Assembly (NCBI RefSeq): GCF_010550695.1
Contig: NZ_JAAGOB010000018.1
Coordinates: 1 to 64,000 of the forward strand
DNA length: 64,000 nt
Direction: 5' to 3'
From: Phytoactinopolyspora alkaliphila
GTDB lineage: Bacteria > Actinomycetota > Actinomycetes > Jiangellales > Jiangellaceae
A program made the translations under genes and the position numbers. The notes beneath the pieces were generated by a model. It was not told where the DNA came from and searched no databases. It saw nothing but the letters and a program-made list of their open reading frames with translations. Positions 1 to 64,000 of the stretch are shown piece by piece. Every line of letters starts with the position of its first letter. Within the stretch, counting starts at the first letter, position 1.

Positions 1-2
1 CA

Positions 3-75
3 CGCACGCCGTTCTCCTCACACCTTGTTTTTGATCTTCGACAATCAAAAACCTAGGCGGAAAGAACGGCGTGCG
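3..75. repeat. Nested inverted repeat downstream of rplT
   Basis: Outer arms of 13 bp (CGCACGCCGTTCT at 3-15 and its exact complement at 63-75) enclose a second inverted repeat (GTTTTTGAT at 27-35, ATCAAAAAC at 44-52). The inner hairpin has T and A runs on its arms, so it could stop transcription in either direction. The gene to the left is outside the window, so a bidirectional terminator cannot be told from a mobile palindromic repeat. Confidence 0.6.
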
Positions 76-159
76 CTGCTATGACACGCTCAACCCACCC
101 ACGGACATGTCACAAGAGCCTCATTTGAGTGTGGGTGGGCGGAGGAGGTGGGCGGCGGA

Positions 160-197
160 CAAAGCAAAGGGCCTGCTGGAAAGGTTCCAGCAGGCCC
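160..197 (-). terminator. Intrinsic terminator of the infC-rpmI-rplT operon
   Basis: Perfect 13-bp stem (169-181 with 185-197) and a 3-nt loop. On the minus strand the right arm is followed by TTTGCTTTG, a moderately U-rich tail. It lies about 55 bp past the rplT stop codon, where the end of this operon is expected. Confidence 0.85.
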
Positions 198-250
198 CCA
201 TGGATGGGCGGCACCCAGTGCCATCCATGTTCAGCCGATACGCATCAACC

Positions 251-631
251 TCAGGCGGCCGGAGCGTTCCGGTCGGCTGGCAAAGCCGCGCGAGCAGTCT
301 CCACCAGCGCCTTGAAAGCCGTCGGGTCGTTCACCGCCAGGTCCGCGAGGATCTTGCGGTCCACCTCGATCTCGGCCAGCTTCAGGCCCTGGATGAATCG
401 GTTGTACGTCAAGCCCTCGGCACGCGCCGCGGCGTTGATACGGGTGATCCACAGCTGGCGGAAGTCGCCCTTGCGCTGCTTGCGGTCACGGTAAGCGTAG
501 ACGAGCGAGTGGGTGACCTGCTCCTTCGCCTTCCGGTACATTCGGGAACGCTGGCCCCGGTAGCCGCTGGCCCGCTCGAGGGTTACGCGGCGCTTCTTGT
601 GGGCGTTGACTGCCCGCTTCACGCGTGCCAC
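251..631 (-). CDS. rplT: 50S ribosomal protein L20
   Basis: Primary 23S rRNA-binding protein needed for early assembly of the large ribosomal subunit. The 126 residues begin [15 protein letters not shown], the typical start of the long basic N-terminal extension, and continue with the conserved [17 protein letters not shown] stretch and the globular C-terminal domain. Length is normal for the family (about 115-130). It is the last gene of the infC-rpmI-rplT operon, 76 bp after rpmI, and is followed by a terminator hairpin. L20 represses this operon in some bacteria by binding its leader; whether that happens here cannot be read from the sequence. Confidence 0.98.
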
Positions 632-707
632 TGATACTCCTTGCTAGTTCCGGTCAGCCACCATCAGCCGGCCGGATGTCGTCGAAAACGGTCAGGACGT
701 ACGTCGC

Positions 708-902
708 TTACTTGCCGAGCAGCTTCTTGATGCGCTTCACATCTGCCTTGGACACCTCAGTGGTGCCGGCGAGCCGACGAGTGAGGGTGGTGTTCTTGTG
801 CTCCAGGTAGTGCCGGCGGTTCGCCTTCTTGCGCAGCACCTTGCCACTGCCGGTGACACGGAACCGCTTGTTGGAGCCACTGTGGGTCTTGTTCTTCGGC
901 AT
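708..902 (-). CDS. rpmI: 50S ribosomal protein L35
   Basis: Small basic ribosomal protein of 64 residues starting [20 protein letters not shown] and ending RIKKLLGK, the expected length and end motif for bacterial L35. A longer open frame continues upstream, but the ATG at 902 is the family start and lies 16 bp after the infC stop codon, so the gene is co-transcribed with infC and rplT. No unusual residues were noticed. Confidence 0.98.
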
Positions 903-918
903 GACGCCGTACTCTCCT

Positions 919-1599
919 CTACTCTTCGTTCTCGGCGGCGTGAGGTTCCCGAACCTGACGGCCGGAGCGTTCCTGCTCCGCCGCCGCGCGCCCGGCAGCC
1001 CTCTCCGCTCGCTCTGCTTCAGCGTCCGCCTCGCGCTGAGCCTGCCGCTCCACCTTCGCGGCCTCACGCTCGGCTTTGGCATCCGCCTTCTTCTTGTGCG
1101 GCCCGAGAACCATGATCATGTTTCGGCCGTCCTGCTTGGGCGCGGACTCGACGAAACCCAGCTCTTCGACGTCCGAGGCCAAGCGCTGCAGCAGCCGGAA
1201 ACCCAGCTCCGGGCGCGACTGCTCACGTCCGCGGAACATGATGGTGACCTTGACCTTGTCGCCGTCGGCGAGGAAGCGCTCCACGTTGCGCTTCTTGGTC
1301 TCGTAATCGTGCGTATCGATCTTGGGCCGGAGCTTCTGCTCCTTGATCAGGACATGCGACTGGTTCCGCCGAGCTTCCCGCGCTTTCATCGCGGACTCGT
1401 ACTTGAACTTGCCGTAGTCCATGAGCTTGGCCACCGGAGGCCTCGCACTGGGGGCTACTTCGACCAGATCGAGCTCAGCTTCCGCAGCGAGACGCAGTGC
1501 GTCCTCAATACGCACGATGCCGACCTGTTCACCGTTCGGGCCGACGAGCCGGACCTCTGGTACCCGGATCCGGTCATTGATACGGGGCTCGACGCTGAT
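919..1599 (-). CDS. infC: Translation initiation factor IF-3, ATC start
   Basis: IF-3 binds the 30S subunit, keeps ribosomes apart and proofreads the start codon. The N-terminal domain ([20 protein letters not shown]...) and C-terminal domain ([41 protein letters not shown]) are both clear. I place the start at the ATC codon at 1599-1597 because a perfect AGGAGG lies five bases before it and the family begins with this residue. An in-frame ATG at 1644 would add 15 unrelated residues. A rare start codon is the classical basis of IF-3 autoregulation. The C terminus carries a long Glu/Ala/Arg-rich tail of about 50 residues (coiled-coil-like), as in many actinobacteria. First gene of the operon. 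Confidence 0.95.
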
Positions 1600-1659
1600 G
1601 CCTTCCTCCTGATGCTGAGAGTGATTCGTTAAGTTGTCCTGCACGCGGTGTGGACCACG

Positions 1660-1689
1660 AAAAAGGCCCCCACTGCGTCAGCGGAGGCC
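1660..1689 (-). terminator. Attenuator-like hairpin in the infC leader
   Basis: On the minus strand GGCCTCC (1689-1683) pairs with GGGGGCC (1671-1665) and five U residues follow (1664-1660). This is an intrinsic terminator lying upstream of infC, not after a gene, so it probably attenuates the operon. A short reading frame (ATG at about 1737, ending with TGA inside the hairpin loop) crosses the left arm, but it has no clear ribosome binding site. What signal would be sensed is unknown. Confidence 0.7.
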
Positions 1690-1871
1690 ATCCAAGGCGC
1701 GGACCGCGCATACGCACGGCCAGCACAGGAGCATCATGGGATGCTCGGACCTGGAACCCGACGGCCTGGTACGGCTGTTCGGGTGGGAGGTTCTCCGCTT
1801 GCGTTCCACCCGGCGGGACTTCTCTCGATGCCCTGTTCGGGTGAACCGGTCAGTATGACAGGCTATCACGA

Positions 1872-2300
1872 GTGACTAACAGTTCCCACCGCGGCTCTCT
1901 TCCCGACCCGGAGCGCCCGGGCAGCATGCCGCACCCGGCGCGAGACCACACACCGCAGCCCGGCTCCACGCCGGCGGCCGAGGCCGGCCGGGATCTCGCC
2001 GAGGTGCCGTCCGTCGAGGTCATCTCCACCGCGGCGGTGCACATGCTCAGCGCGGCGGCCGTGCATCTCGGGCTCGCCGAGGACCTGCCCGAGCACCGCG
2101 ACCTGGATGAGGCCCGGTCGCTCATCGACTCCCTCGCGGGTTTGATCACCGCGGCGGCGCCTCATCTGGGCCACCACCACGCCGCTCCCCTGCGCGACGG
2201 GCTGAAGAGCCTGCAGCTGGCGTTCCGGGAGGCCTCGACCATCCCCGACGCGCCGGGTGATGGACCCGGAGAGAAGTTCACCGGGCCGATTCACGGCTGA
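1872..2300 (+). CDS. DUF1844 family protein
   Basis: 142 residues from a GTG start. The C-terminal two thirds match my memory of DUF1844: VEVISTAAVHMLSAAAVHLG, then DLDEARSLIDSLAGLI and the closing LKSLQLAFREAS. The first 45 residues are a Pro/Gly-rich disordered stretch. DUF1844 genes commonly sit beside infC-rpmI-rplT in actinobacteria, as here, divergently. The role is not established; the protein is predicted cytosolic with no membrane segment. Its stop codon lies inside the first unit of a 19-bp tandem repeat. Confidence 0.8.
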   Translation: MTNSSHRGSLPDPERPGSMPHPARDHTPQPGSTPAAEAGRDLAEVPSVEVISTAAVHMLSAAAVHLGLAEDLPEHRDLDEARSLIDSLAGLITAAAPHLGHHHAAPLRDGLKSLQLAFREASTIPDAPGDGPGEKFTGPIHG

Positions 2301-2352
2301 CCGCTTCGCCCAGCGCTGACCGCTTCGCCCAGCGCTGACCGCTTCGCCCAGT
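2296..2352 (+). repeat. 19-bp tandem repeat, three copies
   Basis: Unit GCTGACCGCTTCGCCCAGC at 2296-2314, 2315-2333 and 2334-2352 (the last copy ends in T). The TGA within the first unit is the stop codon of the DUF1844 gene, so the array begins exactly at the gene end and fills the gap to the convergent SseB-like gene. Confidence 0.9.
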
Positions 2353-2365
2353 GCTGGCCGCCGGC

Positions 2366-2869
2366 CTACTCCTGACCCCAGACGGCTACCGGCCGGTATC
2401 CGGACGCGAGAGCACGCAAGCCCTCCGCGTCAACGGAGAACAGCACCGGCCCGGCCAGGTCGATCACCAGGGCGTCGGCCGAGTCGGCGAGCGCGGACTC
2501 GGCTGCCGCCCGGGTCGAGACCGGCACCGGCCGCGCCTCGGGGTTCCATCGTCGCAACGTCTCCATGCAGGTGAAGGCGAGCAGACCTCGTCTCCCGTCG
2601 CGGCCGATGGTGCTCACGGCGGCCATGTGCGACGACTTCTCCCCGGCGACGACGCCGCCGGGAATGGGAGTCGCCACGTCGGCGGGCTCGTCGAGCACGG
2701 AGACCACAGGAACCAAGACGCGGCTGCCGGCCAGTGCGGCGAGCACGTCAGCCGGCCCGCCGGCGCCTCGTTCATAGGCAGACAGCGCCGATTCGACAGC
2801 CGGGTCCACCGAACCGTCGTCGTCGCCGAACGAGGCGGGCGGCAAGGTCTTGTTGAGATCCACAGTCAC
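2366..2869 (-). CDS. SseB family protein
   Basis: 167 residues resembling the SseB N-terminal domain as found in actinobacteria: an opening acidic stretch, VDPAVESALSAYERG, RVLVPVVSVLDE, EKSSHMAAVSTIGRDGRRGL and LAFTCMETLRRWNPEARPVP. No signal peptide or membrane segment. In actinobacteria this family is usually of unknown function; the enterobacterial name comes from serine-sensitivity phenotypes. It converges on the DUF1844 gene and is divergent from the kinase gene, with no evident operon partner. The ATG start is the family start. Confidence 0.75.
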   Translation of the reverse strand: MTVDLNKTLPPASFGDDDGSVDPAVESALSAYERGAGGPADVLAALAGSRVLVPVVSVLDEPADVATPIPGGVVAGEKSSHMAAVSTIGRDGRRGLLAFTCMETLRRWNPEARPVPVSTRAAAESALADSADALVIDLAGPVLFSVDAEGLRALASGYRPVAVWGQE

Positions 2870-3096
2870 GGGCGGCGAGACTAGCGTGCCTCAGCGCCAG
2901 ATGCCAGGACCTCACCCCGGCTCGCGGCCGGCGTGGTGAGCCGCCGAGGCCGGTGCGGACCTGGCGAGCGTGCAGATTGACGCGCCACACATACTCGCGG
3001 CACCTGGTGAAATCCAGCCCCGCGGCGGCCGGCGCGCCCGCCGGGCGCCGTGTCGTCCTCCCCGGACGGCGGCCGGGGACCGTACACTCCATATCC

Positions 3097-5217
3097 GTGG
3101 ACCTTTCTGTCTCCGATGCGCCGGTCGGGCGACTCCTCGACGGCCGGTACCGTGTCGAGTCGCTGCTGGCGCGCGGCGGAATGGCCACCGTCTACCGCGC
3201 CACGGACACTCGCCTGGACCGCACTGTGGCCCTGAAGGTCATGCATGCCGAGCTCGCCGCCGACGACGACTTCGTCGATCGATTCATCGGCGAGGCCAGG
3301 TCTGCGGCGCGGCTGTCGAACCCGCACATCGTGGGGGTCTTCGATCAGGGCGAGGACCAGGGGGCGGTGTTCCTCGCGATGGAGTACGTCCAGGGCCGCA
3401 CCTTGCGTGACCTCCTGCGCGAGCGCGGCCGGCTGGATCCGGCCGTCACCCTGGAGATACTCGAAGCGGTACTGGCGGCGCTGTGGGCCGCTCACGAGGC
3501 ACACATCGTGCACCGTGACATCAAACCGGAGAACGTGCTCATCAGCGACGACGGCCGGGTGAAGGTGGCCGACTTCGGATTGGCCCGGCCGTCTACCGGC
3601 CCCTCGAACGCCACCACGCGCGGCCTGCTCCTCGGCACGGTGAACTACATCTCCCCCGAACAGGCGCTCGGTGAGCGGGCCACGTCCCGCTCCGACGTCT
3701 ACTCGGCCGGGATCATGCTCTACGAACTGCTGACCGGGCGTCCGCCGCACACCGGCCCCACCGACTTCGTCGTGGTCCGCGCGCACATCGATGAGGCCGT
3801 GCCGCCGCCGTCGGAATCGGCGCCCGTCCCAGGAGTGGTGGACAACCTTGTCCTCACCGCGACGGCACGTGATCCGCACGCGAGATACGCCGACGCCGGA
3901 GCGTTCCTGGCCTCGGTCAGGCTGGCCCGGGCGGCGCTGGCCAGCGGGGAGGCGCAGGACGGCCCAGGTAAGCACGCATCGGCCGGTTCGCTGTTGCCTC
4001 CGCCGCCGCCGGGGACCGGTGCCGCCGGTCCCATCGAGGTGGCCGAGGCTTTCCACCGCGACTCCGGCCAGGTGAACGTGGACCGGGATCACGCGCCTGC
4101 CAGCAACCCCATCGACCTCGCCAACGCGTTTTACCACGAGACCGCGCCCCCGCCGCCTCCGCCGCATTCCGCGGGGACGGCTCGCACCCGGGTGATCCAC
4201 ACCAGTGACGCGTCGTCCGCGGGCTCGCCTCATGCTTTCCACGAGGCCGGCGCCGCTCCCGCCTCCTCGCCGCAGACCGGCGAGGAAGAGCCGCGCCGTG
4301 CGCAACGGCGCGCTCATGCGCAATCACAGCGGAGTTGGCGCGGCCCGATCCTGTTCGTGCTGGTGCTCCTGCTTGCCGCGGCGGTGACAGTGGCCGCCTG
4401 GTGGTTCGGGGCCGGCCGCTGGACGTCGACGCCCGCACTGCTCAACCTCGAGCCGGCGGCCGCGATCGCGGCGGCGGAGGACGCGGGACTGAGCGCCAAG
4501 GCTGATGGAGAGGTGTACTCGGAAGGCGTCGAGGCGGGGCTCGTGGTCCGTACCGAGCCGGCGCCCGGTGAACAGATCCTCCGCGGCGGCACCATCAGCT
4601 TGATCATCTCTCAGGGACCGGAACGCTATGAAGTTCCCGACGTCAACGGTATGACCCGGGAACAGGTCGAGACCGCCTTGGGCGATCGCAACCTGATCCC
4701 CAACTTCACCGAGCGCCACGACGCCGACGCCTCCGAAGGCACAGCGATCTCCCAGGACATCGAGCCGGGCGAGGAAGTCCGGCCCCACACCGAGGTGACC
4801 GTGGTCCTCAGCCTCGGGCCGGAACCGATCGACGTCACCGACTTCGTCGGCAGCTCCGGCGAGGAGGCGCGCCAACAGCTCACCGACGACGGGTTCGAGG
4901 TCAACGTCGATGAGCAATACTCCGACGACGTCGCCGCGGGCCTGGTCATCTCCCAGGAACCGCGTGACGGCACCGGCTTCGCCGGCGACCAGATCTCGCT
5001 GGTCGTTTCCCGAGGGCCGGAGATCGTCGAGATCGACGTCCCGGACGTCCGCGGCTGGCAGCTCAAGGACGCCCAGCGACACCTCAAGGACGCGGGTTTC
5101 GAGGTCGAGGTGGAGTCGTCGTTCCCGGGACGCGGCCGGGATCGGCTGGTGCTCAACCAGGAGCCCGCCGGCGGAACCGCGCCACAGGGCACCACCGTCA
5201 CCCTGTACGTCCTCTGA
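3097..5217 (+). CDS. PASTA-domain Ser/Thr protein kinase (PknB-like)
   Basis: Membrane receptor kinase coupling muropeptide or lipid II sensing to phosphorylation of division and envelope proteins. The kinase domain spans roughly residues 18-275: ARGGMATVY loop, Lys47 in VALKV, HRDIKPEN with Asp141, DFG at 159-161 and GTVNYISPEQ. A Pro-rich linker follows, then one membrane helix (about 416-438) and four extracellular PASTA repeats to the C terminus. I choose the GTG at 3097: a TACACT -10 box ends eight bases before it, so the mRNA is probably leaderless, and upstream in-frame codons give unrelated residues. The linker repeats a short motif (PIEVAEAFHRD, PIDLANAFYHE, SPHAFHEA). It stands alone, not in a pbpA-rodA-pknB cluster, so orthology to PknB itself is unproved. 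Confidence 0.93.
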   Translation: MDLSVSDAPVGRLLDGRYRVESLLARGGMATVYRATDTRLDRTVALKVMHAELAADDDFVDRFIGEARSAARLSNPHIVGVFDQGEDQGAVFLAMEYVQGRTLRDLLRERGRLDPAVTLEILEAVLAALWAAHEAHIVHRDIKPENVLISDDGRVKVADFGLARPSTGPSNATTRGLLLGTVNYISPEQALGERATSRSDVYSAGIMLYELLTGRPPHTGPTDFVVVRAHIDEAVPPPSESAPVPGVVDNLVLTATARDPHARYADAGAFLASVRLARAALASGEAQDGPGKHASAGSLLPPPPPGTGAAGPIEVAEAFHRDSGQVNVDRDHAPASNPIDLANAFYHETAPPPPPPHSAGTARTRVIHTSDASSAGSPHAFHEAGAAPASSPQTGEEEPRRAQRRAHAQSQRSWRGPILFVLVLLLAAAVTVAAWWFGAGRWTSTPALLNLEPAAAIAAAEDAGLSAKADGEVYSEGVEAGLVVRTEPAPGEQILRGGTISLIISQGPERYEVPDVNGMTREQVETALGDRNLIPNFTERHDADASEGTAISQDIEPGEEVRPHTEVTVVLSLGPEPIDVTDFVGSSGEEARQQLTDDGFEVNVDEQYSDDVAAGLVISQEPRDGTGFAGDQISLVVSRGPEIVEIDVPDVRGWQLKDAQRHLKDAGFEVEVESSFPGRGRDRLVLNQEPAGGTAPQGTTVTLYVL

Positions 5218-5237
5218 CATCGGGAGAACGGAATTTC

Positions 5238-6164
5238 GTGAGCTTGTCCCCGTCCCCGCCCGGAGCTGCGCTGCCCGGCGCACCCCTCCCCGGAACGCAC
5301 CTGTCCTCCAACGGCAAGCTGGCGTCGGTTCCCGAGCGCGCTGCCGCATTGGGAGCCTCCAGTGTCCAGATCTTCCTCGGCAACCCGCGCGGATGGACGG
5401 CGTCGCCGGGAGATCCGGCCGTCGATCTGGCGTTCCGGACCGCGGCGGAGGAACGAGCCATGCCCGTGCTCGTCCACGCCAACTACCTCATCAATCTCGG
5501 AAGTCCGACCGTGCAGACCTACGAGCGGTCCAAGGACAGCCTCACGCATGCGCTACACCGGGGCCGCGCCGTGGGCGCGGCGGGCGTCGTCGTTCACACC
5601 GGCTCGTGCGTCGCCGCAGGCAATCGTGATGCCGCGCTGAAACAGGTGCGGGAAGCTCTCCTGCCCGTCTTGGACGGTCTCGACGACGACGCACCGGCGC
5701 TCATGCTCGAGCCGACCGCCGGGCAAGGACAGTCACTGTGCGCCCGGATCGAGGATCTGGCGGCGTATCTCGACGCTCTGGAGCGCCATCCGCGGGCGCG
5801 AATCTGCTTCGACACCTGCCACATCTTCGCGGCCGGGCACAACCTCGCCACTCCAGGGGGCATGACCGCCGCGCTGGACACGCTGGTGGAGCTCGCTGGA
5901 CCGGGCCGGCTCGCGGCCGTGCACGCGAACGACTCGATGGATGTGTGCGGAGCTTTCAGGGACCGGCACGCACGGGTCGGCACCGGTCACATCGGTGCCG
6001 CCGCGTTCGGTGAGCTGCTCCGGCATCCGGCAGTGGCCGGCCTGCCGGTAGTCCTGGAGACTCCGGGCGGCCCCGACGCGTACGCCGCTGACATCGCCTT
6101 ACTGAAGTCCATGGTGCCCGGGCAGGAGCCGCAGGACACGCAGTCCCTAGCGCCTAGGGCCTAA
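5238..6164 (+). CDS. nfo: Deoxyribonuclease IV (AP endonuclease family 2)
   Basis: Metal-dependent TIM-barrel endonuclease of base-excision repair that cuts 5' to abasic sites. 308 residues; signature metal-site motifs are present in order: HTGS near residue 118, EPTAGQG, FDTCHIFAAGH, HANDS, GTGHIG and LETPG. The GTG start has GGGAGAACGG just upstream. It lies 20 bp behind the kinase gene, so it may be read through from it. N and C termini are slightly longer than in the E. coli enzyme, without recognisable domains. Confidence 0.92.
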   Translation: MSLSPSPPGAALPGAPLPGTHLSSNGKLASVPERAAALGASSVQIFLGNPRGWTASPGDPAVDLAFRTAAEERAMPVLVHANYLINLGSPTVQTYERSKDSLTHALHRGRAVGAAGVVVHTGSCVAAGNRDAALKQVREALLPVLDGLDDDAPALMLEPTAGQGQSLCARIEDLAAYLDALERHPRARICFDTCHIFAAGHNLATPGGMTAALDTLVELAGPGRLAAVHANDSMDVCGAFRDRHARVGTGHIGAAAFGELLRHPAVAGLPVVLETPGGPDAYAADIALLKSMVPGQEPQDTQSLAPRA

Positions 6165-6453
6165 CTCACTAGCCCGCCCCGCGCCGTGGGGAGCCCGTCC
6201 ACGGGCACCCAGTTCTGCGAGGACGTCTCGATAAACATCGCGCATATCCGGAGCTTCGTGCCGTGGCGCATCGAGTCAGTGTGCCAGCCGTATCATCCCG
6301 AACAACTACGCCTACTGCGTCCTGATCAATCCCGCATTTATAGCCTTGACACCAATAGTGACCAGACTGTGACCAATCGTCTTACTCACCGGACCTGGGA
6401 TCCGCTTCCAGCGGAATCTGTCCTAACGTCGAGCCAGCGAAAGGAGTCCGGTC

Positions 6454-7521
6454 ATGGTGGTCGTGATGACGCCCGATGCCAGCGACACGCAGGTAGACGC
6501 GGTTGTTTCGCGAGTTCGCAATATCGGCGGCGAAGCTTTCGTCAGCCGGGGTGTGCGCCGGACCATTGTCGGCCTCATCGGTGATGTCGATCAATTCCGT
6601 GCGCTGAATCTTCGCCGAATGGCGGGAGTCGCGGACGTGATCAGAGTCTCCACCCCGTACAAACTCGTCAGCCGTGAACACTATCCGAGCCGGAGCACCG
6701 TGGTGGTCGGGCAGAGTTCCGAACGCCCTGGCGTCAGCATCGGCCCCGGCTTCTTCACGCTGCTGGCCGGGCCGTGTGCCGTCGAGTCCCTGGATCAGGC
6801 TCTCGAGGCCGCCGAGATGGCCCGAGCGGCCGGTGCCAGCCTGCTCCGTGGCGGTGCGTTCCGCCCGCACACCTCCCCGCAGGCCTTTCGCGGCCTCGGC
6901 AAGTCCGCGCTGAGGATCCTGGCTGAGGCAGGTGCCGCGACGGGGTTGCCGGTAGTGACCGAGATCATGGATGCGAAAGACATCGACCTGGTCTCCGAGT
7001 ACGCCGACATGCTTCAGATCGGTGCCCGGAACATGCAGAACTACGCCCTGCTGGACGCCGTGGGCCGCATCGCCAAGCCGGTGTTGCTCAAGCGCGGCAT
7101 CCAGGCGACCGTCGAGGAGTGGCTCTCCGCGGCCGAATATGTGGCCCAGCGCGGCAACCTCGACATCGTGCTGTGCGAGCGCGGCATCCGCACGTTCGAG
7201 CAAGCGACCCCGGCCACGCTCGACATCTCCGCTGTTCCTACCGTGCAGCGGCTGTCCCACCTTCCGGTCATCGTCGATCCGACGCATGCCAGCGGCCGCC
7301 GGGACCTCGTCTTGCCGCTGGCCCGGGCGGCCATCGCCGTGGGGGCCGACGGCGTCTTGATCGACGTGCACCCGGATCCGGACTCGGCCCTGTGCGATGG
7401 GCCGCAGGCGCTCGCCGGATCGGAGATTCGCGAGCTTGCCTCGGCGATCCGACGGCTCGCCCCGTTGTTGGACCGGCGCACCACCGAGGTAGCCGCCGCC
7501 ATGGTGCCCGAGCCCCGCTAA
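6454..7521 (+). CDS. aroF: 3-deoxy-7-phosphoheptulonate synthase, class I (AroF/KDO8P-like type)
   Basis: Condenses phosphoenolpyruvate and erythrose 4-phosphate, the first step of the shikimate pathway. 355 residues: an N-terminal ferredoxin-like regulatory domain (about 1-85) followed by the (beta/alpha)8 catalytic domain with GPCAVES, GGAFRPHTSP, GARNMQNY, LLKRG and DPTHASGRRDL. This is the Thermotoga/Bacillus-type enzyme, whose N-terminal domain usually binds aromatic amino acids. ATG at 6454 follows GAAAGGAG. A good -35 (TTGACA, 6346-6351) lies upstream, but I see no convincing -10. A class II enzyme for the same step is encoded at 22.9-24.3 kb. Confidence 0.93.
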   Translation: MVVVMTPDASDTQVDAVVSRVRNIGGEAFVSRGVRRTIVGLIGDVDQFRALNLRRMAGVADVIRVSTPYKLVSREHYPSRSTVVVGQSSERPGVSIGPGFFTLLAGPCAVESLDQALEAAEMARAAGASLLRGGAFRPHTSPQAFRGLGKSALRILAEAGAATGLPVVTEIMDAKDIDLVSEYADMLQIGARNMQNYALLDAVGRIAKPVLLKRGIQATVEEWLSAAEYVAQRGNLDIVLCERGIRTFEQATPATLDISAVPTVQRLSHLPVIVDPTHASGRRDLVLPLARAAIAVGADGVLIDVHPDPDSALCDGPQALAGSEIRELASAIRRLAPLLDRRTTEVAAAMVPEPR

Positions 7522-7528
7522 GCGCCGT

Positions 7529-8431
7529 CTAAGCCGGTCCGGACGGCGCGGAGACAGACTCTCGCGCCGTCGCCTCGCGGTGCGCCTTGATCGCGTAGGC
7601 GACCGCGGTACCCCAGACCACAAGTACGGTGACCACGACTGTGGCTCGGACACCGCCGGCCAGACCAAAGCCATGCTCGGACATGAGCGTTCGAGCGTTC
7701 AGCAGGACGATGAGCCCTCCGACCGCTGAACCGAGGACACGGGCGGGTATCCGTTTCACCAGCCACGCGGCGATCGGCGCCGCGATCACTCCGCCGATCA
7801 GCATCGCGGCGACCCACGTGAAGTCGATGCCGCCGAGTCCAAGACCGAGCAGGAAGCCGAGACTCGCGCAGGACGCGACCACGAATTCGCTGGTTCCGAC
7901 CGAGCCGACGATTTTGCGCGGCTCTAACCTGCCCGTGGCGAGCAGGGCGGAGGTGTTGACCGGCCCCCAGCCGCCGCCCGCCGTGCCGTTGACGAATCCT
8001 GCGACAAAGCCGAGGGGCGTGAGGAACCGTGAACGCAGGGGCATGCCGAGCTTGTCGAGCGGCAGCGCGGCGACCGTAAAGCGCACCAGGATGTAGGCGC
8101 CCAGGGCGACGAGTATTCCGGCCATCAGGGGCACGGCCGCACCGATGGACAGACTGGTCAGAAAGAGGGCCCCGGCGAAGGCTCCCACACCACCGGGGAT
8201 GACGATGCGACGCACCACGTCCCAGTCCACGTTGCCGAACCGCCAATGCGAGGCACCGGATGCCAAGGTGGTGCCGATCTGGGTCAGGTTGACGGTAGCC
8301 GACGCCAGCGCCGGATTGGTTCCCACTGCCAGCAGCAACGTGGTGGACGTCGCGCCGAAACCCATGCCGAGGCTGCCGTCCACCATCTGTGCACCGAAGC
8401 CCACGAGCCCGAGGATCACCAGGATGTGCAC
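7529..8431 (-). CDS. TauE/SafE family sulfite or organosulfonate exporter
   Basis: Integral membrane protein of 300 residues with about eight predicted helices and the family features GAQMVDGSLGMGFG near the N terminus, an internal repeat (GFVNGTAGGGWGP) and VGTSEFVVA. These proteins move sulfite, sulfoacetate or related anions across the membrane; the substrate cannot be assigned. The GTG at 8431 has GGAAGAGG upstream. A 7-7 inverted repeat (8451-8473) lies 20 bp before the start and could be a repressor site. Convergent with aroF and monocistronic. Confidence 0.88.
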   Translation of the reverse strand: MHILVILGLVGFGAQMVDGSLGMGFGATSTTLLLAVGTNPALASATVNLTQIGTTLASGASHWRFGNVDWDVVRRIVIPGGVGAFAGALFLTSLSIGAAVPLMAGILVALGAYILVRFTVAALPLDKLGMPLRSRFLTPLGFVAGFVNGTAGGGWGPVNTSALLATGRLEPRKIVGSVGTSEFVVASCASLGFLLGLGLGGIDFTWVAAMLIGGVIAAPIAAWLVKRIPARVLGSAVGGLIVLLNARTLMSEHGFGLAGGVRATVVVTVLVVWGTAVAYAIKAHREATARESVSAPSGPA

Positions 8432-8450
8432 GCGCCGACCTCTTCCGATA

Positions 8451-8473
8451 ATTCCTATGGACTCAGTAGGATT
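8451..8473 (-). promoter_or_regulatory. Inverted repeat before the TauE gene
   Basis: ATTCCTA, nine bases, TAGGATT: arms match at six of seven positions. It lies 20-42 bp upstream of the exporter start, where it would overlap the promoter. It resembles in style the sites of Rrf2-type sulfur regulators, but that link is inference. Confidence 0.45.
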
Positions 8474-8790
8474 ACTCTACGAGCACGAGGCGGCGTGTGG
8501 TCAAGGCTTAAGACGGAACGTCTCGGATAGCGATACGTCTGGCGTGGAGGAGACACGTCGCCGATTCGGCGGCGGCTCCACGGCGGCCGCGACGACGAAC
8601 GAACGGGCCAGCGCCTGGCGCTGCCCAGGAGATCGTGGCGGCGCACCGGCTGGTGGCGCGAGAGAGCACGCTCGGGCTGGGGAACGGCCCGTCCGTCGTG
8701 TATCCCATCCCGGGCACGGACGCCTCGACCTCCCGGCTGTGACCGCCGTCACTTTGGGCTGCAGGTCCGCATCGACATAGGTTCACAAAG
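8474..8790. other. Intergenic region, nothing recognised
   Basis: The divergent spacer between the exporter and the AAA ATPase gene must hold the latter's promoter. Reading both strands I found no convincing gene, RNA hairpin or repeat here apart from the inverted repeat at its left edge. Confidence 0.5.
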
Positions 8791-10185
8791 GTGACGGCTC
8801 ACGAACAGCTCCCCCGCACCGTCGGTGAACTGCGCGCGGCCAGCCATCAGCCGCGTGGGGTGAAGACCGAGATCACCGAGAACCTGCTGGCGTTGCTGCG
8901 TGCCGGACAGGATCCTTGGCCCGGTATCGTCGGGTTCTCCCGGACTGTGCTTCCCCAGCTGGAGCGTGCCCTCCTGGCCGGGCACGATGTCGTCCTTCTC
9001 GGCGAACGCGGTCAGGGCAAGACCCGGTTGCTGCGGGCCATCGGCGGCCTGCTCGACGAGTGGACACCCGCCATCGCCGGATCCGAGCTGCACGAACATC
9101 CGCTGCGGCCCATCACGCCCGCGTCCGTCCGGCGCGCGGCCGAGCTGGGTGACGAGCTGCCGGTCACCTGGATACACCGCTCGCAGCGCTACACCGAGAA
9201 GCTGGCCACGCCGGACACGTCGGTCGGCGATCTGGTGGGCGACGTCGACCCGGTGAAGGTGGCCGAAGGCCGTAGCCTCGGAGACCCCGAGACCATCCAC
9301 TTCGGACTGGTGCCCCGCTCGCACCGCGGCGTCGTCGCCATCAACGAACTCCCCGACCTGGCCGAGCGGATCCAGGTGTCGCTGCTGAATGTGATGGAGG
9401 AACGCGACATCCAGATCCGCGGCTATACACTTCGCCTCCCCCTCGACGTGCTGATGGTGGCCACCGCGAACCCCGAGGACTACACGAACCGCGGCCGGAT
9501 CATCACACCGCTCAAGGACCGGTTCGGGGCCGAGATCCGCACTCACTATCCGCTGGAGGTGAGCGACGAGGTCGCGCTCATCCGGCAGGAAGCGCTCCTG
9601 GTCGCGGACGTGGGCGAATCTCTTCTGGAGATCCTTGCCCGGTTCGTGCGGAACCTGCGCGGATCCGCCGCGGTGGATCAGCGCTCCGGTGTGTCCGCGC
9701 GGTTCGCGGTCGCGGCTGCGGAGACCATCGCCGCGGCTGCCCTGCGGCGGGCCGCCGTGACCGGCGAGCACCCGGCTGTCGCGCGGCCGGTCGATCTAGA
9801 AGCAGTGCCGGCCGTGTTGCGTGGGAAGGTCGAGTTCGAGCCGGCCGAGGACGGCCGTGAGACCGAGCATCTGGTTCACCTGCTCCGCCTGGCCGTCGCC
9901 GAGACCGCCCGCGAGCGGTTCGCCGGAATCGACCTGGGCCCGCTGGCCGCCGCCGTGGAGGACGGCCATCTGGTGGCAACCGGGGAGAACGTGCCTGCCA
10001 GTGAGGTACTCACCGCGCTGCCGGAGTTGCCTCTCCTGCACGAGGTGGCACGACGAGCCGGAGCGGAGCCGGACGACCCGCCCGGCCGGCTGGCCGCCGC
10101 CGTGGAGCTTGCGCTCGAGTCGCTGTATCTCGCCCGGCGGCTGGCCAAGGACACCGACGACGACACGGCGGTCTACGGCCGATGA
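8791..10185 (+). CDS. AAA+ ATPase, magnesium-chelatase/MoxR type
   Basis: 464 residues. Walker A is LLGERGQGKT (about residues 70-79), followed by the chelatase-type segments INELPDLAERIQVSLLNVME (Walker B region) and VATANPEDYTNRGRIITPLK (sensor 1 region and arginine finger). The family works as a chaperone-like motor with a VWA protein, and the next gene, overlapping by ATGA, encodes exactly such a partner. There is no third chelatase subunit or tetrapyrrole gene nearby, so a metal chelatase for chlorophyll or cobalamin is unlikely. The target of this pair is unknown. GTG start. Confidence 0.85.
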   Translation: MTAHEQLPRTVGELRAASHQPRGVKTEITENLLALLRAGQDPWPGIVGFSRTVLPQLERALLAGHDVVLLGERGQGKTRLLRAIGGLLDEWTPAIAGSELHEHPLRPITPASVRRAAELGDELPVTWIHRSQRYTEKLATPDTSVGDLVGDVDPVKVAEGRSLGDPETIHFGLVPRSHRGVVAINELPDLAERIQVSLLNVMEERDIQIRGYTLRLPLDVLMVATANPEDYTNRGRIITPLKDRFGAEIRTHYPLEVSDEVALIRQEALLVADVGESLLEILARFVRNLRGSAAVDQRSGVSARFAVAAAETIAAAALRRAAVTGEHPAVARPVDLEAVPAVLRGKVEFEPAEDGRETEHLVHLLRLAVAETARERFAGIDLGPLAAAVEDGHLVATGENVPASEVLTALPELPLLHEVARRAGAEPDDPPGRLAAAVELALESLYLARRLAKDTDDDTAVYGR

Positions 10186-12194
10186 CCGGCACCGGGCGCT
10201 ACCTCTACGGCCGCTGGCACGAGGGCCCGGACCCGCTGGCGCCGCCGGTGGACCTTCGCGAGGCCCTGGATTCCCTGGGTCGCGACGTCATGCAGGGCTA
10301 CTCGCCACGGTCGGCGCTGGACGAGATGCTGCGGCGCGGCACCCGGACGGCCACCGGCCTGGACGACCTCACCCGCCGGGTGTGGCAGCGGCGGGCCGAG
10401 ATCCAGGCCCGCAATCGGCTCGACGGCACGTTGCGCGAGGTACGCCGGCTGCTCGACGAGGCAATCGACGCCGAGCGCCGAGCGCTGTTTCCCGATCCAT
10501 CCGACGAAGCCCGCCTGAGTGAGGCCGAGCTCGACGCCCTGCCGGCGGGCACGGCGGCCGCGGTACGGGAGCTGGCACCGTACCGCTGGCGCTCGGAACA
10601 GGCCCGGGAGAAGTACCGGCGGATCGAGGAGCTGCTCGGCCGGGAATTGCTGGACGCACAGTTCGCGCGCATGAGAGACGCGCTGTCCCAGGCCGACCAG
10701 GTGGACGCGGACCGGGCACGCGAGATGCTGGCAGATCTCAACGCCCTGCTCAGCGCCCACGCCCAGGCGGCCGGTGACATCAACGCACGGTTCGACGAGT
10801 TCATGAGCCGCCATGGCGCGTACTTTCCGGAGAACCCGAACGACGTCGACGAGCTGATCGACGCGCTCGCCGCCCGTGCGGCCGCTGCCCAGCGCATGCT
10901 CAATTCGATGACGCCCGAGCAGCGGGCCGAGCTGGCGGAGCTGTCCCAGCGCGCGTTCGGCGATCCGCGGCTGGCCGGCGAACTGGCGGCGCTCAACGAG
11001 GCGCTGCGCGCGCTGCGCCCGCAAGAAGACTGGTCGTCGTCCACGCGGTTCAGCGGACAGCAACAGCTCGGGCTCGGCGCCGGTGCGCAGGCGATGGCCG
11101 ATCTCGCCGAACTCGACGCGCTCGCCGAACAGCTGTCCCAGTCCTATCCCGGCGCGCGCCTGGAGGACATCGACGTCGAGGCGCTGGAGCGCCAGCTGGG
11201 ATCGGAGGCCACCGTCGACGCGCGCCGGCTGGCGGAGCTGGAACGCCAGCTACGTGAGCACGGACTACTCGAGCGGGCGGCCGACGGATCCTTGCGGCTC
11301 TCCCCCAAGGCTCTGCGCCGTCTCGCGGAAGCGGCGCTGGCCGACGTCATCCGAGCCGTCCGCGAGACGGGCCAGCGCGACACCGAGTCTGCGGGTTCCG
11401 CTGGGGACCTGTCCGGCGCGACCACACCCTGGGAGTTCGGCGACTCCCGCCCGTGGGACGCGTCACGGACTGTCCGCAACGCGGTGCTGCGAGTGGCGGC
11501 CTCCGGCGCGGCGGCCGGGCGGGGAACCACCGACGGCCCGGCCGGGCGCGGTCCGCACCCCGCCGGTGACGGGCGGATACGGCTGGATGTGACCGACGTC
11601 GAGGTGGCCGAGACCGAGCACCGGTCCCGCGCGGCGGTCGCCTTGTGCGTCGACACGTCCTGGTCCATGGTCCAGGAGGGCCGCTGGCTGCCGATGAAGC
11701 GCATGGCGCTCGCCCTGCATCACCTGCTCTCCACCCGGTTCCGGCAGGACGCGCTGCAGCTCATCACGTTCGGAAGACATGCGGCCTCGGTCGAGCTCGA
11801 GGAGCTTGTCGGGCTGGACGGCGTGTGGGAGCAAGGAACCAACGCCCACCACGCGCTCCTGCTCGCCGGCCGGCACCTGCGCCGCCACCCCGGCGCCAAG
11901 CCGGTGGTGCTGATGGTCACCGACGGAGAGCCGACCGCGCACCTCGAACCCGACGGCACGGCGGAGTTCAGCTACCCGCCGTCGATGCGCACCCTGCGCA
12001 AGACCGTGGCCGAGGTGGACCGGCTCGCCGGGCTGGGTGCGTCGGTGACCGTGTTCCGTCTCGGCGACGACCCGGCGCTCGCGGAGTTCGTCGACCTGAT
12101 CGCCCGCCGGTCCGGGGGCCGGGTGATCGCCCCGGTCATGGACGGGCTCGGGGCCGCCGTGGTCGGCGACTACCTGCGCACGCGCAACCGCTGA
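10182..12194 (+). CDS. VWA domain protein, partner of the AAA ATPase
   Basis: 670 residues with two parts. Residues 1-480 are helical, rich in Ala, Leu, Arg and Glu (coiled-coil-like). Residues about 485-670 form a von Willebrand A domain with a MIDAS metal site: DTSWSM, then GTN and TDGEP. The start codon overlaps the stop of the AAA gene (ATGA at 10182-10185), so the two proteins are made in a fixed ratio. By analogy with BchI/BchD, MoxR and RavA-ViaA pairs, the ATPase remodels a client recruited by the VWA protein. Confidence 0.85.
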   Translation: MTGTGRYLYGRWHEGPDPLAPPVDLREALDSLGRDVMQGYSPRSALDEMLRRGTRTATGLDDLTRRVWQRRAEIQARNRLDGTLREVRRLLDEAIDAERRALFPDPSDEARLSEAELDALPAGTAAAVRELAPYRWRSEQAREKYRRIEELLGRELLDAQFARMRDALSQADQVDADRAREMLADLNALLSAHAQAAGDINARFDEFMSRHGAYFPENPNDVDELIDALAARAAAAQRMLNSMTPEQRAELAELSQRAFGDPRLAGELAALNEALRALRPQEDWSSSTRFSGQQQLGLGAGAQAMADLAELDALAEQLSQSYPGARLEDIDVEALERQLGSEATVDARRLAELERQLREHGLLERAADGSLRLSPKALRRLAEAALADVIRAVRETGQRDTESAGSAGDLSGATTPWEFGDSRPWDASRTVRNAVLRVAASGAAAGRGTTDGPAGRGPHPAGDGRIRLDVTDVEVAETEHRSRAAVALCVDTSWSMVQEGRWLPMKRMALALHHLLSTRFRQDALQLITFGRHAASVELEELVGLDGVWEQGTNAHHALLLAGRHLRRHPGAKPVVLMVTDGEPTAHLEPDGTAEFSYPPSMRTLRKTVAEVDRLAGLGASVTVFRLGDDPALAEFVDLIARRSGGRVIAPVMDGLGAAVVGDYLRTRNR

Positions 12195-12216
12195 GCCTTT
12201 CGCCGGCCCTGGGATC

Positions 12217-13422
12217 TCACCGGCGCCGGGTGTTCAGGGTAACGACGACGACGCCGCCCCCGAGCGACGTCACGACGGCCACGACGAGCCAGGTCCAGCC
12301 GCCGTGGCCATACACGGCGGCACCGGCCGCGCCCGCGATGCTGCTTCCCAGGTAGTACGCCGAGGTGTAGGAACCCGACACCTGGCCACGCGCACCTTCG
12401 GGGGCTGCGGCCGCGGCCCAGCCGTTGGCCACCGAGTGGGCTGCGAAGAAGCCGGTGGTGAGGGTCACGATCCCGGCGACGATCCACGGCAGCGAATCGG
12501 GAACCGTGAGCGTGGCGCCGACGGCGGTCACGAACAATGCTCCGACCAGTGCGCGCCGCTTCCCGATCCGGCTCACGAGCGTCCCCGCCGTCACCGAGGA
12601 GACCGCGCCGGCCGCGTAGGCGAGAAAGACCAGCGACGCCACCGCGGATGACAGCGCGAACGGCTCGTCGAGCAAGCGGAACCCGATCGAGTTGTACACG
12701 GCTACGAAAGTCCCCATCCCGACGAACGCGACCACATACTGCGCCCGGAGGACCGGTGTGCGCACAGCGGCCGCCATGCCTGCCGCCACGCCGCGTGAAG
12801 GCACCGGAGCGCCGGACATGTCCTCGCGGTGTACCCGATCCGAGGTACGCGGCAGCGCGATGAGCGTGAGCACCGTACAGACGGCTGAGAACCCCGCGAC
12901 CACGCCGAAGGCTCCGCGCCAGCCGAGCGTGTCGGCGCTGAACCCGGCGCACAGTCTGCCGAGCATGCCGCCCATCGTGTTACCCGCGATCATCGCGCCG
13001 ATGGCTGCCGTCACCCCCGCGCGCCCCAGCCGCTCCACCAGAAAGGCCGCCGCCACACCCGCAACCCCGGCGATGGCCACGCCCTGGGCGGCGCGCACAG
13101 CCAGGAGTACTCCGTACGACGACGCGAACGGCAGGAGAACGCTCAGCACCGCGGAGGCGGCGAGGGACCCCGTGATCACTCGCCTCCGGCCGATCACCTC
13201 GGACAGCACCGCGATCGGCAGGACCGCGAGAGCCAGGGCGCCGGTGGCCACGCTGATCGCGAGCGAGGCACCGCCCGGGTCGAGCCGGAACTCGGCGGCC
13301 AATTGCGCGAGCACCGGCTGCGGCGCGTAGAGCAATGCGAACGACGACGTCCCCGCTACCGCCACGCCCAGGGTGAGTCGCCGGACCTCGGATCGGGGCG
13401 TCACCTGCGCATCGAGACTCAC
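12217..13422 (-). CDS. MFS transporter, drug/sugar efflux type
   Basis: About 400 residues with twelve predicted membrane helices. The motif after helix 2 (LSEVIGRRRVITGS) is the MFS motif A; the protein resembles the YnfM/AraJ efflux subfamily. I start at the GTG at 13422; in-frame ATGs at 13452 and 13476 are alternatives, but the latter would leave only 10 bp to the divergent LysR gene. The neighbouring LysR regulator probably controls it. The substrate cannot be read from the sequence. Convergent with the VWA gene, with a 22-bp gap. Confidence 0.83.
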   Translation of the reverse strand: MSLDAQVTPRSEVRRLTLGVAVAGTSSFALLYAPQPVLAQLAAEFRLDPGGASLAISVATGALALAVLPIAVLSEVIGRRRVITGSLAASAVLSVLLPFASSYGVLLAVRAAQGVAIAGVAGVAAAFLVERLGRAGVTAAIGAMIAGNTMGGMLGRLCAGFSADTLGWRGAFGVVAGFSAVCTVLTLIALPRTSDRVHREDMSGAPVPSRGVAAGMAAAVRTPVLRAQYVVAFVGMGTFVAVYNSIGFRLLDEPFALSSAVASLVFLAYAAGAVSSVTAGTLVSRIGKRRALVGALFVTAVGATLTVPDSLPWIVAGIVTLTTGFFAAHSVANGWAAAAAPEGARGQVSGSYTSAYYLGSSIAGAAGAAVYGHGGWTWLVVAVVTSLGGGVVVVTLNTRRR

Positions 13423-13486
13423 GCCAGGCACGCTACGGCCGGGCCGTTCCATACGTCCAATACAATCTCCTGCCATAATCCATACG

Positions 13487-14407
13487 ATGATGAATCATTC
13501 GCCGCGGGACGCTGCTGATCAGCGGCTCGCCGTGGACCTGGCGCCCATGCTCGCCCTCCTCACAGCGCTCCGGGATACGCGCAACATCACCCGGGCAGCC
13601 GAACACCTGGGCACGCCGCAGCCCACGGTCAGCAGGCGTATCGCCGCGATGGGCGCCGCCCTCGGAGCGCCGCTGACCGAGCCGTCCGGCCGGGGCATCC
13701 GCCTGACCAGAGCCGGCCGGATCCTGGCCGAGGCCGCGAGCGAAGCGATGGAGACCATCGAGACAGCCGCCCGCCGCGCTCGCGAAGAGATCGACCCCGA
13801 CCGTGGCCACGTGGTCTTCGGGTTCCTGCACCTCATGGGCCGCTCGCTCGTGCCGAATCTGCTGCGCGGGTTCCGCGCCACCCATCCAGGCGTGCGGTTC
13901 ACCCTCGTCCAGGGTTCCCGGCAGCACATCCTCGACCAGCTCGGAACCGGTCAGGTCGATCTCGCCCTGGTGGCGCCACTGCCCAGCGAGGACCCTCTGC
14001 TGACCGGGTTCGCGGTCACCGACCAGGAACTCCTGCTCTCCGTTCCCGCTGCGCACCATCTGGCCGCACGACGCCGGATCCGCTTCGCCGAGCTCGCCGG
14101 CGAGCAGTTCGTCACCCTCGAGCCCGGCTATGGGCTCCGCCAGATCATGGACCGGCTCTGCGCCGAGGCCGGGTTCACGCCGCGCATCGCGTTTGAAGGC
14201 CAGGAGTCCGACACGGTCCGGGGACTCGTCGTCGCCGGCCTCGGCGTGGCGCTGCTTCCGCACTTCGACCCCGGAACCCCCGCTGGCGTCGTCGAAGTGC
14301 CCCTGTCACCACGGATCACCCGCACCATCGGGCTGGTCTGGCCGCGCGCGAAGGCGATCACTCCGACGGTGCGCGCGTTCCGGGACCACGTGCGCACCCA
14401 CGTCTGA
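13487..14407 (+). CDS. LysR family transcriptional regulator
   Basis: 306 residues: N-terminal winged helix (LTALRDTRNITRAAEHLGTP, QPTVSRRIAAM) and a C-terminal periplasmic-binding-like effector domain (VRFTLVQGSRQHILDQLGTG, GLGVALLPH). The ATG doublet at 13487/13490 is preceded by a TACAAT -10 box at 13461-13466. It is divergent from the MFS transporter and presumably regulates it, as is common for this arrangement. The effector is unknown. Confidence 0.88.
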   Translation: MMNHSPRDAADQRLAVDLAPMLALLTALRDTRNITRAAEHLGTPQPTVSRRIAAMGAALGAPLTEPSGRGIRLTRAGRILAEAASEAMETIETAARRAREEIDPDRGHVVFGFLHLMGRSLVPNLLRGFRATHPGVRFTLVQGSRQHILDQLGTGQVDLALVAPLPSEDPLLTGFAVTDQELLLSVPAAHHLAARRRIRFAELAGEQFVTLEPGYGLRQIMDRLCAEAGFTPRIAFEGQESDTVRGLVVAGLGVALLPHFDPGTPAGVVEVPLSPRITRTIGLVWPRAKAITPTVRAFRDHVRTHV

Positions 14408-14413
14408 CCTGCC

Positions 14414-15553
14414 TCAGCCGAGCGCCGCCGCCACGAGCGACCCGACGGGCCCGGTCTCGATCAGGAAGCCGTCGTGGCCGAACGGGGACGTGATCACCTG
14501 CACGTCGCTCGCGGACGGGATGTGGCGCGCGAGCAGTTCCTGCTGCCACAACGGATACAGCCGGTCCGAATCGATGCCCGCGACGACGGTACGAGCGCTG
14601 ACCCGGGCCAGGGCGGCCTCCGTCCCGCCTCGGCCCCTGCCCACGTCATGGCTGTTCATCGCCTCACTGAGCACGATGTAGGAGTTGGCGTCGAACCGCC
14701 GAACGAGCTTGCGCGCGTGGTGGTCGAGGTACGACTCCACGGCGAAACGGCCACCGCCGAGCGGGTCCTCACCATCCTGGGGACGCCGGCCGAACCTCTC
14801 CTGCAGCTCCAGCTCGCTGCGGTAGGTGATGTGCGCGATCCGCCGGGCGATGCCCAGCCCGACGTGGGGACCAGCACCGGGTGCGGCGTCGTAGTAGTCG
14901 CCGCCGTGGTAGCCGGCGTCCGCCCGGATCGCATGGATCTGCGCGGCCGACAGGCCGATCTGCTCGGCCGAGGCGGCCGCGCACGTGGCCAGCAGCACCA
15001 TGCTCCGTACGCGGTCCGGCCAGGTGACCCCCCACTCGACGGCGCGCATGCCGCCCATCGACCCGCCGACCACGCCTGCCCACGCATCGATTCCCAGGGT
15101 GTCGGCAAGCAGGGCCTCGACCGCGACCTGGTCCCGGACCGTTGTCCTCGGAAACCGCCCGCCCCAGGCCCGCCGCCCGCCTGGCTCCGCCGACGACGGT
15201 CCGGTGGTCCCCTGACAGCCGCCCAGCACGTTGGGCGCCACCACGAAATACCGGTCCGTGTCCACCGGAGCCCCGGGGCCGACCATCCCCGCCCACCAGC
15301 CGGGTGACGGGTGGCCCGGTCCCTGGTCGCCGACCACGTGGCTGTCGCCGGTGAGGGCGTGCTGGACGAGCACGGCGTTCGAGGCGTCGTCGTTCAGCTC
15401 GCCCCAGGTCTCGTAGGCCACCCGCACATCTGGGATCACCTGCCCCGACTCCAGCTTGACGTCACCGACGCCGGCGAACAGCCGATGCCCAGCGTCGTCG
15501 CCCTCCCGCCAGGCGCCGCTGGCGGGAGGACTCGGGTCGTCGCGTGGAGGCAC
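14414..15553 (-). CDS. metX: Homoserine O-acetyltransferase
   Basis: Transfers acetyl from acetyl-CoA to homoserine, the activating step of methionine synthesis. 379 residues, alpha/beta-hydrolase fold: QHALTGDSHV near the N terminus, nucleophile motif GGSMGGM, DSDRLYPLWQQ with the catalytic Asp, and FGHDGFLIE with the catalytic His. The start lies 7 bp after the metY stop codon, so metY-metX is one operon. Such MetX enzymes use either acetyl- or succinyl-CoA; the partner MetY type argues for acetyl. Confidence 0.95.
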   Translation of the reverse strand: MPPRDDPSPPASGAWREGDDAGHRLFAGVGDVKLESGQVIPDVRVAYETWGELNDDASNAVLVQHALTGDSHVVGDQGPGHPSPGWWAGMVGPGAPVDTDRYFVVAPNVLGGCQGTTGPSSAEPGGRRAWGGRFPRTTVRDQVAVEALLADTLGIDAWAGVVGGSMGGMRAVEWGVTWPDRVRSMVLLATCAAASAEQIGLSAAQIHAIRADAGYHGGDYYDAAPGAGPHVGLGIARRIAHITYRSELELQERFGRRPQDGEDPLGGGRFAVESYLDHHARKLVRRFDANSYIVLSEAMNSHDVGRGRGGTEAALARVSARTVVAGIDSDRLYPLWQQELLARHIPSASDVQVITSPFGHDGFLIETGPVGSLVAAALG

Positions 15554-15560
15554 CCGCCTG

Positions 15561-16853
15561 CTAGCCCTTCGCCGCCCGTAGGCCGGCTTCGAGGTCCGCC
15601 TTGATGTCCTCGACGCCCTCGAGCCCCACGGCCAGGCGGACGAGTCCCGGGGTCACGCCGGCCGCGCGCTGCTGCTCCGGGTTGAGCTGCGAGTGGGTGG
15701 TACTCGCCGGGTGGATCGCCAGACTGCGCACGTCGCCGATGTTCGCTACGTGGCTGAACAGCTCAAGCGAGTCGATGAAGCGCCGCCCGGCCTCGTGCCC
15801 GCCTGCCAGCTCGAAGGTCAGGACGGCTCCCGCGCCGCGTGGCAGATACTTCTTGCTGGTCTCGTACCACGGGCTGGATTCCAGACCCGGATAGTTGACC
15901 GACTCGACCTCGTCGCGCGCGGTGAGCCAGCTGGCGACCGCCACGGTGTTCTCGACGTGCCGTTCGATCCGCAGGCTCAGCGTCTCCAATCCCTGGGCCA
16001 GCAGGAACGCGTTGAACGGGGAGATCGCGCTGCCGAGGTTGCGGAGGAACTGGACCCGCGCCTTGGTGATGTAGGCAGCCGGCCCAAGTGCTTCGGCGTA
16101 GACGAGGCCGTGGTAGCTCGCGTCGGGCGTGGTGAAGCCGGCGAACTTGGCGCCGTGGGCGGCGTAGTCGAACGTCCCGCCGTCGATCAGCACGCCCGCT
16201 ATGGCCGTGCCGTGCCCGCCGATGTACTTGGTGGCCGAGTGGACGACGACGTCAGCGCCGTGCTTCAGCGGATTAAGCAGGTACGGGGTGGCGATGGTGT
16301 TGTCGACGATGAGCGGGACACCCACGTCGTGCGCCACCGCCGCCACGGCCTCCACGTCGAGAACGTCGCCCTTGGGGTTACCGATCGTCTCGCCGAAGAA
16401 CGCCTTGGTGTTCGGCTGGACGGCATCGCGCCAGGCCTGAGGGTCGTCGGGCGCATCGACGAAGCTCACCTGCACGCCCAGCTTCGGGAAGCTGTGCCGC
16501 AGCAAGGTGTCGGTGCCCCCGTACAGGCTGGCCGAGGCGACGATGTGGTCTCCGGCCTCGGCTACGTTCAGCAGCGCCGCCGAGGTGGCCGACTGCCCCG
16601 AGGACAGCAGCAGGGCGCCGACGCCGCCTTCCAGGCTGGCCAGCCGCTGCTCCACGACATCCTGGGTCGGGTTCATGATCCGGGTGTAGATATTCCCGGG
16701 CTCGGCAAGGCCGAACAGGTTCGCGGCGTGCTCAGTGTCGCGGAACGCGTACGACGTCGTCTGGTAGATCGGCAAAGCCCGTGCGCCCGTGGCGGCGTCG
16801 GGTTGCTGACCGGCATGGATCTGGCGGGTCTCGAACGACCACTGTTCACTCAT
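15561..16853 (-). CDS. metY: O-acetylhomoserine sulfhydrylase
   Basis: PLP enzyme making homocysteine from O-acetylhomoserine and sulfide. 430 residues; starts with the typical FETRQIHAGQQPD, has the pyridoxal lysine in SATKYIGGHG and the substrate-site segment YTRIMNPTQDVVEQRLASLE. The length matches MetY, not the shorter MetB (about 380). GAGGAG lies upstream of the ATG. Two very short ATG-to-stop frames and a Met/Cys-rich leader ORF precede it, suggesting translational or attenuation control. It is the first gene of metY-metX. Confidence 0.95.
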   Translation of the reverse strand: MSEQWSFETRQIHAGQQPDAATGARALPIYQTTSYAFRDTEHAANLFGLAEPGNIYTRIMNPTQDVVEQRLASLEGGVGALLLSSGQSATSAALLNVAEAGDHIVASASLYGGTDTLLRHSFPKLGVQVSFVDAPDDPQAWRDAVQPNTKAFFGETIGNPKGDVLDVEAVAAVAHDVGVPLIVDNTIATPYLLNPLKHGADVVVHSATKYIGGHGTAIAGVLIDGGTFDYAAHGAKFAGFTTPDASYHGLVYAEALGPAAYITKARVQFLRNLGSAISPFNAFLLAQGLETLSLRIERHVENTVAVASWLTARDEVESVNYPGLESSPWYETSKKYLPRGAGAVLTFELAGGHEAGRRFIDSLELFSHVANIGDVRSLAIHPASTTHSQLNPEQQRAAGVTPGLVRLAVGLEGVEDIKADLEAGLRAAKG

Positions 16854-16905
16854 CGGGTTACTCCTCGATCGGGTTCGGTCATCAGATATCGGGCTCGGTC
16901 ATCAG
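16850..16905 (-). promoter_or_regulatory. Duplicated micro-ORF segment before metY
   Basis: A 19-bp near-identical direct repeat (16867-16885 and 16887-16905, two mismatches) encodes two chained minimal frames on the minus strand: MTEPDI-stop (16902-16882) and MTEPDRGVTR-stop (16882-16850). The stop of the first overlaps the ATG of the second, and the stop of the second overlaps the metY ATG. This could couple translation, or be chance in a duplicated spacer. Confidence 0.4.
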
Positions 16906-17049
16906 GTGGAGGCTTCGACGGGGTGACGCATCGCCAGGGCCGGCCAGCGGCCAGCATGCGAGCCGGCGGGGCTGGCGGAAGGAGACGGCCCGGTCTGCGC
17001 GGTCACAGCACCGTTCGGGTCGTCCGGCACCGGCGCCGCGTCCAAGGCG

Positions 17050-17133
17050 TCAGGCGGAGACTCGGCAACACATCATGCTGGCCATGCACCTGGAATCCAT
17101 GGCGACAGGCTGGCTCAGCATCAATGCGAACAT
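17050..17133 (-). CDS. Candidate Met/Cys-rich leader peptide upstream of metY
   Basis: A 27-codon frame on the minus strand, ending with TGA about 200 bp before metY. Six of the 27 residues are Met and three are Cys, clustered at the end: MASMMCCRVSA is the C terminus. A tandem Met-Met-Cys-Cys just before the metY-metX operon is what a ribosome-stalling attenuator for sulfur amino acids would need. No good Shine-Dalgarno is visible, so the start (ATG at 17133, or an internal ATG) is uncertain. G/C-rich hairpins follow, but no clear U-tract. Actinobacteria are known to use Cys-rich leader ORFs before sulfur genes; this exact peptide is not one I recognise. Confidence 0.5.
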   Translation of the reverse strand: MFALMLSQPVAMDSRCMASMMCCRVSA

Positions 17134-17223
17134 GGAGACATCGTCAGGTCAGGAGAGCCGGGAAATCAATACTGTTCCATATAATGAGATACGAGTCCGA
17201 AATGTGGACCTGCCGGTCATGGT

Positions 17224-18258
17224 CTATCGAGAGAGGACTGCGCCCAGCACCTCGGCCGCCTTCCTCGACTCGCCCGCGCCGACGTCGAGATGAGTGATGA
17301 GCCGGACAATGCCGGGGCCGACCACGCCGACCAGCACGCCTGCCTCGCGCGCTTCGGCCACCAGCCGCTCGGCGCGGTCACCGACGTTGAGCAGCACGAT
17401 ATTGGTCTCCACCGACGCCGGGTCAACGACGCCGGGCGCGGCGTCGTTGACCACCTCGGCGACCATCCGCGCATGAGCGTGATCCTCGGCGAGCCGATCC
17501 ACATGATGATCGAGGGCGTACAGGCCCGCCGCCGCGAGCACACCGGCCTGCCGCCAGCCCCCGCCCAGTCGCTTGCGCCACTGCCTGGCCTCGGCGATCA
17601 TGTCCGCCGGGCCCACCAGGACCGAACCGACGGGCGCACCAAGCCCCTTCGACAAGCACACCGACACCGAATCGAACACCGAGGCGTACTCCGCCGCGGG
17701 CACACCAGTGGCCACCTGGGCATTCCACAGCCGCGCACCGTCAAGGTGCAGACGCACGCCGGTGCCGTGCACGGCCTGCCGCAACGACGTCAGCTCGTCG
17801 AGTGCCTGGACGGTGCCACCGGCGAAGTTATGCGTGTTCTCGACTGCGATGGCCGCAGTGGAGACGAGGTACGGCCCGGCGTCCGGCGCCACCAGCGCGC
17901 GCACGGCGGCGAGATCCACCTTTCCGCGCGGATGGAACCAGGTGCGAGTGGTGACGCCGTTCAGCGCGGCGTGCGCACCGAGCTCAGCCCGCACGATATG
18001 CGCCTGCGCCTCGCAGAGCAGTTCCTTCCCAGGGGCCACCCAGGCTCGCACCCCGAGGATGTTCGCCAGGGAGCCGGTGGTGGTGAACAGGCCTGCCTCG
18101 TGCCCGAGCATGGCGGCGACGCGTTGCTCCAGCGCATTGGCCGTGGGGTCCTCACCATAGACGTCGTCGCCGGTATCTGCGGCCGCCATCGCCGCCAGCA
18201 TCGGCGGCGACGGGCGGGTCACCGTGTCACTGCGAAGATCGATCACGCCTGAGGCCAT
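17224..18258 (-). CDS. ltaE: Low-specificity L-threonine aldolase
   Basis: PLP-dependent aldolase cleaving threonine/allo-threonine to glycine and acetaldehyde. 344 residues: IDLRSDTVTRP at the start, DDVYGEDPTANALE, an Asp-containing LHLDGARLWNA, and the pyridoxal lysine in CLSKGLGAP. It lies upstream of the metY leader on the same strand, but the 370-bp gap with its own leader suggests separate transcription. The ATG start overlaps nothing; the DUF2461 gene is divergent. Confidence 0.92.
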   Translation of the reverse strand: MASGVIDLRSDTVTRPSPPMLAAMAAADTGDDVYGEDPTANALEQRVAAMLGHEAGLFTTTGSLANILGVRAWVAPGKELLCEAQAHIVRAELGAHAALNGVTTRTWFHPRGKVDLAAVRALVAPDAGPYLVSTAAIAVENTHNFAGGTVQALDELTSLRQAVHGTGVRLHLDGARLWNAQVATGVPAAEYASVFDSVSVCLSKGLGAPVGSVLVGPADMIAEARQWRKRLGGGWRQAGVLAAAGLYALDHHVDRLAEDHAHARMVAEVVNDAAPGVVDPASVETNIVLLNVGDRAERLVAEAREAGVLVGVVGPGIVRLITHLDVGAGESRKAAEVLGAVLSR

Positions 18259-18346
18259 ACTCGCACTCTATCCACCCGGATGGATCTGGAAGACTCACCC
18301 TGGGTGGGGCTCCACCAGACGGGCTGGACGAGAAGAGGTGAGGCCG

Positions 18347-18967
18347 GTGGGCTTCGAGGGGTGGCCGGTTGAGGCGCTCGAGTTCTACGAGGGCCTCGAG
18401 GCGGACAATTCGCGGACGTACTGGACCGCGAACAAAGCCGTCTACGACCAGGCGGTCCGCGAGCCGATGACGCTGCTGCTGAAGGAGCTCGAGCCGGAGT
18501 TCGGCCCCGGCCGGATCTTCCGGCCGAACCGGGACGTGCGGTTCAGCACCGACAAGTCGCCCTACAAGACCACCATCGCTGCCACCCTGGAGCAGGGTGG
18601 GTACGTCCAGCTGTCGTCCGCCGGGCTGGCCGCCGGCAGCGGAATGTACCTGATGGACACCGACCAGCTCGCACGTTATCGCCGGGCCGTCGACGACGAT
18701 TCCACCGGCGAGGAGTTGCGCGCCGTCGTCGACGCGCTCACGGACCGCGACGTCGAGATCACTGCGCACGGACGGCTCAAGACCGCACCGCGTGGGTACC
18801 CCAGAGATCATCCTCGTCTCGGGCTTCTCCAGCTCAAAGGGCTGGTGGCCTGGAAGCACTGGCCCGCGGACGCCTGGCTCGGTACAGCCGGTGCCAAGGA
18901 CCGCGTCGTCGACCTCCTGCGAAATACCCGACCGCTCAATGGCTGGCTGGCCGAGCACGTGGAATGA
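18347..18967 (+). CDS. DUF2461 family protein
   Basis: 206 residues. The family signature is clear: WPVEALEFYEGLEADNSRTYW at the start (one of the best conserved segments), FRPNRDVRFSTDKSPYKT, GMYLMDTDQLARYRRAV and a closing WLAEHVE. The open frame extends further upstream, but family members begin a few residues before this motif; I use the GTG at 18347 (GAGGTGAGG precedes it). Function unknown; soluble. Divergent from ltaE. Confidence 0.85.
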   Translation: MGFEGWPVEALEFYEGLEADNSRTYWTANKAVYDQAVREPMTLLLKELEPEFGPGRIFRPNRDVRFSTDKSPYKTTIAATLEQGGYVQLSSAGLAAGSGMYLMDTDQLARYRRAVDDDSTGEELRAVVDALTDRDVEITAHGRLKTAPRGYPRDHPRLGLLQLKGLVAWKHWPADAWLGTAGAKDRVVDLLRNTRPLNGWLAEHVE

Positions 18968-19095
18968 TCCCGCGGCCCACGGGATCCGAGGGCTCGACGC
19001 CGCCCGGCGCCGACGTCCGGCGCTAGAATGCCCACACCATCGCAAAGAGTGGTGAACCCGTCGCCTTGCCGGCACGATTGTGTGCAGGGGGTGTG

Positions 19096-20730
19096 ATGAA
19101 CCTCGGTCGAACGGTGAAGCCGGCTGAGCATCAGCCCGCGTCCGGGGGCGCACACTGGAGAGAGATCTGTGACCGCCTCGGCGATGTCGCACCCGAGACC
19201 CTCGAAGCCGGTGAGCTCGAATCACTCGCCGATGCCAAGTTCTGGCTCGGCCGCCCACGCGAGTCGATCACCGTCCGCCAGCTCGCGTATCGCCGGCACC
19301 GGGACGCTCACGACGCCGCACGCGCCACCAAGGCCGCCTGGCGACTCTTCTACAGCTACTTCGACCTCAACGAGACCGCCGTGGCCAGCGGCTGGCTCCA
19401 GCGTGCGCACCGGCATGCTCTGGAGGCTCCGGAGCAGATCGAGAGCCATTACGTGTCGCTGGCCGACGCGGACTGGGCGCTGTACCAGAACAAGCTGGAC
19501 GACGCCCTCTCCTCGGCTCGTCACGCGTGCGACGCGGCACGCCAGTTCGACGACCGTGACCTCGAAGCGCTGAGCTTGGGTGTCCAGGGCAGGATCCTCA
19601 TCAGCCGTGGCGCCCCCGCGGAAGGACTCGACCGGCTGGACGAGGCGATGGTCGTGGCGCTCAGTGGCGAGCTCACCGCGTTCGCTACTGGCTGGGTCCA
19701 CTGCCTTCTCCTGTCCACGTGCCAGGAGCTCGGCGACGTACGTCGTGCGGCCGAGTGGACCGGCGTCGCCGTCCCGTGGGCCGAGGATCACGGCGAGGAG
19801 AGCTGGTATCCCGGCCTGTGCCGGCTGCACCGGTGCGAGGTCCAGTCGCTGCGCGGCGAGTGGTCGGCGGCCGAGCGCGAGGCACTGCACGCCGCCGAAG
19901 AACTGGCCCCGTTCGGCGAATACCTGATCGCTGACGGGCAGTATCTCGCCGGCGAGATCCGGAGGCGCAGAGGTGACCACGAGGGCGCGAAAGAGGCCTT
20001 TCTCCGCGCCCATCAACTCGGCCGCGACCCGCAGCCAGGACTGGCACTACTCAAGCTCGCCCAAGGCGAGGCCCACCAAGCCGCCGCGACGCTCAGGCTG
20101 GCTCTCTCCGCGCAGTACGGTGGCCCGGTCGGGCGCGCTCGCCTGCTGTCCGCGCATGTGGAGGCGGAGCTGTGCGCCGGTGACGTGGAGGCTGCCGCCA
20201 GATCGGCCGGGGAACTGCACGACCTCGCGGAGGCAAGCCGGACGCCGTACCTCCGTGGTATGGCCGCGGCGGCGAACGGTGCGGTTCTGCTGGCAAGGGG
20301 CGACGTCAACGGCGCATTACCGGTGCTGCGCTCGGCGTGCGACATCTACCGCAGCCTGTCATGTCCGTACGAGTGCGCCGCCTCCCGAGTCTTCCTGGGA
20401 ATCGCCGCACGCCAAGCGGGCGACGAGCACACGGCGCGTCTGGAGTTCGACGCCGCGATGGCGGTTTTCGAGCGCCTAGGAGCGGCACCCGACGTCGAAC
20501 GTGTCAACGCCCTGCTCAACCGCGACACCTCCACACCCGACGGCCTGACACAACGCGAGCTGGAGGTGCTGAAGCTGGTGGCGCACGGCCGATCAAATCG
20601 GCAGATCGGCGCTGAGCTCTTTATCAGCGAGCACACGGTCGCGCGGCACGTCAGCAACATCTTCGCCAAGATCGACGTCACCTCCCGTTCCGCCGCGACG
20701 TCCTATGCCTTCCGGCACCATCTCGCCTGA
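19096..20730 (+). CDS. LuxR-type regulator with TPR-like helical domain
   Basis: 544 residues. Residues 1-470 are all-helical tetratricopeptide-like repeats (LGDVAPETLEAGELESLADA, WALYQNKLDDALSSARHACD). The last 65 residues are a LuxR/NarL HTH: LTQRELEVLKLVAHGRSNRQ and ISEHTVARHVSNIFAKI. There is no AAA/LAL ATPase and no receiver domain. ATG with AGGGGG upstream; TAGAAT (19024-19029) is a likely -10. It lies 518 bp upstream of an FAD-dependent oxidase on the same strand, a pairing I recall from other actinobacteria, and may control it. Confidence 0.85.
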   Translation: MNLGRTVKPAEHQPASGGAHWREICDRLGDVAPETLEAGELESLADAKFWLGRPRESITVRQLAYRRHRDAHDAARATKAAWRLFYSYFDLNETAVASGWLQRAHRHALEAPEQIESHYVSLADADWALYQNKLDDALSSARHACDAARQFDDRDLEALSLGVQGRILISRGAPAEGLDRLDEAMVVALSGELTAFATGWVHCLLLSTCQELGDVRRAAEWTGVAVPWAEDHGEESWYPGLCRLHRCEVQSLRGEWSAAEREALHAAEELAPFGEYLIADGQYLAGEIRRRRGDHEGAKEAFLRAHQLGRDPQPGLALLKLAQGEAHQAAATLRLALSAQYGGPVGRARLLSAHVEAELCAGDVEAAARSAGELHDLAEASRTPYLRGMAAAANGAVLLARGDVNGALPVLRSACDIYRSLSCPYECAASRVFLGIAARQAGDEHTARLEFDAAMAVFERLGAAPDVERVNALLNRDTSTPDGLTQRELEVLKLVAHGRSNRQIGAELFISEHTVARHVSNIFAKIDVTSRSAATSYAFRHHLA

Positions 20731-21062
20731 GAACCTGTCTCCGAGCCGAGCCTCGCATTCGTACAGCCCCATGTGGCGGGTGCCCGCCTGCCTTGGCGCG
20801 CGGCGTGACTACACCCCACTGGGCAGCACTACCCATCGGGACGATGCCGCGGGGAGTGGGTGTTGACCGGCCTTCAGGTGATCGCCACGTGGGCCGCCGG
20901 GCGGGAGAGGTGGTAGGCCTGGCTGCTCGGCGCTGCGTACAGCCCGTGTGAGATCGTCGACGCCGTCGTGACCGCCCAGCTGGGCTTCGTCCCCGGGTGC
21001 GTGGTTTCCGCGGCCGTGAGAACTGCACAACGTCCGCGTTCGCGAGCCGGCGGCCGCGCCGT
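20731..21062. other. Intergenic region, nothing recognised
   Basis: The left part of the long spacer between the LuxR gene and the oxidase gene. Frames on both strands look like G/C-driven shadows and I saw no RNA structure. Confidence 0.5.
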
Positions 21063-21084
21063 CGATGGTCAGTTCTGACCATCG
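21063..21084. promoter_or_regulatory. Perfect 10-2-10 palindrome, candidate operator
   Basis: CGATGGTCAG, TT, CTGACCATCG: 22 bp with no mismatch, 165 bp upstream of the FAD-oxidase start. CTGACC in its right arm followed about 15 bp later by TACATA could be a promoter, placing the site over the -35. The symmetry fits a dimeric HTH regulator; the upstream LuxR-type protein is one candidate. Confidence 0.55.
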
Positions 21085-21248
21085 CGGGACGTCGCTACAT
21101 ACACATTCCTCTCGATGCCGGCGCGACGTGGCCAGCCGTAGCGTCAAGTCGCACGATGTCCACCGTGTGTCCGCACGGCTCGACTCCGCGGCGGACGTCG
21201 ACCCCGCGGCGAGCCGATCAGGACTCGCTCCCACCAGAAAGGTGTGTC

Positions 21249-22631
21249 ATGACACGCGACAATCTGCGCGCATTCGGCGACCAGCTGCGCGGAGACCTCA
21301 TCCGGCCAGGCGACGCTGAATACGACGATGCACGCGCCGTCTGGAACGGCATGATCGACCGCCTGCCCGCCGCGATCGCGCGGTGTGCCGGCACCGACGA
21401 TGTGCTGGCGACGGTCGCCTACGCCCGCGACAATGCCCTTCCGCTGACCGTGCGCGGCGGCGGGCACAACGTCTCCGGCAGTGCCGTCAGCGACGACGGG
21501 GTCGTCATCGACCTGTCGCGGATGGACGCCGTCCACGTCGATGCCGCGCGCCGGCGCGTCGTCGCCGGGGGCGGGGCCACGATCGGCGACGTCGACCGAG
21601 TGGCCCAGGAGTTCGGACTCGCCGTACCCCTGGGCCTGGTGAGCAAGACCGGAATCGCCGGTCTGACGCTCGGCGGCGGACTGGGGTGGCTTCGCCGGGC
21701 CTATGGCGCCAGCTGCGACAACCTGGTCGCGGCCGACGTCGTCACCGCGACCGGCGAGCGTCTTCACGCGTCGGAGACTGAGAACCCAGAGCTGCTCTGG
21801 GGACTGCGCGGCGGAGGCGGTGGCCTCGGAGTCGTGACGTCGTTCGAGTTCCGCGCATATCCCGTCCCGCCACAGGTGTCGTTTGCGCTCGTCTTTCATC
21901 CATGGCACGACGCGAAAGCCGCACTGCAGCACTACCGCGAGTGGGCGGACACGGCGCCGGATGACGTGAGCTCGTTCGCGATCTTGTGGCACGCGCCGGC
22001 CATCGACGAGATCCCCGGCGAGTATCACCATCAGCCCGTGGTCGTCTACGCCGCCGTTCACTGCGGTGACCGAGCCGAAGCTCGGAGTGATCTCAGCCCG
22101 CTGCGGGACTTCGGCAATCCCATTGCCGACCTCAGCGATGCCGTGCCCTATGCAGAGGTGCAGCAACTGTTCGACGAGGACTATCCCGCACACATCATGC
22201 GGTATTACTGGAAGTCGCTGTACCTCACCGGCCTCGACGACGCCGCCCTGGAGACGATGAGGTCGCTCAACGAGATCAGCCCCTCTCCCCACTCGACCCT
22301 CGACGTCTGGCAACTCGGGGGCGCCTTCTGCCGCGTCGCACCGGACGAGTCCGCCTTCGGTGACCGGTCGGCACCGTTCCTGCTCGGCATCGAGGCCAAC
22401 TGGGAGGATCCGGCCGACGACGAGGCGAACATCGCCTGGGCGCGCAGAGTTCATGAGGCGATGAGCCGCTTCTCGACCGGCGCCGAGTACCTCAACTTCC
22501 CGGGCTTCTTCGAGGACGGTGAGCAGAGTCTCCTTCGCAAGTCCGTGGGGGCGAACTACGCACGGCTGTCCGATCTGAAAGGCAAGTACGACCCCCAGGG
22601 TCTCTTCGCACTCCGCGGCGGTTTCAGCTGA
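21249..22631 (+). CDS. FAD-linked oxidase, berberine-bridge-enzyme type
   Basis: 460 residues. The PCMH-type FAD domain shows VRGGGHNVSGSAV, whose His normally carries the covalent flavin, then GGGATIGDVDRVAQEFGLAVP, TGIAGLTLGGGLGW and LRGGGGGLGVVTSFEF. The C terminus is a BBE domain (YLNFPGFFEDGE, NYARLSDLKGKYDPQGLF). Family members oxidise sugars, alkaloids or polyketides; the substrate is unknown. No signal peptide, so probably cytosolic. ATG at 21249 with GAAAGG upstream. The small membrane protein gene follows by 15 bp. Confidence 0.9.
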   Translation: MTRDNLRAFGDQLRGDLIRPGDAEYDDARAVWNGMIDRLPAAIARCAGTDDVLATVAYARDNALPLTVRGGGHNVSGSAVSDDGVVIDLSRMDAVHVDAARRRVVAGGGATIGDVDRVAQEFGLAVPLGLVSKTGIAGLTLGGGLGWLRRAYGASCDNLVAADVVTATGERLHASETENPELLWGLRGGGGGLGVVTSFEFRAYPVPPQVSFALVFHPWHDAKAALQHYREWADTAPDDVSSFAILWHAPAIDEIPGEYHHQPVVVYAAVHCGDRAEARSDLSPLRDFGNPIADLSDAVPYAEVQQLFDEDYPAHIMRYYWKSLYLTGLDDAALETMRSLNEISPSPHSTLDVWQLGGAFCRVAPDESAFGDRSAPFLLGIEANWEDPADDEANIAWARRVHEAMSRFSTGAEYLNFPGFFEDGEQSLLRKSVGANYARLSDLKGKYDPQGLFALRGGFS

Positions 22632-22646
22632 CCCCTGCCCGCCGCC

Positions 22647-22868
22647 ATGCCGTCGATCCACCGGCGAGCACTCATCACCTGGCTCGCGATCTTCCCGCTG
22701 GTCTGCCTCGGCCAAGTGGGGCTATCCCCCGTCGTGGACGAGCTTCCGTTGGTGGTCAGCGCGCTGATCCTCACGGTCGTCGTCGTGCCGGTAGCGGTGT
22801 ACGTCGTCGTGCCATTCCTGCTGAAAGCCAACGCACGTATCTCGCGCCGCCCCGACGCCCGCCGGTAG
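22647..22868 (+). CDS. Small two-helix membrane protein
   Basis: 73 residues with two hydrophobic stretches (about 9-27 and 34-60: LITWLAIFPLVCLGQVGLS and LVVSALILTVVVVPVAVYVV) and a basic tail RRPDARR. Resembles, from memory, the C-terminal membrane tails of some monooxygenase-like proteins, but I cannot name a family. Starts 15 bp after the oxidase stop codon, so probably co-transcribed. Codon position bias looks genuine. Confidence 0.6.
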   Translation: MPSIHRRALITWLAIFPLVCLGQVGLSPVVDELPLVVSALILTVVVVPVAVYVVVPFLLKANARISRRPDARR

Positions 22869-22902
22869 GACGGCTCGCCGTGACGGCAACCACGGCGTGA
22901 GC

Positions 22903-24264
22903 TCAGCTGGCGGGTTCGAGAAGCTCCGCGACGAGGAAAGCCAGTTCGAGGGACTGGGTCCGGTTCAGGCGCGGATCACAGACCGTCTCATAGCGGCTGC
23001 CCAGGCCGTCCTCGGCGATCGGGTCTCCCCCGCCGACGCACTCGGTGACGTCGTCGCCGGTCAGCTCCACGTGCAGGCCGCCCGGATGGGTGCCGAGACC
23101 GTGGTGCACCTCGAAGAACCCGCGGACCTCGTCCATGACGTCGTCGAACTTGCGGGTCTTGTGCCCGCTCGCCGCCTCGTAGGTATTGCCGTGCATCGGG
23201 TCGCAGACCCAGGACGCCACCAGGCCGCTCGCCGTCGCTTTCTGCACCAGCGGCGGCAGCGCCTCCCGGATCTTGGCCGCGCCCATGCGCGAGACGAACG
23301 TCAGCCGTCCTGGTTCACGGTCCGGGTCCAGTTTCTCGGCCAGTGCCATCAGGTCGTCGGGGGACGTCGTCGGGCCGACCTTCACTCCGATCGGGTTCCG
23401 GATCCGGGATGCGAACTCCAGGTGCGCACCATCCAGCTGGCGGGTTCGCTCGCCCACCCAGACGAAATGTCCCGAGACGTCGTAGGGCGACCCCGTACGT
23501 GAGTCCACCCTGGTCAGCGCCGTCTCATACTCCAGGAGCAGGGCTTCGTGGCTGGAGTACAGCTCCACCTTGCGCAGAGTTTCGGCGTCGATGTCGATGG
23601 CTCGCATGAACCGCAGCGCCTGGTCGATCCGCCCGGCAAGGCGCTCGTAGCGCTGGCCCGCGGGAGAGGTCCGGACGAAGTCGGTGTTCCACGAGTGGAC
23701 CTGGTGCAGGTCCGCGAACCCACCGCCGACGAAGGCGCGGGTGAGGTTCAGTGTCGCCGCCGACGCGTGATAAGCCCGCAGCATTCTGTGCGGGTCCGGA
23801 ACGCGGGACGCCTCGGTGAACTCGAACCCGTTCACGATGTCGCCGCGGAAGGCCGGAAGCGTGACGCCGTCTCGTGTCTCGGTCGATTTGGACCGCGGCT
23901 TCGCGTACTGCCCGGCCAGCCGCGCCACCTTGACCACCGGCATGCTCGCCGCGTAGGTCAGCACCACCGCCATTTGCAGCAGGGTCTTGAGCTTGTTGCG
24001 GACGTTGTCGGCGGAGACGCCGTCGAAGGTCTCGGCGCAGTCGCCGCCCTGAAGCAGGAACGCCTCGCCCCGCGATACCGCCGCGAGCCGTTCCCGCAGC
24101 AGGTCACACTCACCGGCGAACACCAGCGGCGGCATGGCACGCAGCTCGGTCACCGCCTGCTCGGCGGCCGAGCGGTCCGGCCATTCGGGCTGCTGGGCCG
24201 CGGGGAGCGCACCGAGCGCGGTAGTCAGTTCCGCGAACAGTTCATTGTCAACATCCGACGTCAC
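22903..24264 (-). CDS. aroG: 3-deoxy-7-phosphoheptulonate synthase, class II
   Basis: Plant/mycobacterial-type DAHP synthase, unrelated in sequence to the class I enzyme at 6.4 kb but with the same reaction. 453 residues: FAGECDLLRERLAAVSRGEA, LLQGGDCAETF (metal Cys), KVARLAGQYAKPRS, GDIVNGFEF, VDSRTGSPYDVSGHFVWVGE, HGNTYEA and GGLHVELTGDDVTEC. In Mycobacterium this form is inhibited by aromatic amino acids and partners with chorismate mutase. Divergent from pfp. Confidence 0.95.
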   Translation of the reverse strand: MTSDVDNELFAELTTALGALPAAQQPEWPDRSAAEQAVTELRAMPPLVFAGECDLLRERLAAVSRGEAFLLQGGDCAETFDGVSADNVRNKLKTLLQMAVVLTYAASMPVVKVARLAGQYAKPRSKSTETRDGVTLPAFRGDIVNGFEFTEASRVPDPHRMLRAYHASAATLNLTRAFVGGGFADLHQVHSWNTDFVRTSPAGQRYERLAGRIDQALRFMRAIDIDAETLRKVELYSSHEALLLEYETALTRVDSRTGSPYDVSGHFVWVGERTRQLDGAHLEFASRIRNPIGVKVGPTTSPDDLMALAEKLDPDREPGRLTFVSRMGAAKIREALPPLVQKATASGLVASWVCDPMHGNTYEAASGHKTRKFDDVMDEVRGFFEVHHGLGTHPGGLHVELTGDDVTECVGGGDPIAEDGLGSRYETVCDPRLNRTQSLELAFLVAELLEPAS

Positions 24265-24418
24265 TCGGCCTAGGGTAAGCGGTCATCCGTCATCCGAGCC
24301 AAACATCCCACTCTCCGGACGCGTAGGCCGCGAGGCGCAGCGATAGGCTGGCGCACGACTACGCGACACGACGACGTGCGCGCCATCCGATGTTGAGTTG
24401 TGCCGAAAGGTCTGGGTC

Positions 24419-25633
24419 ATGTCCGACAAGCCGATTCGTAAGGTCGCGATGCTCACCGCCGGAGGTCTGGCCCCGTGCCTGTCGTCCGCTGTCGGCGGGC
24501 TCATCGAGCGCTACACCGAGATCGCCCCCGAGGTCGAGATCATCGGATACCTCGACGGCTATGCGGGTCTACTGACCGGCCGCTCGGTGACCGTGACACC
24601 CGAGATCCGGGCTACCGCCCACCGTCTGCACCGCTTCGGCGGGAGCCCCATCGGCAACAGCCGGGTCAAGCTGACCAACGTCGAGGACGCCGTGACGCGC
24701 GGCCTGGTCGCCGAGGGTCAGGACCCGCTGCAGGTCGCCGCCGAACAGCTCGAGCGCGACGGCGTCGACGTCCTGCACACCATCGGCGGCGACGACACGA
24801 ACACCACGGCTGCTGACCTCGCCGCCTACCTGGCGCGGCACGACTACGAGCTCACCGTCGTGGGGCTGCCCAAGACCGTCGACAACGACATCATTCCCGT
24901 GCGGCAGAGCCTCGGGGCGTGGACCGCGGCCGAGCAAGGCGCCCGCTACGCGCAGAACGTCGTCACCGAAAACACCTCCAACCCGCGCCACCTGGTGATC
25001 CACGAGGTCATGGGCCGGCATTGCGGCTGGCTCACGGCGGCGACGGCCCGCGCGTATCGGGGCTGGCTCGCCACCCAGGAGTGGGCGCCGGAGATCGGCG
25101 TGGATCCGCGTCGCTGGGACGTGCACGCGGTGTACGTGCCGGAACTCGAGCTCGACATCGACGCTGAGGCCGGCCGCCTGCGCGCGGTCATGGACGAGAT
25201 CGGCTGCGCCACGATCTTCCTCTCCGAGGGCGCGGGCGTCGAGGAGATCGTCGCCGAGCTCGAAGCGTCCGGCCAGGAAATCCCGCGCGACCCGTTCGGC
25301 CACGTCAAGCTGGACAAGGTCAACCCCGGGGAATGGTTCGCCAAGCAGTTCGCCTCACGCCTCGGCGCCGAGAAGGTCCGGGTGGAGAAGAGCGGATACT
25401 ACAGTCGCTCCGCCGCTCCCAACGCCGACGACCTGCGCCTGATCAAGAGCTGCACCGACTACGCGGTGGAGTGCGCGCTGCGCCGGGAAGGCGGCCTGGT
25501 CGGGCACGACGAGGAGCACGGCGGCCGGCTGCGCGCCATCGAGTTCGAACGCGTCAAGGGCGGCAAGGCCTTCGACCCCTCGGCCCCCTGGTTCGCCGAT
25601 CTCCTCAACGCCATCGGCCAACCCACCAAGTAG
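24419..25633 (+). CDS. pfp: Pyrophosphate-fructose 6-phosphate 1-phosphotransferase
   Basis: Reversible PPi-dependent phosphofructokinase of glycolysis/gluconeogenesis. 404 residues; TAGGLAPCLSSAVGG at the phosphate site, GGDDTNTTAADLA (the GGDD motif marks PPi use in place of ATP), GLPKTVDNDI with the catalytic Asp, and HEVMGRHCGWLTAATA. The ATG at 24419 has GAAAGG eight bases upstream, preferable to an earlier in-frame start. The closely related actinomycete PPi-PFKs (Amycolatopsis, Streptomyces) have the same design. Followed by a repeat element at 25643. Confidence 0.93.
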   Translation: MSDKPIRKVAMLTAGGLAPCLSSAVGGLIERYTEIAPEVEIIGYLDGYAGLLTGRSVTVTPEIRATAHRLHRFGGSPIGNSRVKLTNVEDAVTRGLVAEGQDPLQVAAEQLERDGVDVLHTIGGDDTNTTAADLAAYLARHDYELTVVGLPKTVDNDIIPVRQSLGAWTAAEQGARYAQNVVTENTSNPRHLVIHEVMGRHCGWLTAATARAYRGWLATQEWAPEIGVDPRRWDVHAVYVPELELDIDAEAGRLRAVMDEIGCATIFLSEGAGVEEIVAELEASGQEIPRDPFGHVKLDKVNPGEWFAKQFASRLGAEKVRVEKSGYYSRSAAPNADDLRLIKSCTDYAVECALRREGGLVGHDEEHGGRLRAIEFERVKGGKAFDPSAPWFADLLNAIGQPTK

Positions 25634-25642
25634 CCCGCCTTT

Positions 25643-25812
25643 GGTCACCTGATCGTCGATATGTCGACTGATCGTCGCCTGGGCGGCGATCAGGTGACCT
25701 TGGGGTGCTGTGGGCACGGTTGACGTCATCTGATCGCGTCTCACGATACGAACGTGCGGCGATCAGACGGCCAAGTCGCGCGAGCGCTGGACGTTGTGTC
25801 ATCTGATCGTCC
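25643..25812 (+). repeat. Convergent-spacer repeat, copy A
   Basis: About 170 bp between the convergent pfp and transpeptidase genes. Starts with a perfect 13-bp inverted repeat (GGTCACCTGATCG at 25643-25655, its complement at 25687-25699), followed by a second smaller one (TCTGATCG ... CGATCAGA, 25729-25767) and ends in ATCTGATCGTCC. Two relatives occur at 52452-52619 and 59102-59227. Confidence 0.85.
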
Positions 25813-25830
25813 GGCGCCCGGAGCCGACGG

Positions 25831-27918
25831 TCAGATGCCGCGCAGGAACTCCTCGAGGATCGGGCCTGCGGTGCTGGAACCGGACTCTCCCTCCTCGACG
25901 AAGACGGCGACCGCGAGGTCGTCCTGGATGGCGATCATCCATGCGTGCAGCCCGGGTTCGCCGTCGGCGACGTACTCCGCCGTGCCGGTCTTGGCGCCGA
26001 CCCGGCCCCCGGGGACGTCCTGGAGGAACGAAGCTGTTCCACCGTCCACCGCGGCCCACATCATCTCTCGGAGCTGGCTCGTCTCCTCGGTGGTCAGCGG
26101 CTCGTCAGGCGCCTGGTCGTCACTCTCCGGCGACGGCTGCTCCACCATGATCGGGCTGACCGCCTCTCCCGCGAGCACCGACGCGGCGACGGTGGCCATC
26201 GCCAGCGGCGACGCCAGGATCTCGCCTTGGCCGATCATGGCCGCCGCGTGCAGGGTGCCGTCTGCCTCGGACGGCACCGAGCCGAGGAAGGCCGGTGCGC
26301 CCACCGGACGGTCCACTCCCATCCCGAGCGCCACGGCCGCATCGGCCAGATCCTGCTGGGAGGCCTGGTCGCGTTCCCCCATCAGCGCCGTGTTGCAGGA
26401 CTCGGCCACCGCGGTCAGCAATGAGATGTCGCCCAGCGCGCTGTCCGGATAGGCGCTGTAGTTGCCGAACTCCCGGCCATCGACGGTCAGTGTGGGCGGG
26501 CACGACACGGTCGTCTCCGGCGTCAGGCCGGCCCGGAGCAACGCCAGAGCGGTCACCATCTTGAACGTCGAGCCCGGCGCGTACTGGGCGACCGTCGCCG
26601 TCGGGTACCCGCCGCCACCCGGCCCGCTCGCCGCGGCACGCACCTGGCCCGTCGGTGCGTGAACGGCGACGACGGCGCTGGCGGGTGCCACATCCGACAG
26701 CACCGACTCCGCATGGGTCTGCAACTCAAGGTCGAGGGTGGTGACGACATCCTCCCCCGCGATCGGTTCCGTCTCGTGCACGGTCGACGGATCACCTTCG
26801 GACGGGACGATGTCGACCCGCAGACCCGGCGTGCCGCGCAGGACGTCGTCGTACTGGTGCTGAAGGCCGGAGAGCCCGACCATGTCTCCTGCCTGTACGG
26901 TGCCGCCGGACTCCTCGATGATTTCCGCCGTGGCCTCGCCTACCGTGCCGAGGATCGGCCGGGCGAACTCACGGGTGGGCGCCAGTTGCATGGTTCCCAG
27001 GAGCGCGGCAGCGCCGTCAATGGCGTCGACCTCGTCCAGGACATCCTCCGCCTCATGCGCACGCAATGTGATCGCCTCGATGAACGCCTTCTCACCAGCC
27101 GCCAGGACGCGGCCGGCCAAGCCCTCGCCGTCGACGTCCAGCAGATCGCCGAGCGCCCGCGCCGAATCCTCCATGTCGTCCTCGGACACATCACCGTCGA
27201 ACCGAGTCTTGTCGATGCCGATCCGGTAGACGTCGCGTTCGGTGACCAGCACCGCCCCACCCGCCCCGAGAATTTCGCCACGCTCGGCCGCCTCGGTTCG
27301 CAGCCGCAGTGTGTCGCCCGTCTCCAGATCCGGATGGATCAGTGCCGGGGACCAACTCAGCTCCCAATCGCGGTCTTCGGCTTCACTGGGCGCGAGGTGC
27401 GCAGTCGTCGTATAGGTCCAGTCGTGCCCGGCCGCGCCGGGATCGCCGTCCTCGCCTTCGGCCTCATCTCCGGCCTCGCCGGCCCCGTCGTCGTCCTCCG
27501 CGGCATCGTCCTCTGCGACCTCGTTGTCCCCGGGCGTCTCTTCGTCGTCGCCCGCGACCTCGTCGTCCGCCCCGCCGGTCAGGTCCCACGCCACATCGAG
27601 GGTGATCACCCAGGCGTCGTCGGGCGCATCGGGCGCGTCGTCGGGCACCAGAGCCCGCACGGACACGGACCGCTGGGCGCCGCCCATACCTTCGACGATC
27701 TCCTCCAGTTCCGTCGCCGCCTCCGCGGGAGACGAGCCGGCGAGCGGGACAGCGCCGAAGTCACCCGAGGTGAGCGCTTCGGCGAGCGCGTTAGCCGCGG
27801 GCTGCGGGTCCGGCGGGTCCTCGCTGCACGACGCCAGCAGGAGAGCCAGCGACGCGACGCCGGCAGCTACGCCTCTGGTCAGCGCACGGGAGGCATGACG
27901 AGTCACGACGGCATTCAC
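25831..27918 (-). CDS. Penicillin-binding transpeptidase lipoprotein
   Basis: Extracytoplasmic D,D-transpeptidase cross-linking peptidoglycan. 695 residues from the GTG that overlaps the stop of the upstream gene. An N-terminal lipobox (LALLLASC) precedes an NTF2-like MecA_N domain, a dimerisation domain and the catalytic domain with STFK (PGSTFKMVTAL), SCN (AVAESCNTAL) and KTG (VGAKTGTAEY). An insert of about 45 residues made almost only of Asp, Glu, Gly and Ala sits inside the MecA_N domain. It is related to the actinobacterial class B PBPs sometimes described as MecA-like. Intrinsic beta-lactam tolerance cannot be inferred from this alone. Operon with the membrane-anchored gene at 27915-28811. 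Confidence 0.9.
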   Translation of the reverse strand: MNAVVTRHASRALTRGVAAGVASLALLLASCSEDPPDPQPAANALAEALTSGDFGAVPLAGSSPAEAATELEEIVEGMGGAQRSVSVRALVPDDAPDAPDDAWVITLDVAWDLTGGADDEVAGDDEETPGDNEVAEDDAAEDDDGAGEAGDEAEGEDGDPGAAGHDWTYTTTAHLAPSEAEDRDWELSWSPALIHPDLETGDTLRLRTEAAERGEILGAGGAVLVTERDVYRIGIDKTRFDGDVSEDDMEDSARALGDLLDVDGEGLAGRVLAAGEKAFIEAITLRAHEAEDVLDEVDAIDGAAALLGTMQLAPTREFARPILGTVGEATAEIIEESGGTVQAGDMVGLSGLQHQYDDVLRGTPGLRVDIVPSEGDPSTVHETEPIAGEDVVTTLDLELQTHAESVLSDVAPASAVVAVHAPTGQVRAAASGPGGGGYPTATVAQYAPGSTFKMVTALALLRAGLTPETTVSCPPTLTVDGREFGNYSAYPDSALGDISLLTAVAESCNTALMGERDQASQQDLADAAVALGMGVDRPVGAPAFLGSVPSEADGTLHAAAMIGQGEILASPLAMATVAASVLAGEAVSPIMVEQPSPESDDQAPDEPLTTEETSQLREMMWAAVDGGTASFLQDVPGGRVGAKTGTAEYVADGEPGLHAWMIAIQDDLAVAVFVEEGESGSSTAGPILEEFLRGI

Positions 27919-28811
27919 GGCGCACCGTCCTCGGGCCTCGGCGTTCCAGGGACGAGGCTGTCCTCGGGTTCGCGGGCTGCCCACGCCGCCGAGCAGCCGA
28001 CCTCCCCCGGTTCAAGACTGATCCGTGGCGGGCGCACCACGCGCACCTCGCCCGGCACCACCCGCGCCATCACACATGACTTGTCCTTGCCGATCGCCAC
28101 CCCGATCGCCCCATCCACGCTCGTCACCCAGTCATCTCCTGCCAGAACGTCATCACTTGTCAATACCGTGTCCGGGTCAACCCCGGGGATGTCCAGGGCT
28201 TCCCGTTCAGCCTGCGCGTACGCCGACCGTACCGCCTCGGCCACCGCCGTCTTGGTGATTCCCGCGTCCGCCTCGTCCGCACGACCGGCAAGCGGCTCCA
28301 GGGCCTCGTACAGCGCGTCGTCGACGCCGTTCGGCAATGTCGCGGTCACCGGCGGCGGATCCAGCTCGATCACCGGCACGTCCGGGCATTCGGAGAGCCG
28401 TTGAGGGCGCTCGTCGCCGCGGCCGAACACCCACTGGTAGCAGGCACTGATCTCATAGAGCTCGGGCACACCCGAGGGCAGGAACTCCCGCACGGTGCGT
28501 TCCCGCCGTAAGCGCAGCACCACGACGGTTCCGCCGTGTTCTGAGGATTCGGAAGCGTGCAGGGTCTCGATCCCGGGGCCAGGCCCGTCCACCATCCGAG
28601 GGAAACGCTGCGGATCCGGGCCATGGGCGCGGGCACGCCCCATGACGATGGTCAGCTCGTCGGCATAATCGTCCAGGAATCCGATGTCGCTCCAGTACCG
28701 GAGCCCCTCGACCGTCGCCCGCTCGCTCAACGCGTATACCGCCCCGGTGGCGCCCATAGCCGCCGCGGATACGACGATGATCCACCTACGAGTTCGACGT
28801 CTCACAGACAT
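27915..28811 (-). CDS. Membrane-anchored protein of unknown function, PBP partner
   Basis: 298 residues. A basic start (MSVRRRTRRW) and one hydrophobic segment (about 10-28, IIVVSAAAMGATGAVYAL) predict an exported, membrane-tethered protein. The rest has two Cys in the middle (ISACYQW, LSECPDVP), one in DKSCVMARV and one in GEVGCSAAW, which could form disulfides outside the cell. No family recognised. Its stop overlaps the transpeptidase start (GTGA), so translation is coupled and a shared envelope role is likely. Confidence 0.7.
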   Translation of the reverse strand: MSVRRRTRRWIIVVSAAAMGATGAVYALSERATVEGLRYWSDIGFLDDYADELTIVMGRARAHGPDPQRFPRMVDGPGPGIETLHASESSEHGGTVVVLRLRRERTVREFLPSGVPELYEISACYQWVFGRGDERPQRLSECPDVPVIELDPPPVTATLPNGVDDALYEALEPLAGRADEADAGITKTAVAEAVRSAYAQAEREALDIPGVDPDTVLTSDDVLAGDDWVTSVDGAIGVAIGKDKSCVMARVVPGEVRVVRPPRISLEPGEVGCSAAWAAREPEDSLVPGTPRPEDGAP

Positions 28812-28891
28812 CGAGGAAACACGTCGTCCGTCCAGTAGTCCAATATGCCTATCGGAGCACGTTCGAACGACCTTGGATATCGTTGCTGTTC

Positions 28892-29842
28892 GTGGACCTA
28901 GTTCGACATCTGGCGTACTTCACCGCCATCGCCCATGAACGGCATTTCGGCCGGGCCGCGCAACGGCTCGGTATGCGGCAGCCGCCGCTCTCCCAGGGCC
29001 TGAGACGCCTGGAATCCGAGCTCGGCGTCCGCCTGTTCGACCGGGACAGCCAGGGGGTCACCCTCACCGACGCCGGAACGGCGCTCCTGCCCGCGGCGCA
29101 TCGCGTGCTCGACGAGGTCGAACAGCTCCAGCTCCTGGCGCGGAGGCAGGAGACGCCCACCCGCGAGCGTTGCACTGTCCGGGTGGCGCCAGGGCTCGGC
29201 GCACGCCACTACGCGGCGCTCGTCACGGCGTGCCGTCGAGCCGTACCGAGCGCCGATGTCGACGTCAGCGAGCAGTCCACCGCCGACCAGGTCCAGGATC
29301 TGCTCCAGGGTCGCGCCGACATCGGGATCCTGCGGGAGCCCGTCGCAGCGCGCGGCTTGACGTGGGGCGCCCGCGTCGTTGTGCCACTGCGATGCCTCAT
29401 GCCTGCGGACCACCCCGCCGCCGCGGCCGGGCGCGTACGGTTACGCGACCTGTCCGGCTTCGAACTGATCCTACCCCCGCGGGATCAGGCTCCCGCCGCC
29501 CACGACGAACTCGTCGCGGCGTGCGAGCGGCACGGCTTCCTGGCGGGCAAGGTCTCCGGGGTCGCCGACGACCGGCTGGTCCATGGGCTCGTCGCCTCGG
29601 GCGGGCAGGTCAGCTTCACCACCGACGCACCCTCGGCCGGCGAAGGCGCCGCGATCGTCCCGATCGACGACGAGCCGTTGGTCCTCACATTGCGCGTGGC
29701 CTGGCGGGGCACTCTCGACGTCCACGTGCGCTCGCTGCCGCAGACCATCGTCGGCGCCCTCACCCGCCGGCACGCGTCCCCGACGGTGCATCCCGGCCGC
29801 ACACCCCGCGCTGCGTCCGAGCTGCCGGCGGAACCGGCATGA
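28892..29842 (+). CDS. LysR family transcriptional regulator
   Basis: 316 residues; HTH in YFTAIAHERHFGRAAQRLGM and QPPLSQGLRRLESELGVRLF, then the effector domain. I start at the GTG at 28892, directly before the family-typical DLVRHLAYF, with TATCGT (28878-28883) eight bases ahead, so leaderless translation is likely. The stop overlaps the start of the downstream beta-lactamase-like gene (ATGA). Divergent from the transpeptidase operon, which it may also regulate. Confidence 0.88.
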   Translation: MDLVRHLAYFTAIAHERHFGRAAQRLGMRQPPLSQGLRRLESELGVRLFDRDSQGVTLTDAGTALLPAAHRVLDEVEQLQLLARRQETPTRERCTVRVAPGLGARHYAALVTACRRAVPSADVDVSEQSTADQVQDLLQGRADIGILREPVAARGLTWGARVVVPLRCLMPADHPAAAAGRVRLRDLSGFELILPPRDQAPAAHDELVAACERHGFLAGKVSGVADDRLVHGLVASGGQVSFTTDAPSAGEGAAIVPIDDEPLVLTLRVAWRGTLDVHVRSLPQTIVGALTRRHASPTVHPGRTPRAASELPAEPA

Positions 29843-30726
29843 GCACCGCCGCCCACGGCATACAACGCTCGTTCGACGACGCCGGAGTGTTCGGCTATCT
29901 CCATGCTCGCGCGCTGCACGAGCCCGGCCGGGAGATCGGGCTCCTCCCGGACGATCCCGTGGTCCTCGCCTCCGTCTTCAAACTGCCACTCGCCGTGGCA
30001 TTCGCGCGTGCGGTCGACGACGGCCGGCTCGACCCCACGGAGCCGGTCACGCTCTCGCCGGACACCCGCACACCCGGCGCCACGGGATTCGCGGCGATGT
30101 CGGACCCGGTCACGATCTCCTGGCGCGATGCCGTCCGCTCGATGATGACAGTCAGCGACAACGCGGCCGCGGACGCGTTGCTCGACGCTCTCGGGACGGA
30201 CGACGTCAACTCCACACTGGCCGAGCTCGGGCTGACGTCGACACGGGTATCCGGCGGGACCCGGCATCTGTACGCATCCCTGATCGCGGACTTCGGCAGC
30301 CCGTCGCTGAGCGAGGCGATCAGGCAGGTGCAGAACGCCACCACCCTTGACGAGCTCACCAGCTTCGACCCGCATCTCACCACAAGTACCGTGGGAACCT
30401 GCCGCGACATGACGGCGCTGCTGGAAAGCGTCTGGCACGATCGCGCGGCCTCGGCGGAACAATGCGCTTTCATCCGCGAGGTCATGGCACAGCAGGTCTG
30501 GACTCAGCGGCTCGCTGCGGCCTTCCCGTTCGACGACGTGGTGGTGGCGGGCAAGACCGGGACCTTCCTTGCCCTGCGCCACGAGGTCGGCGTCGTCGAG
30601 TACCCCAACGGGGAGGCATACGCGGTGGCGGTGTTCACTCTCTCAACGCGCGCCCGCTTGATCCTTCCCGGCGCCGACGCGGCCATCGCCCAGGCGGCGA
30701 AACTCGCCGTGGCGGTGTTGCGCTGA
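29839..30726 (+). CDS. Beta-lactamase-like serine hydrolase
   Basis: 295 residues, class A beta-lactamase fold: SxxK in LASVFKLPLAVAF, SDN in MMTVSDNAAAD and KTG in VVAGKTGTF. No signal peptide or lipobox is visible: the catalytic Ser is only about 45 residues from the N terminus, so the protein appears cytosolic or is exported by an unusual route. True penicillinases are exported, so an esterase-like or intracellular role is possible. The ATG overlaps the LysR stop, so the regulator and hydrolase are co-translated. Confidence 0.85.
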   Translation: MSTAAHGIQRSFDDAGVFGYLHARALHEPGREIGLLPDDPVVLASVFKLPLAVAFARAVDDGRLDPTEPVTLSPDTRTPGATGFAAMSDPVTISWRDAVRSMMTVSDNAAADALLDALGTDDVNSTLAELGLTSTRVSGGTRHLYASLIADFGSPSLSEAIRQVQNATTLDELTSFDPHLTTSTVGTCRDMTALLESVWHDRAASAEQCAFIREVMAQQVWTQRLAAAFPFDDVVVAGKTGTFLALRHEVGVVEYPNGEAYAVAVFTLSTRARLILPGADAAIAQAAKLAVAVLR

Positions 30727-30824
30727 GCACACGCAGCACCGCTTGCTCGTCGGTTGTCGCTGAGTGCTCCGGGCCTCGGGCCGATTCGTATGTCCGAATC
30801 CACCAGGGAGATGCCAAAGGGGTA

Positions 30825-30862
30825 TTTGACATCTAGCAGTTGTCAAACATACCTTTGACTTT
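30825..30862 (+). promoter_or_regulatory. Leaderless promoter with embedded operator of the ArsR gene
   Basis: TTTGACA (30825-30831) and TGTCAAA (30841-30847) form a perfect 7-9-7 inverted repeat. The left arm contains a consensus -35 (TTGACA). A -10 TACCTT lies at 30850-30855, and its predicted start site coincides with the GTG at 30863. Bound protein would block RNA polymerase, so autorepression by the ArsR-type product is likely. Confidence 0.75.
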
Positions 30863-31417
30863 GTGCGCATTACCGATCCCCAGGCCATGCGGGCCATGGC
30901 CCATCCGCTGCGGCTGAGTCTGATCGAATTGCTCGGAGCCCTCGGCCCGTCAACGGCCGCACAGTGCGCCCGTCACCTCGACTCCACCCAGGCAAGCTGT
31001 TCGTTTCACCTGCGCCAGCTGGCCAAGTATGGCTTCGTCGAGGAGGCACCGCCCAGCGGTGATGCCCGGGAGCATCCCTGGCAGCTGACGGACGTCGAAC
31101 AGAATTGGGCCGCCGACGGCGGGCCTGCCGCCGATGAGCTGGAGCGTGTCTTCGTCCAGCGAGAAGCCGACAGAATCCTGGCCTGGCGGGCGAAGGCCGA
31201 CGGTCAGCCCGAGCACTGGCGCGGCGCGTCCTTCGTCGGCGGCGCCACCGTACCCATGACCGCGGGCGAGCTCGAATCGGTCCGCGGCCAGATCCGGGCC
31301 GTTCTCGAGCCGTACATCGCCCGGCTGTCCGAGCGCACGGACTGGCCTGCGGACCACCGGTTCGTCCGCATCCTCCTCGCCGGCACACCACTGAGCCATC
31401 TCGACGAAGGAGAGTAG
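30863..31417 (+). CDS. ArsR-type winged-helix regulator
   Basis: 184 residues; the first 75 form a winged HTH: ITDPQAMRAMAHPLRLSLIE, PSTAAQCARHLDSTQASCSF, HLRQLAKYGFVEEA. The C-terminal 100 residues are an extra helical region without an obvious metal site, as in the HTH_20 regulators of actinobacteria. The first GTG sits where transcription should start. It is followed by an alpha/beta-hydrolase gene with a 2-bp gap, which it probably regulates together with itself. Confidence 0.88.
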   Translation: MRITDPQAMRAMAHPLRLSLIELLGALGPSTAAQCARHLDSTQASCSFHLRQLAKYGFVEEAPPSGDAREHPWQLTDVEQNWAADGGPAADELERVFVQREADRILAWRAKADGQPEHWRGASFVGGATVPMTAGELESVRGQIRAVLEPYIARLSERTDWPADHRFVRILLAGTPLSHLDEGE

Positions 31418-31419
31418 AC

Positions 31420-32391
31420 ATGCCAACGGAGATCGACGCCGTTGTACCGACCGCCGTCGGTGATCTGGGAGCTCTGATCCGAATCCCGGATGCGGACACG
31501 CCGTTGCCCGGCGTCGTCCTCGTCGACGGATCCGGCGAAGGCGACCGCTACGACTGGGGCGGCTGGCCGGAGTGGATCGGCGACGCCGGCTCAGTGGTAC
31601 TCCGCCACGACAAGCCGGGTTGTGGCGGTTCGCCCGGCCATTGGACCGAGCAGACACTGCAGGACCGCGCGCGGGAATCGCTGGCCGCTGTCGAAATGCT
31701 GCGCCGTCATCCAGCCGTCGCCGGGCAGCCAGTCGGCTTGTACGGCATCAGCCAGGGCGGCTGGGTGTCGCTCATCGCGGCCGCCATGCAGGAGCCATCA
31801 GTGGACTTCGTCGTCTGCCATTCCGGGCCTGGAGTCAGCCCGGCCGAGCAGGAACGGGTGCGCATCGGGCGCGAGCTACGCGCGTCGGGCCTCTCCGGTG
31901 ACGACGTGGCGGAGGCGATGGCATGGGTCGACGAGCGGGCCGCGCGGATCCTGCGCGGCGACAGCCCGGAGTCGATCTCCGCCGATCAGGAGCGATTCGC
32001 GGCTCGGCCCTGGTACTCGATCGCGACGACAGGCGCCTACGACGACCCGGACGTGCTCCGCTTCGCGAGCCGCATCTTCGCCTTCGATCCGCTGACCGTG
32101 CTGCCGAAGGTGACGTGCCCGGTCCTGACACTCCTCGGCGGCGCCGACACCTTGATTCCGGTTCCCGCCAGCGTGGCAGCATTCGCCGAACATCTGCCGC
32201 CGTCCCCAGACGGGCACGGCCTCGCCGTGTTTCCCGGCGCGGACCACGGCCTGTACATGGCCGACCCGGACCCCGCGATGCCGCGCCGTGATCAGCTCGC
32301 ACCCGGGTATCTCCAGATGGTCGAGGGCTTCCTCTCGGCCCGGAAGTCGGTGGATCGGAAACCGACATCATCCGGGCTATTAGCCCGATGA
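31420..32391 (+). CDS. Alpha/beta-hydrolase (dienelactone-hydrolase-like)
   Basis: 323 residues. VVLVDGSGEGDRYD (oxyanion region), the nucleophile elbow GISQGGW (Ser), GGADTLIP with the acid and GADHGLYM with the His complete the triad. No signal peptide. In one operon with the ArsR regulator, 2 bp downstream, so likely induced by a compound it degrades. The end of the gene (VDRKPTSSGLLAR) lies within a strong stem-loop that contains the stop codon. Confidence 0.85.
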   Translation: MPTEIDAVVPTAVGDLGALIRIPDADTPLPGVVLVDGSGEGDRYDWGGWPEWIGDAGSVVLRHDKPGCGGSPGHWTEQTLQDRARESLAAVEMLRRHPAVAGQPVGLYGISQGGWVSLIAAAMQEPSVDFVVCHSGPGVSPAEQERVRIGRELRASGLSGDDVAEAMAWVDERAARILRGDSPESISADQERFAARPWYSIATTGAYDDPDVLRFASRIFAFDPLTVLPKVTCPVLTLLGGADTLIPVPASVAAFAEHLPPSPDGHGLAVFPGADHGLYMADPDPAMPRRDQLAPGYLQMVEGFLSARKSVDRKPTSSGLLAR

Positions 32392-32399
32392 TGTCGGTT
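32360..32399 (+). terminator. Stem-loop spanning the hydrolase stop codon
   Basis: 18-bp stem with a one-base bulge and a 3-nt ATT loop (32360-32378 with 32382-32399). The TGA stop is in the right arm. There is no U-tract, so it is either a Rho-type/processing hairpin or a palindromic repeat element. Confidence 0.6.
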
Positions 32400-32457
32400 C
32401 GCCTTGATCCGGAACTGGCGTGTTTCGCCGCTAACTGGGCCGCTGACCCCTGAATCA

Positions 32458-32518
32458 ACAAAAACGGCCCTCCGAGGAGGGCCGTCAGGGTCACGCTCGT
32501 TAAAACGTGACCGGGTAT
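32458..32518 (-). ncRNA. Candidate small RNA, about 61 nt
   Basis: A complete minus-strand transcription unit without a reading frame. Promoter: -35 TTGCAT (32553-32548), 17-bp spacer, -10 TATAGT (32530-32525). The predicted RNA has a 7-bp hairpin (32512-32506 with 32495-32489, 10-nt loop) and then a perfect 10-bp hairpin (32485-32476 with 32473-32464, 2-nt loop) followed by TTTT-G-TT. It does not match the 6C, 6S or other actinobacterial RNAs I can recall. It is divergent from the NYN nuclease gene and convergent with the hydrolase gene, with which an antisense contact is possible. Confidence 0.65.
32464..32485 (-). terminator. Intrinsic terminator of the small RNA
   Basis: ACGGCCCTCC and its exact complement separated by two bases, followed on the minus strand by TTTT, G, TT. 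One of the best intrinsic terminators in the window, and it has no protein-coding gene upstream of it. Confidence 0.8.
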
Positions 32519-32524
32519 GCACTC

Positions 32525-32553
32525 ACTATATGACTCGCCCCGGTCATATGCAA
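32525..32553 (-). promoter_or_regulatory. Promoter of the small RNA with operator-like palindrome
   Basis: Between the -10 and -35 lies ATATGAC (32528-32534), eight bases, GTCATAT (32543-32549), a perfect 7-8-7 inverted repeat overlapping both promoter elements. A repressor bound there would shut the unit off. Confidence 0.6.
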
Positions 32554-32706
32554 CCGGAAAACCGAGCATCTCGCATCTAGCGCACGCTAGTGCAGCCTAG
32601 ACGGATTCATCAGCCGCAGACCGCGCCGACATTGTCAGCGGCACCTGGCACGATCATGGCAACAGACCTCACCCGGACCGTCCGCCGCCGCCGGAGGACA
32701 CTCGTG

Positions 32707-33336
32707 ATGAACCAGAGGTGCTCAGTGTCCCAGCTCATTGTCTATGTGGACGGCTTCAACCTCTACCACGGCCTACACGAGAAGTGGGGCCGGCGGTATC
32801 TGTGGTTAGACCTGGTGGAGCTGGCTCGTTCCCTTCGCCCGGATGATGACCTCGTGGCGGTCAAGTACTTTACGGCGAGCGTACTCGACGACCCAGACGG
32901 CCAAGCTCGTCAGGACACATACATCAATGCGCTCACTGCGCGTCACCCGCAGGTCTTCTCAGTCATCTACGGGCGATACCAACGCAAGCAGATGACGTGC
33001 CGGACTTGCGGCATCACCTGGCGGAGCTACGAGGAGAAGGAAACCGACGTTAATATCTCTGTGTCGATCGTTGCGGATGCCGCGAGTGAGGCCATGACTA
33101 GCGCGCTGCTTGTCAGTGCGGACAGTGACCTCGCACCGGCGATCCGAACGGCCAAATCAACGGCACCTGGTCTCTTCGCGGTCGCTGCGTTCCCGCCTCG
33201 GCGTTCGTCCACCACACTGCGCACTCTTATGCCATCATCGTTCACCATCGGTGCAGGACGTATCAGAGCCGCCCAACTGCCAGACATCGTCACGGTGGAG
33301 GGCGCCACCTACAAGCGTCCGGCCAAGTGGACCTGA
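32707..33336 (+). CDS. NYN-domain (LabA/DUF88-like) nuclease with zinc-ribbon insert
   Basis: 209 residues. LIVYVDGFNLYHGL is the first Asp-containing NYN/PIN strand; KETDVNISVSIVADA and ALLVSADSDLAPAI supply the other acidic residues of the active site. A CRTC pair in QMTCRTCGITW suggests a metal knuckle. Such proteins are predicted RNases and occur alone or in defence loci. ATG at 32707 follows GGAGG by nine bases; GTG at 32704 and 32725 are alternatives. Base composition is lower in G/C than the flanking genes, consistent with transfer. It neighbours the small-RNA candidate. Confidence 0.8.
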   Translation: MNQRCSVSQLIVYVDGFNLYHGLHEKWGRRYLWLDLVELARSLRPDDDLVAVKYFTASVLDDPDGQARQDTYINALTARHPQVFSVIYGRYQRKQMTCRTCGITWRSYEEKETDVNISVSIVADAASEAMTSALLVSADSDLAPAIRTAKSTAPGLFAVAAFPPRRSSTTLRTLMPSSFTIGAGRIRAAQLPDIVTVEGATYKRPAKWT

Positions 33337-33443
33337 CCATGTGCCGGCACGAGCGTCCCGGCCACACTGGCTATGCCGCGACGAGGCTCACTTTCACGAA
33401 GCCGTGTGTAGTGATCAGCAGCGGACGTGTAGGGTCGAATTAC

Positions 33444-35243
33444 ATGTGCGGACTCTCTGGCGAGTACACCTTCGACGGCCGCCCGGCTGACCTCGCGGCC
33501 GTGGCCAACATGTGTGAGGCGATGGTCTCGCGCGGACCCGACGATTACGGGGCATACGCGCACGGATCGCTGGCACTCGGGCACCGGCGGCTGTCCATCA
33601 TCGATCTCTCTCCCCACGGCCATCAGCCCATGGTCGACTCCGACCTCGGCCTGACCACGGCGTTCAACGGCTGTATCTACAATTATCAAGAGCTGCGCGA
33701 AGAGCTGCGCCGAGCCGGATACACCTTCTTCTCCACCTCCGACACCGAAGTGATCGCCAAGGCCTACCACCACTGGGGCGAGGACTGTGTCGATCGCTTC
33801 CTGGGCATGTTCGCCTTCGCCATCCACGAGCGCGACAGCGGCCGGCTGATCCTGGCCCGGGACCGCCTCGGCATCAAGCCGCTCTACTACTCGGAGAGCA
33901 ACGAACGGATCCGCTTCGCCAGCAGCCTGCCCGCCCTCGTCCGCGGTGGCGATGTGGACACCAGCATCGACCCAGTGGCACTGCACCACTATCTGTCCTG
34001 GCACGCCGTCGTACCCGCGCCTTACACGATCCTCAAGGGCATCCGTAAACTCCCGCCGGCCACCATGCGGGTCATCGAACGCGACGGCACCAGCCGTGAG
34101 CGGCTGTATTGGGATCTCACTGCCGCCCGTGACCCGGAGAAGGCGTCCTGGACCGATTCCGACTGGGAGGAGGCGGTTCTCGAGTCGCTGCGCGTGTCGG
34201 TCCGCCGCCGGCTCGTGGCGGACGTCCCCGTGGGCGTGCTTCTCTCCGGCGGGCTGGACTCCAGTCTCGTCGTCGGGCTGCTCGCCCAAGAGGGCCAGAC
34301 CGGCCTGAACACGTTCAGCATCGGCTTCGACGCCGTCGGCGGAGAAGAGGGCGACGAGTTCAAGTACTCCGACGTCGTCGCCCGCGAGTTCGCCACCGAG
34401 CACCATCAGATCCGGATCGGCACCGAGCGGATGCTTCCGGCGCTCGAAGACGCCATCCGGGCCATGAGTGAGCCCATGGTCAGCCACGACGCCGTAGCGT
34501 TCTTCCTGCTCAGCCAGGAGGTCAGCAAGCACGTCAAAGTGGTGCAGTCCGGGCAAGGCGCCGACGAGGTGTTCGCGGGCTACCACTGGTATCCGCCACT
34601 GGCAGGAGCCGGGCGGGACGACGCCGTGGCTACCTACGCCCAGGCGTTCTTCGACCGCAGCCACGAGGAGATGCGCGGCGTGGTGCGTCCGGAGCACCTG
34701 GTGGACTCACCCGTCAGCCTCGACTTCGTCACCGACCACATGAAGCGCCCCGGCGCCGAGACCGCGGTCGACGCCGCACTGCGGCTGGACACGCAGATCA
34801 TGCTGGTGGACGACCCGGTGAAGCGGGTCGACAACATGACTATGGCCTGGGGACTCGAGGCACGAGTGCCGTTCCTCGACCACGAGCTGGTGGAGCTCGC
34901 CGCGCAGTGCCCGCCCGAGCTCAAACTGGCCCAAGAGGGCAAGGGCGTGCTCAAGGAGGCCGGGCGCCGAGTGGTGCCGCACGAGGTGATCGACCGCCCC
35001 AAGGGGTACTTCCCGGTGCCGGCGCTGAAGTACCTGCGTGGACCGTACTTGGAGCGAGTCCGCGATGCTCTGCACTCCCCCGCGGCACGGTCCCGCGGCC
35101 TTTTCCAGCCTGCCTACGTCGACCATCTTCTGGCGGACCCGAATGCCGAGCTCACTCCGCTGCGCGGGAACAGACTGTGGCAGCTCGCCCTCCTGGAGAT
35201 GTGGCTGCAGACCCATCTGCCTGACGCGGGCAACACGCCGTGA
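33444..35243 (+). CDS. asnO: N-acetylglutaminylglutamine amidotransferase (AsnB-like)
   Basis: 599 residues. Class II glutamine amidotransferase domain with the nucleophile Cys2 (MCGLSGEYTF), RGPDDYG, RLSIIDLSPHGHQPM and NGCIYNYQELREEL; then a synthetase domain with the PP-loop LLSGGLDSSLVVGLL. Asparagine-synthetase relatives are diverse, but the overlapping next gene is the NAGGN dipeptide synthetase, so this enzyme should amidate the dipeptide to the osmolyte N-acetylglutaminylglutamine amide. TAGGGT (33430-33435) lies eight bases before the ATG, suggesting a leaderless mRNA. Confidence 0.92.
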   Translation: MCGLSGEYTFDGRPADLAAVANMCEAMVSRGPDDYGAYAHGSLALGHRRLSIIDLSPHGHQPMVDSDLGLTTAFNGCIYNYQELREELRRAGYTFFSTSDTEVIAKAYHHWGEDCVDRFLGMFAFAIHERDSGRLILARDRLGIKPLYYSESNERIRFASSLPALVRGGDVDTSIDPVALHHYLSWHAVVPAPYTILKGIRKLPPATMRVIERDGTSRERLYWDLTAARDPEKASWTDSDWEEAVLESLRVSVRRRLVADVPVGVLLSGGLDSSLVVGLLAQEGQTGLNTFSIGFDAVGGEEGDEFKYSDVVAREFATEHHQIRIGTERMLPALEDAIRAMSEPMVSHDAVAFFLLSQEVSKHVKVVQSGQGADEVFAGYHWYPPLAGAGRDDAVATYAQAFFDRSHEEMRGVVRPEHLVDSPVSLDFVTDHMKRPGAETAVDAALRLDTQIMLVDDPVKRVDNMTMAWGLEARVPFLDHELVELAAQCPPELKLAQEGKGVLKEAGRRVVPHEVIDRPKGYFPVPALKYLRGPYLERVRDALHSPAARSRGLFQPAYVDHLLADPNAELTPLRGNRLWQLALLEMWLQTHLPDAGNTP

Positions 35244-37021
35244 ATGAAGGCCGCCGCCGAGGGGGAAGCGAGCCCCGTCAACCGTTGTGGACCCGGCCCT
35301 GGCAGGAGACGCCCGAACATCTCGTACGTGACATGCGCCGTGGTGTGGCGATGGACTGCGGATGGGGCCGGCTGATCTTCGCCCAGACGTTCGACGACGA
35401 CGCCGACATCATCACCCTCCTGCGGGCCGAGGAGGAGGGTCGGCGGGACATCGCCATGTACGTGCCCGACCCTCATGTCCTGGTGTCGAGGGCGCCCGAC
35501 GAGCTGTTCATCGACCCGTCCATGACCTACCGGCTGGAGCTGCACCGCTACCGGCCGCGCCGGGAGACCATCCCGGGCGTGGTCGTGAGCACGATGGCCG
35601 ACGCGAACGACGCCGACGAGGTCAATCGCATCTACGCAGCCCGCCACATGGTGCCCGCCGATCCCGACCTGATGTGGTCCAACCAGCGCACACGCACCTT
35701 CACCTACCTGATCGCGAAGGACGAGCACACCGGCGCCGTGATCGGCACCGTGACGGGCGTGGATCACGTCTTGGCCTTCGATGACCCCGACCAGGGGACC
35801 AGTCTCTGGTGCCTGGCGGTGGACCCGCAGACCCCGGTGCCCGGAGTCGGGGAGGCGCTGGTACGCGTCCTGGCCGAGCGTTACATCGGCCGTGGCCGCG
35901 ACCATCTCGATCTGTCGGTGATGCATGACAATGACCCCGCCATCCGCCTGTACAAGAAGCTGGGCTTCCGCCGGGTGCCGGTCTTCGCGGTGAAGCGCAA
36001 GAACATCATCAACGAGCCGCTGTTCGTGCCCGAGCCGGAGGCGGACGTCGTCGAACTCAATCCCTACGCGGCGATCATCGCCGACGAAGCGCGACGGCGT
36101 GGCATCCTGGTCGAGGTTCTCGACCCGGAGTGGGGCGAGATGCGACTCGTGCACGCCGGCCGCAAGATCGTCACCCGGGAATCACTGTCCGAGCTCACCA
36201 CGGCAGTGGCGATGAGCCGGTGCGACGACAAGCGAGTCACCCGCCGGATCTTCGAGCGTGCCGGCCTCCGCGTCCCGCGCGGTATCGCGGCCGGCGACCA
36301 CGACGCGGAGAAGGCCTTCCTGGAGGAGGTCGGTGAGGTGGTCGTGAAGCCGGCCCGGGGAGAGCAGGGACGCGGCATCACGGTGGGCGTCAGCGATGCG
36401 GACGCGCTCGCCCGGGCAGTGTCGCTGGCCACCACCTACTGCCCCGACGTTCTCATCGAACAATGTCACGACGGTGAAGACCTGCGTATCGTCGTCATCG
36501 GCCACCAGGTGGTCGCCGCCGCGGTGCGCCGGCCGGCATCCGTCATCGGCACCGGACGGCACACCATCGCCCAGCTCATCGACCGGCAGAGCAGACGGCG
36601 CGCCGCCGCCACCGGCGGCGAGTCGACGATCCCGATGGACGACGTCACCGAGGACACCCTGAAGGCCGCCGGTCACACTCTCGACGACGTCCTACCCGAC
36701 GGCGTCTCCCTCCAGGTTCGCCGTACCGCGAACCTGCACACCGGAGGCACCATCCACGACGTCACGGCTGAGCTTCATCCGGAGCTCGCGGAGGCCGCGG
36801 TCAAGGCGAGCCGGGCGATCGACATCCCGGTCACCGGCCTCGACATGCTCGTTCCCTCGGTCGACCAGCCCGAGTACGTGGTGATCGAGGCGAACGAGCG
36901 TCCTGGGCTGGCCAACCATGAGCCCCAGCCCACCGCCGCCCGGTTCATCGATCTTCTCTTCCCGGAGACGAGGCCGGCGCCCCGGGCCTGGGAGCCTCCA
37001 CCCCCTAGCTCATCGCGGTAA
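35240..37021 (+). CDS. ngg: N-acetylglutaminylglutamine synthetase (GNAT plus ATP-grasp)
   Basis: 593 residues fusing two enzymes: a GNAT acetyltransferase (about 105-255; VDPQTPVPGVGEALVRVLAE, DNDPAIRLYKKLGFRRVPVF) and a cyanophycin-synthetase-like ATP-grasp ligase (about 320-585; VVKPARGEQGRGITVGVSDA, LIEQCHDGEDLRIVVIG, IEANERPGLANHEPQ). Together they acetylate glutamine and join a second glutamine. The start overlaps the asnO stop (GTGA). NAGGN is a compatible solute made under osmotic stress in Pseudomonas and Sinorhizobium; the same two-gene order is used there. Confidence 0.92.
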   Translation: MNEGRRRGGSEPRQPLWTRPWQETPEHLVRDMRRGVAMDCGWGRLIFAQTFDDDADIITLLRAEEEGRRDIAMYVPDPHVLVSRAPDELFIDPSMTYRLELHRYRPRRETIPGVVVSTMADANDADEVNRIYAARHMVPADPDLMWSNQRTRTFTYLIAKDEHTGAVIGTVTGVDHVLAFDDPDQGTSLWCLAVDPQTPVPGVGEALVRVLAERYIGRGRDHLDLSVMHDNDPAIRLYKKLGFRRVPVFAVKRKNIINEPLFVPEPEADVVELNPYAAIIADEARRRGILVEVLDPEWGEMRLVHAGRKIVTRESLSELTTAVAMSRCDDKRVTRRIFERAGLRVPRGIAAGDHDAEKAFLEEVGEVVVKPARGEQGRGITVGVSDADALARAVSLATTYCPDVLIEQCHDGEDLRIVVIGHQVVAAAVRRPASVIGTGRHTIAQLIDRQSRRRAAATGGESTIPMDDVTEDTLKAAGHTLDDVLPDGVSLQVRRTANLHTGGTIHDVTAELHPELAEAAVKASRAIDIPVTGLDMLVPSVDQPEYVVIEANERPGLANHEPQPTAARFIDLLFPETRPAPRAWEPPPPSSSR

Positions 37022-37112
37022 TCGGCTCGACACCGGGTACTCCCGCGTGCCTCAGATCCGGTGGTGCTACTCTCCCCCGGTTCTGATGCATACTTTTGGG
37101 AGATTCATCACT

Positions 37113-38627
37113 ATGAAAGTGACGCTCCGCGCGTTTCTCGCGCTCAGCCTGCTCGCAGGTTTTTACCTGCTGGTGGGCGCCATCATCGCCATCGCCCTGG
37201 TCATCGACATCGGCCTGATCGTCCGCGGAGACGGCCAGGGTCTCCAGGCCGGCATCGTCATCACTCTGGTGGCCTTCGCGCTCGTCCGGGCGCTCATCAT
37301 GGTCTCGCGCCGGCAGCAGGCCGCACAGCCGGGTGTCGAGGTGACGCCCGAGCAGGAACCCGAGCTCTGGCGCACCGTCAACGAGCTGGCCGAGCAGGTC
37401 CAGACCCAGGCACCCGACGAGATCCGGATCATTCCAGACGTCAACGCCGCGGTCAGCGAGGACACCAAGTTCCTCGGACTGAAGGCCACCCGTCGCCGCA
37501 TGTACATCGGTATGCCGCTGCTGATCACCATGACGGTGGACGAGATGCGATCCATCCTCGGACACGAGCTCGGCCACTACAGCGGCTCGCACACGAGGCT
37601 GGGCGCCCCCGTGTACCGCGGCCGGATCTCCCTCATCGCGGCGGTTCAGGGGCTGGAGAAGCATCCGTTCGTACAGAAGATCTTCCTCGGCTATGCCAAG
37701 TTCTTCCTCCGGGTCTCGCAGGCGGTCTCCCGGCGCCAGGAGCTGGAGGCCGACGAGCACTCGGTGCGCATCGCCGGGCGTGCCGCGGCGTCGAGCGCAC
37801 TGCGCAAGGTTCACGGCGCGGCGCCGGTCTGGGGGTACTTCCTCGAGGCCTACGCGGGCCTGGTGGGGCCCGCCCAGGCCCGCCCCGCGGACCTCTTCGG
37901 CGGGTTCCAGGCACTGGTGAGCAATCCGGTCCGGCAGCGGGAGATGGCCGCGATGATCACCGAGGAGCGCGAGCACTCCCCGTACGACTCCCACCCGTCC
38001 CTGACCGACCGCCTCTCCGCGATCGAGAAGCTCCCCGACCCGGCGGTTCACGCGGACCAGCGCCCGGCCACGGAACTCCTGCGGGACCCGGACCTGGCAG
38101 CGCGTGCGGTCGAGGAGTCCTTCTGGACGCCGAACACGCTCGCGCTGCCGACGGCGAGCTGGGAGGACGTCGTCGCCCGTGGCATGTACGTGGCGGCCAA
38201 CCGGGAAGCCGCCCGGGACTTCGCGCTCGCCGGCCAGCGCCTCGTCGGCGCACCGGACACCGTGGTCGACGCCGGGTTCGAGGCGCTGGCGCGCGGGCAG
38301 GTGGCGGAGTTGAGGGCCGAGCTCGTCGCGGCGGGCTGGAACGACGGCGAGCGGCTGCTTGACGCCGTGATCACCAGGACGCTGGAGGCGGCACTCATTG
38401 ACCACGGCTCGGCGTACTGGGCGCTCTCGTGGTCCTCGGCTCCGCGCCTGATCGACACGGCGGGACAGGAGGTCAAACTCGCTGAGTTCGCCGCTGCCGT
38501 GGTGGCTGATCCACCGAACCAGGTGCCGGTCTTGCGGGATTGGCTCGCTCGCAGCGGAATCAGCCCGGACTATTGCCCAGAGCTTCCCACGGAGCAGAGT
38601 CCGGAGGCGCCGCTGCAGTCCGCCTGA
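37113..38627 (+). CDS. M48-family membrane metallopeptidase
   Basis: 504 residues. Two N-terminal membrane helices (about 5-35 and 46-63) precede the peptidase domain with the zinc motif ILGHELGHYSGSH and a downstream QELEADEHSVRIAG giving the third ligand Glu. The C-terminal 200 residues are helical and family-variable. Start chosen at ATG 37113 (GGGAG upstream); ATG 37086 is also in frame. 91 bp after ngg; TACTTT at about 37091 could be its own -10. It may belong functionally with the osmolyte genes as a stress protease, but that is inference. Confidence 0.85.
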   Translation: MKVTLRAFLALSLLAGFYLLVGAIIAIALVIDIGLIVRGDGQGLQAGIVITLVAFALVRALIMVSRRQQAAQPGVEVTPEQEPELWRTVNELAEQVQTQAPDEIRIIPDVNAAVSEDTKFLGLKATRRRMYIGMPLLITMTVDEMRSILGHELGHYSGSHTRLGAPVYRGRISLIAAVQGLEKHPFVQKIFLGYAKFFLRVSQAVSRRQELEADEHSVRIAGRAAASSALRKVHGAAPVWGYFLEAYAGLVGPAQARPADLFGGFQALVSNPVRQREMAAMITEEREHSPYDSHPSLTDRLSAIEKLPDPAVHADQRPATELLRDPDLAARAVEESFWTPNTLALPTASWEDVVARGMYVAANREAARDFALAGQRLVGAPDTVVDAGFEALARGQVAELRAELVAAGWNDGERLLDAVITRTLEAALIDHGSAYWALSWSSAPRLIDTAGQEVKLAEFAAAVVADPPNQVPVLRDWLARSGISPDYCPELPTEQSPEAPLQSA

Positions 38628-38685
38628 CACCGGCACCGGTGGTCGTGGCGGACCGACCGTCCTCGGGACGGCGTCGAGCGCACGA

Positions 38686-40251
38686 TCACCGGGCCGGACC
38701 AACGGCCCGTGAAGCCAAGAGCAGCGGCAGCACGGCGGCCGGGTCGTCGAGCGCGTAGCCGAGCAGTTCCTCGGCTCTGATCAGCCGTTGGTGAAGGGAT
38801 TGCCGGCGGATGTGCAGGACACCGGCCGCACGGGTGGGGCTGCTGCCGTGTCGCAGATAGACCTCGACGGTACGGACGAGGTCGCTGCCGTGCGCGGCAT
38901 CCCAGCGCCGCAACGGCCCCAGGACATCGTCGACCAGGTGTCGCCGGTCGTCGTCGCCCAGGAGCCCCAGCAGTCGGTCGGGCAGGGTCTCCCGCCACGC
39001 CCAGACCCCCGGCCCGGCCCCTTCAGCCGCTCGATACGCCTCCCCCAGCGACCGCCCTGCCCGGGGAAGGGGCACCGCCGGGCCCACGACGCAACTGAAC
39101 TCCTGTTCGGCCGACCCGTGCTCGCGGAGCCGGTCCACCAAGGTTCCCACCGGGTCCGCGTCATCCCGGCCGGCCGCCACGATCGCGACGACCCGGCCTC
39201 CGACCCGACCGGCGATCAGGCCACCAGGCGCGCCGGCCGCCCGCAATGCCGCCGTCGCAGCCACCGGATCGGCGGCGTTCCCGACGACGCCCAGCACCAA
39301 CGCGCCCACCCGCGGATGCAAGCCCGCCAGTCCCGCCCGGACCACAAGCTCGTGCTCGCTCACCACGTTTCCGGTGAGCAGCTCCTCCAGGAGCGCAGTG
39401 GCCACGGGCCCGGACTCACCAGGACTGTCGCCGAGATGCGCCACCGCGACGGCGGCCGCGGACGCCGTGCGCTGCGCCGCCGCCGTGAGCACATCCGGAC
39501 TCCAGGGGTCACCGTGTCCGTGTGCTGAAGTGCCCATGCCGGCATCGGCCATCACCGGACCGTCGGCTGTGCCGCCGTCTTCGGCACTCTGCCGCTGACC
39601 GATCAGCACCTCGCCCCAGCGCCGCCCGTCGACGACGATCGACGCCCGTGCCACGGCTCGGTCGGCTAGCCGGTTCAATGCCTTGGCGGACGCCACCCCG
39701 CTCACCGCGACGGGCTGCCCCGACTCGGTCGCCACCATGACCGGCCGGGCCGTGAGATCGGCTACGCAATGAGCGACGGCGCTCAGGCCTCCTCTGGTCA
39801 GAGCAGCGAAGAGCTGGTGGCTCAGCTCGTCCACAAGGCGAAGGGCCGTGCTCTCGCGGTCCAGCAGGACGGTGTTCACAGCTCGGCAGATCTGTTCGAA
39901 CGGGACGACCCGGTCGAGCCGGATCAGCGGTAGCGCACACCGGTCCGCTTCGTCGGCCAGCTCGTCGGGGAGGGCCGGAAAGGAACGCCCTACCTCGATG
40001 GCGACGGCCGCCACCTGGCGTTGAGCGAGATCACGCACCCAGAATCTCCGCGCGCCGGCGTCGGCACCGGACAATCCGAGTCCGGTGGTGAGGAGCAGCT
40101 CACCACCGGACAGCAAGGGCCCGATCTCGAAGATCTCACTTGAATGCGCCCAGGTGACCACGTGGTTCAATCCACGCGGCGCCGTCATAAGCGCGGGTGA
40201 CGCGGCTCGCACCACTGGAAGATCGAGGATCTCGCGCACCGTTAGGGACAT
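38686..40251 (-). CDS. PucR-family transcriptional regulator
   Basis: 521 residues: an N-terminal PucR domain (LTVREILDLPVVRAASPALM, EIGPLLSGGELLLTTGLGLS), a GGDEF-like middle and the C-terminal HTH_30 (VEVYLRHGSSPTRAAGVLHI, RQSLHQRLIRAEELLG). A much longer frame extends upstream, but the ATG at 40251 is the family start. PucR proteins sense purine or pyrimidine catabolic signals. It is divergent from a cytosine-deaminase-like gene and its permease, which it should control. A perfect palindrome lies 30 bp upstream. Confidence 0.88.
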   Translation of the reverse strand: MSLTVREILDLPVVRAASPALMTAPRGLNHVVTWAHSSEIFEIGPLLSGGELLLTTGLGLSGADAGARRFWVRDLAQRQVAAVAIEVGRSFPALPDELADEADRCALPLIRLDRVVPFEQICRAVNTVLLDRESTALRLVDELSHQLFAALTRGGLSAVAHCVADLTARPVMVATESGQPVAVSGVASAKALNRLADRAVARASIVVDGRRWGEVLIGQRQSAEDGGTADGPVMADAGMGTSAHGHGDPWSPDVLTAAAQRTASAAAVAVAHLGDSPGESGPVATALLEELLTGNVVSEHELVVRAGLAGLHPRVGALVLGVVGNAADPVAATAALRAAGAPGGLIAGRVGGRVVAIVAAGRDDADPVGTLVDRLREHGSAEQEFSCVVGPAVPLPRAGRSLGEAYRAAEGAGPGVWAWRETLPDRLLGLLGDDDRRHLVDDVLGPLRRWDAAHGSDLVRTVEVYLRHGSSPTRAAGVLHIRRQSLHQRLIRAEELLGYALDDPAAVLPLLLASRAVGPAR

Positions 40252-40280
40252 CCCATGACAGTGCCGTAAAGAGGCATGGC

Positions 40281-40301
40281 CGGTCAATGACATATTGACC
40301 G
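40281..40301. promoter_or_regulatory. 21-bp palindrome in the PucR/deaminase spacer
   Basis: CGGTCAAT, five bases, ATTGACCG: perfect 8-bp arms, 30 bp upstream of the pucR-like start. Its position fits an operator of PucR or of another dimeric regulator. Confidence 0.55.
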
Positions 40302-40494
40302 ATATCACGCTCACGAAAGCTGACGATTCACCCGTTGCGACGTTGCCCTCCAGCCACCAAGCTGTTAACGCTTGCTCCCTGGCCATCGACGTCCGCGGCC
40401 CGATCCCTCCCCCTGGCTCGCCCTGCCATCCGGACTGAGCGGTGGCCGGGGAGCAGGCATCCAGAGAAACCCACCATCGATCCGGAGGGTGCTG

Positions 40495-40977
40495 TTGAGC
40501 TCCGAACCCCATCACGTCGAATCCGGTCTCGCCCGATCATGGCTGCACGTCGCCCTCGACGAGGCCAGAGCGGGCCTCGCCGAAGGGGGCGTACCTATCG
40601 GGGCCGCCCTGATCAGCGCCGGCGGCGAGGTGCTCGGCCGGGGCCACAACCGCCGGGTCCAGGACGGCGACCCGTCTTTGCACGCCGAGACGGCGGCATT
40701 CCGAGCTGCCGGCCGGCAACGCTCCTACCGCGGGACCACCATGGTGACGACGCTGGCCCCCTGCTGGTACTGCAGCGGCCTGGTTCGGCAGTTCGGCATC
40801 GGCCGGGTCGTGATCGGCGAAGCCACCACGTTCAGCGGCGGACACGACTGGCTCGCCGAGCACGGCGTGGACGTCGTCGTCCTCGACGACCCCGGATGTG
40901 TCGCTCTCATGGAGCAGTTCATCTCGGCTCACCCAGCACTGTGGATGGAGGACATCGGCGATGACGGTGAACACTGA
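40495..40977 (+). CDS. Cytosine/nucleoside deaminase
   Basis: 160 residues, the size of yeast-type cytosine deaminase. Zinc motifs HAE (SLHAETAAF) and PCxxC (APCWYCSGL) are intact, with the proton-shuttle Glu. The start is TTG at 40495: GGAGGG lies six bases upstream, and earlier in-frame starts lack such a site. Its last 17 bp overlap the permease gene, so uptake and deamination of a base (cytosine, or a related purine/pyrimidine) are coupled. Divergent from the PucR regulator. Confidence 0.85.
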   Translation: MSSEPHHVESGLARSWLHVALDEARAGLAEGGVPIGAALISAGGEVLGRGHNRRVQDGDPSLHAETAAFRAAGRQRSYRGTTMVTTLAPCWYCSGLVRQFGIGRVVIGEATTFSGGHDWLAEHGVDVVVLDDPGCVALMEQFISAHPALWMEDIGDDGEH

Positions 40978-42244
40978 AGGTGCGCCTGTCGACCCCGACT
41001 ACCCGCTCGACCCGGTTCCTGGCCATGCTCGCAAGTCGCTGTTCTCGGTATCGATCGTTCTGCTCGGCTTCACCTTCTTCACCCCCACGATGCTCGCCGG
41101 CGCGCAGGTGGGTGCGGCGTTCGAATTCTGGCCCCTGATGGGTGTGCTGGTGCTCGGCTGCGTCGTCCTCGGCGTGTACGTGGCCGTCATCGGCGGCATC
41201 GGCGCCCGGACCGGCCTGACGACGGTGGTCATGTGCCGCTACGCCTTCGGAGACAAGGGCTCCAAGCTGAGCTCGCTCCTGCTCGGCGGCACCCAGGTGG
41301 GCTGGTACGGCGTCACTGTTGCCACTCTCGCACAGCTCGTCGCTCAAGCGGCCGGCTGGGAGGGCGACGGCGTGCAGCGGCTACTGATGGTGCTCGGTGG
41401 ATTCGTCATGGGCGCCACTGCCTACTACGGCTACAAGGGCATGTTCGGGCTGTCGGTCGTGTCCGTGCCACTCCTGCTGGTCCTCGCAGCCTGGGTCACC
41501 GTGCGCTCGTTCGACGAGGTGGGCGGCATGTCCGGCATGCTCGATCAGAGCCCGACGACGACCATGAGCGTCGCCGTGGCCGTCACCATCATCGTCGGGA
41601 CGTTCGCCTCCGGTGGAACGCAGGCGCCCAACTGGACGCGGTTCGCCCGGACGCCCCGGCAAGGTTTCAGCGCATCCGTCGTCGCGTTCTTCGTCGGCCA
41701 GATGCTGATGCTGTTCTTCGGCGCCATTGGGGCCATCGCCTTCGGCCAGCCCGACTTCGTCCTCGTGCTGTTCGAGCTGGGACTGGTCGGCTGGGGTGTG
41801 GTCTTCCTGATCGGCAACCTGTGGACCACCAACGACAACACCGCCTACAACTTCGGCGTCGCCGGTGCGGAAATCGCCAACTCGCGATCCAAGAAGCCGT
41901 TCGTGGTGGGTGGCGTGATCATCGGCACGCTGCTGGCGGTGACCGGGATCTACGACAACCTCATCACCTACCTGAGCTGGCTCGGCATCATCATCCCGCC
42001 GATCGGCGGCGTCATCATCGGAGACTGGTGGGCACGCTGGCGGCGGGGCATGCCGTCGCCGTCGGAGTACGCGTTCCCCGCCGTGCGATGGGAGAACATC
42101 GGAGCCTACGCCCTCGGAGCGCTGGTGGCGTGGGCGTCCGACGAATGGGGGTGGGGCATCCCTCCGGTCAACGGCATCGTCGTCGCAGTTCTGGTCGCCG
42201 TGCTGGCCGCCCGCCTCCGCTCCCCTCAACCCACCTCCAAATGA
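40961..42244 (+). CDS. NCS1 nucleobase permease (CodB-like)
   Basis: 427 residues with about twelve membrane helices. NCS1 signatures include VGAAFEFWPLMGVLVLG, GARTGLTTVVMCRYAFGDKG, GGTQAPNWTRFARTP and NDNTAYNFGVAGA. Closest in style to cytosine permease CodB. ATG at 40961 follows GGAGG and lies inside the deaminase gene. The stop codon TGA is provided by the first bases of a large palindrome (42239-42326). Confidence 0.88.
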   Translation: MTVNTEGAPVDPDYPLDPVPGHARKSLFSVSIVLLGFTFFTPTMLAGAQVGAAFEFWPLMGVLVLGCVVLGVYVAVIGGIGARTGLTTVVMCRYAFGDKGSKLSSLLLGGTQVGWYGVTVATLAQLVAQAAGWEGDGVQRLLMVLGGFVMGATAYYGYKGMFGLSVVSVPLLLVLAAWVTVRSFDEVGGMSGMLDQSPTTTMSVAVAVTIIVGTFASGGTQAPNWTRFARTPRQGFSASVVAFFVGQMLMLFFGAIGAIAFGQPDFVLVLFELGLVGWGVVFLIGNLWTTNDNTAYNFGVAGAEIANSRSKKPFVVGGVIIGTLLAVTGIYDNLITYLSWLGIIIPPIGGVIIGDWWARWRRGMPSPSEYAFPAVRWENIGAYALGALVAWASDEWGWGIPPVNGIVVAVLVAVLAARLRSPQPTSK

Positions 42245-42326
42245 TCATGTAAACCATGTTTTCTCGTGCTTCACCAGGGCTGCAGCCCTGGTGAAGCACG
42301 AGAAAACATGGTTTACATGATCATTT
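42239..42326. repeat. 88-bp perfect palindrome
   Basis: The 44-bp arms are exactly complementary with no spacer; the centre is CTGCAG at 42280-42285. It starts at the permease stop codon (AAATGATCATG) and lies between two convergent genes. A degenerate relative with the same outer half occurs at 49587-49686. As RNA it would be a hairpin of more than 40 bp on either strand. Confidence 0.9.
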
Positions 42327-42355
42327 AGGTCGGGACGACGATGGGTGGGGCGTCG

Positions 42356-42928
42356 TCATGTGCGCTCGTAGACGACGAACACGAGGCCGTCGTCGTACAC
42401 CCGGCTGCGCGCAGGCTGGAAGCGCTGCGGCGCGAACCGCGCGCCACCGAAGAGAGACATCCCGGCTCCGGCGACCACCGGATAGATCTTCACGTGCAGT
42501 TCGTCGATCTCCGGACGCAGGACACCCGCCAGTTCCGAACCTCCGCACAACCAGATGTCCAGCCCGCTCTCCTGTTTGAGTTCGCGAACCTTGGCTACCG
42601 GATCGGACCCGACCAGCTCCACGGTGGGGTCCGGACTAGAGGTCATCGTGCGGCTGAACACGTAGTGCCTCAGATGCGGGTACGCGTTGGTGATTCCTTC
42701 ACGCAGGCCGACTTCGTAGGCGCCGCGGCCCTCCAACACCGTGTCGATGCTCCGGTTGGCCGGGTCGACGCCCAAGGCCTGTCGAGCATGCACCGGTATC
42801 GTCTCCGGATACTCTTCGAGGAGCTGGTTCGAGTGCTCGCCGTTGGTCCCGTAGAAGTCGTACGACCCATCCGGCCCGGCGATAAAGCCGTCAATCGTGC
42901 TGGCGACGTAATAGATCAGCTTTCGCAT
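42356..42928 (-). CDS. Dihydrofolate-reductase family (RibD C-terminal-like) protein
   Basis: 190 residues: MRKLIYYVASTIDGFIAGPD, LEGRGAYEVGLREG, WLCGGSELAGVLRPEIDELH and KIYPVVAGAGMSLFGG. This is the YyaP/YwjB-type reductase fold; members are seldom shown to be true DHFRs and may reduce other pteridines or flavin-pathway compounds. AAGGAG precedes the ATG. Divergent from a TetR gene with a shared operator-like sequence. Confidence 0.88.
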   Translation of the reverse strand: MRKLIYYVASTIDGFIAGPDGSYDFYGTNGEHSNQLLEEYPETIPVHARQALGVDPANRSIDTVLEGRGAYEVGLREGITNAYPHLRHYVFSRTMTSSPDPTVELVGSDPVAKVRELKQESGLDIWLCGGSELAGVLRPEIDELHVKIYPVVAGAGMSLFGGARFAPQRFQPARSRVYDDGLVFVVYERT

Positions 42929-42958
42929 GCCACTCTCCTTGCTCCTCGTGGAACGACT

Positions 42959-42994
42959 AACCACTCCATATATAGTACTTCGTATGTAGTGGTT
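42959..42994. promoter_or_regulatory. Inverted repeat between the DHFR-like and TetR genes
   Basis: AACCACT (42959-42965) and AGTGGTT (42988-42994) flank TATAGT (42971-42976), a plausible -10 for the TetR gene. A TetR dimer or pair of dimers bound here would control both divergent genes. Confidence 0.6.
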
Positions 42995-43022
42995 GCAACT
43001 GCAGAGCGACGACGGAGGCACG

Positions 43023-43598
43023 ATGGCGCACAATCCCGAACGGCGGACGGCCCTGGTCGACGCGGCGATCGAGGTCCTCGCCCGGCAGGGCGCTCGCGGC
43101 CTGACCTTCCGCGCCGTGGATGCCGAGGCCGGGGTACCCAAGGGGACAGCGTCGAACTACTTCACCAGCCGTGACGATCTGATCGGCCAAGTGGCCCGTC
43201 ACATCCACGTCCGGCTCGGCCCGGATGCCCAGGAGCTCGAAGCGGCCGAGAACGCACCTCGCACCCGGGACGCACTCCCCGCGGTGCTGACCGCCCTCTA
43301 TCAGCGCGTCACCCGGGAACGCACGGGCTATCTGGCGCTTCTGGAGCTTCGACTCGAAGCCACCCGCCGCCCAGAAGTGCGGGAGATCCTCACCGAGGCG
43401 ATCCGCGCCAACCTGCAGCGCGACATCGACTACCACCTCGCCTCCGGCCGCCCCGGGGATGACACCACAGTCGTGGTCCTCTACCTCTCGTTGAGCTGGC
43501 TCATCGTCGAGGACCTGACCCTGCCCGGCGTGCTGGCCGACTACCCTCCCGAGCACATGGTGAAGGTTCTCACCGGCCTGCTCGTCCCGCCGGACTGA
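43023..43598 (+). CDS. TetR family transcriptional regulator
   Basis: 191 residues. HTH in ERRTALVDAAIEVLARQGAR, LTFRAVDAEAGVPKGTAS and NYFTSRDDLIGQVARHI; the C-terminal half is the usual ligand-binding helical domain with VVVLYLSLSWLIVEDLTLPG. GGAGG precedes the ATG. Divergent from the DHFR-like gene, which it most likely represses. Confidence 0.88.
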   Translation: MAHNPERRTALVDAAIEVLARQGARGLTFRAVDAEAGVPKGTASNYFTSRDDLIGQVARHIHVRLGPDAQELEAAENAPRTRDALPAVLTALYQRVTRERTGYLALLELRLEATRRPEVREILTEAIRANLQRDIDYHLASGRPGDDTTVVVLYLSLSWLIVEDLTLPGVLADYPPEHMVKVLTGLLVPPD

Positions 43599-43673
43599 GC
43601 CCCCGGCATGCACTCAATCGCGCCGTCTGACCTGGTGCGTAAGTGCACGGGCACGCATGCGAAGCTATGCCAC

Positions 43674-44837
43674 ATGGACCACCTCGAGATCGATATCGAC
43701 TACATGCGCAACGTGCTCCTCGAACTGTTGCGCACGCCCAGCCCCTCCGGCCGCACGGACGCCGTCATGCAGATCATCGGCGACCGTCTCGCGGAACTTG
43801 GGCTGCCCATCGAGATCACCCGCCGCGGGGTTCTTCGGGTCACCCTGCCGGGCGAATCCCACGACGCCAGCCGCGCCGTGGTGGTCCACGCCGACACGAT
43901 CGGGTGCATGGTCAAGAGGCTGAAGGAGAACGGGCGCCTGGAGGTGGTGCCCATCGGCACGCACAGCGCACGCTTCGCCGAGGGTGCTCAGGTCACCGTC
44001 TTCGTGGACGATCTCACCCAGATCTACACCGGAACCGTGCTGCCCCTCATGTCCAGCGGCCACAACTTCGGCGAAGCCGTCGACACCCAGGGAGTGGGCT
44101 GGCACCAGGTCGAGATCCGCATCGACGAGGATGTGGCCACCCGCGAGGACCTGATCGAGCTGGGCCTGCGCGTAGGTGACTTCGTCGCTCTCGACGCCGC
44201 GCCGCAGATCACTCCGAACGGCTACGTCAAGTCACGCCACCTGGACGACAAAGCCGGCGTCGCCGCCTGTCTTGCTGCCGTCAAAGCGCTCGTCGAGCAC
44301 GGCGCGGTGCTCCCGGTCACCGCCTACCTGCTCGTGACCATCGGCGAGGAGGTCGGCATGGGGGCCACTCACGGCCTCGACGACCGGGTGGCCGAGCTGG
44401 TGGCGGTCGACAACGCCGTGGTCAGTCCTGGCCAGGAGTCCCGTGAAGACACGGTGAACATCGCGATGCTGGACTCCACCGGCCCGTTCGACTATCACCT
44501 CACCCGCCGGCTCATCCGGCTCTGCCAGGAACACGATCTCCCCCACCGCCGCGATGTCTACCGCTTCTACCGGTCCGACGCCGCTCCCGCGATCGAGTCC
44601 GGCATGGAGGCGCGTACTGCCTTGATCGGCTTCGGCGTGGAATCGAGTCACGGTCATGAGCGCACACACCTGGACGGTGTACGACGAGTGGCCGAACTGC
44701 TCACCATCTACCTGTCCAGCCCACTGACGTTCACGGACTGGGACGAAGACCCCACCGGCAAGCTGGAGGACTTCCCGAGCCACAGCGTGCAGCCGGCGGA
44801 GCCCGAGCCGGAGGCGACTCCTGGGCGACACGGCTGA
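43674..44837 (+). CDS. M42-family peptidase of the NAGGN osmolyte system
   Basis: 387 residues. Co-catalytic metal-site motifs of M42 aminopeptidases: VVHADTIGCM, SRHLDDKAGVAACL, TIGEEVGMGATHG and FGVESSHGHERTHLDG. The overall pattern (ITPNGYVKSRHLDDKAGV, YRSDAAPAIESGMEARTAL) agrees with the group described as the NAGGN-system M42 peptidase. That group is usually next to asnO-ngg; here it is 6.6 kb downstream. It likely breaks down or trims the osmolyte. Upstream in-frame codons are not conserved, so I start at ATG 43674. Confidence 0.85.
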   Translation: MDHLEIDIDYMRNVLLELLRTPSPSGRTDAVMQIIGDRLAELGLPIEITRRGVLRVTLPGESHDASRAVVVHADTIGCMVKRLKENGRLEVVPIGTHSARFAEGAQVTVFVDDLTQIYTGTVLPLMSSGHNFGEAVDTQGVGWHQVEIRIDEDVATREDLIELGLRVGDFVALDAAPQITPNGYVKSRHLDDKAGVAACLAAVKALVEHGAVLPVTAYLLVTIGEEVGMGATHGLDDRVAELVAVDNAVVSPGQESREDTVNIAMLDSTGPFDYHLTRRLIRLCQEHDLPHRRDVYRFYRSDAAPAIESGMEARTALIGFGVESSHGHERTHLDGVRRVAELLTIYLSSPLTFTDWDEDPTGKLEDFPSHSVQPAEPEPEATPGRHG

Positions 44838-44895
44838 GCGCGGCAGACCGAAGGAGGAGCGCGGCCTCGCGCGGCGCCGGATGAGCGCGGGCGGC

Positions 44896-45057
44896 GGCTC
44901 AGTCGGCCCAGGAGGCTCAGTCGGCCCAGGGGCCGGCTCAGTCGGCCCAGGGGCCGGCTCAGTCGGCCCAGGGGCCGGCTCAGTCGGCCCAGGAGGCTCA
45001 GTCTCAGTCGGCCCAGGGGCCAGCTCTGTCGGCCCCCGTGGCTCAGTCGGCCTGGCC
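44896..45057 (-). repeat. 18/21-bp tandem repeat overlapping the plsC stop codon
   Basis: Eight units built on GGCTCAGTCGGCCCAGG(GGCC), 18, 21 or 27 bp long. The rightmost unit (45040-45057) contains the plsC stop codon, so the array looks like repeated copying of the gene end. Every unit carries the same TCA, a TGA in the gene's direction. Confidence 0.9.
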
Positions 45058-45756
45058 GGCCTTCTTCTCCCTCTGCTCGGAAGCGAGCTTCGCTTTCACG
45101 CTCGCCGCGTACTGGTCCACGTACTCCTGGCCGGACAGCTCCATCAACGCGTACATGACTTCGTCGGTGACGGAGCGCAGCACGTAACGGTCTCGTTCCA
45201 TGCCCTCGTACCGGCTGAAGTCCAGCGGCTCGCCGAACCGCACGCCGGGCCGCATCCGCTTCGGGATCAGCCGGCCGGCGGGCTGCATCTCGGCGGTACC
45301 GATCATCACGACCGGGATGACCGGCACCTTCGCCTCGAGCGCCATCCTGGCCACGCCGGTCTTGCCCCGGTACAAGCGGCCGTCGGGCGAACGCGTGCCC
45401 TCCGGGTAGATGCCGAGCAGGTTGCCGTCGCTGAGTACTTGCAGGGCGGTGCGCACTGCCGGCTCGCTGGCATGGCCACCAGAGCGGTCGACGGGGACGT
45501 TTCCGGTGCCGCCGAAGAAGGCGCGCTTGAACATGCCCTTCAGGCCCGGCTGGGTGAAGTAGTCGCTCTTGGCGAGAAACGTCACCTTGCGTTCCAGCAC
45601 GAGCGGCATGAAGAACGAGTCGACGACTGTGAGGTGGTTGCCCGCGAGGATCGCGGGACCCGTCTTGGGCACGTGCTCGGTTCCCTCGGCCCACGGCCGG
45701 TAGTACACCCGGAGCAGCGGACCCAGGAAGACCTTCTTGAGCAGCCAGTAGAGCAC
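45043..45756 (-). CDS. plsC: 1-acyl-sn-glycerol-3-phosphate acyltransferase
   Basis: Membrane-associated acyltransferase of phospholipid synthesis. 237 residues: N-terminal hydrophobic segment, NHLTVVD (HxxxxD catalytic motif), TGNVPVDRSGG, GIYPEGTRSPDGRLYRGKTG and VPVIPVVMIGTAEMQPAG. The ATG start is typical (LYWLLKKVFLGPLLRVYYRP). PlsC paralogues are common, so the exact acyl acceptor is open. It is divergent from the esterase gene; its 3' end carries the tandem repeat. Confidence 0.92.
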   Translation of the reverse strand: MLYWLLKKVFLGPLLRVYYRPWAEGTEHVPKTGPAILAGNHLTVVDSFFMPLVLERKVTFLAKSDYFTQPGLKGMFKRAFFGGTGNVPVDRSGGHASEPAVRTALQVLSDGNLLGIYPEGTRSPDGRLYRGKTGVARMALEAKVPVIPVVMIGTAEMQPAGRLIPKRMRPGVRFGEPLDFSRYEGMERDRYVLRSVTDEVMYALMELSGQEYVDQYAASVKAKLASEQREKKAGQAD

Positions 45757-45910
45757 GTCCGAACCCTACAACGACGACCGCCGGACGCGCGCGGGCGCAG
45801 CGGCTCGCCAGCATGATCAACAGCAATGTTCCACGTCAGCCGGTCAGTCCGGCCAGAGTGCTCACCCGCCGGGGTTCGCCGCGAGCATTCGTGCCACCGA
45901 TCGTGGGATC

Positions 45911-46696
45911 ATGGGCACCATGCACCCCGCGACCCGGCCGTTCCACCACCAAGGCGGCCGCGTCGGCGTCCTGCTGTGTCACGGCCTCACCGGATCGCCC
46001 GCATCGATGCGCCCGTGGGCCGACCGACTGGCTGCCGAGGGCTATACCGTTGATCTCCCGCTGCTGCCCGGCCACGGACGCAGCTGGCAAGCGATGAACC
46101 TGACGCGCTGGCCGGACTGGTATCACCGCGTCGAACGTTCGCTGCTCCATCTGGCCGACCGTTGCGACGAGGTCGTCGTCGCCGGCCTGTCGATGGGCGG
46201 ATGCCTGGCGCTGCGTCTCGCACAGGAGCACGGCACGGCGGTCCGTGGACTGGTTCTGGTCAATCCGGCCGTCGCCAGCGCTGATCGCCGGCTCCTCGCC
46301 CTCCCGGTGCTGCGGCACCTGTCGCCCTCCGTCGCCGGGCTGGCGAACGACATCGCCCAGCCTGGACAGGACGAGCACGCGTACAGTCGCACTCCCCTGC
46401 ACGCCTTGCACTCCTTCACGCGACTCTGGAAGATTGTGCGCGCGGACATGCCCCGGGTCCATCAGCCGTTGCTGCTCATGCGAAGCGCCCAGGACCACGT
46501 CGTGGACGGCAGCGGTGCGCCGGTCATCCTTTCCGGCGTATCCTCGTCAGACGTCACCGAAGTGGTGCTCAACCGCAGCTATCACGTCGCCACCCTGGAC
46601 TACGACGCCGAGACGATCTTCACGACGGCCGGCGCGTTCATCGAGCGGATCACGGCGCGCACCTCGGTCGGTCTGACGGCGGGGGGCAGCGGATGA
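45911..46696 (+). CDS. Alpha/beta-hydrolase, carboxylesterase-like
   Basis: 261 residues; VGVLLCHGLTGSPASMRPWA at the oxyanion loop, nucleophile in VAGLSMGGCLAL, acid in RSAQDHVV and His in NRSYHVATLD. This is the Est30-like carboxylesterase/monoacylglycerol lipase group, often beside plsC in actinobacteria, which suggests lipid turnover. An internal ATG at 45920 is an alternative start. Confidence 0.88.
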   Translation: MGTMHPATRPFHHQGGRVGVLLCHGLTGSPASMRPWADRLAAEGYTVDLPLLPGHGRSWQAMNLTRWPDWYHRVERSLLHLADRCDEVVVAGLSMGGCLALRLAQEHGTAVRGLVLVNPAVASADRRLLALPVLRHLSPSVAGLANDIAQPGQDEHAYSRTPLHALHSFTRLWKIVRADMPRVHQPLLLMRSAQDHVVDGSGAPVILSGVSSSDVTEVVLNRSYHVATLDYDAETIFTTAGAFIERITARTSVGLTAGGSG

Positions 46697-46757
46697 CCGG
46701 CCGCCGCCCGGAAGGGCAAGGACACACCCGGGTGCCAAGAGGAGGTGTCGGTCACCG

Positions 46758-47267
46758 ATGAACGCGGGCCGCGACGACGACAAGACCTGGGCCGAACTGG
46801 TCGACGCGTTCAACGCCGAACCGGCGCCGGACGATCCACCGCGCAGCTGGCCGGCGATCGAGGACGTCGAGCCGGACGATCGGGCGCCCTACGGAGAATT
46901 CACCGATCCCTATCACACCGCGTCCTACCTACCGGGCGAATCCGCCGCCGGAGCCCTCGCCGGAGCGCCCCAGCCGGCCTCCGCCGAGTCCGAGCTGGGC
47001 GCCGGTCAGGACGGATTCGCCGAGGACGACCACTTCGTGCCCCCCGTTCCTCCGCCCATCCCCCGCGGTGACCGGGTCACTCGCTGGGCGTGGACCGGAA
47101 TGGCCGCCGCGCCGTCGGTCCTCTTGCTGTCCACCATCACCCGATGGTCTCCGCCCGACGGTCTGATGATGGTGCTGATCGGAGGGTTCATCGCCGGTTT
47201 CGGCACGCTGGTCTCGCGGATGCGCGGGCGCAACCCGCACGACCCCGACAACGGCGCCATCGTCTGA
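46758..47267 (+). CDS. Actinobacterial membrane protein, two helices, unknown function
   Basis: 169 residues. The first 100 are acidic and disordered, ending in DHFVPPVPPPIPRGD, followed by two hydrophobic helices (about 109-130 and 133-152) and a short basic tail. The HFVPPxPPP segment followed by two helices is a pattern I recall from conserved actinobacterial proteins of unknown function in this neighbourhood. ATG with GGAGG upstream, 61 bp after the esterase gene. Confidence 0.72.
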   Translation: MNAGRDDDKTWAELVDAFNAEPAPDDPPRSWPAIEDVEPDDRAPYGEFTDPYHTASYLPGESAAGALAGAPQPASAESELGAGQDGFAEDDHFVPPVPPPIPRGDRVTRWAWTGMAAAPSVLLLSTITRWSPPDGLMMVLIGGFIAGFGTLVSRMRGRNPHDPDNGAIV

Positions 47268-47283
47268 CCGCCCGGCACCGCCC

Positions 47284-48003
47284 TCAGCTCGGAAGCACGA
47301 GGTCCACGACCACCGGCCGATGATCGCTCGCCGCTTGAACCAGCGATGAGTCGAGCACCTGGTAGGACGTCACCTCGGCCGGCCCACGCACGAAGACACC
47401 GTCGATGCGGTGCCGCGGCCGGGCCGAAGAGAACGTCGGCGTCGGGTCGCCTGCGCCGGCGTCCCGGTACTGCGCCGCGAGCCGGGACCAGGTAGGCGCA
47501 CGGTCGCCCTCGTTGATGTCACCGGCGACGACGGCGACCGGGACCGGCGCTCCGGTCATGGCGTCAGCCGCGAGGCCAGGCGGGCGGATCAGGCGGTTCA
47601 TCAATCCGGTGATATCGGTGAGGTGCCGCGCCCGCTCGGCCGGATCCAGGCCGAGGTGCACCGACGCCACACCGAAATGAGCCGGTCCCTTCGCGAGCGA
47701 AGCGAGGACCACGCCACGGCGGGTGAGCCCGGGCGTGCGGCGCAGCCGGTGTTCCTGCACGTCCCGGATGTCCACTCGGATGGCGGTGAACAGCGCCGTT
47801 CCACCGGACGTCCCGCCGCCACCGGCGTACAGCAGATGGGAACGCCGCGCCAACGCCGCACACCGCCCCCGCCAGGCCAGCCGCTTCGGCGCTTCTTGCA
47901 GGCAGACGACATCCGGATCGAGATCGCGCAGGATCTGAGCCACCGCGCCGGCGTCGTCGCGCAGGCTCCGCACGTTGTAGGTCACCAAACGCAGTTGAGT
48001 CAC
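47284..48003 (-). CDS. Endonuclease/exonuclease/phosphatase family protein
   Basis: 239 residues: LRLVTYNVRSL, DPDVVCLQEAP (metal Glu), GVASVHLGLDP, VVAGDINEGDRAPTW (Asp/Asn catalytic pair), HRIDGVFV and SDHRPVVVDL. Acts on phosphodiester or phosphomonoester bonds; whether DNA, lipid or nucleotide cannot be said. No signal peptide with the GTG start at 48003. Same strand as and 17 bp after glk. Confidence 0.88.
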   Translation of the reverse strand: MTQLRLVTYNVRSLRDDAGAVAQILRDLDPDVVCLQEAPKRLAWRGRCAALARRSHLLYAGGGGTSGGTALFTAIRVDIRDVQEHRLRRTPGLTRRGVVLASLAKGPAHFGVASVHLGLDPAERARHLTDITGLMNRLIRPPGLAADAMTGAPVPVAVVAGDINEGDRAPTWSRLAAQYRDAGAGDPTPTFSSARPRHRIDGVFVRGPAEVTSYQVLDSSLVQAASDHRPVVVDLVLPS

Positions 48004-48019
48004 GAGCTCGCCCGACCTC

Positions 48020-48970
48020 TCATGTCCGGGCGAGGTCGGCGGCGCCGACGATGCCGGCGTCGTTGCCGAGGGTGGCCAGCCGGACCGTCGCGTGCGGGCG
48101 GTGCGTTCCGCCCGTGATGCTGCGCCGCATGGCGTCCTCCGCGGGATCCAGCAGCAATGGGCCGGCATCGGCCACACCACCACCGATCACGAACACCGCC
48201 GGGTCGAATACCGAAACGAGCGAGCCCATGGCGGCGCCGAGCCATCCACCGAGCTCCGCCATCAGGTGAACGGCCAGAGGGTCACCTTTCTGGGCGGCCT
48301 CGGTGACCATCGGGCCCGTAATGCCCTCGGCCCGTCCACCAGCCATGTCCAGAAGCATCGCCGGAGAACCGGGGAAAGCTGCTGACCCGCTGGCGGCCGC
48401 GCGGGCGTTGCGGACCAGCGCGCTGCCACTCGCGTATGCCTCCAGGCAACCCCGCAGCCCGCAGCCGCAGTACTGCCCGTCCGGCACGATACGCAGGTGA
48501 CCCAGTTCGCCGGCGATCCCGTTGGCGCCGCGATACATCGCGCCGTCCAGGACGACGGCACCGCCCACTCCAGTGCCGATGGTCAGCAAGACCATGTCGT
48601 TGACGTCCTCGGCGGCACCGAAGCGGAACTCCGCCCAGGCCGCCGCGTTGGCATCGTTCTCGACGACCACGGGAAGCCCGGTGGCGGCGGCCACCTGGTC
48701 CCGCAGCGGCAGATCACGCCAGGCGAGGTTCGGGGCGAACATCACCCGTGAGCGCCCGGCGTCGATGAATCCGGCCGAGCCCACGCCCACGATCTCGACG
48801 TCGTGTTCAGCCGCGAGTTCACGGGTGACGCTCACGATGGCCTCGACGATGGCCGGCGCGTCCTTCGATGGGGTGTCCCGCCGGGTGCGGGCGATGATCG
48901 CGCCCTTCTCGTCTACGACCCCGGCAGCGATCTTTGTGCCGCCGACGTCGACACCGACGCTGAGGCTCAC
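48020..48970 (-). CDS. glk: ROK-family glucokinase
   Basis: Phosphorylates glucose with ATP (some actinobacterial forms also use polyphosphate). 316 residues: VGVDVGGTKIAAGVVD phosphate loop, VENDANAAAWAEFRFGA, TIGTGVGGAVVLDG, ELGHLRIVPDG and the zinc motif CGCGLRGCLEAYASG. GTG start overlaps the stop of the upstream SRPBCC gene (GTGA). The Glk of Streptomyces, central to carbon repression, has the same design. Confidence 0.93.
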   Translation of the reverse strand: MSLSVGVDVGGTKIAAGVVDEKGAIIARTRRDTPSKDAPAIVEAIVSVTRELAAEHDVEIVGVGSAGFIDAGRSRVMFAPNLAWRDLPLRDQVAAATGLPVVVENDANAAAWAEFRFGAAEDVNDMVLLTIGTGVGGAVVLDGAMYRGANGIAGELGHLRIVPDGQYCGCGLRGCLEAYASGSALVRNARAAASGSAAFPGSPAMLLDMAGGRAEGITGPMVTEAAQKGDPLAVHLMAELGGWLGAAMGSLVSVFDPAVFVIGGGVADAGPLLLDPAEDAMRRSITGGTHRPHATVRLATLGNDAGIVGAADLART

Positions 48971-49413
48971 GGCTCGGTCCTGCTCTCCACCCGTTTCTTC
49001 AACTCCTTCAGTGCGGTGTCGATGATCACTTTCTCCGCCTTGCGCTTCATCAGCCCGAGCAGAGGTATCGATACGTCGACGGTCAGCTGGTACGTGACCT
49101 CGGTCTGCTCACCGGCGGCAGCGAGCCGGTAGGAACCCTCGAGCGCCTTGATCAGGCCGCCCTCCACCAGGCTCCACCGGACCTCGTCGTCGCCGTCCCA
49201 CTCGTACGAAAGCGTGTAGGTGTCCTTGATCGGACCCGCGTCCAGGATGAACCTCGCCTCGGCCGGGCGGCCGTCGTCCTCGTTGACGGAGAGCACGTCG
49301 ACCTGCCGGACGGATGCCGTCCACTCCGGATACGACTCGAGATCGGCGATCACAGCCATCACGTCGGCAGCGGGTGCAGCGACGACGATGCTCGAGGTGG
49401 TCTGCGAAGACAT
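48967..49413 (-). CDS. SRPBCC-fold (polyketide cyclase/START-like) protein
   Basis: 148 residues: SSIVVAAPAADVMAVIADLE, YPEWTASVRQVDVL, DTYTLSYEWDGDDEVRWSLV, TEVTYQLTVDVSIPLLGLM. The helix-grip fold binds hydrophobic ligands in a pocket; no catalytic assignment. The start ATG at 49413 is chosen because the frame upstream runs through repeat DNA. Overlaps glk by four bases, so co-transcribed with it. Confidence 0.85.
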   Translation of the reverse strand: MSSQTTSSIVVAAPAADVMAVIADLESYPEWTASVRQVDVLSVNEDDGRPAEARFILDAGPIKDTYTLSYEWDGDDEVRWSLVEGGLIKALEGSYRLAAAGEQTEVTYQLTVDVSIPLLGLMKRKAEKVIIDTALKELKKRVESRTEP

Positions 49414-49426
49414 GAGCCCAACCCTA

Positions 49427-49581
49427 GTGGGTTGTGCGCAAGTCCGGCGACGACGGTGGGTGCCCGTGCGTTCTGCGGGCACCCACCCGAGGAGCCGGAG
49501 CCGACCCCTTGTGCACAACCCACCATCCGAACCAGCCCGTGGGTTGTGCGCAAGTCCGGCGACGACGGTGGGTGCCCGTGC
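49427..49581 (+). repeat. Pair of 43-bp direct repeats with internal hairpins
   Basis: Identical 43-bp copies at 49427-49469 and 49539-49581. The first forms a perfect 12-bp hairpin with 49477-49488 (GGTGGGTGCCCG and complement, 9-nt loop). An inverted partial copy (CTTGTGCACAACCCAC, 49509-49524) lies between them. The block fills the promoter region of the SRPBCC-glk operon. Confidence 0.88.
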
Positions 49582-49586
49582 CTCTC

Positions 49587-49686
49587 CCTTCCGAATGATC
49601 ATGTAAACCATGCGTTCTCGTGCTTCACCATGCCTGCAGCCCTGGTATCGCACGAGAAAACATGGTTTACATGATCATTCGGAAGG
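49587..49686. repeat. Degenerate copy of the large palindrome
   Basis: 100-bp inverted repeat sharing its outer half and CTGCAG centre with the perfect palindrome at 42239-42326. The arms match over the outer 26 bp (from CCTTCCGAATGATC) and decay towards the centre. The stop codon of the upstream SRPBCC gene is the TGA of GAATGATC, the same position in the element as in the other copy. Confidence 0.88.
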
Positions 49687-50148
49687 CGGTGGGGCCTTCT
49701 GCGGCGCGAGGCGTTCACGGCGGGCCAGAGAACCACGCTCGCGCCCGGCGTCTCCCGGCCGGGGCGTGCCGACGGCGCGGCCGGCTTCGAGGGCGTCTTT
49801 CAGGGCGTGGAGCCGCGACTTGTAAGCCGTCACGTACGACGCGGTGAGCCGCCCCGGATCGATACGCCGCCGGCCCAGCGGACCGCCCGGACGCGCCGGC
49901 TCGGCGCGCAGCATCCAGTGGACCCGTACGCCGTCGCCCCACGGCTGCAGCCAGATCTCGGCGGTTCCCACCAGCTCTCCGTCGACCGACCAGCGCACGC
50001 CTTCGTCGCCCCGGTCTTCGGTCACGGCGATACGCAGCCGCGGCCACCACCCTTGCCACAGGGCCGGATCGCGGAAGCGCGCAGCCACCTCCGACGGCTC
50101 CGCCACCACGAAGCTCTCGTCCATCACATCGACGGCGGGACGGTTCAC
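49675..50148 (-). CDS. SRPBCC-fold protein
   Basis: 157 residues: VDVMDESFVVAEPSEVAARF, LWQGWWPRLRIAVTEDRGDE, VRWSVDGELVGTAEIWLQPW and the closing helix TASYVTAYKSRLHALKDALE, the helix-grip pattern also seen in the next gene. The start is uncertain between GTG 50148 and ATG 50124; the first is closer to what I recall of homologues. The last three codons lie in the palindrome. Probably linked to lipid or polyketide binding like its neighbour; unproved. Confidence 0.8.
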   Translation of the reverse strand: MNRPAVDVMDESFVVAEPSEVAARFRDPALWQGWWPRLRIAVTEDRGDEGVRWSVDGELVGTAEIWLQPWGDGVRVHWMLRAEPARPGGPLGRRRIDPGRLTASYVTAYKSRLHALKDALEAGRAVGTPRPGDAGRERGSLARRERLAPQKAPPPSE

Positions 50149-50218
50149 GGCGGCAAGACTAACGCCGCGCTCGTTTCGGCACGCCATTTCCGATCAACAT
50201 GGGGCACACTTATCCGTT

Positions 50219-51835
50219 GTGAGCGTCTTGACTTCCGACCCGGCGGTGGCACAGCGTCATTGGCGAGCACTCGCTGTCGCGCGCCCCGGGATGCTCGCCC
50301 TGGTGGTGGCGCTCACCGGTTCGGCAAGCAATTTCGTCAACGACTGGTGGTGGCTGGGTGCCCTAGGCCTCGTGGCGCTCGCGGCGGCCATCGCTGAGCG
50401 CATGCTTCCACCCTCGAGACTGCGAGCCGCCGGTGAGATGGCGCTGGCGTCCATCGTCATCGGTCTCGGTTTCCCGGATGCTTACCTCGCGCTGCCCTAC
50501 CTCCTGCTCCCCGCGTTCGCCGGCGGCCTGGCCGGTGGGGCCGCCGGTGCCATCCTCGCCACCGTCATCGCGGCCTTCGGCATGGCGGCTGGTGACATCC
50601 TGGCGCGAGACGCGCTGCTCGACCTCAGCTCGGCCGGCAGTCTCGCCGCGTGGCTGATGATCGTGTTCGTCACCGGCGCCATCGGAGCGTGGCTGCTTCG
50701 GCAGGAGAACGTGCACGTTGCCGACGGCACCCGCTATGCCGCTGCCTACCGCCTGCTGTCCGAGCTACGTGTGGTCTCGCGGCGGCTATCCGGCGGTCTC
50801 GACCCGATGACGCTGGCCGAGGGCATCCTCGACCACGTGGCCACGCGCATGGAGATCCGTCGTTCAGCGCTCCTGGTCCGGCGCGACGGCGGTGTGCTGT
50901 TTCCCCTGGCGCGCCGGGGCGACGACGACGGGTGGCTGGTGGGCGCCGAGCACGATCCGGTGGTGCTCGACGCCTGGACGAACGAAGTGCCGGCCTGGGC
51001 ACCCGCTGGCCGCCGAGGCTACCGCGTCGTGCTCCCACTGCGCGTGGGCTCGCGAACTATCGGAGCCGTCATTGCCGACGCCGCCGAGCAGGTGTCCACC
51101 GAGGAGCTCAACGAGCTCGCCCGCTCCACCGACGAGGGTGCGGTTCGGCTGGAGACGGCGTTGCTCTTCGACGAGGTCCGGGAACTGGCGACCCGTGAAG
51201 AGCGGCAGCGGCTCGCCCGGGAGATCCACGACGGTATCGCCCAGGAGCTTGCCTCGCTCGGCTACCTCGTCGACGACCTGCTGGCACGGACCACGAGCGC
51301 GGACACCGCATCGATAGCCACCACGCTGCGGCGAGAGCTCACCCGGATCGTGACCGAGTTGCGCCACTCCGTGTTCGACCTCCGCAGTGACCTTGACCGC
51401 GAAAGCGGGCTCGGAGAGACCCTGTCGGGCTATGCGCGCCAGATCGGTGCGCAGGCCAAGCTCAAGGTCCACTTGGTCAATCAGGAAGGTCAGGAGCGTC
51501 TACGACCAGAAGTCGAGGCGGAATTACTGCGAATCGGCCAAGAAGCCATCACCAACGTGCGTAAGCACGCAAAAGCCCGTAATCTGTGGGTCACCGTCAA
51601 CGTTAACCCACCATCAGCGCACATCCGCGTTGCCGACGACGGCACCGGGATGAGAGAACGCCCGAGCGACCGCTACGGGCTCGACATCATGGCCGAGCGT
51701 GCGCGGCGCATCGGCGCCACTTTGGTGATCGAAGACGCGCCTGAAGGGGGTACGGTCGTTGGCGTATCCCTGGGGCCCGAGAATGAAGAGGGGTTAATCC
51801 GTGCCAGTGACGGTCATGCTGGTCGACGACCATGA
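50219..51835 (+). CDS. NarL-type sensor histidine kinase
   Basis: 538 residues. Five or six membrane helices (about 20-155; LPYLLLPAFAGGLAGGAAGA) without a large outer loop, a GAF-like domain (about 190-310), the HisKA_3 box (ERQRLAREIHDGIAQELASL, His the phosphorylation site) and a HATPase domain (LLRIGQEAITNVRKHAKARN, ADDGTGM, RYGLDIMAERARRIGATLVI). GTG start at 50219. The gene overlaps the response regulator by 35 bp, so they form a two-component pair. The stimulus is unknown; a membrane-embedded sensor would suggest an envelope cue. Confidence 0.9.
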   Translation: MSVLTSDPAVAQRHWRALAVARPGMLALVVALTGSASNFVNDWWWLGALGLVALAAAIAERMLPPSRLRAAGEMALASIVIGLGFPDAYLALPYLLLPAFAGGLAGGAAGAILATVIAAFGMAAGDILARDALLDLSSAGSLAAWLMIVFVTGAIGAWLLRQENVHVADGTRYAAAYRLLSELRVVSRRLSGGLDPMTLAEGILDHVATRMEIRRSALLVRRDGGVLFPLARRGDDDGWLVGAEHDPVVLDAWTNEVPAWAPAGRRGYRVVLPLRVGSRTIGAVIADAAEQVSTEELNELARSTDEGAVRLETALLFDEVRELATREERQRLAREIHDGIAQELASLGYLVDDLLARTTSADTASIATTLRRELTRIVTELRHSVFDLRSDLDRESGLGETLSGYARQIGAQAKLKVHLVNQEGQERLRPEVEAELLRIGQEAITNVRKHAKARNLWVTVNVNPPSAHIRVADDGTGMRERPSDRYGLDIMAERARRIGATLVIEDAPEGGTVVGVSLGPENEEGLIRASDGHAGRRP

Positions 51836-52439
51836 GCTCATCCGGCAGGGGCTTCGCCGCGCGTTCGAACGCGATGCGGAGTTCCAGGTCGTGGGTGAGG
51901 CCGCCTCGGTAGCGGAAGCACGACGGCTGGCGGAGACCGCACAGCCGGATGTCGCCGTTCTCGACGTCCGGCTGCCCGACGGCAGCGGGCTCGATCTGGC
52001 CCAGGTCCTTCGGGCAGCGCGCGCAGACGTCGGTCTGGTCATCCTCACGATGTACGCGGGCGACGATCAGCTCTTCGCCGCTCTCGATGCCGGCGCTTCG
52101 GCCTTCGTCCCGAAGAGCGCGCCCAGCGACGACGTCGTGGCGGCCGCCCGGCACGCCGCGGCGAAGCCGTCGTCGTTCATCGCGGCCGACCTCGCCGAGG
52201 CCATGCACCGCAAGCTGAACCCCAGCGGGCCGCAGCTGACCCGCCGTGAGCGAGAGGTGCTCGGGCTTCTCGCCGAGGGCCTCGGGGTGTCCAGCATTTC
52301 GCGCAAGCTCTACATCAGCGAGTCCACCACCAAAACCCACGTCTCCAAGCTGTACGACAAACTCGGGGCGGGAAACCGCGCGCAGGCCATCATGGCCGCC
52401 GTGCGTGCCGGACTCCTGGACAGCACCATCGAGCCGTAA
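51801..52439 (+). CDS. NarL/FixJ-family response regulator
   Basis: 212 residues. Receiver: VMLVDDHELIRQGLRRAFER with the acidic pair, phosphoacceptor Asp in VAVLDVRLPDGSGLDL, Thr in ILTMYAG and Lys in FVPKSAP. C-terminal LuxR HTH: LTRREREVLGLLAEGLGVSS, ISESTTKTHVSKLYDKLGA. The GTG start lies inside the kinase gene. All catalytic residues are present, so it should be phosphorylated by the partner kinase. Confidence 0.93.
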   Translation: MPVTVMLVDDHELIRQGLRRAFERDAEFQVVGEAASVAEARRLAETAQPDVAVLDVRLPDGSGLDLAQVLRAARADVGLVILTMYAGDDQLFAALDAGASAFVPKSAPSDDVVAAARHAAAKPSSFIAADLAEAMHRKLNPSGPQLTRREREVLGLLAEGLGVSSISRKLYISESTTKTHVSKLYDKLGAGNRAQAIMAAVRAGLLDSTIEP

Positions 52440-52451
52440 CCCCCGCGCGTG

Positions 52452-52619
52452 GGTCACCTGATCATCGATGCGTCGTCTGATCGTTCACCTCGTGACGATC
52501 AGGTGAGCTGAGCGTCGTCAATCGTCCGGGTCGGCCATCCTATCCCGTCTCAGTATTCGAACACCGAACGATCAGAGGCCAATTTCGCACCACGCTCGGC
52601 ACTTCCGTGATCTGATCAT
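52452..52619 (+). repeat. Convergent-spacer repeat, copy B
   Basis: 168 bp between the response regulator and the convergent glycosyltransferase gene. Same order as copy A: TCACCTGATC (52454-52463) pairing with GATCAGGTGA (52497-52506), a middle CCCGTCTCAGTATTCGAAC block matching the GCGTCTCACGATACGAAC block of A, and an end block TGATCTGATCA. Confidence 0.85.
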
Positions 52620-52646
52620 TTTTCTGCCGTCGCTGCCCGGCCGTCC

Positions 52647-53780
52647 TCACGGTCCGTCGACGAGCGAGCGCAGCGTCTTGAGTGATGTCTCCCATGTCCA
52701 CTCGCGCTCGACCCACTCTCGGCCCTTCATGCCGAGGTCCCGGGCGATCTCACGATCCGCGAGCAGTGAAATGGCCCGCTCCGCGATCGCCTCGGGGTCA
52801 CGGGGGTCAACCACGTAGCCGGTGTCTCCGTGTCGCACGGTCTCGGGCGCGCCGCCGCTGTCCCCTACGAGAACAGGCTTGCCGCATGCCTGAGATTCCA
52901 GGAACACGATGCCCAGAGCCTCCGGCTCTAGCCCGCCCATCCTCGTGCGGCACGGCATCGCGAACACGTCCGCGCAATCGAACCAATCCGGCGCCTCCGA
53001 CCACGGCACCGCACCCGCGAAGAGCACGCTGTGCTCCACGCCGTGCCGACGGGTCAAGCGCTCCAGGTGACGCCGGTACGGGCCCTCTCCAACGAGAACC
53101 AGGAGGGCCTCCGGCACTGCCGCGAGGATCTGCGGCATCGCCTGGATAAGCATGTCTTGCCCCTTGCGGGCGATGAGCCGCGATACGGACAGCAGGACGG
53201 GGCGCTCTGGGGCGATGTCCCACTGGGCACGCATGCGCAGTCCGCCGCTGTCAGGGCGGAACACGTCGACGTCCACGCCGGGCGCCAGGCGCACCATCCG
53301 CCGGAGCGCCTCGTCGGACAGTCCTCTGCCGATCCTGCGCCGGCAGAACTCCGAAACATAGGTGAGGACATCGCAGTTGTCCCCGATCCTCTGCAACGCG
53401 CCTTGCACCACCGGCACCCGCGCCCACCAGGTCTCGTGGCCGTGGGTCATGCCCACCACCCGATTCGCGCCCGCGTCACGCAGACGCGGCGCCAATAATC
53501 CCAACGGAGCGGCGGCTCCGAACAGCACCGACGTGCAGCCTTCGGCTCGCAAGACCGCCGCGGTGCGACTCGCCACGGCACGGGTGGGCAGGATTATCGA
53601 CGATCGATCACGGATCACGCGATAAGCCAGTCTCGCGTCGAACTCAGGTGAACCTGGCATCGACGCCGTGTAGACCACGACCTCGTCTGGATCCAAACGG
53701 TTGCACAGTGCGTAGATGAACGACTCTATGCCGCCGCGCCGTGTGGGGAAGTCATTGGTGACGACGAGGGTGCGGCTCAC
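52647..53780 (-). CDS. pimB: GT4 mannosyltransferase, PimB-like
   Basis: 377 residues; SRTLVVTNDFPTRRGGIESF, GMTHGHETWWARVP, LAPGVDVDVFRPDSGG, VLLSVSRLIARKGQDMLIQA, VLVGEGPYRRHLERL and the EX7E nucleotide-sugar motif LEPEALGIVFLESQACGKPV. This fits the GDP-mannose-dependent phosphatidylinositol mannosyltransferase group. The position next to an NlpC/P60 gene, a CxxC protein gene and the DEDD/GIY-YIG fusion matches PimB' of mycobacteria. Start at GTG 53780, the residue before SRTLVVTNDFP. Confidence 0.88.
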   Translation of the reverse strand: MSRTLVVTNDFPTRRGGIESFIYALCNRLDPDEVVVYTASMPGSPEFDARLAYRVIRDRSSIILPTRAVASRTAAVLRAEGCTSVLFGAAAPLGLLAPRLRDAGANRVVGMTHGHETWWARVPVVQGALQRIGDNCDVLTYVSEFCRRRIGRGLSDEALRRMVRLAPGVDVDVFRPDSGGLRMRAQWDIAPERPVLLSVSRLIARKGQDMLIQAMPQILAAVPEALLVLVGEGPYRRHLERLTRRHGVEHSVLFAGAVPWSEAPDWFDCADVFAMPCRTRMGGLEPEALGIVFLESQACGKPVLVGDSGGAPETVRHGDTGYVVDPRDPEAIAERAISLLADREIARDLGMKGREWVEREWTWETSLKTLRSLVDGP

Positions 53781-53822
53781 CTGGCTGAGCCTGCCACACA
53801 ACCGCGGCCCTCACCGGGCGAA

Positions 53823-54914
53823 TCACCCAGGACGGCTGGCACCCGCGAACGGCATCTGATCCACCGGGCTGACCTTCACCACGTCGCCGGGCTTCGTCGC
53901 GTGGACGATCTGGCCGTTGCCGATGTAGATAGCCACGTGGCTGATGGGGCTGTAGTAGAACACGAGATCGCCGGGCTGAAGCTGGCTTCGTGACACCCGG
54001 GTTCCAACACCGATCTGGGAACCCGACGAGCGGGGCAGGGACACACCCGCCTGTCGCCACGCCATCATCGTGAGCCCGGAGCAGTCCCACGAGTTGGGGC
54101 CCGATCCGCCCCACTGGTAGGGCTCGCCGCGCTGGGCCATGGCGAACTGCACGACAGCCGCGGCGTTGCCATTGGGCGGCGGGTCGTCCGTTCCGGTGTC
54201 GTCGTTGGTGTCGTCGTCGGAGTCGTCGCGGTCGTCGTTACGGCTGGTGTCCTCCGCCGCCTGCTCACGTTCCCGCTCGGCTTGCCGGCGTCGTTCTTCT
54301 TCGAGCCGTTCGCGTTCTTCCTCTTCGAGCTCGTTGAGGAGTTCCTCGGCTTCGGCGAGGGACTTCTCGATGGTCTTGCGCTCCGCCTCGAGCTCCTCCT
54401 CGATCGCGGCGCGTCGAGCGAGCTCCTCGTCGGCCAGCAGCTTGGCCTGCTCCAGCTGGCGGGTCTCATGGGCGACGGATTCGACCTGCTGCGCTTGCTG
54501 AGAGGCGTACGCATCGAGCACGGACGCGTGGGCCAGGTACCCCACCGGGTCGTCGGCCAGCAGCGTCCGGATAGTGGGGTCGATGCCCCCGGTCTGATAT
54601 GTGGCTGCGGCGTAACCAGCCATGCCCGCCAGTGCTGCGGCGACCTTCTCTTCCTGCTTCGAGATCGCGTTCTCTGCGCGTTCCAGGCGCCGCTGGACCT
54701 CGTCCAGCTTCTCGCCGGCGAGGTGGTAGCGCTCCGTGGCTTTGCCGACGTCACTATTGAGCTCGTCGACCCGCTGCTGTACCTCCTCCAGCGTAGGGCT
54801 GGGATCGGCGTGGCCGACTTGATGAAGACTTACTCCGGCCGCCACCGTGACGGCGGCTGTGCAGAATGCCAGCAGGCGCGGAGATCTCCTGGATCGGCGT
54901 TGGTGTTCAGGCAC
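53823..54914 (-). CDS. Secreted NlpC/P60 peptidoglycan endopeptidase
   Basis: 363 residues. Signal peptide (LLAFCTAAVTVAAGVSLHQV), two coiled-coil segments (about 40-100 and 145-225, the second very Glu/Arg-rich), an Asp-rich linker (DRDDSDDDTNDDTGTDDPPP) and a C-terminal NlpC/P60 domain: catalytic Cys in SWDCSGLTMMAW, His in ISHVAIYIGNGQIVHA. Related to RipA/RipC-type hydrolases that split septal peptidoglycan. GTG 54914 is preceded by a TTGCCA/TAGGCT promoter. No c-di-AMP riboswitch was seen upstream, unlike some relatives. Confidence 0.9.
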   Translation of the reverse strand: MPEHQRRSRRSPRLLAFCTAAVTVAAGVSLHQVGHADPSPTLEEVQQRVDELNSDVGKATERYHLAGEKLDEVQRRLERAENAISKQEEKVAAALAGMAGYAAATYQTGGIDPTIRTLLADDPVGYLAHASVLDAYASQQAQQVESVAHETRQLEQAKLLADEELARRAAIEEELEAERKTIEKSLAEAEELLNELEEEERERLEEERRRQAEREREQAAEDTSRNDDRDDSDDDTNDDTGTDDPPPNGNAAAVVQFAMAQRGEPYQWGGSGPNSWDCSGLTMMAWRQAGVSLPRSSGSQIGVGTRVSRSQLQPGDLVFYYSPISHVAIYIGNGQIVHATKPGDVVKVSPVDQMPFAGASRPG

Positions 54915-54955
54915 ACTGGTCCTTCCGTTGACTGGGGTCAGGCACCTGAACGGGG

Positions 54956-54985
54956 AGCCTAGCCAGCCGACCGCATGTGTGGCAA
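54956..54985 (-). promoter_or_regulatory. Promoter of the NlpC/P60 gene
   Basis: -35 TTGCCA (54985-54980), 18-bp spacer, -10 TAGGCT (54961-54956), giving a 5' leader of about 35 nt. It lies over the 3' end of the small CxxC gene. Confidence 0.55.
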
Positions 54986-55216
54986 ACCCCTCGGCCAAGT
55001 TTCGTCCAAATTTTTCATCTCATTTTGATCTTCCGGGCCGTCTCGGTCGACCACGGTCAGCCGCAGCGGCGGCACCAGGCCAGCCTCCGCCAGCACACCG
55101 ATGGCTTCCCGCTCGGCTCCATCGAACTCGTTCCCGCCTGCACCGAGCAGAACGTTCACGACGCAGTCGGAGCACGCGATGTTTCGCATCTCACAGCGAT
55201 CACAGTCGATGAACAC
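54959..55216 (-). CDS. Small CxxC protein, conserved in actinobacteria
   Basis: 85 residues starting MFIDCDRCEMRNIACSDCVV: two CxxC pairs (Cys5/Cys8 and Cys15/Cys18) at the very start suggest zinc or iron-sulfur binding. It then has a helical middle (DGAEREAIGVLAEAGLVPPL) and LRLTVVDRD. The gene occupies the place of mycobacterial Rv2189c next to the NlpC/P60 gene. No assigned function. Confidence 0.8.
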   Translation of the reverse strand: MFIDCDRCEMRNIACSDCVVNVLLGAGGNEFDGAEREAIGVLAEAGLVPPLRLTVVDRDGPEDQNEMKNLDETWPRGLPHMRSAG

Positions 55217-55296
55217 GACGACTACCTCCTGGCCTCGACACTTGTCTACGTGGGCTAGACCCTAGGGCGGCCCACCGACAAGGTCCGGGCCGGAGC

Positions 55297-56583
55297 TCAA
55301 GCGCGCAACAAGCCGGCCAACGCCACGGCCTCGACAACGCGCACGCCTGGCCGACGTACCCGCTCGGCGATCTCCCGGTCGGACGTGACCACCACCACGG
55401 CCCTGCCGTCGGGCTCGGCCTCGACCAGGTCGCCGATCAGCTCGTCGGCGCTACGGCCCTCCGGGCTGAAACGCACCCTGATGCCCTGAGCCGGAGTCAC
55501 CGGAGGCGGCGCACTGACATCCGCGCCGTCGAACACGCAGGTCACCTCTGAACCGGAACGCGCTGCGATAGCCGCCAGTCCCTGAACGAGCCGGGTGCGC
55601 TGCGCGTCGAGGGGCATCGTGCGCCATGCGGTCTTGGTGACGTTGTAGCCGTCTACCACAAGATGAACGTGTGGCAGCGTCAGCAACTCCGCCAAATATG
55701 CCGGCTCGGCCGCGGATCTGCCTCCTCCCGAGCTGTCCACACGGGCAGCTGGCGAGCGCGCCTCCTGGACGGTGTCGCCCGGACGCAGGGAGGACGCGGG
55801 CAGGGCAAGCTCCCGCCGAAGCCCACTGGCCGCGTCGGACAGGGTGTCCAGCAACAGCGCCAGCCGTGCCGTCGTCAGGTCCCGCTCCCCCCGTCCTGAG
55901 CGACGCGCGGACGTGGCGGCCTCCTCCGCCTCGGCCAGCCGTCCACGAAGCCGGCGCATTTCCGCCTCTGCCGCCCGCTGGGCCGTCTGGGCCTGATCCA
56001 CGGCGCTCGAGGCGTGCTCACGTGCGTTCCGCTCGCCTTCCTGGGCGCTAGCCAGCTGCTGGCGAGCCTGCTGGAGTTTGCGGCGCAGTGCGGTGTTCTC
56101 CTCTTTGAGCCGGCTGATCTCACCCTTGAGCCGCTCGCGTGTCTCTCTGGCACTGGCCCGCGCGGCGTCGAGCTGCTCACGGACCCGGGTCGCGGCTTGC
56201 GCCTCACGGTCGCGGCGTTCGGTGTCCGTGCTCTCCCGCACCGCGTCGAGCGCTGCGTCGAGCAGCTTCTCCCAGCCGTCGGGACGCTGCAGGTACACCA
56301 GCGCCGCGACATCGACAGGGTCCGCAGCGACCGGCAGCTCGGACTGCTCTAGGACCCGCACCAGGTCTGGATGGGCCTGGGTGGCCACCTCGAACGTCTT
56401 CGCGCGGAACGCAGGCTCGCCGGCGATCGCCGCGCCGATGGCCGTTCCGCCGAGCCTGGACCGCTTGGCCGCGGCGAACTTCGCGACCGGCCGCAGCGCT
56501 GGCGGGACCTCGGCAGCCGGCATCGAGCCGAGCGCCTGCGCGCCGAAGGCGACCAGTCTCACACGAACGGGTTCGGGCAACAC
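55297..56583 (-). CDS. NYN-domain RNA-binding/nuclease protein (YacP-like)
   Basis: 428 residues: an N-terminal helical domain, a coiled coil (about 125-245; LKGEISRLKEENTALRRKLQ) and a C-terminal NYN domain (HVHLVVDGYNVTKTAWRTMP, VTCVFDGADVSAP, VVVVTSDREIAERVRRPGVR). Actinobacterial YacP-type proteins with this architecture are predicted RNases or rRNA/tRNA-linked factors. I start at GTG 56583; upstream codons are not conserved in type. Divergent from the exonuclease fusion gene. Confidence 0.85.
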   Translation of the reverse strand: MLPEPVRVRLVAFGAQALGSMPAAEVPPALRPVAKFAAAKRSRLGGTAIGAAIAGEPAFRAKTFEVATQAHPDLVRVLEQSELPVAADPVDVAALVYLQRPDGWEKLLDAALDAVRESTDTERRDREAQAATRVREQLDAARASARETRERLKGEISRLKEENTALRRKLQQARQQLASAQEGERNAREHASSAVDQAQTAQRAAEAEMRRLRGRLAEAEEAATSARRSGRGERDLTTARLALLLDTLSDAASGLRRELALPASSLRPGDTVQEARSPAARVDSSGGGRSAAEPAYLAELLTLPHVHLVVDGYNVTKTAWRTMPLDAQRTRLVQGLAAIAARSGSEVTCVFDGADVSAPPPVTPAQGIRVRFSPEGRSADELIGDLVEAEPDGRAVVVVTSDREIAERVRRPGVRVVEAVALAGLLRA

Positions 56584-56696
56584 ACTCCCCAGGCTACGGC
56601 TACCTCCCGCGATGTCGCAGAAACCTGCGGCTGTGCCGGCCCACCGGCCGCGTGGCGGCGCGACGTTGTCGGTGCGCGCCCGTAGCGTGCGGTCAC

Positions 56697-58475
56697 ATGA
56701 AGCCAAGCGCAGCCAGTGGGGTGGGCGCTGCTCTCCCGTCGGCGGGTGTGCAGGGCACCATCGACGAGATCGGGATGCCGCTTGCGTCCACCACGTTCGT
56801 CGTCGTCGATCTCGAAACCACCGGGGGTTCGCCGAACGCGGCCGAGATCACCGAGATCGGTGCCGTAAAGGTTAGCGGCGGCGAGCTTCTCGGCGAGTTC
56901 GCCTCGCTGGTGCGGCCTTCGGTCCCGATACCGCCGTTCATCGCCGTGCTCACGGGCATCACCGACGCCATGCTCTCCACCGCACCACGCATCACATCGG
57001 CGCTGCCGTCATTTCTGGAGTTCGCCCGTGGGTCGGTCCTGGTCGCACACAACGCCCCGTTCGACATCGGCTTCCTGCGTGCCGCCTGTGACCAGATCGG
57101 GGTGGCATGGCCCATGTTCCAGGTTCTCGACACCGCCCGGCTGGCGCGTCGTGTGCTGGCCCGGGACGAAGCACATGACTGCAAGCTGTCCACCTTGGCC
57201 CGGCTGTTCAGAGCCTCCACCACCCCGAATCACCGCGCTCTGCAAGACGCCCGCGCCACTGTGGACGTGCTGCACGGCCTGCTGGAGCGGCTGGGCAACG
57301 TCGGTGTACACACCGTCGAGGAACTGAGCCTGTGGCAGAGCAAGGTCACGCCCGCGCAGCGCAGCAAGCGCCACCTCGCCGAGCAGGTGCCGGCTGCCCC
57401 AGGTGTCTATGTCTTCGCCGACGACGACGGCCGCGCCCTCTACGTCGGCAAGAGCAAGAACATGCGCAGCCGCGTCCGCACATACTTCACCGCGTCGGAG
57501 ACGCGCACCCGGATGACCGAGATGATCGCCATCGCCTCCAAGGTCACCGGCATCGAGTGCGCTACCAATCTGGAGGCCGAGGTTCGTGAGCTCCGCCTGA
57601 TCGCCGAACGCAAGCCGCGTTACAACCGTCGTTCCCGGTTCCCGGAGAAGGGCAGCTGGCTGAAGCTCACCATCGAGCCCTTTCCCCGGCTCTCGCTGGT
57701 TCGCCAGGTCAGCGACGACGGCGCTGCCTACCTGGGCCCGTTCGGCTCCCGGCGGCTGGCCGAGGCCGCCATGACCGCCGTCCACGAGGCGGTACCGATC
57801 CGGCAATGCACCCAGCGGCTGTCACCACGCAAGCCTCAGGCAGCGTGCATCCTCGCCGAGATGGGCCGCTGCGGTGCGCCCTGCAACGGCGGAGAGAGCG
57901 TGGAGCAATACGCCGCTCACGTCGAGGCGGTGCGCTCTGCGTTCACCGGCGATCCCGGGCCTGTGGTCCGGCGCATCCGTGAACGTATCGACTCACTCGC
58001 ACACCGGCAGCGATACGAGGACGCCGCATCTCATCGAGACCGGCTGTCCACGTTCGTCCGCACGGCGATGCGATGTCAACGCATCGCTGCGCTGGCTGCG
58101 GTGCGGCAATTGGTCGCCGCCCGGCGTCTGGAGGCCGGAGGTTGGGAGTTTCACGTGGTCAGGCATGCCCGTCTTGCCGCGGCCGGCACGTCGCCGCCCG
58201 GCGCTGATCCGCGTCCGTACGTCGACGCGCTCGCCGCCACCGCGGAGACCGTGCTGCCGTCCCCTCCACCCCAGCCGGCAGGAACCTCGGAGGAGGCTGA
58301 GTGCATCCTGCGCTGGCTGGAGATCCCGGGAGTACGGCTGGTCGAGGTGGATGGCAAGTGGTCCTTCCCAGTGCCCAGCGCGGCCGCCTATGCCCACATC
58401 GTCGGCGCCACCGAACAAGATCGGGCGCATGCCGCGCCGTTCGCCGACCGCCGGGGGCTGCGTCCGGCCGGCTGA
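56697..58475 (+). CDS. DEDD exonuclease fused to UvrC-like GIY-YIG nuclease
   Basis: 592 residues. DnaQ-type 3'-5' exonuclease (about 30-200): VVVDLETTGG (DxE), HNAPFDIGFL and HRALQDARATVDV. Then a GIY-YIG domain (about 225-310): APGVYVFADDDGRALYVGKS and the Arg of NMRSRVRTYF, followed by a UvrC-like region with four Cys (CILAEMGRCGAPC). Known as a fusion in actinobacteria (mycobacterial Rv2191). It probably processes damaged or structured DNA; the UvrC RNase-H half is lacking, so it cannot replace UvrC alone. TAGCGT eight bases before the ATG suggests a leaderless mRNA. Confidence 0.88.
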   Translation: MKPSAASGVGAALPSAGVQGTIDEIGMPLASTTFVVVDLETTGGSPNAAEITEIGAVKVSGGELLGEFASLVRPSVPIPPFIAVLTGITDAMLSTAPRITSALPSFLEFARGSVLVAHNAPFDIGFLRAACDQIGVAWPMFQVLDTARLARRVLARDEAHDCKLSTLARLFRASTTPNHRALQDARATVDVLHGLLERLGNVGVHTVEELSLWQSKVTPAQRSKRHLAEQVPAAPGVYVFADDDGRALYVGKSKNMRSRVRTYFTASETRTRMTEMIAIASKVTGIECATNLEAEVRELRLIAERKPRYNRRSRFPEKGSWLKLTIEPFPRLSLVRQVSDDGAAYLGPFGSRRLAEAAMTAVHEAVPIRQCTQRLSPRKPQAACILAEMGRCGAPCNGGESVEQYAAHVEAVRSAFTGDPGPVVRRIRERIDSLAHRQRYEDAASHRDRLSTFVRTAMRCQRIAALAAVRQLVAARRLEAGGWEFHVVRHARLAAAGTSPPGADPRPYVDALAATAETVLPSPPPQPAGTSEEAECILRWLEIPGVRLVEVDGKWSFPVPSAAAYAHIVGATEQDRAHAAPFADRRGLRPAG

Positions 58476-58682
58476 TCGCCGTCAGTGTCGAGTACTCAGC
58501 TCGCCCACCGGCCACATTCGCCACGTGCGTTCCCAGAGGCATCCGGCGGCTGCATTTCCCGAGTTGCCCCCTAAGTGCCAGCGCTTGGCGTCTTCCCGGC
58601 ACGGGCGACACGCCGCCTCGCGGTCGGTCGGCGCGCGCCCACGGGTAGGGTCGGTGGCGAGTCGTGCACCGAAGGAGAGACT

Positions 58683-58973
58683 GTGATCACCGCGATTGTG
58701 TTCATTCAAGCCGATGTGGCCCGGATCCCAGAAGTCGCCGAGGAGATCGCAGCACTCGACGGTGTCAGCGAGGTGTACTCGGTCACCGGTGAGATCGACC
58801 TCGTCGCACTCGTGCGGGTCCGCACCCACGAGGCCATCGCTGATGTCGTCGCAGGCAGTTTGAACAGGGTGGACGGCGTCTTGAGCACCGAAACCCACAT
58901 CGCCTTCCGGGCCTTCTCCAAGCATGACCTCGAAGCGGCGTTCGCGCTCGGCGCCGCCGACCCCAACGACTAG
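58683..58973 (+). CDS. Stand-alone Lrp/AsnC ligand-binding (RAM) domain protein
   Basis: 96 residues: ITAIVFIQADVARIPEVAEE, VYSVTGEIDLVALVRVRTHE and HIAFRAFSKHDLEAAFALG, the RAM ferredoxin-like fold without a DNA-binding half. Such proteins bind amino acids and may modulate full-length Lrp regulators or enzymes. GTG start with GGAG upstream. Located next to trpD, so an aromatic amino acid is a reasonable but untested ligand. Confidence 0.88.
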   Translation: MITAIVFIQADVARIPEVAEEIAALDGVSEVYSVTGEIDLVALVRVRTHEAIADVVAGSLNRVDGVLSTETHIAFRAFSKHDLEAAFALGAADPND

Positions 58974-59101
58974 AGGCGTGCGCGCACCCTGTTTCCCGAA
59001 TGCCGGCACGGGCGCCACGAACGTTCGGCGTAAAGCCGTGTGACATCAAAGCACCATGACCCGTTCAGATGACCTCGCCGACTCTAGGGCCGCGGCCTTC
59101 C

Positions 59102-59227
59102 CATCTGATCGTTTTCTGTCCGATCACTGAGACGGGATCAGGCGGCAAACCTCGCCCCAAGACGGGGTCTTCGTCACCTGATCTCGAGTCGCCGAAACGA
59201 TCAGCTGACAAATCGACGATCAGGTGG
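59102..59227 (-). repeat. Convergent-spacer repeat, copy C (inverted)
   Basis: About 126 bp between the RAM gene and the convergent trpD. Read on the minus strand it follows copies A and B: CACCTGATC (59226-59218) pairing with GATCAGGTG (59183-59175), then CCCGTCTCAGTGATCGG and AACGATCAGATGG. Shorter than the others and in the opposite direction. Confidence 0.8.
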
Positions 59228-59244
59228 GCAAACCGGGGAGAGTG

Positions 59245-60288
59245 TCACGAGCGTGCGGCAGTGATCCAGCGGTCCAATACGGCCGCGGCCGCGCCCGAGT
59301 CGATGGCCGCGCGCGCCGCGTCGAGTCCCGCCGCGAGCCGCTCCGTGAGATCTGCGCCGGAGTCGCGGTACGCGGCCAATCCGGCCGCGGCGTTGAGGGT
59401 CACCACGTCGCGCACCGGCCCGGCTTCCCCGTCCAGCATCCGGCGAACCACCGCGGCGTTGAAAACCGGGTCTCCCCCGCGCAGGTCCTCGCGCGTGGCG
59501 GGAGCGAGCCCCAGCGCCGACGGGTCGAACCGCTCCTCTGCCACCTCACCGTTTCGGACTACCCACACCCGTGACGTCGTGGTGGTGGTCAGCTCGTCGA
59601 GGCCGTCGTCGCCGCTGAACACCAGCGCGGACACGCCGCGCCCCGCGAGCACGCCTGCGAGCACGCCCGCCATGCGTGGGTCGGCGACGCCCACCGCCTG
59701 CGCCGTGGGCCGCGCCGGATTGGTGACGGGTCCGAGGAAGTTGAACACCGTCGGCACGCCGAGCTCACGCCGGGGCACGGCGACGAACCGCATCGACGGG
59801 TGGAACGCGGCCGCGAAACAGAAGGTGATGCCGACCTCGTCGGCGATCTGCGCAACCCGCTCCGGCGGGAGGTCGAGCTTGATACCCAGTGCCTCCAGCA
59901 CATCGGCGGCACCGCTGGCCGACGATGCGGCCCGGTTCCCGTGCTTGACCACCCTGGCCCCGGCACCGGCGGCCACCATAGCGGCCATGGTCGAGATGTT
60001 CACGGTGCGCGCACGGTCTCCGCCCGTGCCGACGATGTCGAGCGCGTCGCGTGTCGGGTCCGCCGCAAACGGAGTGGCGTTGGCGTACATGGCCTCGACG
60101 AAGCCGTCGACTTCGGCCGCCGTCTCGCCCTTGGCCCGCAGCGCGATCACGAAGCCCGCGATCTGAACCTCGGTCGCGTCGCCGCGCATGATCTCGCTCA
60201 TCGCCCACGCGGTCGACTCCGCGGGCAGGTCCTGACGAGCCAGCAGCGTGGACAAGATCTCCGGCCAGCTCAACGGGGCCGCGCTCAT
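59245..60288 (-). CDS. trpD: Anthranilate phosphoribosyltransferase
   Basis: Joins anthranilate and PRPP, the second step of tryptophan synthesis. 347 residues: [20 protein letters not shown] (PRPP loop GTGGD), [40 protein letters not shown] and [20 protein letters not shown]. The start overlaps the stop of the receiver-like gene (ATGA). In this order trpD is isolated from the other trp genes, as in Mycobacterium and Streptomyces. Confidence 0.96.
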
Positions 60289-60701
60289 GACGCGGTTCTC
60301 AGTGCCTGGCGACGGCGCATCATCTCTGCGACAGCGGAGGCCAGGACCCGCGGGTCGATCGGGTGGGAGACCGCCGCCTCAGCCTTCGACCAGGTGGCCA
60401 GCCAGGCGTCCTGCGCCCGGCCAATGAGCAGCAGTATCGGGGGCGCCTGGTAGATCTCCTCCTTGACCTGACGCGCGATTCCCATGCCGCCGACGGGCAC
60501 CGCCTCACCGTCGAGAATGGCGATGTCCACACCCCCGGCATCGAGCTGCCGGATGACCGCGGCGTGCGTCGCCACTTCGATGAACTCGACCAGCGGCACG
60601 TCGGCGGCCGGCCGGCGGCCCAGCGCGAGCCGGACTTTCTCACGCGTGGCGCGGTCGTCGCTGTAGACGAGGATCGTCATCTTCGGCTCGGTGCTGCTCA
60701 T
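60285..60701 (-). CDS. Receiver-like (CheY-type) protein without effector
   Basis: 138 residues resembling a lone response-regulator receiver: [20 protein letters not shown] with an acidic pair near residue 15, a likely phosphoacceptor Asp64 in [15 protein letters not shown] and PPILLLIGR. The conserved Lys near the C-terminal end of the domain is replaced: [10 protein letters not shown] has His-Pro. No output domain. ATG 60701 (GAGG upstream) is preferred over the internal ATG 60680. Translationally coupled to trpD. Occurs at this position in other actinobacteria as far as I recall. Confidence 0.72.
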
Positions 60702-60870
60702 CACTTCGTCCTCGCTGGCGTCGGAACGCCGGTATGCGGTTCACCCGGCGGGGCGGCCCACGGGCGTCTCACGGGCTAGGTCTCGTCAACGAAGAATGGT
60801 ACTGGCTCGCGAAACGCCGTGTGGGCGGGGCGCTGTCACATTCGCCGGGCACGCCCGCCATAATGGCGAT

Positions 60871-61509
60871 GTGGCTTCCACAACTGCAGTCGACGCTGCC
60901 CACCCTCAGTCGCCGGTGCGGCCCAACCTCACGTCGGTCGGGACCATCGTGTGGCTGTCGAGTGAGCTCATGTTCTTCGCCGCGCTGTTCGCCATCTACT
61001 TCACGCTGCGGTCCAACGCGACCGAGCTGTGGAGTGAGCAATCACAGCTGCTGAACATCCCGTTCTCGCTGACCATCACCACCATTCTGGTGTTGTCCTC
61101 GGTGACCTGCCAGCTCGGCGTACTGCGCGCCGAACGCGGCCAGGTCGGCCGCACCGGCAGCCTGCTCCAGGTCGGTCAGTGGGGCATGCGGGAATGGTTC
61201 GTGCTGACGTTCGTCATGGGCGCGCTGTTCATCGCCGGCCAGGTGTTCGAGTACGCGGAGCTGGTGATGCACGAGGGCCTGACCCTCTCCAGTGATCCGT
61301 ACGGCTCGATCTTCTACCTCGCCACCGGCTTCCACGGCCTGCACGTGACCCTCGGGCTGTTCGCGTTCCTGCTTGTCCTGGGACGTACGTATATGACCAA
61401 GCGGTTCACCCATGAGCAGGCCACCAGCGCCATCGTCGTGTCCTACTACTGGCACTTCGTCGACGTCGTCTGGATCGCCCTGTACCTCACGATCTACATC
61501 ATCCAGTAA
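60871..61509 (+). CDS. ctaE: Cytochrome c oxidase subunit III
   Basis: Membrane subunit of the aa3-type terminal oxidase. 212 residues, five helices: [77 protein letters not shown] and [23 protein letters not shown] at 60871; CATAAT (60859-60864) six bases ahead suggests a leaderless start. First gene of ctaE-qcrC-qcrA-qcrB, the actinobacterial bc1-aa3 supercomplex operon. Confidence 0.95.
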
Positions 61510-62393
61510 TGAGGAGAAACGTGTCCCGATCTTCTTCCGGGCGGGGCGGCCGGTGGCTGAGCCGGGTGCTGTCGACACGCCGACGCCATCCACTGGCGGC
61601 GGTGGCGGTCCTGCTCGTCGCCTTGTTCGCCTGCGGTAGCGCGTACGCAGCGCTCTCACCGTCGACCGTCCCGGCAGCGGTGAGCCAGACCGCGCAGTCC
61701 ACCCAGGTCGAGGAAGGGCGGCAGCTGTTCGCCATCGGCTGCGCCTCCTGCCATGGGCTCGGCGGTGAGGGCCTGGTCCGGGAGGACGGGACCGTCATCG
61801 GCCCGTCCCTGGTGGGCGTGGGCGCGGCATCGGTCGACTTCCAGGTCGGCACCGGCCGCATGCCGATGGCCGCACCGGCGGCGCAGGCACCACGCAAGCC
61901 GGTCGCCTACGACGACGAGCAGATCGCCGCCCTGGCCGCGTTCGTCGCCTCGCTGGCGCCCGGGCCGGAGATTCCCGACGACGCCATGCTGGACACCAGC
62001 GCCGACACCGTCGACATCGCGCGTGGCGGCCTGCTGTTCCGCACCAACTGCGCGCAGTGCCACAACACCACGGGACAGGGCGGCGCACTGACTTACGGCC
62101 AGGAAGCGCCCAACCTCACCGGCGTGGAGGCGAAGCACATCTATGAGGCGATGCGGACGGGTCCGCAGGCGATGCCGGTCTTCAACGACGAGCTCCTCAC
62201 GCCGGAGGACAAGCTCGACATCATCGCCTACCTCGAGAACGTCGAAAGTCAGCCGGATCCGGGCGGCTTGGGCATCGGACGGGCCGGGCCGGTCTCCGAG
62301 GGCCTGTGGGCGTGGCTGGTCGGCATCGGCGGCCTGATCGCCTTCGCCGCCTGGATCGTCACGAGGTCCGCTTCTGCGAGGTCATCGTCATGA
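61509..62393 (+). CDS. qcrC: Cytochrome bc1 complex diheme cytochrome c subunit
   Basis: 294 residues: N-terminal membrane anchor (PLAAVAVLLVALFACGSAYA), two haem-c motifs CASCH and CAQCH, axial Met in RMPMAAP and QAMPVF, and a C-terminal helix (GLWAWLVGIGGLIAFAAWIV). The diheme form passes electrons directly to oxidase subunit II, replacing a free cytochrome c. The ATG shares one base with the ctaE stop. Confidence 0.96.
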   Translation: MRRNVSRSSSGRGGRWLSRVLSTRRRHPLAAVAVLLVALFACGSAYAALSPSTVPAAVSQTAQSTQVEEGRQLFAIGCASCHGLGGEGLVREDGTVIGPSLVGVGAASVDFQVGTGRMPMAAPAAQAPRKPVAYDDEQIAALAAFVASLAPGPEIPDDAMLDTSADTVDIARGGLLFRTNCAQCHNTTGQGGALTYGQEAPNLTGVEAKHIYEAMRTGPQAMPVFNDELLTPEDKLDIIAYLENVESQPDPGGLGIGRAGPVSEGLWAWLVGIGGLIAFAAWIVTRSASARSSS

Positions 62394-63508
62394 GTACGCC
62401 TAACAACGAGGAAATGAGCGGCGAGGCGACCAGCGCGGTGCAAGCACGTGATTCGCATGTTCCTGTCGATCACCCCGAGCAGACCGGCGAAGTAGAACGA
62501 CGCTCCACCAGCGCCGATCCGATCCCCGACCCGGGTTTCCACGACCCGGGTCCCCGGTACACCGACGTCGAACCGAAGGCTGCCAAGCGTGCCGAGCGGC
62601 AGATCGCCGGCATGTTCATCCTCGCCTCGGTATTCATCGTCGCCTCCATCGCTGCCTACATCTATTTCGGCATCGACGGCGACGAGGCCACTGGAAACAT
62701 CGGCGAGGTCCAGGCGTCCAACTTCGCGCTCGGAATCACGCTCGGCATGGCGTTCCTCCTGATCGGCGTCGGCGCCGTGCAGTGGTCGCGCGCGTTGATG
62801 ACCAGCCCCGAGATCGTGGAGAAGCGCAAGCCGCTGCGGTCTCAGGACGACGTGCGCGAAGACACACTGGCGAGTTTCAACACCGGCACGGAGGAGACCG
62901 GCTTCGGCCGTCGCACCATGATCCGGAATTCTCTCCTCGGGGCGCTCGCCTTGCTGCCGTTGCCAGCCATCGTGCTATTGCGCGACCTGGGTCCGCTGCC
63001 GGGCGACACGAAGGAGAATACGGTCTGGGCCGAGGGCGTCCGTCTCCTGACCGACGTGACATACCAGCCGATCACCCCGGAGCAGATGGAGCTGGGCCAG
63101 CTCGTCAACGTCATGCCGGCCACCTATCGTGACCTGCCCGAACACGGGCCGGATCGGCTCAACGAGCGAGCCAAGTCCCCGGTCATGCTGATCCGCATGC
63201 TCCCGGAGGAGATCCTCGCCGCCGAAGGGCGGGATAACTGGCACGTCGACGGCATCATCGCCTACTCCAAGATCTGCACACACGTGGGCTGTCCCATCAG
63301 CCTGTACGAGCGGACCACGCATCACATGCTCTGCCCCTGTCACCAGTCGACGTTCGACCTGGCGGACAACGGTAAGGTGATCTTCGGTCCCGCCACGCGG
63401 CCGCTGCCCCAGCTTCCGCTGGCGGTCGACAGCGAGGGATACTTGGTAGCCCAGAGCGACTTCACCGAGCCCGTAGGCCCGAGTTACTGGGAGCGCGGAA
63501 CACGATGA
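62390..63508 (+). CDS. qcrA: Cytochrome bc1 complex Rieske iron-sulfur subunit
   Basis: 372 residues, longer than mitochondrial Rieske proteins as is normal for actinobacteria. Three membrane helices (about 72-94, 112-132 and 180-200) precede the [2Fe-2S] domain with [14 protein letters not shown] and [11 protein letters not shown] (Cys/His ligands, disulfide Cys). The start overlaps the qcrC stop (ATGA). The N-terminal 60 residues are acidic and disordered. Confidence 0.96.
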
Positions 63509-64000
63509 GTACCACGACGCCGCCCACACCGGGCACCAATGGCGCCCATCCGGTGGTCAAGAGCGCCGGTCGGGTGGTCGACTTCGTCGACCAGAGAATC
63601 ACCGCCTCGAACTGGCTGAAGCGGAACATGCGCAAGGTGTTCCCCGATCACTGGTCCTTCCTGCTCGGCGAGATCGCTCTGTACAGCTTCATCCTGCTCC
63701 TTCTGTCCGGCGTGTTCTTGACCCTGTGGTTCAAGCCCTCCATGGCGCACGTCTATTACGACGGCGCCTACGTGCCGATGCGGGGCATCCTCATCTCCGA
63801 GGCCTACGCATCGACACTCGACCTGTCTTTCGAGGTGCGCGGTGGCCTGCTCATGCGGCAGGTTCACCACTGGTCGACCCTGGTCTTCCTGGCGGCCATG
63901 TCGGTACACATGCTCCGGATCTTCTTCACCGGCGCATTCCGCAAGCCTCGCGAGCTGAACTGGCTCATCGGCGTGCTGCTGCTGGTGCTCGGCGTCGCCA
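63505..64000 (+). CDS. qcrB: Cytochrome bc1 complex cytochrome b subunit (truncated by window end)
   Basis: The first 165 codons of cytochrome b; the reading frame runs off the right edge. [40 protein letters not shown] (helix A), [20 protein letters not shown] (helix B; the two His of this segment ligate haem) and [20 protein letters not shown] are visible. The ATG overlaps the qcrA stop (ATGA). Confidence 0.95.

Follow-up and report, generated by a model that had tools for sequence, protein, structure and literature searches.

The locus studied here raises the question of what is transcribed from a stretch in which a promoter-like hexamer pair, a palindrome, two hairpins and a U-tailed terminator follow one another on the minus strand. 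It lies in the window, by which we mean the whole 64,000-nucleotide stretch of Phytoactinopolyspora alkaliphila DNA that was analysed, and the original prediction had read it as a self-contained, regulated small RNA. We found that the RNA is a member of a widespread family of structured RNAs of about 60 nt, the genes of which lie beside a gene for an NYN-domain nuclease.

The small RNA of the window and its nearest relatives

Direct reading of the minus strand from 32553 to 32458 indeed gave the promoter-like pair, both hairpins and the U-tailed terminator. The -35 hexamer TTGCAT (32548-32553, minus strand) is separated by a 17-nt spacer from the -10 hexamer TATAGT (32525-32530, minus strand), which stands 8 nt before a conserved ACCCC, a position that is clustered in 40 RNAs. 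The pair that had been called a consensus-like promoter is thus present, but its agreement with the consensus is only moderate: 8 of 12 letters match, and a promoter scan of 30000-36000 with a cut of 9/12 reported nothing, the RNA promoter falling below that cut. The palindrome inside the spacer is there as well, in the form of a 7-bp inverted repeat ATATGAC-N8-GTCATAT that overlaps the promoter (32528-32549, no strand assigned; arms of 7 nt each at 32528-32534 and 32543-32549) and is a candidate operator. Downstream of the promoter pair the minus strand continues with GAGTGCATACCCGG, then a stem-loop and then a GC-rich hairpin with a T tract; read directly 3' of TATAGT, the letters are GAGTGCAT and then ACCCGG.

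The RNA with its two hairpins occupies 32458-32521 of the minus strand, as delimited by covariance-model matches and covariation. Its 5' end is probably near 32518-32516 (GCATACCC), and we place its 3' end in the U tract. Stem-loop 1 (32489-32512, minus strand), assigned from the fold z-score and compensatory changes, is GGTCACG...CGTGACC with arms at 32512-32506 and 32495-32489. Stem-loop 2 together with the U tract (32459-32486, minus strand) is both an intrinsic terminator and the conserved second stem (GACG...CGTTTTT); its arms ACGGCCCTCC and GGAGGGCCGT lie at 32485-32476 and 32473-32464 and are followed by the T tract TTTTTGTT. The minus strand from 32525 to 32450 folds with -37.4 kcal/mol (z -5.08), which 0 of 200 shuffles equalled. 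A terminator scan of both strands returned this terminator as the sole one in 30000-36000; since the shuffled sequence of this region holds on average 1.9 terminator-like sites, it is unremarkable taken alone. The array nevertheless stands above chance because it recurs beside NYN genes across phyla, its TANNNT boxes are clustered and both stems covary, as detailed below. The transcription unit is very likely a genuine, uncatalogued small RNA, and the promoter position together with the terminator points to a separate transcript with its own promoter, in keeping with the separate small RNA unit that had been predicted. At the gathering score Rfam has 0 matches in the window, and its five matches over 20 NYN loci are all tRNA or RNase P RNA, none of them at the small RNA, which agrees with the earlier remark that it matches no familiar RNA family.

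A BLASTN search with a query of 161 bases against 99 genomes, that of the window among them, furnished six matches outside its own genome. Two are true homologues, both from the same genus (L009 and L010), and carry a TTG-17-TANNNT pair at the same place; the matches L004-L007 were rejected as homologues, since on reading they were terminator-like or coding. The spacer palindrome was looked for in L009 and L010 as the nearest relatives and is absent from both. The operator palindrome was therefore rejected as a conserved part, and the regulation that had been read from it finds no counterpart in these two other genomes of the genus. In one of the genus homologues the element lies 5' of an NYN-domain gene, as in the window; the other has it on the opposite strand, immediately 3' of such a gene. 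The element thus moves, yet keeps its place next to NYN. The unit is not self-contained, as had been proposed, but coupled to the NYN nuclease gene at its side.

Structure of the RNA family and its linkage to NYN genes

Three covariance models were used, the E-values of which are rough estimates. R1 was built from three sequences of one genus, R2 from A7, a sequence-only alignment of 40 R1 matches, and R3 from 21 Bacteroidota loci and one phage record. The window RNA scores 89.9 bits with R1, as one of its source sequences, and 55.7 bits with R2, in the alignment of which it has a row. In A7, 90.4% of the cells are in standard pairs, compared with a mean of 73.5 in shuffled and 38.8-50.1 in slid versions. 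Covariation scores 0.474, where shuffled alignments give 0.179 and 0 of 500 shuffles are as high; relatedness of the rows inflates the contrasts with shuffles, and the slid controls, which retain this relatedness, agree. The stem covariation in homologues to which the original prediction had looked is there, with compensatory changes in 15 of 18 pairs. Helix 1 has them at all 7 pairs. In stem-loop 2, 6 of 9 pairs have changes on both sides and two are invariant, and the short apical helix 2, of two pairs, is paired in just 60% of the A7 cells. RNAalifold, unaided, gave the same two main stems. The R3 alignment is 95.8% paired, 7 of its 12 pairs are compensatory, and its score is 0.344 against 0.128.

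Recurrent unpaired features are a 5' ACCCC or AUCCCCC and a CCCG or CUCG linker. The apex of stem 1 is conserved in subgroups, being of the AUAGCAU type in many type A RNAs and of the GUGGAAAAUAC type in Bacteroidota. Within about 60 nt upstream of 40 RNAs, 41 of 60 TANNNT hexamers lie 6-10 nt before the A of ACCCC, a pile-up that places the transcription start near this A; a paired promoter candidate is absent in two of the 40. R3 also matched L039 (3e-4) and L036 (1e-3) at the right place, both outside its training set and phylum, and hence the Bacteroidota and type A RNAs look homologous. A type B RNA is seen at L013, L014, L024, L035 and L112, in L013 as GTTGGTTACGGCCAAC followed by GGCGGCCCC...GGGGCCGC; it accompanies an NYN subfamily, of which the L013 and L014 proteins carry an extra cysteine-containing insertion. 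The Bacteroidota RNAs at L091:2869-2980 and L094:2866-2983 have two stem-1-like hairpins before the terminator and recall the repeated antitoxins of type III systems.

For the linkage we took 80 NYN loci as a sample of at least 535 found; R2 was given 77 of them (all except L016, L020 and L061), R1 70, and R3 the Bacteroidota and a few others. Combined, the three models locate the RNA at 71 loci out of the 80, spread over 10 phyla. Tally and training overlaps were counted by hand: 46 of the 71 coincide with training rows or have the same sequence as one (24 loci in A7, 21 in A10, and L016, which is identical to an R1 row), and near-copies of training rows make up five of the other 25 (L050, L060, L067, L072, L083), so that the independent weight rests on R1 and those other 25 loci. 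R1 over 96 NYN loci gave 66 matches at E ≤ 0.01, 56 of them full length, and a full-length match at this threshold is found in 34 of the 70 loci given. At L031 the RNA is 2.3 kb from NYN. Nine of the 80 loci are without a model match. Three of these (L024, L035, L054) have R2 matches where the RNA is expected, with sub-threshold E-values of 0.0098 to 0.02, five (L028, L077, L084, L086, L095) have hairpins visible by eye, and the contig of the last, L051, begins 119 nt upstream. Additionally, a model-free scan for a stem, a short linker, a stem and a T-rich run found 59 motifs at up to 330 nt from NYN, or 1.14 per kb, and 4 elsewhere in the same loci, or 0.010 per kb. This approximately 100-fold difference in density partly reflects the contrast between intergenic and coding sequence; a near match exists in 56 of the 80 loci. 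Among NYN relatives at 32-37% identity in Actinomycetes (L015, L108-L111, L113) neither R1 nor R2 matched, and the model-free scan found the hairpin pair at L108 and L113 only. Over 72 NYN loci on viral contigs, R2 (E ≤ 1e-3) matched in 5, R3 in 0 and the hairpin scan in 33.

Starting from the RNA instead, R2 over 393 Actinomycetes genomes gave 41 matches at E ≤ 0.001, of which 19 are at E ≤ 1e-8. All 19 strong matches have NYN next to them, in 17 cases as a long tblastn match (G258 over 173 residues), in L213 as a decayed fragment (8e-6), and in L202 as eight N-terminal codons (YVDGFNLY) identified by eye. Because 16 of the 19 are R2 training rows or identical copies, the independent count is three of three. 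The remaining 22 rows of the 41 lie at 4.9e-8 to 8.8e-4; among 11 of these loci inspected, one has an NYN fragment (L220) and ten have none. A further 199 genomes, selected without regard to NYN, belong to the same class as the Caldilineaceae genome G400, which carries L036; R2 matched at E ≤ 1e-6 in 11 of them, 8 of which are new. Six of the 8 new genomes have an NYN match at most 1.5 kb away, and one has a probable 16-residue NYN remnant next to the RNA (E 0.003). The single exception among strong RNA-model matches is L250, where the RNA is present with no NYN on the 9.1-kb contig. Finally, over 22 genomes picked for their NYN loci, 29 of 29 R2 matches at E ≤ 1e-8 are NYN-linked, 26 at known loci and three elsewhere (L234, remnant 1.3 kb off; L235, NYN cut by the contig end and 2.6 kb off; L236, NYN start at the contig end). 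Two of these 22 genomes, those of L066 and L070, have known NYN loci and no R2 match at E ≤ 0.001, and no NYN was found at G401:C1 (L237), a weak match among the four weakest rows of this search.

The arrangement of the pair varies. Of the rows of the NYN tree, labelled by hand with L031 and L095 left unlabelled, 38 have the RNA divergent from NYN, 12 have it upstream in the same direction, and in 4 it lies antisense on the downstream side. This tree was built quickly from 56 NYN proteins and leaves 24 of its 53 inner branches open. It requires the arrangement to change at least 7 times, and its well-supported branches alone force fewer changes; the pair stays together. In the window the RNA is divergent from NYN and present in a single copy. 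Most Bacteroidota loci, though not the divergent L066, have the order promoter, RNA, terminator, NYN start codon; hairpins and terminator occupy that same position before NYN on several viral contigs and plasmids. Tandem whole RNA units occur at L025 (four) and at L029, L036 and L056 (two each). Those of L025:3659-4035 lie about 105 nt apart, each with its own promoter and terminator; the promoter of three of them is TTGACA-17-TAAYAT, and the fourth is similar. The RNA persists beside NYN remnants at L202, L213, L220 and probably L249, and at L234 the remnant is 1.3 kb away. The NYN frame at L076:3001-3624 has a stop codon with the RNA still upstream and is perhaps another decaying NYN.

The NYN-domain protein and HEC-09

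The NYN-domain nuclease gene of the window lies at 32707-33336 on the plus strand, counted from a presumed start codon; its NYN domain was recognised with Pfam and its HEC-09 membership with PADLOC. Its protein matches Pfam NYN at 7.6e-08 and PADLOC HEC-09 at E 1.3e-67, with residues 9-208 on positions 3-202 of the 203-position profile; all 11 NYN proteins given to PADLOC (6 + 5) matched HEC-09, and NCBIfam had 0 families above cut-off for 6 NYN proteins. The residues D15, N18, E110, D114, D139 and D141 are invariant across 56 aligned NYN proteins. Such invariant residues are a requirement of an active NYN/PIN-like metal site. An AlphaFold2 model of the protein (mean pLDDT 96.4) has a sole PDB fold match at E ≤ 0.001, 2qip (VPA0982, E 6.1e-09), which is the best fold match but has 18% identity and no assigned function; a sequence search for solved relatives at E ≤ 0.01 gave none. 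Conserved residues and predicted fold thus suggest that the protein is an active RNase. In the A8 alignment almost all NYN proteins share a CxxC pair (window residues 98 and 101), perhaps half of a metal site.

The gene is patchily distributed, being found in 6 of 22 genomes of the family (E ≤ 1e-10) and 22 of 393 of the class (E ≤ 1e-15). Relatives of the L039 protein (E ≤ 1e-5) occur in 372 of 72,556 plasmid records, mostly of Klebsiella (207) and Escherichia (46), and 116 cover at least 80% of the query; at the same threshold they occur in 3 of 50,697 phage records. At the Thermus plasmid locus L187 an RNA-NYN pair sits just downstream of an HmaA helicase gene (HmaA 2.5e-279). Seven proteins of the window were scanned with Pfam, and no helicase or methylase was among them. 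Several Hma-embedded candidates are reported to show antiviral activity, and most of the wider candidate class still awaits validation (PMC12988326). A study of Pseudomonas reports a correlation of HEC-09 with susceptibility to phage and not with resistance (PMC12447246). Judged by sequence, an HEC-09-type NYN is a candidate anti-phage gene.

Several small observations may be added. The small E. coli and Klebsiella plasmids of L186, L189, L190 and L191 carry NYN genes with hairpins and a terminator just upstream; R3 gave 0 matches on these four loci, and the L186 NYN scores as HEC-09. Gene 6 of the Mycobacterium prophage prophiGD43A-1 (L195:2489-3109) is an HEC-09 NYN between integrase and immunity repressor. 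R2 weakly matches L161, a viral contig resembling this prophage, immediately downstream and on the opposite strand (E 0.002). Genes for tRNA or RNase P RNA lie near NYN at L018:2665-2736, L026:2458-2530 and L019:3736-4124, possibly as integration sites.

Possible action of the RNA and related systems

Since RNA and nuclease travel together across many phyla, they probably work as a single system, with the enzyme under the control of the RNA. That they are a functional pair we hardly doubt. The RNA is conserved, structured and linked to NYN genes, and the explanation that accounts best for the whole, which we think fairly probable, is that it forms the RNA half of a two-component RNA-NYN module, acting in trans and restraining the RNase. 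We infer a course of events in which the RNA would be made from its own promoter with a 5' end near the conserved ACCCC, and would fold into stem-loop 1 and a second stem that doubles as terminator. Acting in trans, it would most likely bind the NYN protein and hold the RNase activity in check, in the manner of type III antitoxin RNAs and of the RNA that accompanies AbiF. Loss of the RNA, for example through phage shut-off of host transcription, might then free the nuclease for an abortive defence. A protein partner is suggested because the RNA is linked in any orientation, the stems are kept and there is no marked pairing with NYN mRNA. Inhibition of NYN by the RNA has, by analogy, an even chance or slightly better; it is favoured because part of the family has the type III order, the RNA stands beside decayed NYN genes and extra RNA copies occur.

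Type III loci are described as having the order single promoter, RNA, Rho-independent terminator and toxin gene, all in one direction (PMC5086642). Like ToxIN, CptIN and TenpIN/AbiQ, our pair consists of a predicted RNase-like protein and a small structured RNA gene, and the promoter-RNA-terminator-toxin order is found in most Bacteroidota and in several phage and plasmid loci. Unlike them, it has an NYN fold and not that of ToxN, CptN or TenpN (2qip being the sole PDB match at E ≤ 0.001), a single two-hairpin RNA of about 60 nt with its own terminator and not a tandem repeat array, and an RNA that is often divergent or downstream, being divergent in the window. As fold, repeats and gene order in the window disagree, it is not type III by testable features. 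In C. difficile, the ncRNA RCd22 is reported to neutralise the AbiF toxin by direct binding (PMC12373285). AbiF/RCd22 resembles our system as a defence-linked RNase-family protein (here a predicted one) with an adjacent structured ncRNA that has its own promoter and terminator. It differs in that AbiF is a HEPN-type Abi_2 protein and RCd22, with two abiF motifs, lies upstream in the same direction. The CRISPR-associated NYN ribonuclease of Bacteroides fragilis, likewise an NYN-domain protein, is an Mn-dependent ssRNase, so that a bacterial NYN can be an RNase; unlike the window NYN it lies in a type III CRISPR locus with a proposed role in crRNA trimming, and the abstract mentions no small RNA gene of its own (PMC11346440). 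The NYN proteins belong to PADLOC HEC-09 by profile, and the RNA partner is the new part. In the available text of two PADLOC papers HEC goes unnamed, and the ncRNAs that are named are those of retrons. Among the open papers listed, titles and abstract beginnings gave no RNA partner for NYN or HEC-09 except the crRNA of the CRISPR NYN.

It is rather unlikely that the RNA serves as a cofactor, scaffold or guide which NYN needs for target choice or activity, with possible recognition of a target or sensor by the apical loop or the 5' ACCCC tail. In favour of this role are the stem-1 apex, which is conserved in subgroups, a linkage independent of orientation, and the precedent of other defence enzymes that bind an ncRNA (retrons, DRT). 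However, no variable guide segment is seen, the four L025 copies are nearly alike, and the RNA outlasts NYN decay in the relics, which an antitoxin fits better. Only tentatively would we consider HEC-09 an RNP immune system in which the RNA does more than sequester NYN as an antitoxin would, being a sensor or specificity element that directs when or what NYN cuts. It is similarly doubtful that the elements of such a sensor are the conserved apical loop, the 5' ACCCC tail and the GACG/CGU stem base, or that, as this reading would have it, NYN effectors controlled by such RNAs form a class of their own, with no relation to type III toxins, retrons, DRTs and CRISPR.

We consider it improbable that the RNA mainly regulates NYN expression, as antisense, leader or attenuator, and does not act as a protein partner. 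In most Bacteroidota the RNA terminator lies right before the NYN start, so that read-through would set the mRNA level, but elsewhere the RNA gene mostly points away from NYN or follows it, and there it cannot serve as a leader. Cognate RNA-NYN mRNA pairing is slightly better than non-cognate pairing (mean -40.1 vs -38.6 kcal/mol), but the cognate mean ranks of 0.41 for the RNA and 0.42 for the mRNA, given without a significance test, are near the chance value of 0.5. With duplex energies ranking near chance and a varying orientation, cis-antisense control of NYN is disfavoured. Finally, that an ordinary sRNA or a bidirectional terminator lies beside NYN by accident is very improbable: terminator-like sites do arise by chance here, as the shuffles tell, but compensatory changes in two stems, the clustered promoter position, the spread over 10 phyla and the roughly 100-fold enrichment all speak against it.

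HEC-09, a single protein family in PADLOC, gains a conserved RNA component, and a bench test that clones the ORF alone would omit it. The RNA family crosses phyla and is unmatched by Rfam 15. One testable idea is that NYN RNases are paired with a small control RNA, as ToxN-type and HEPN-type RNases are, and with covariance models of this kind, programs that search for defence genes could annotate RNA and protein together.

Three other features of the window may be mentioned. A long hairpin at 32350-32400, AACCGACATCAT-CCGGGCTATTAGCCCG-ATGATGTCGGTT, has no T tract and straddles the end of an alpha/beta-hydrolase ORF (31420-32391). At 28883-30726 a LysR regulator is followed by a beta-lactamase-like gene (Pfam Beta-lactamase2, 1.5e-53). 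An asparagine-synthase-like amidotransferase and a GNAT/ATP-grasp protein, identified by Pfam, stand in tandem at 33327-37021, a gene pair which we take to resemble the pathway of the osmolyte N-acetylglutaminylglutamine amide.
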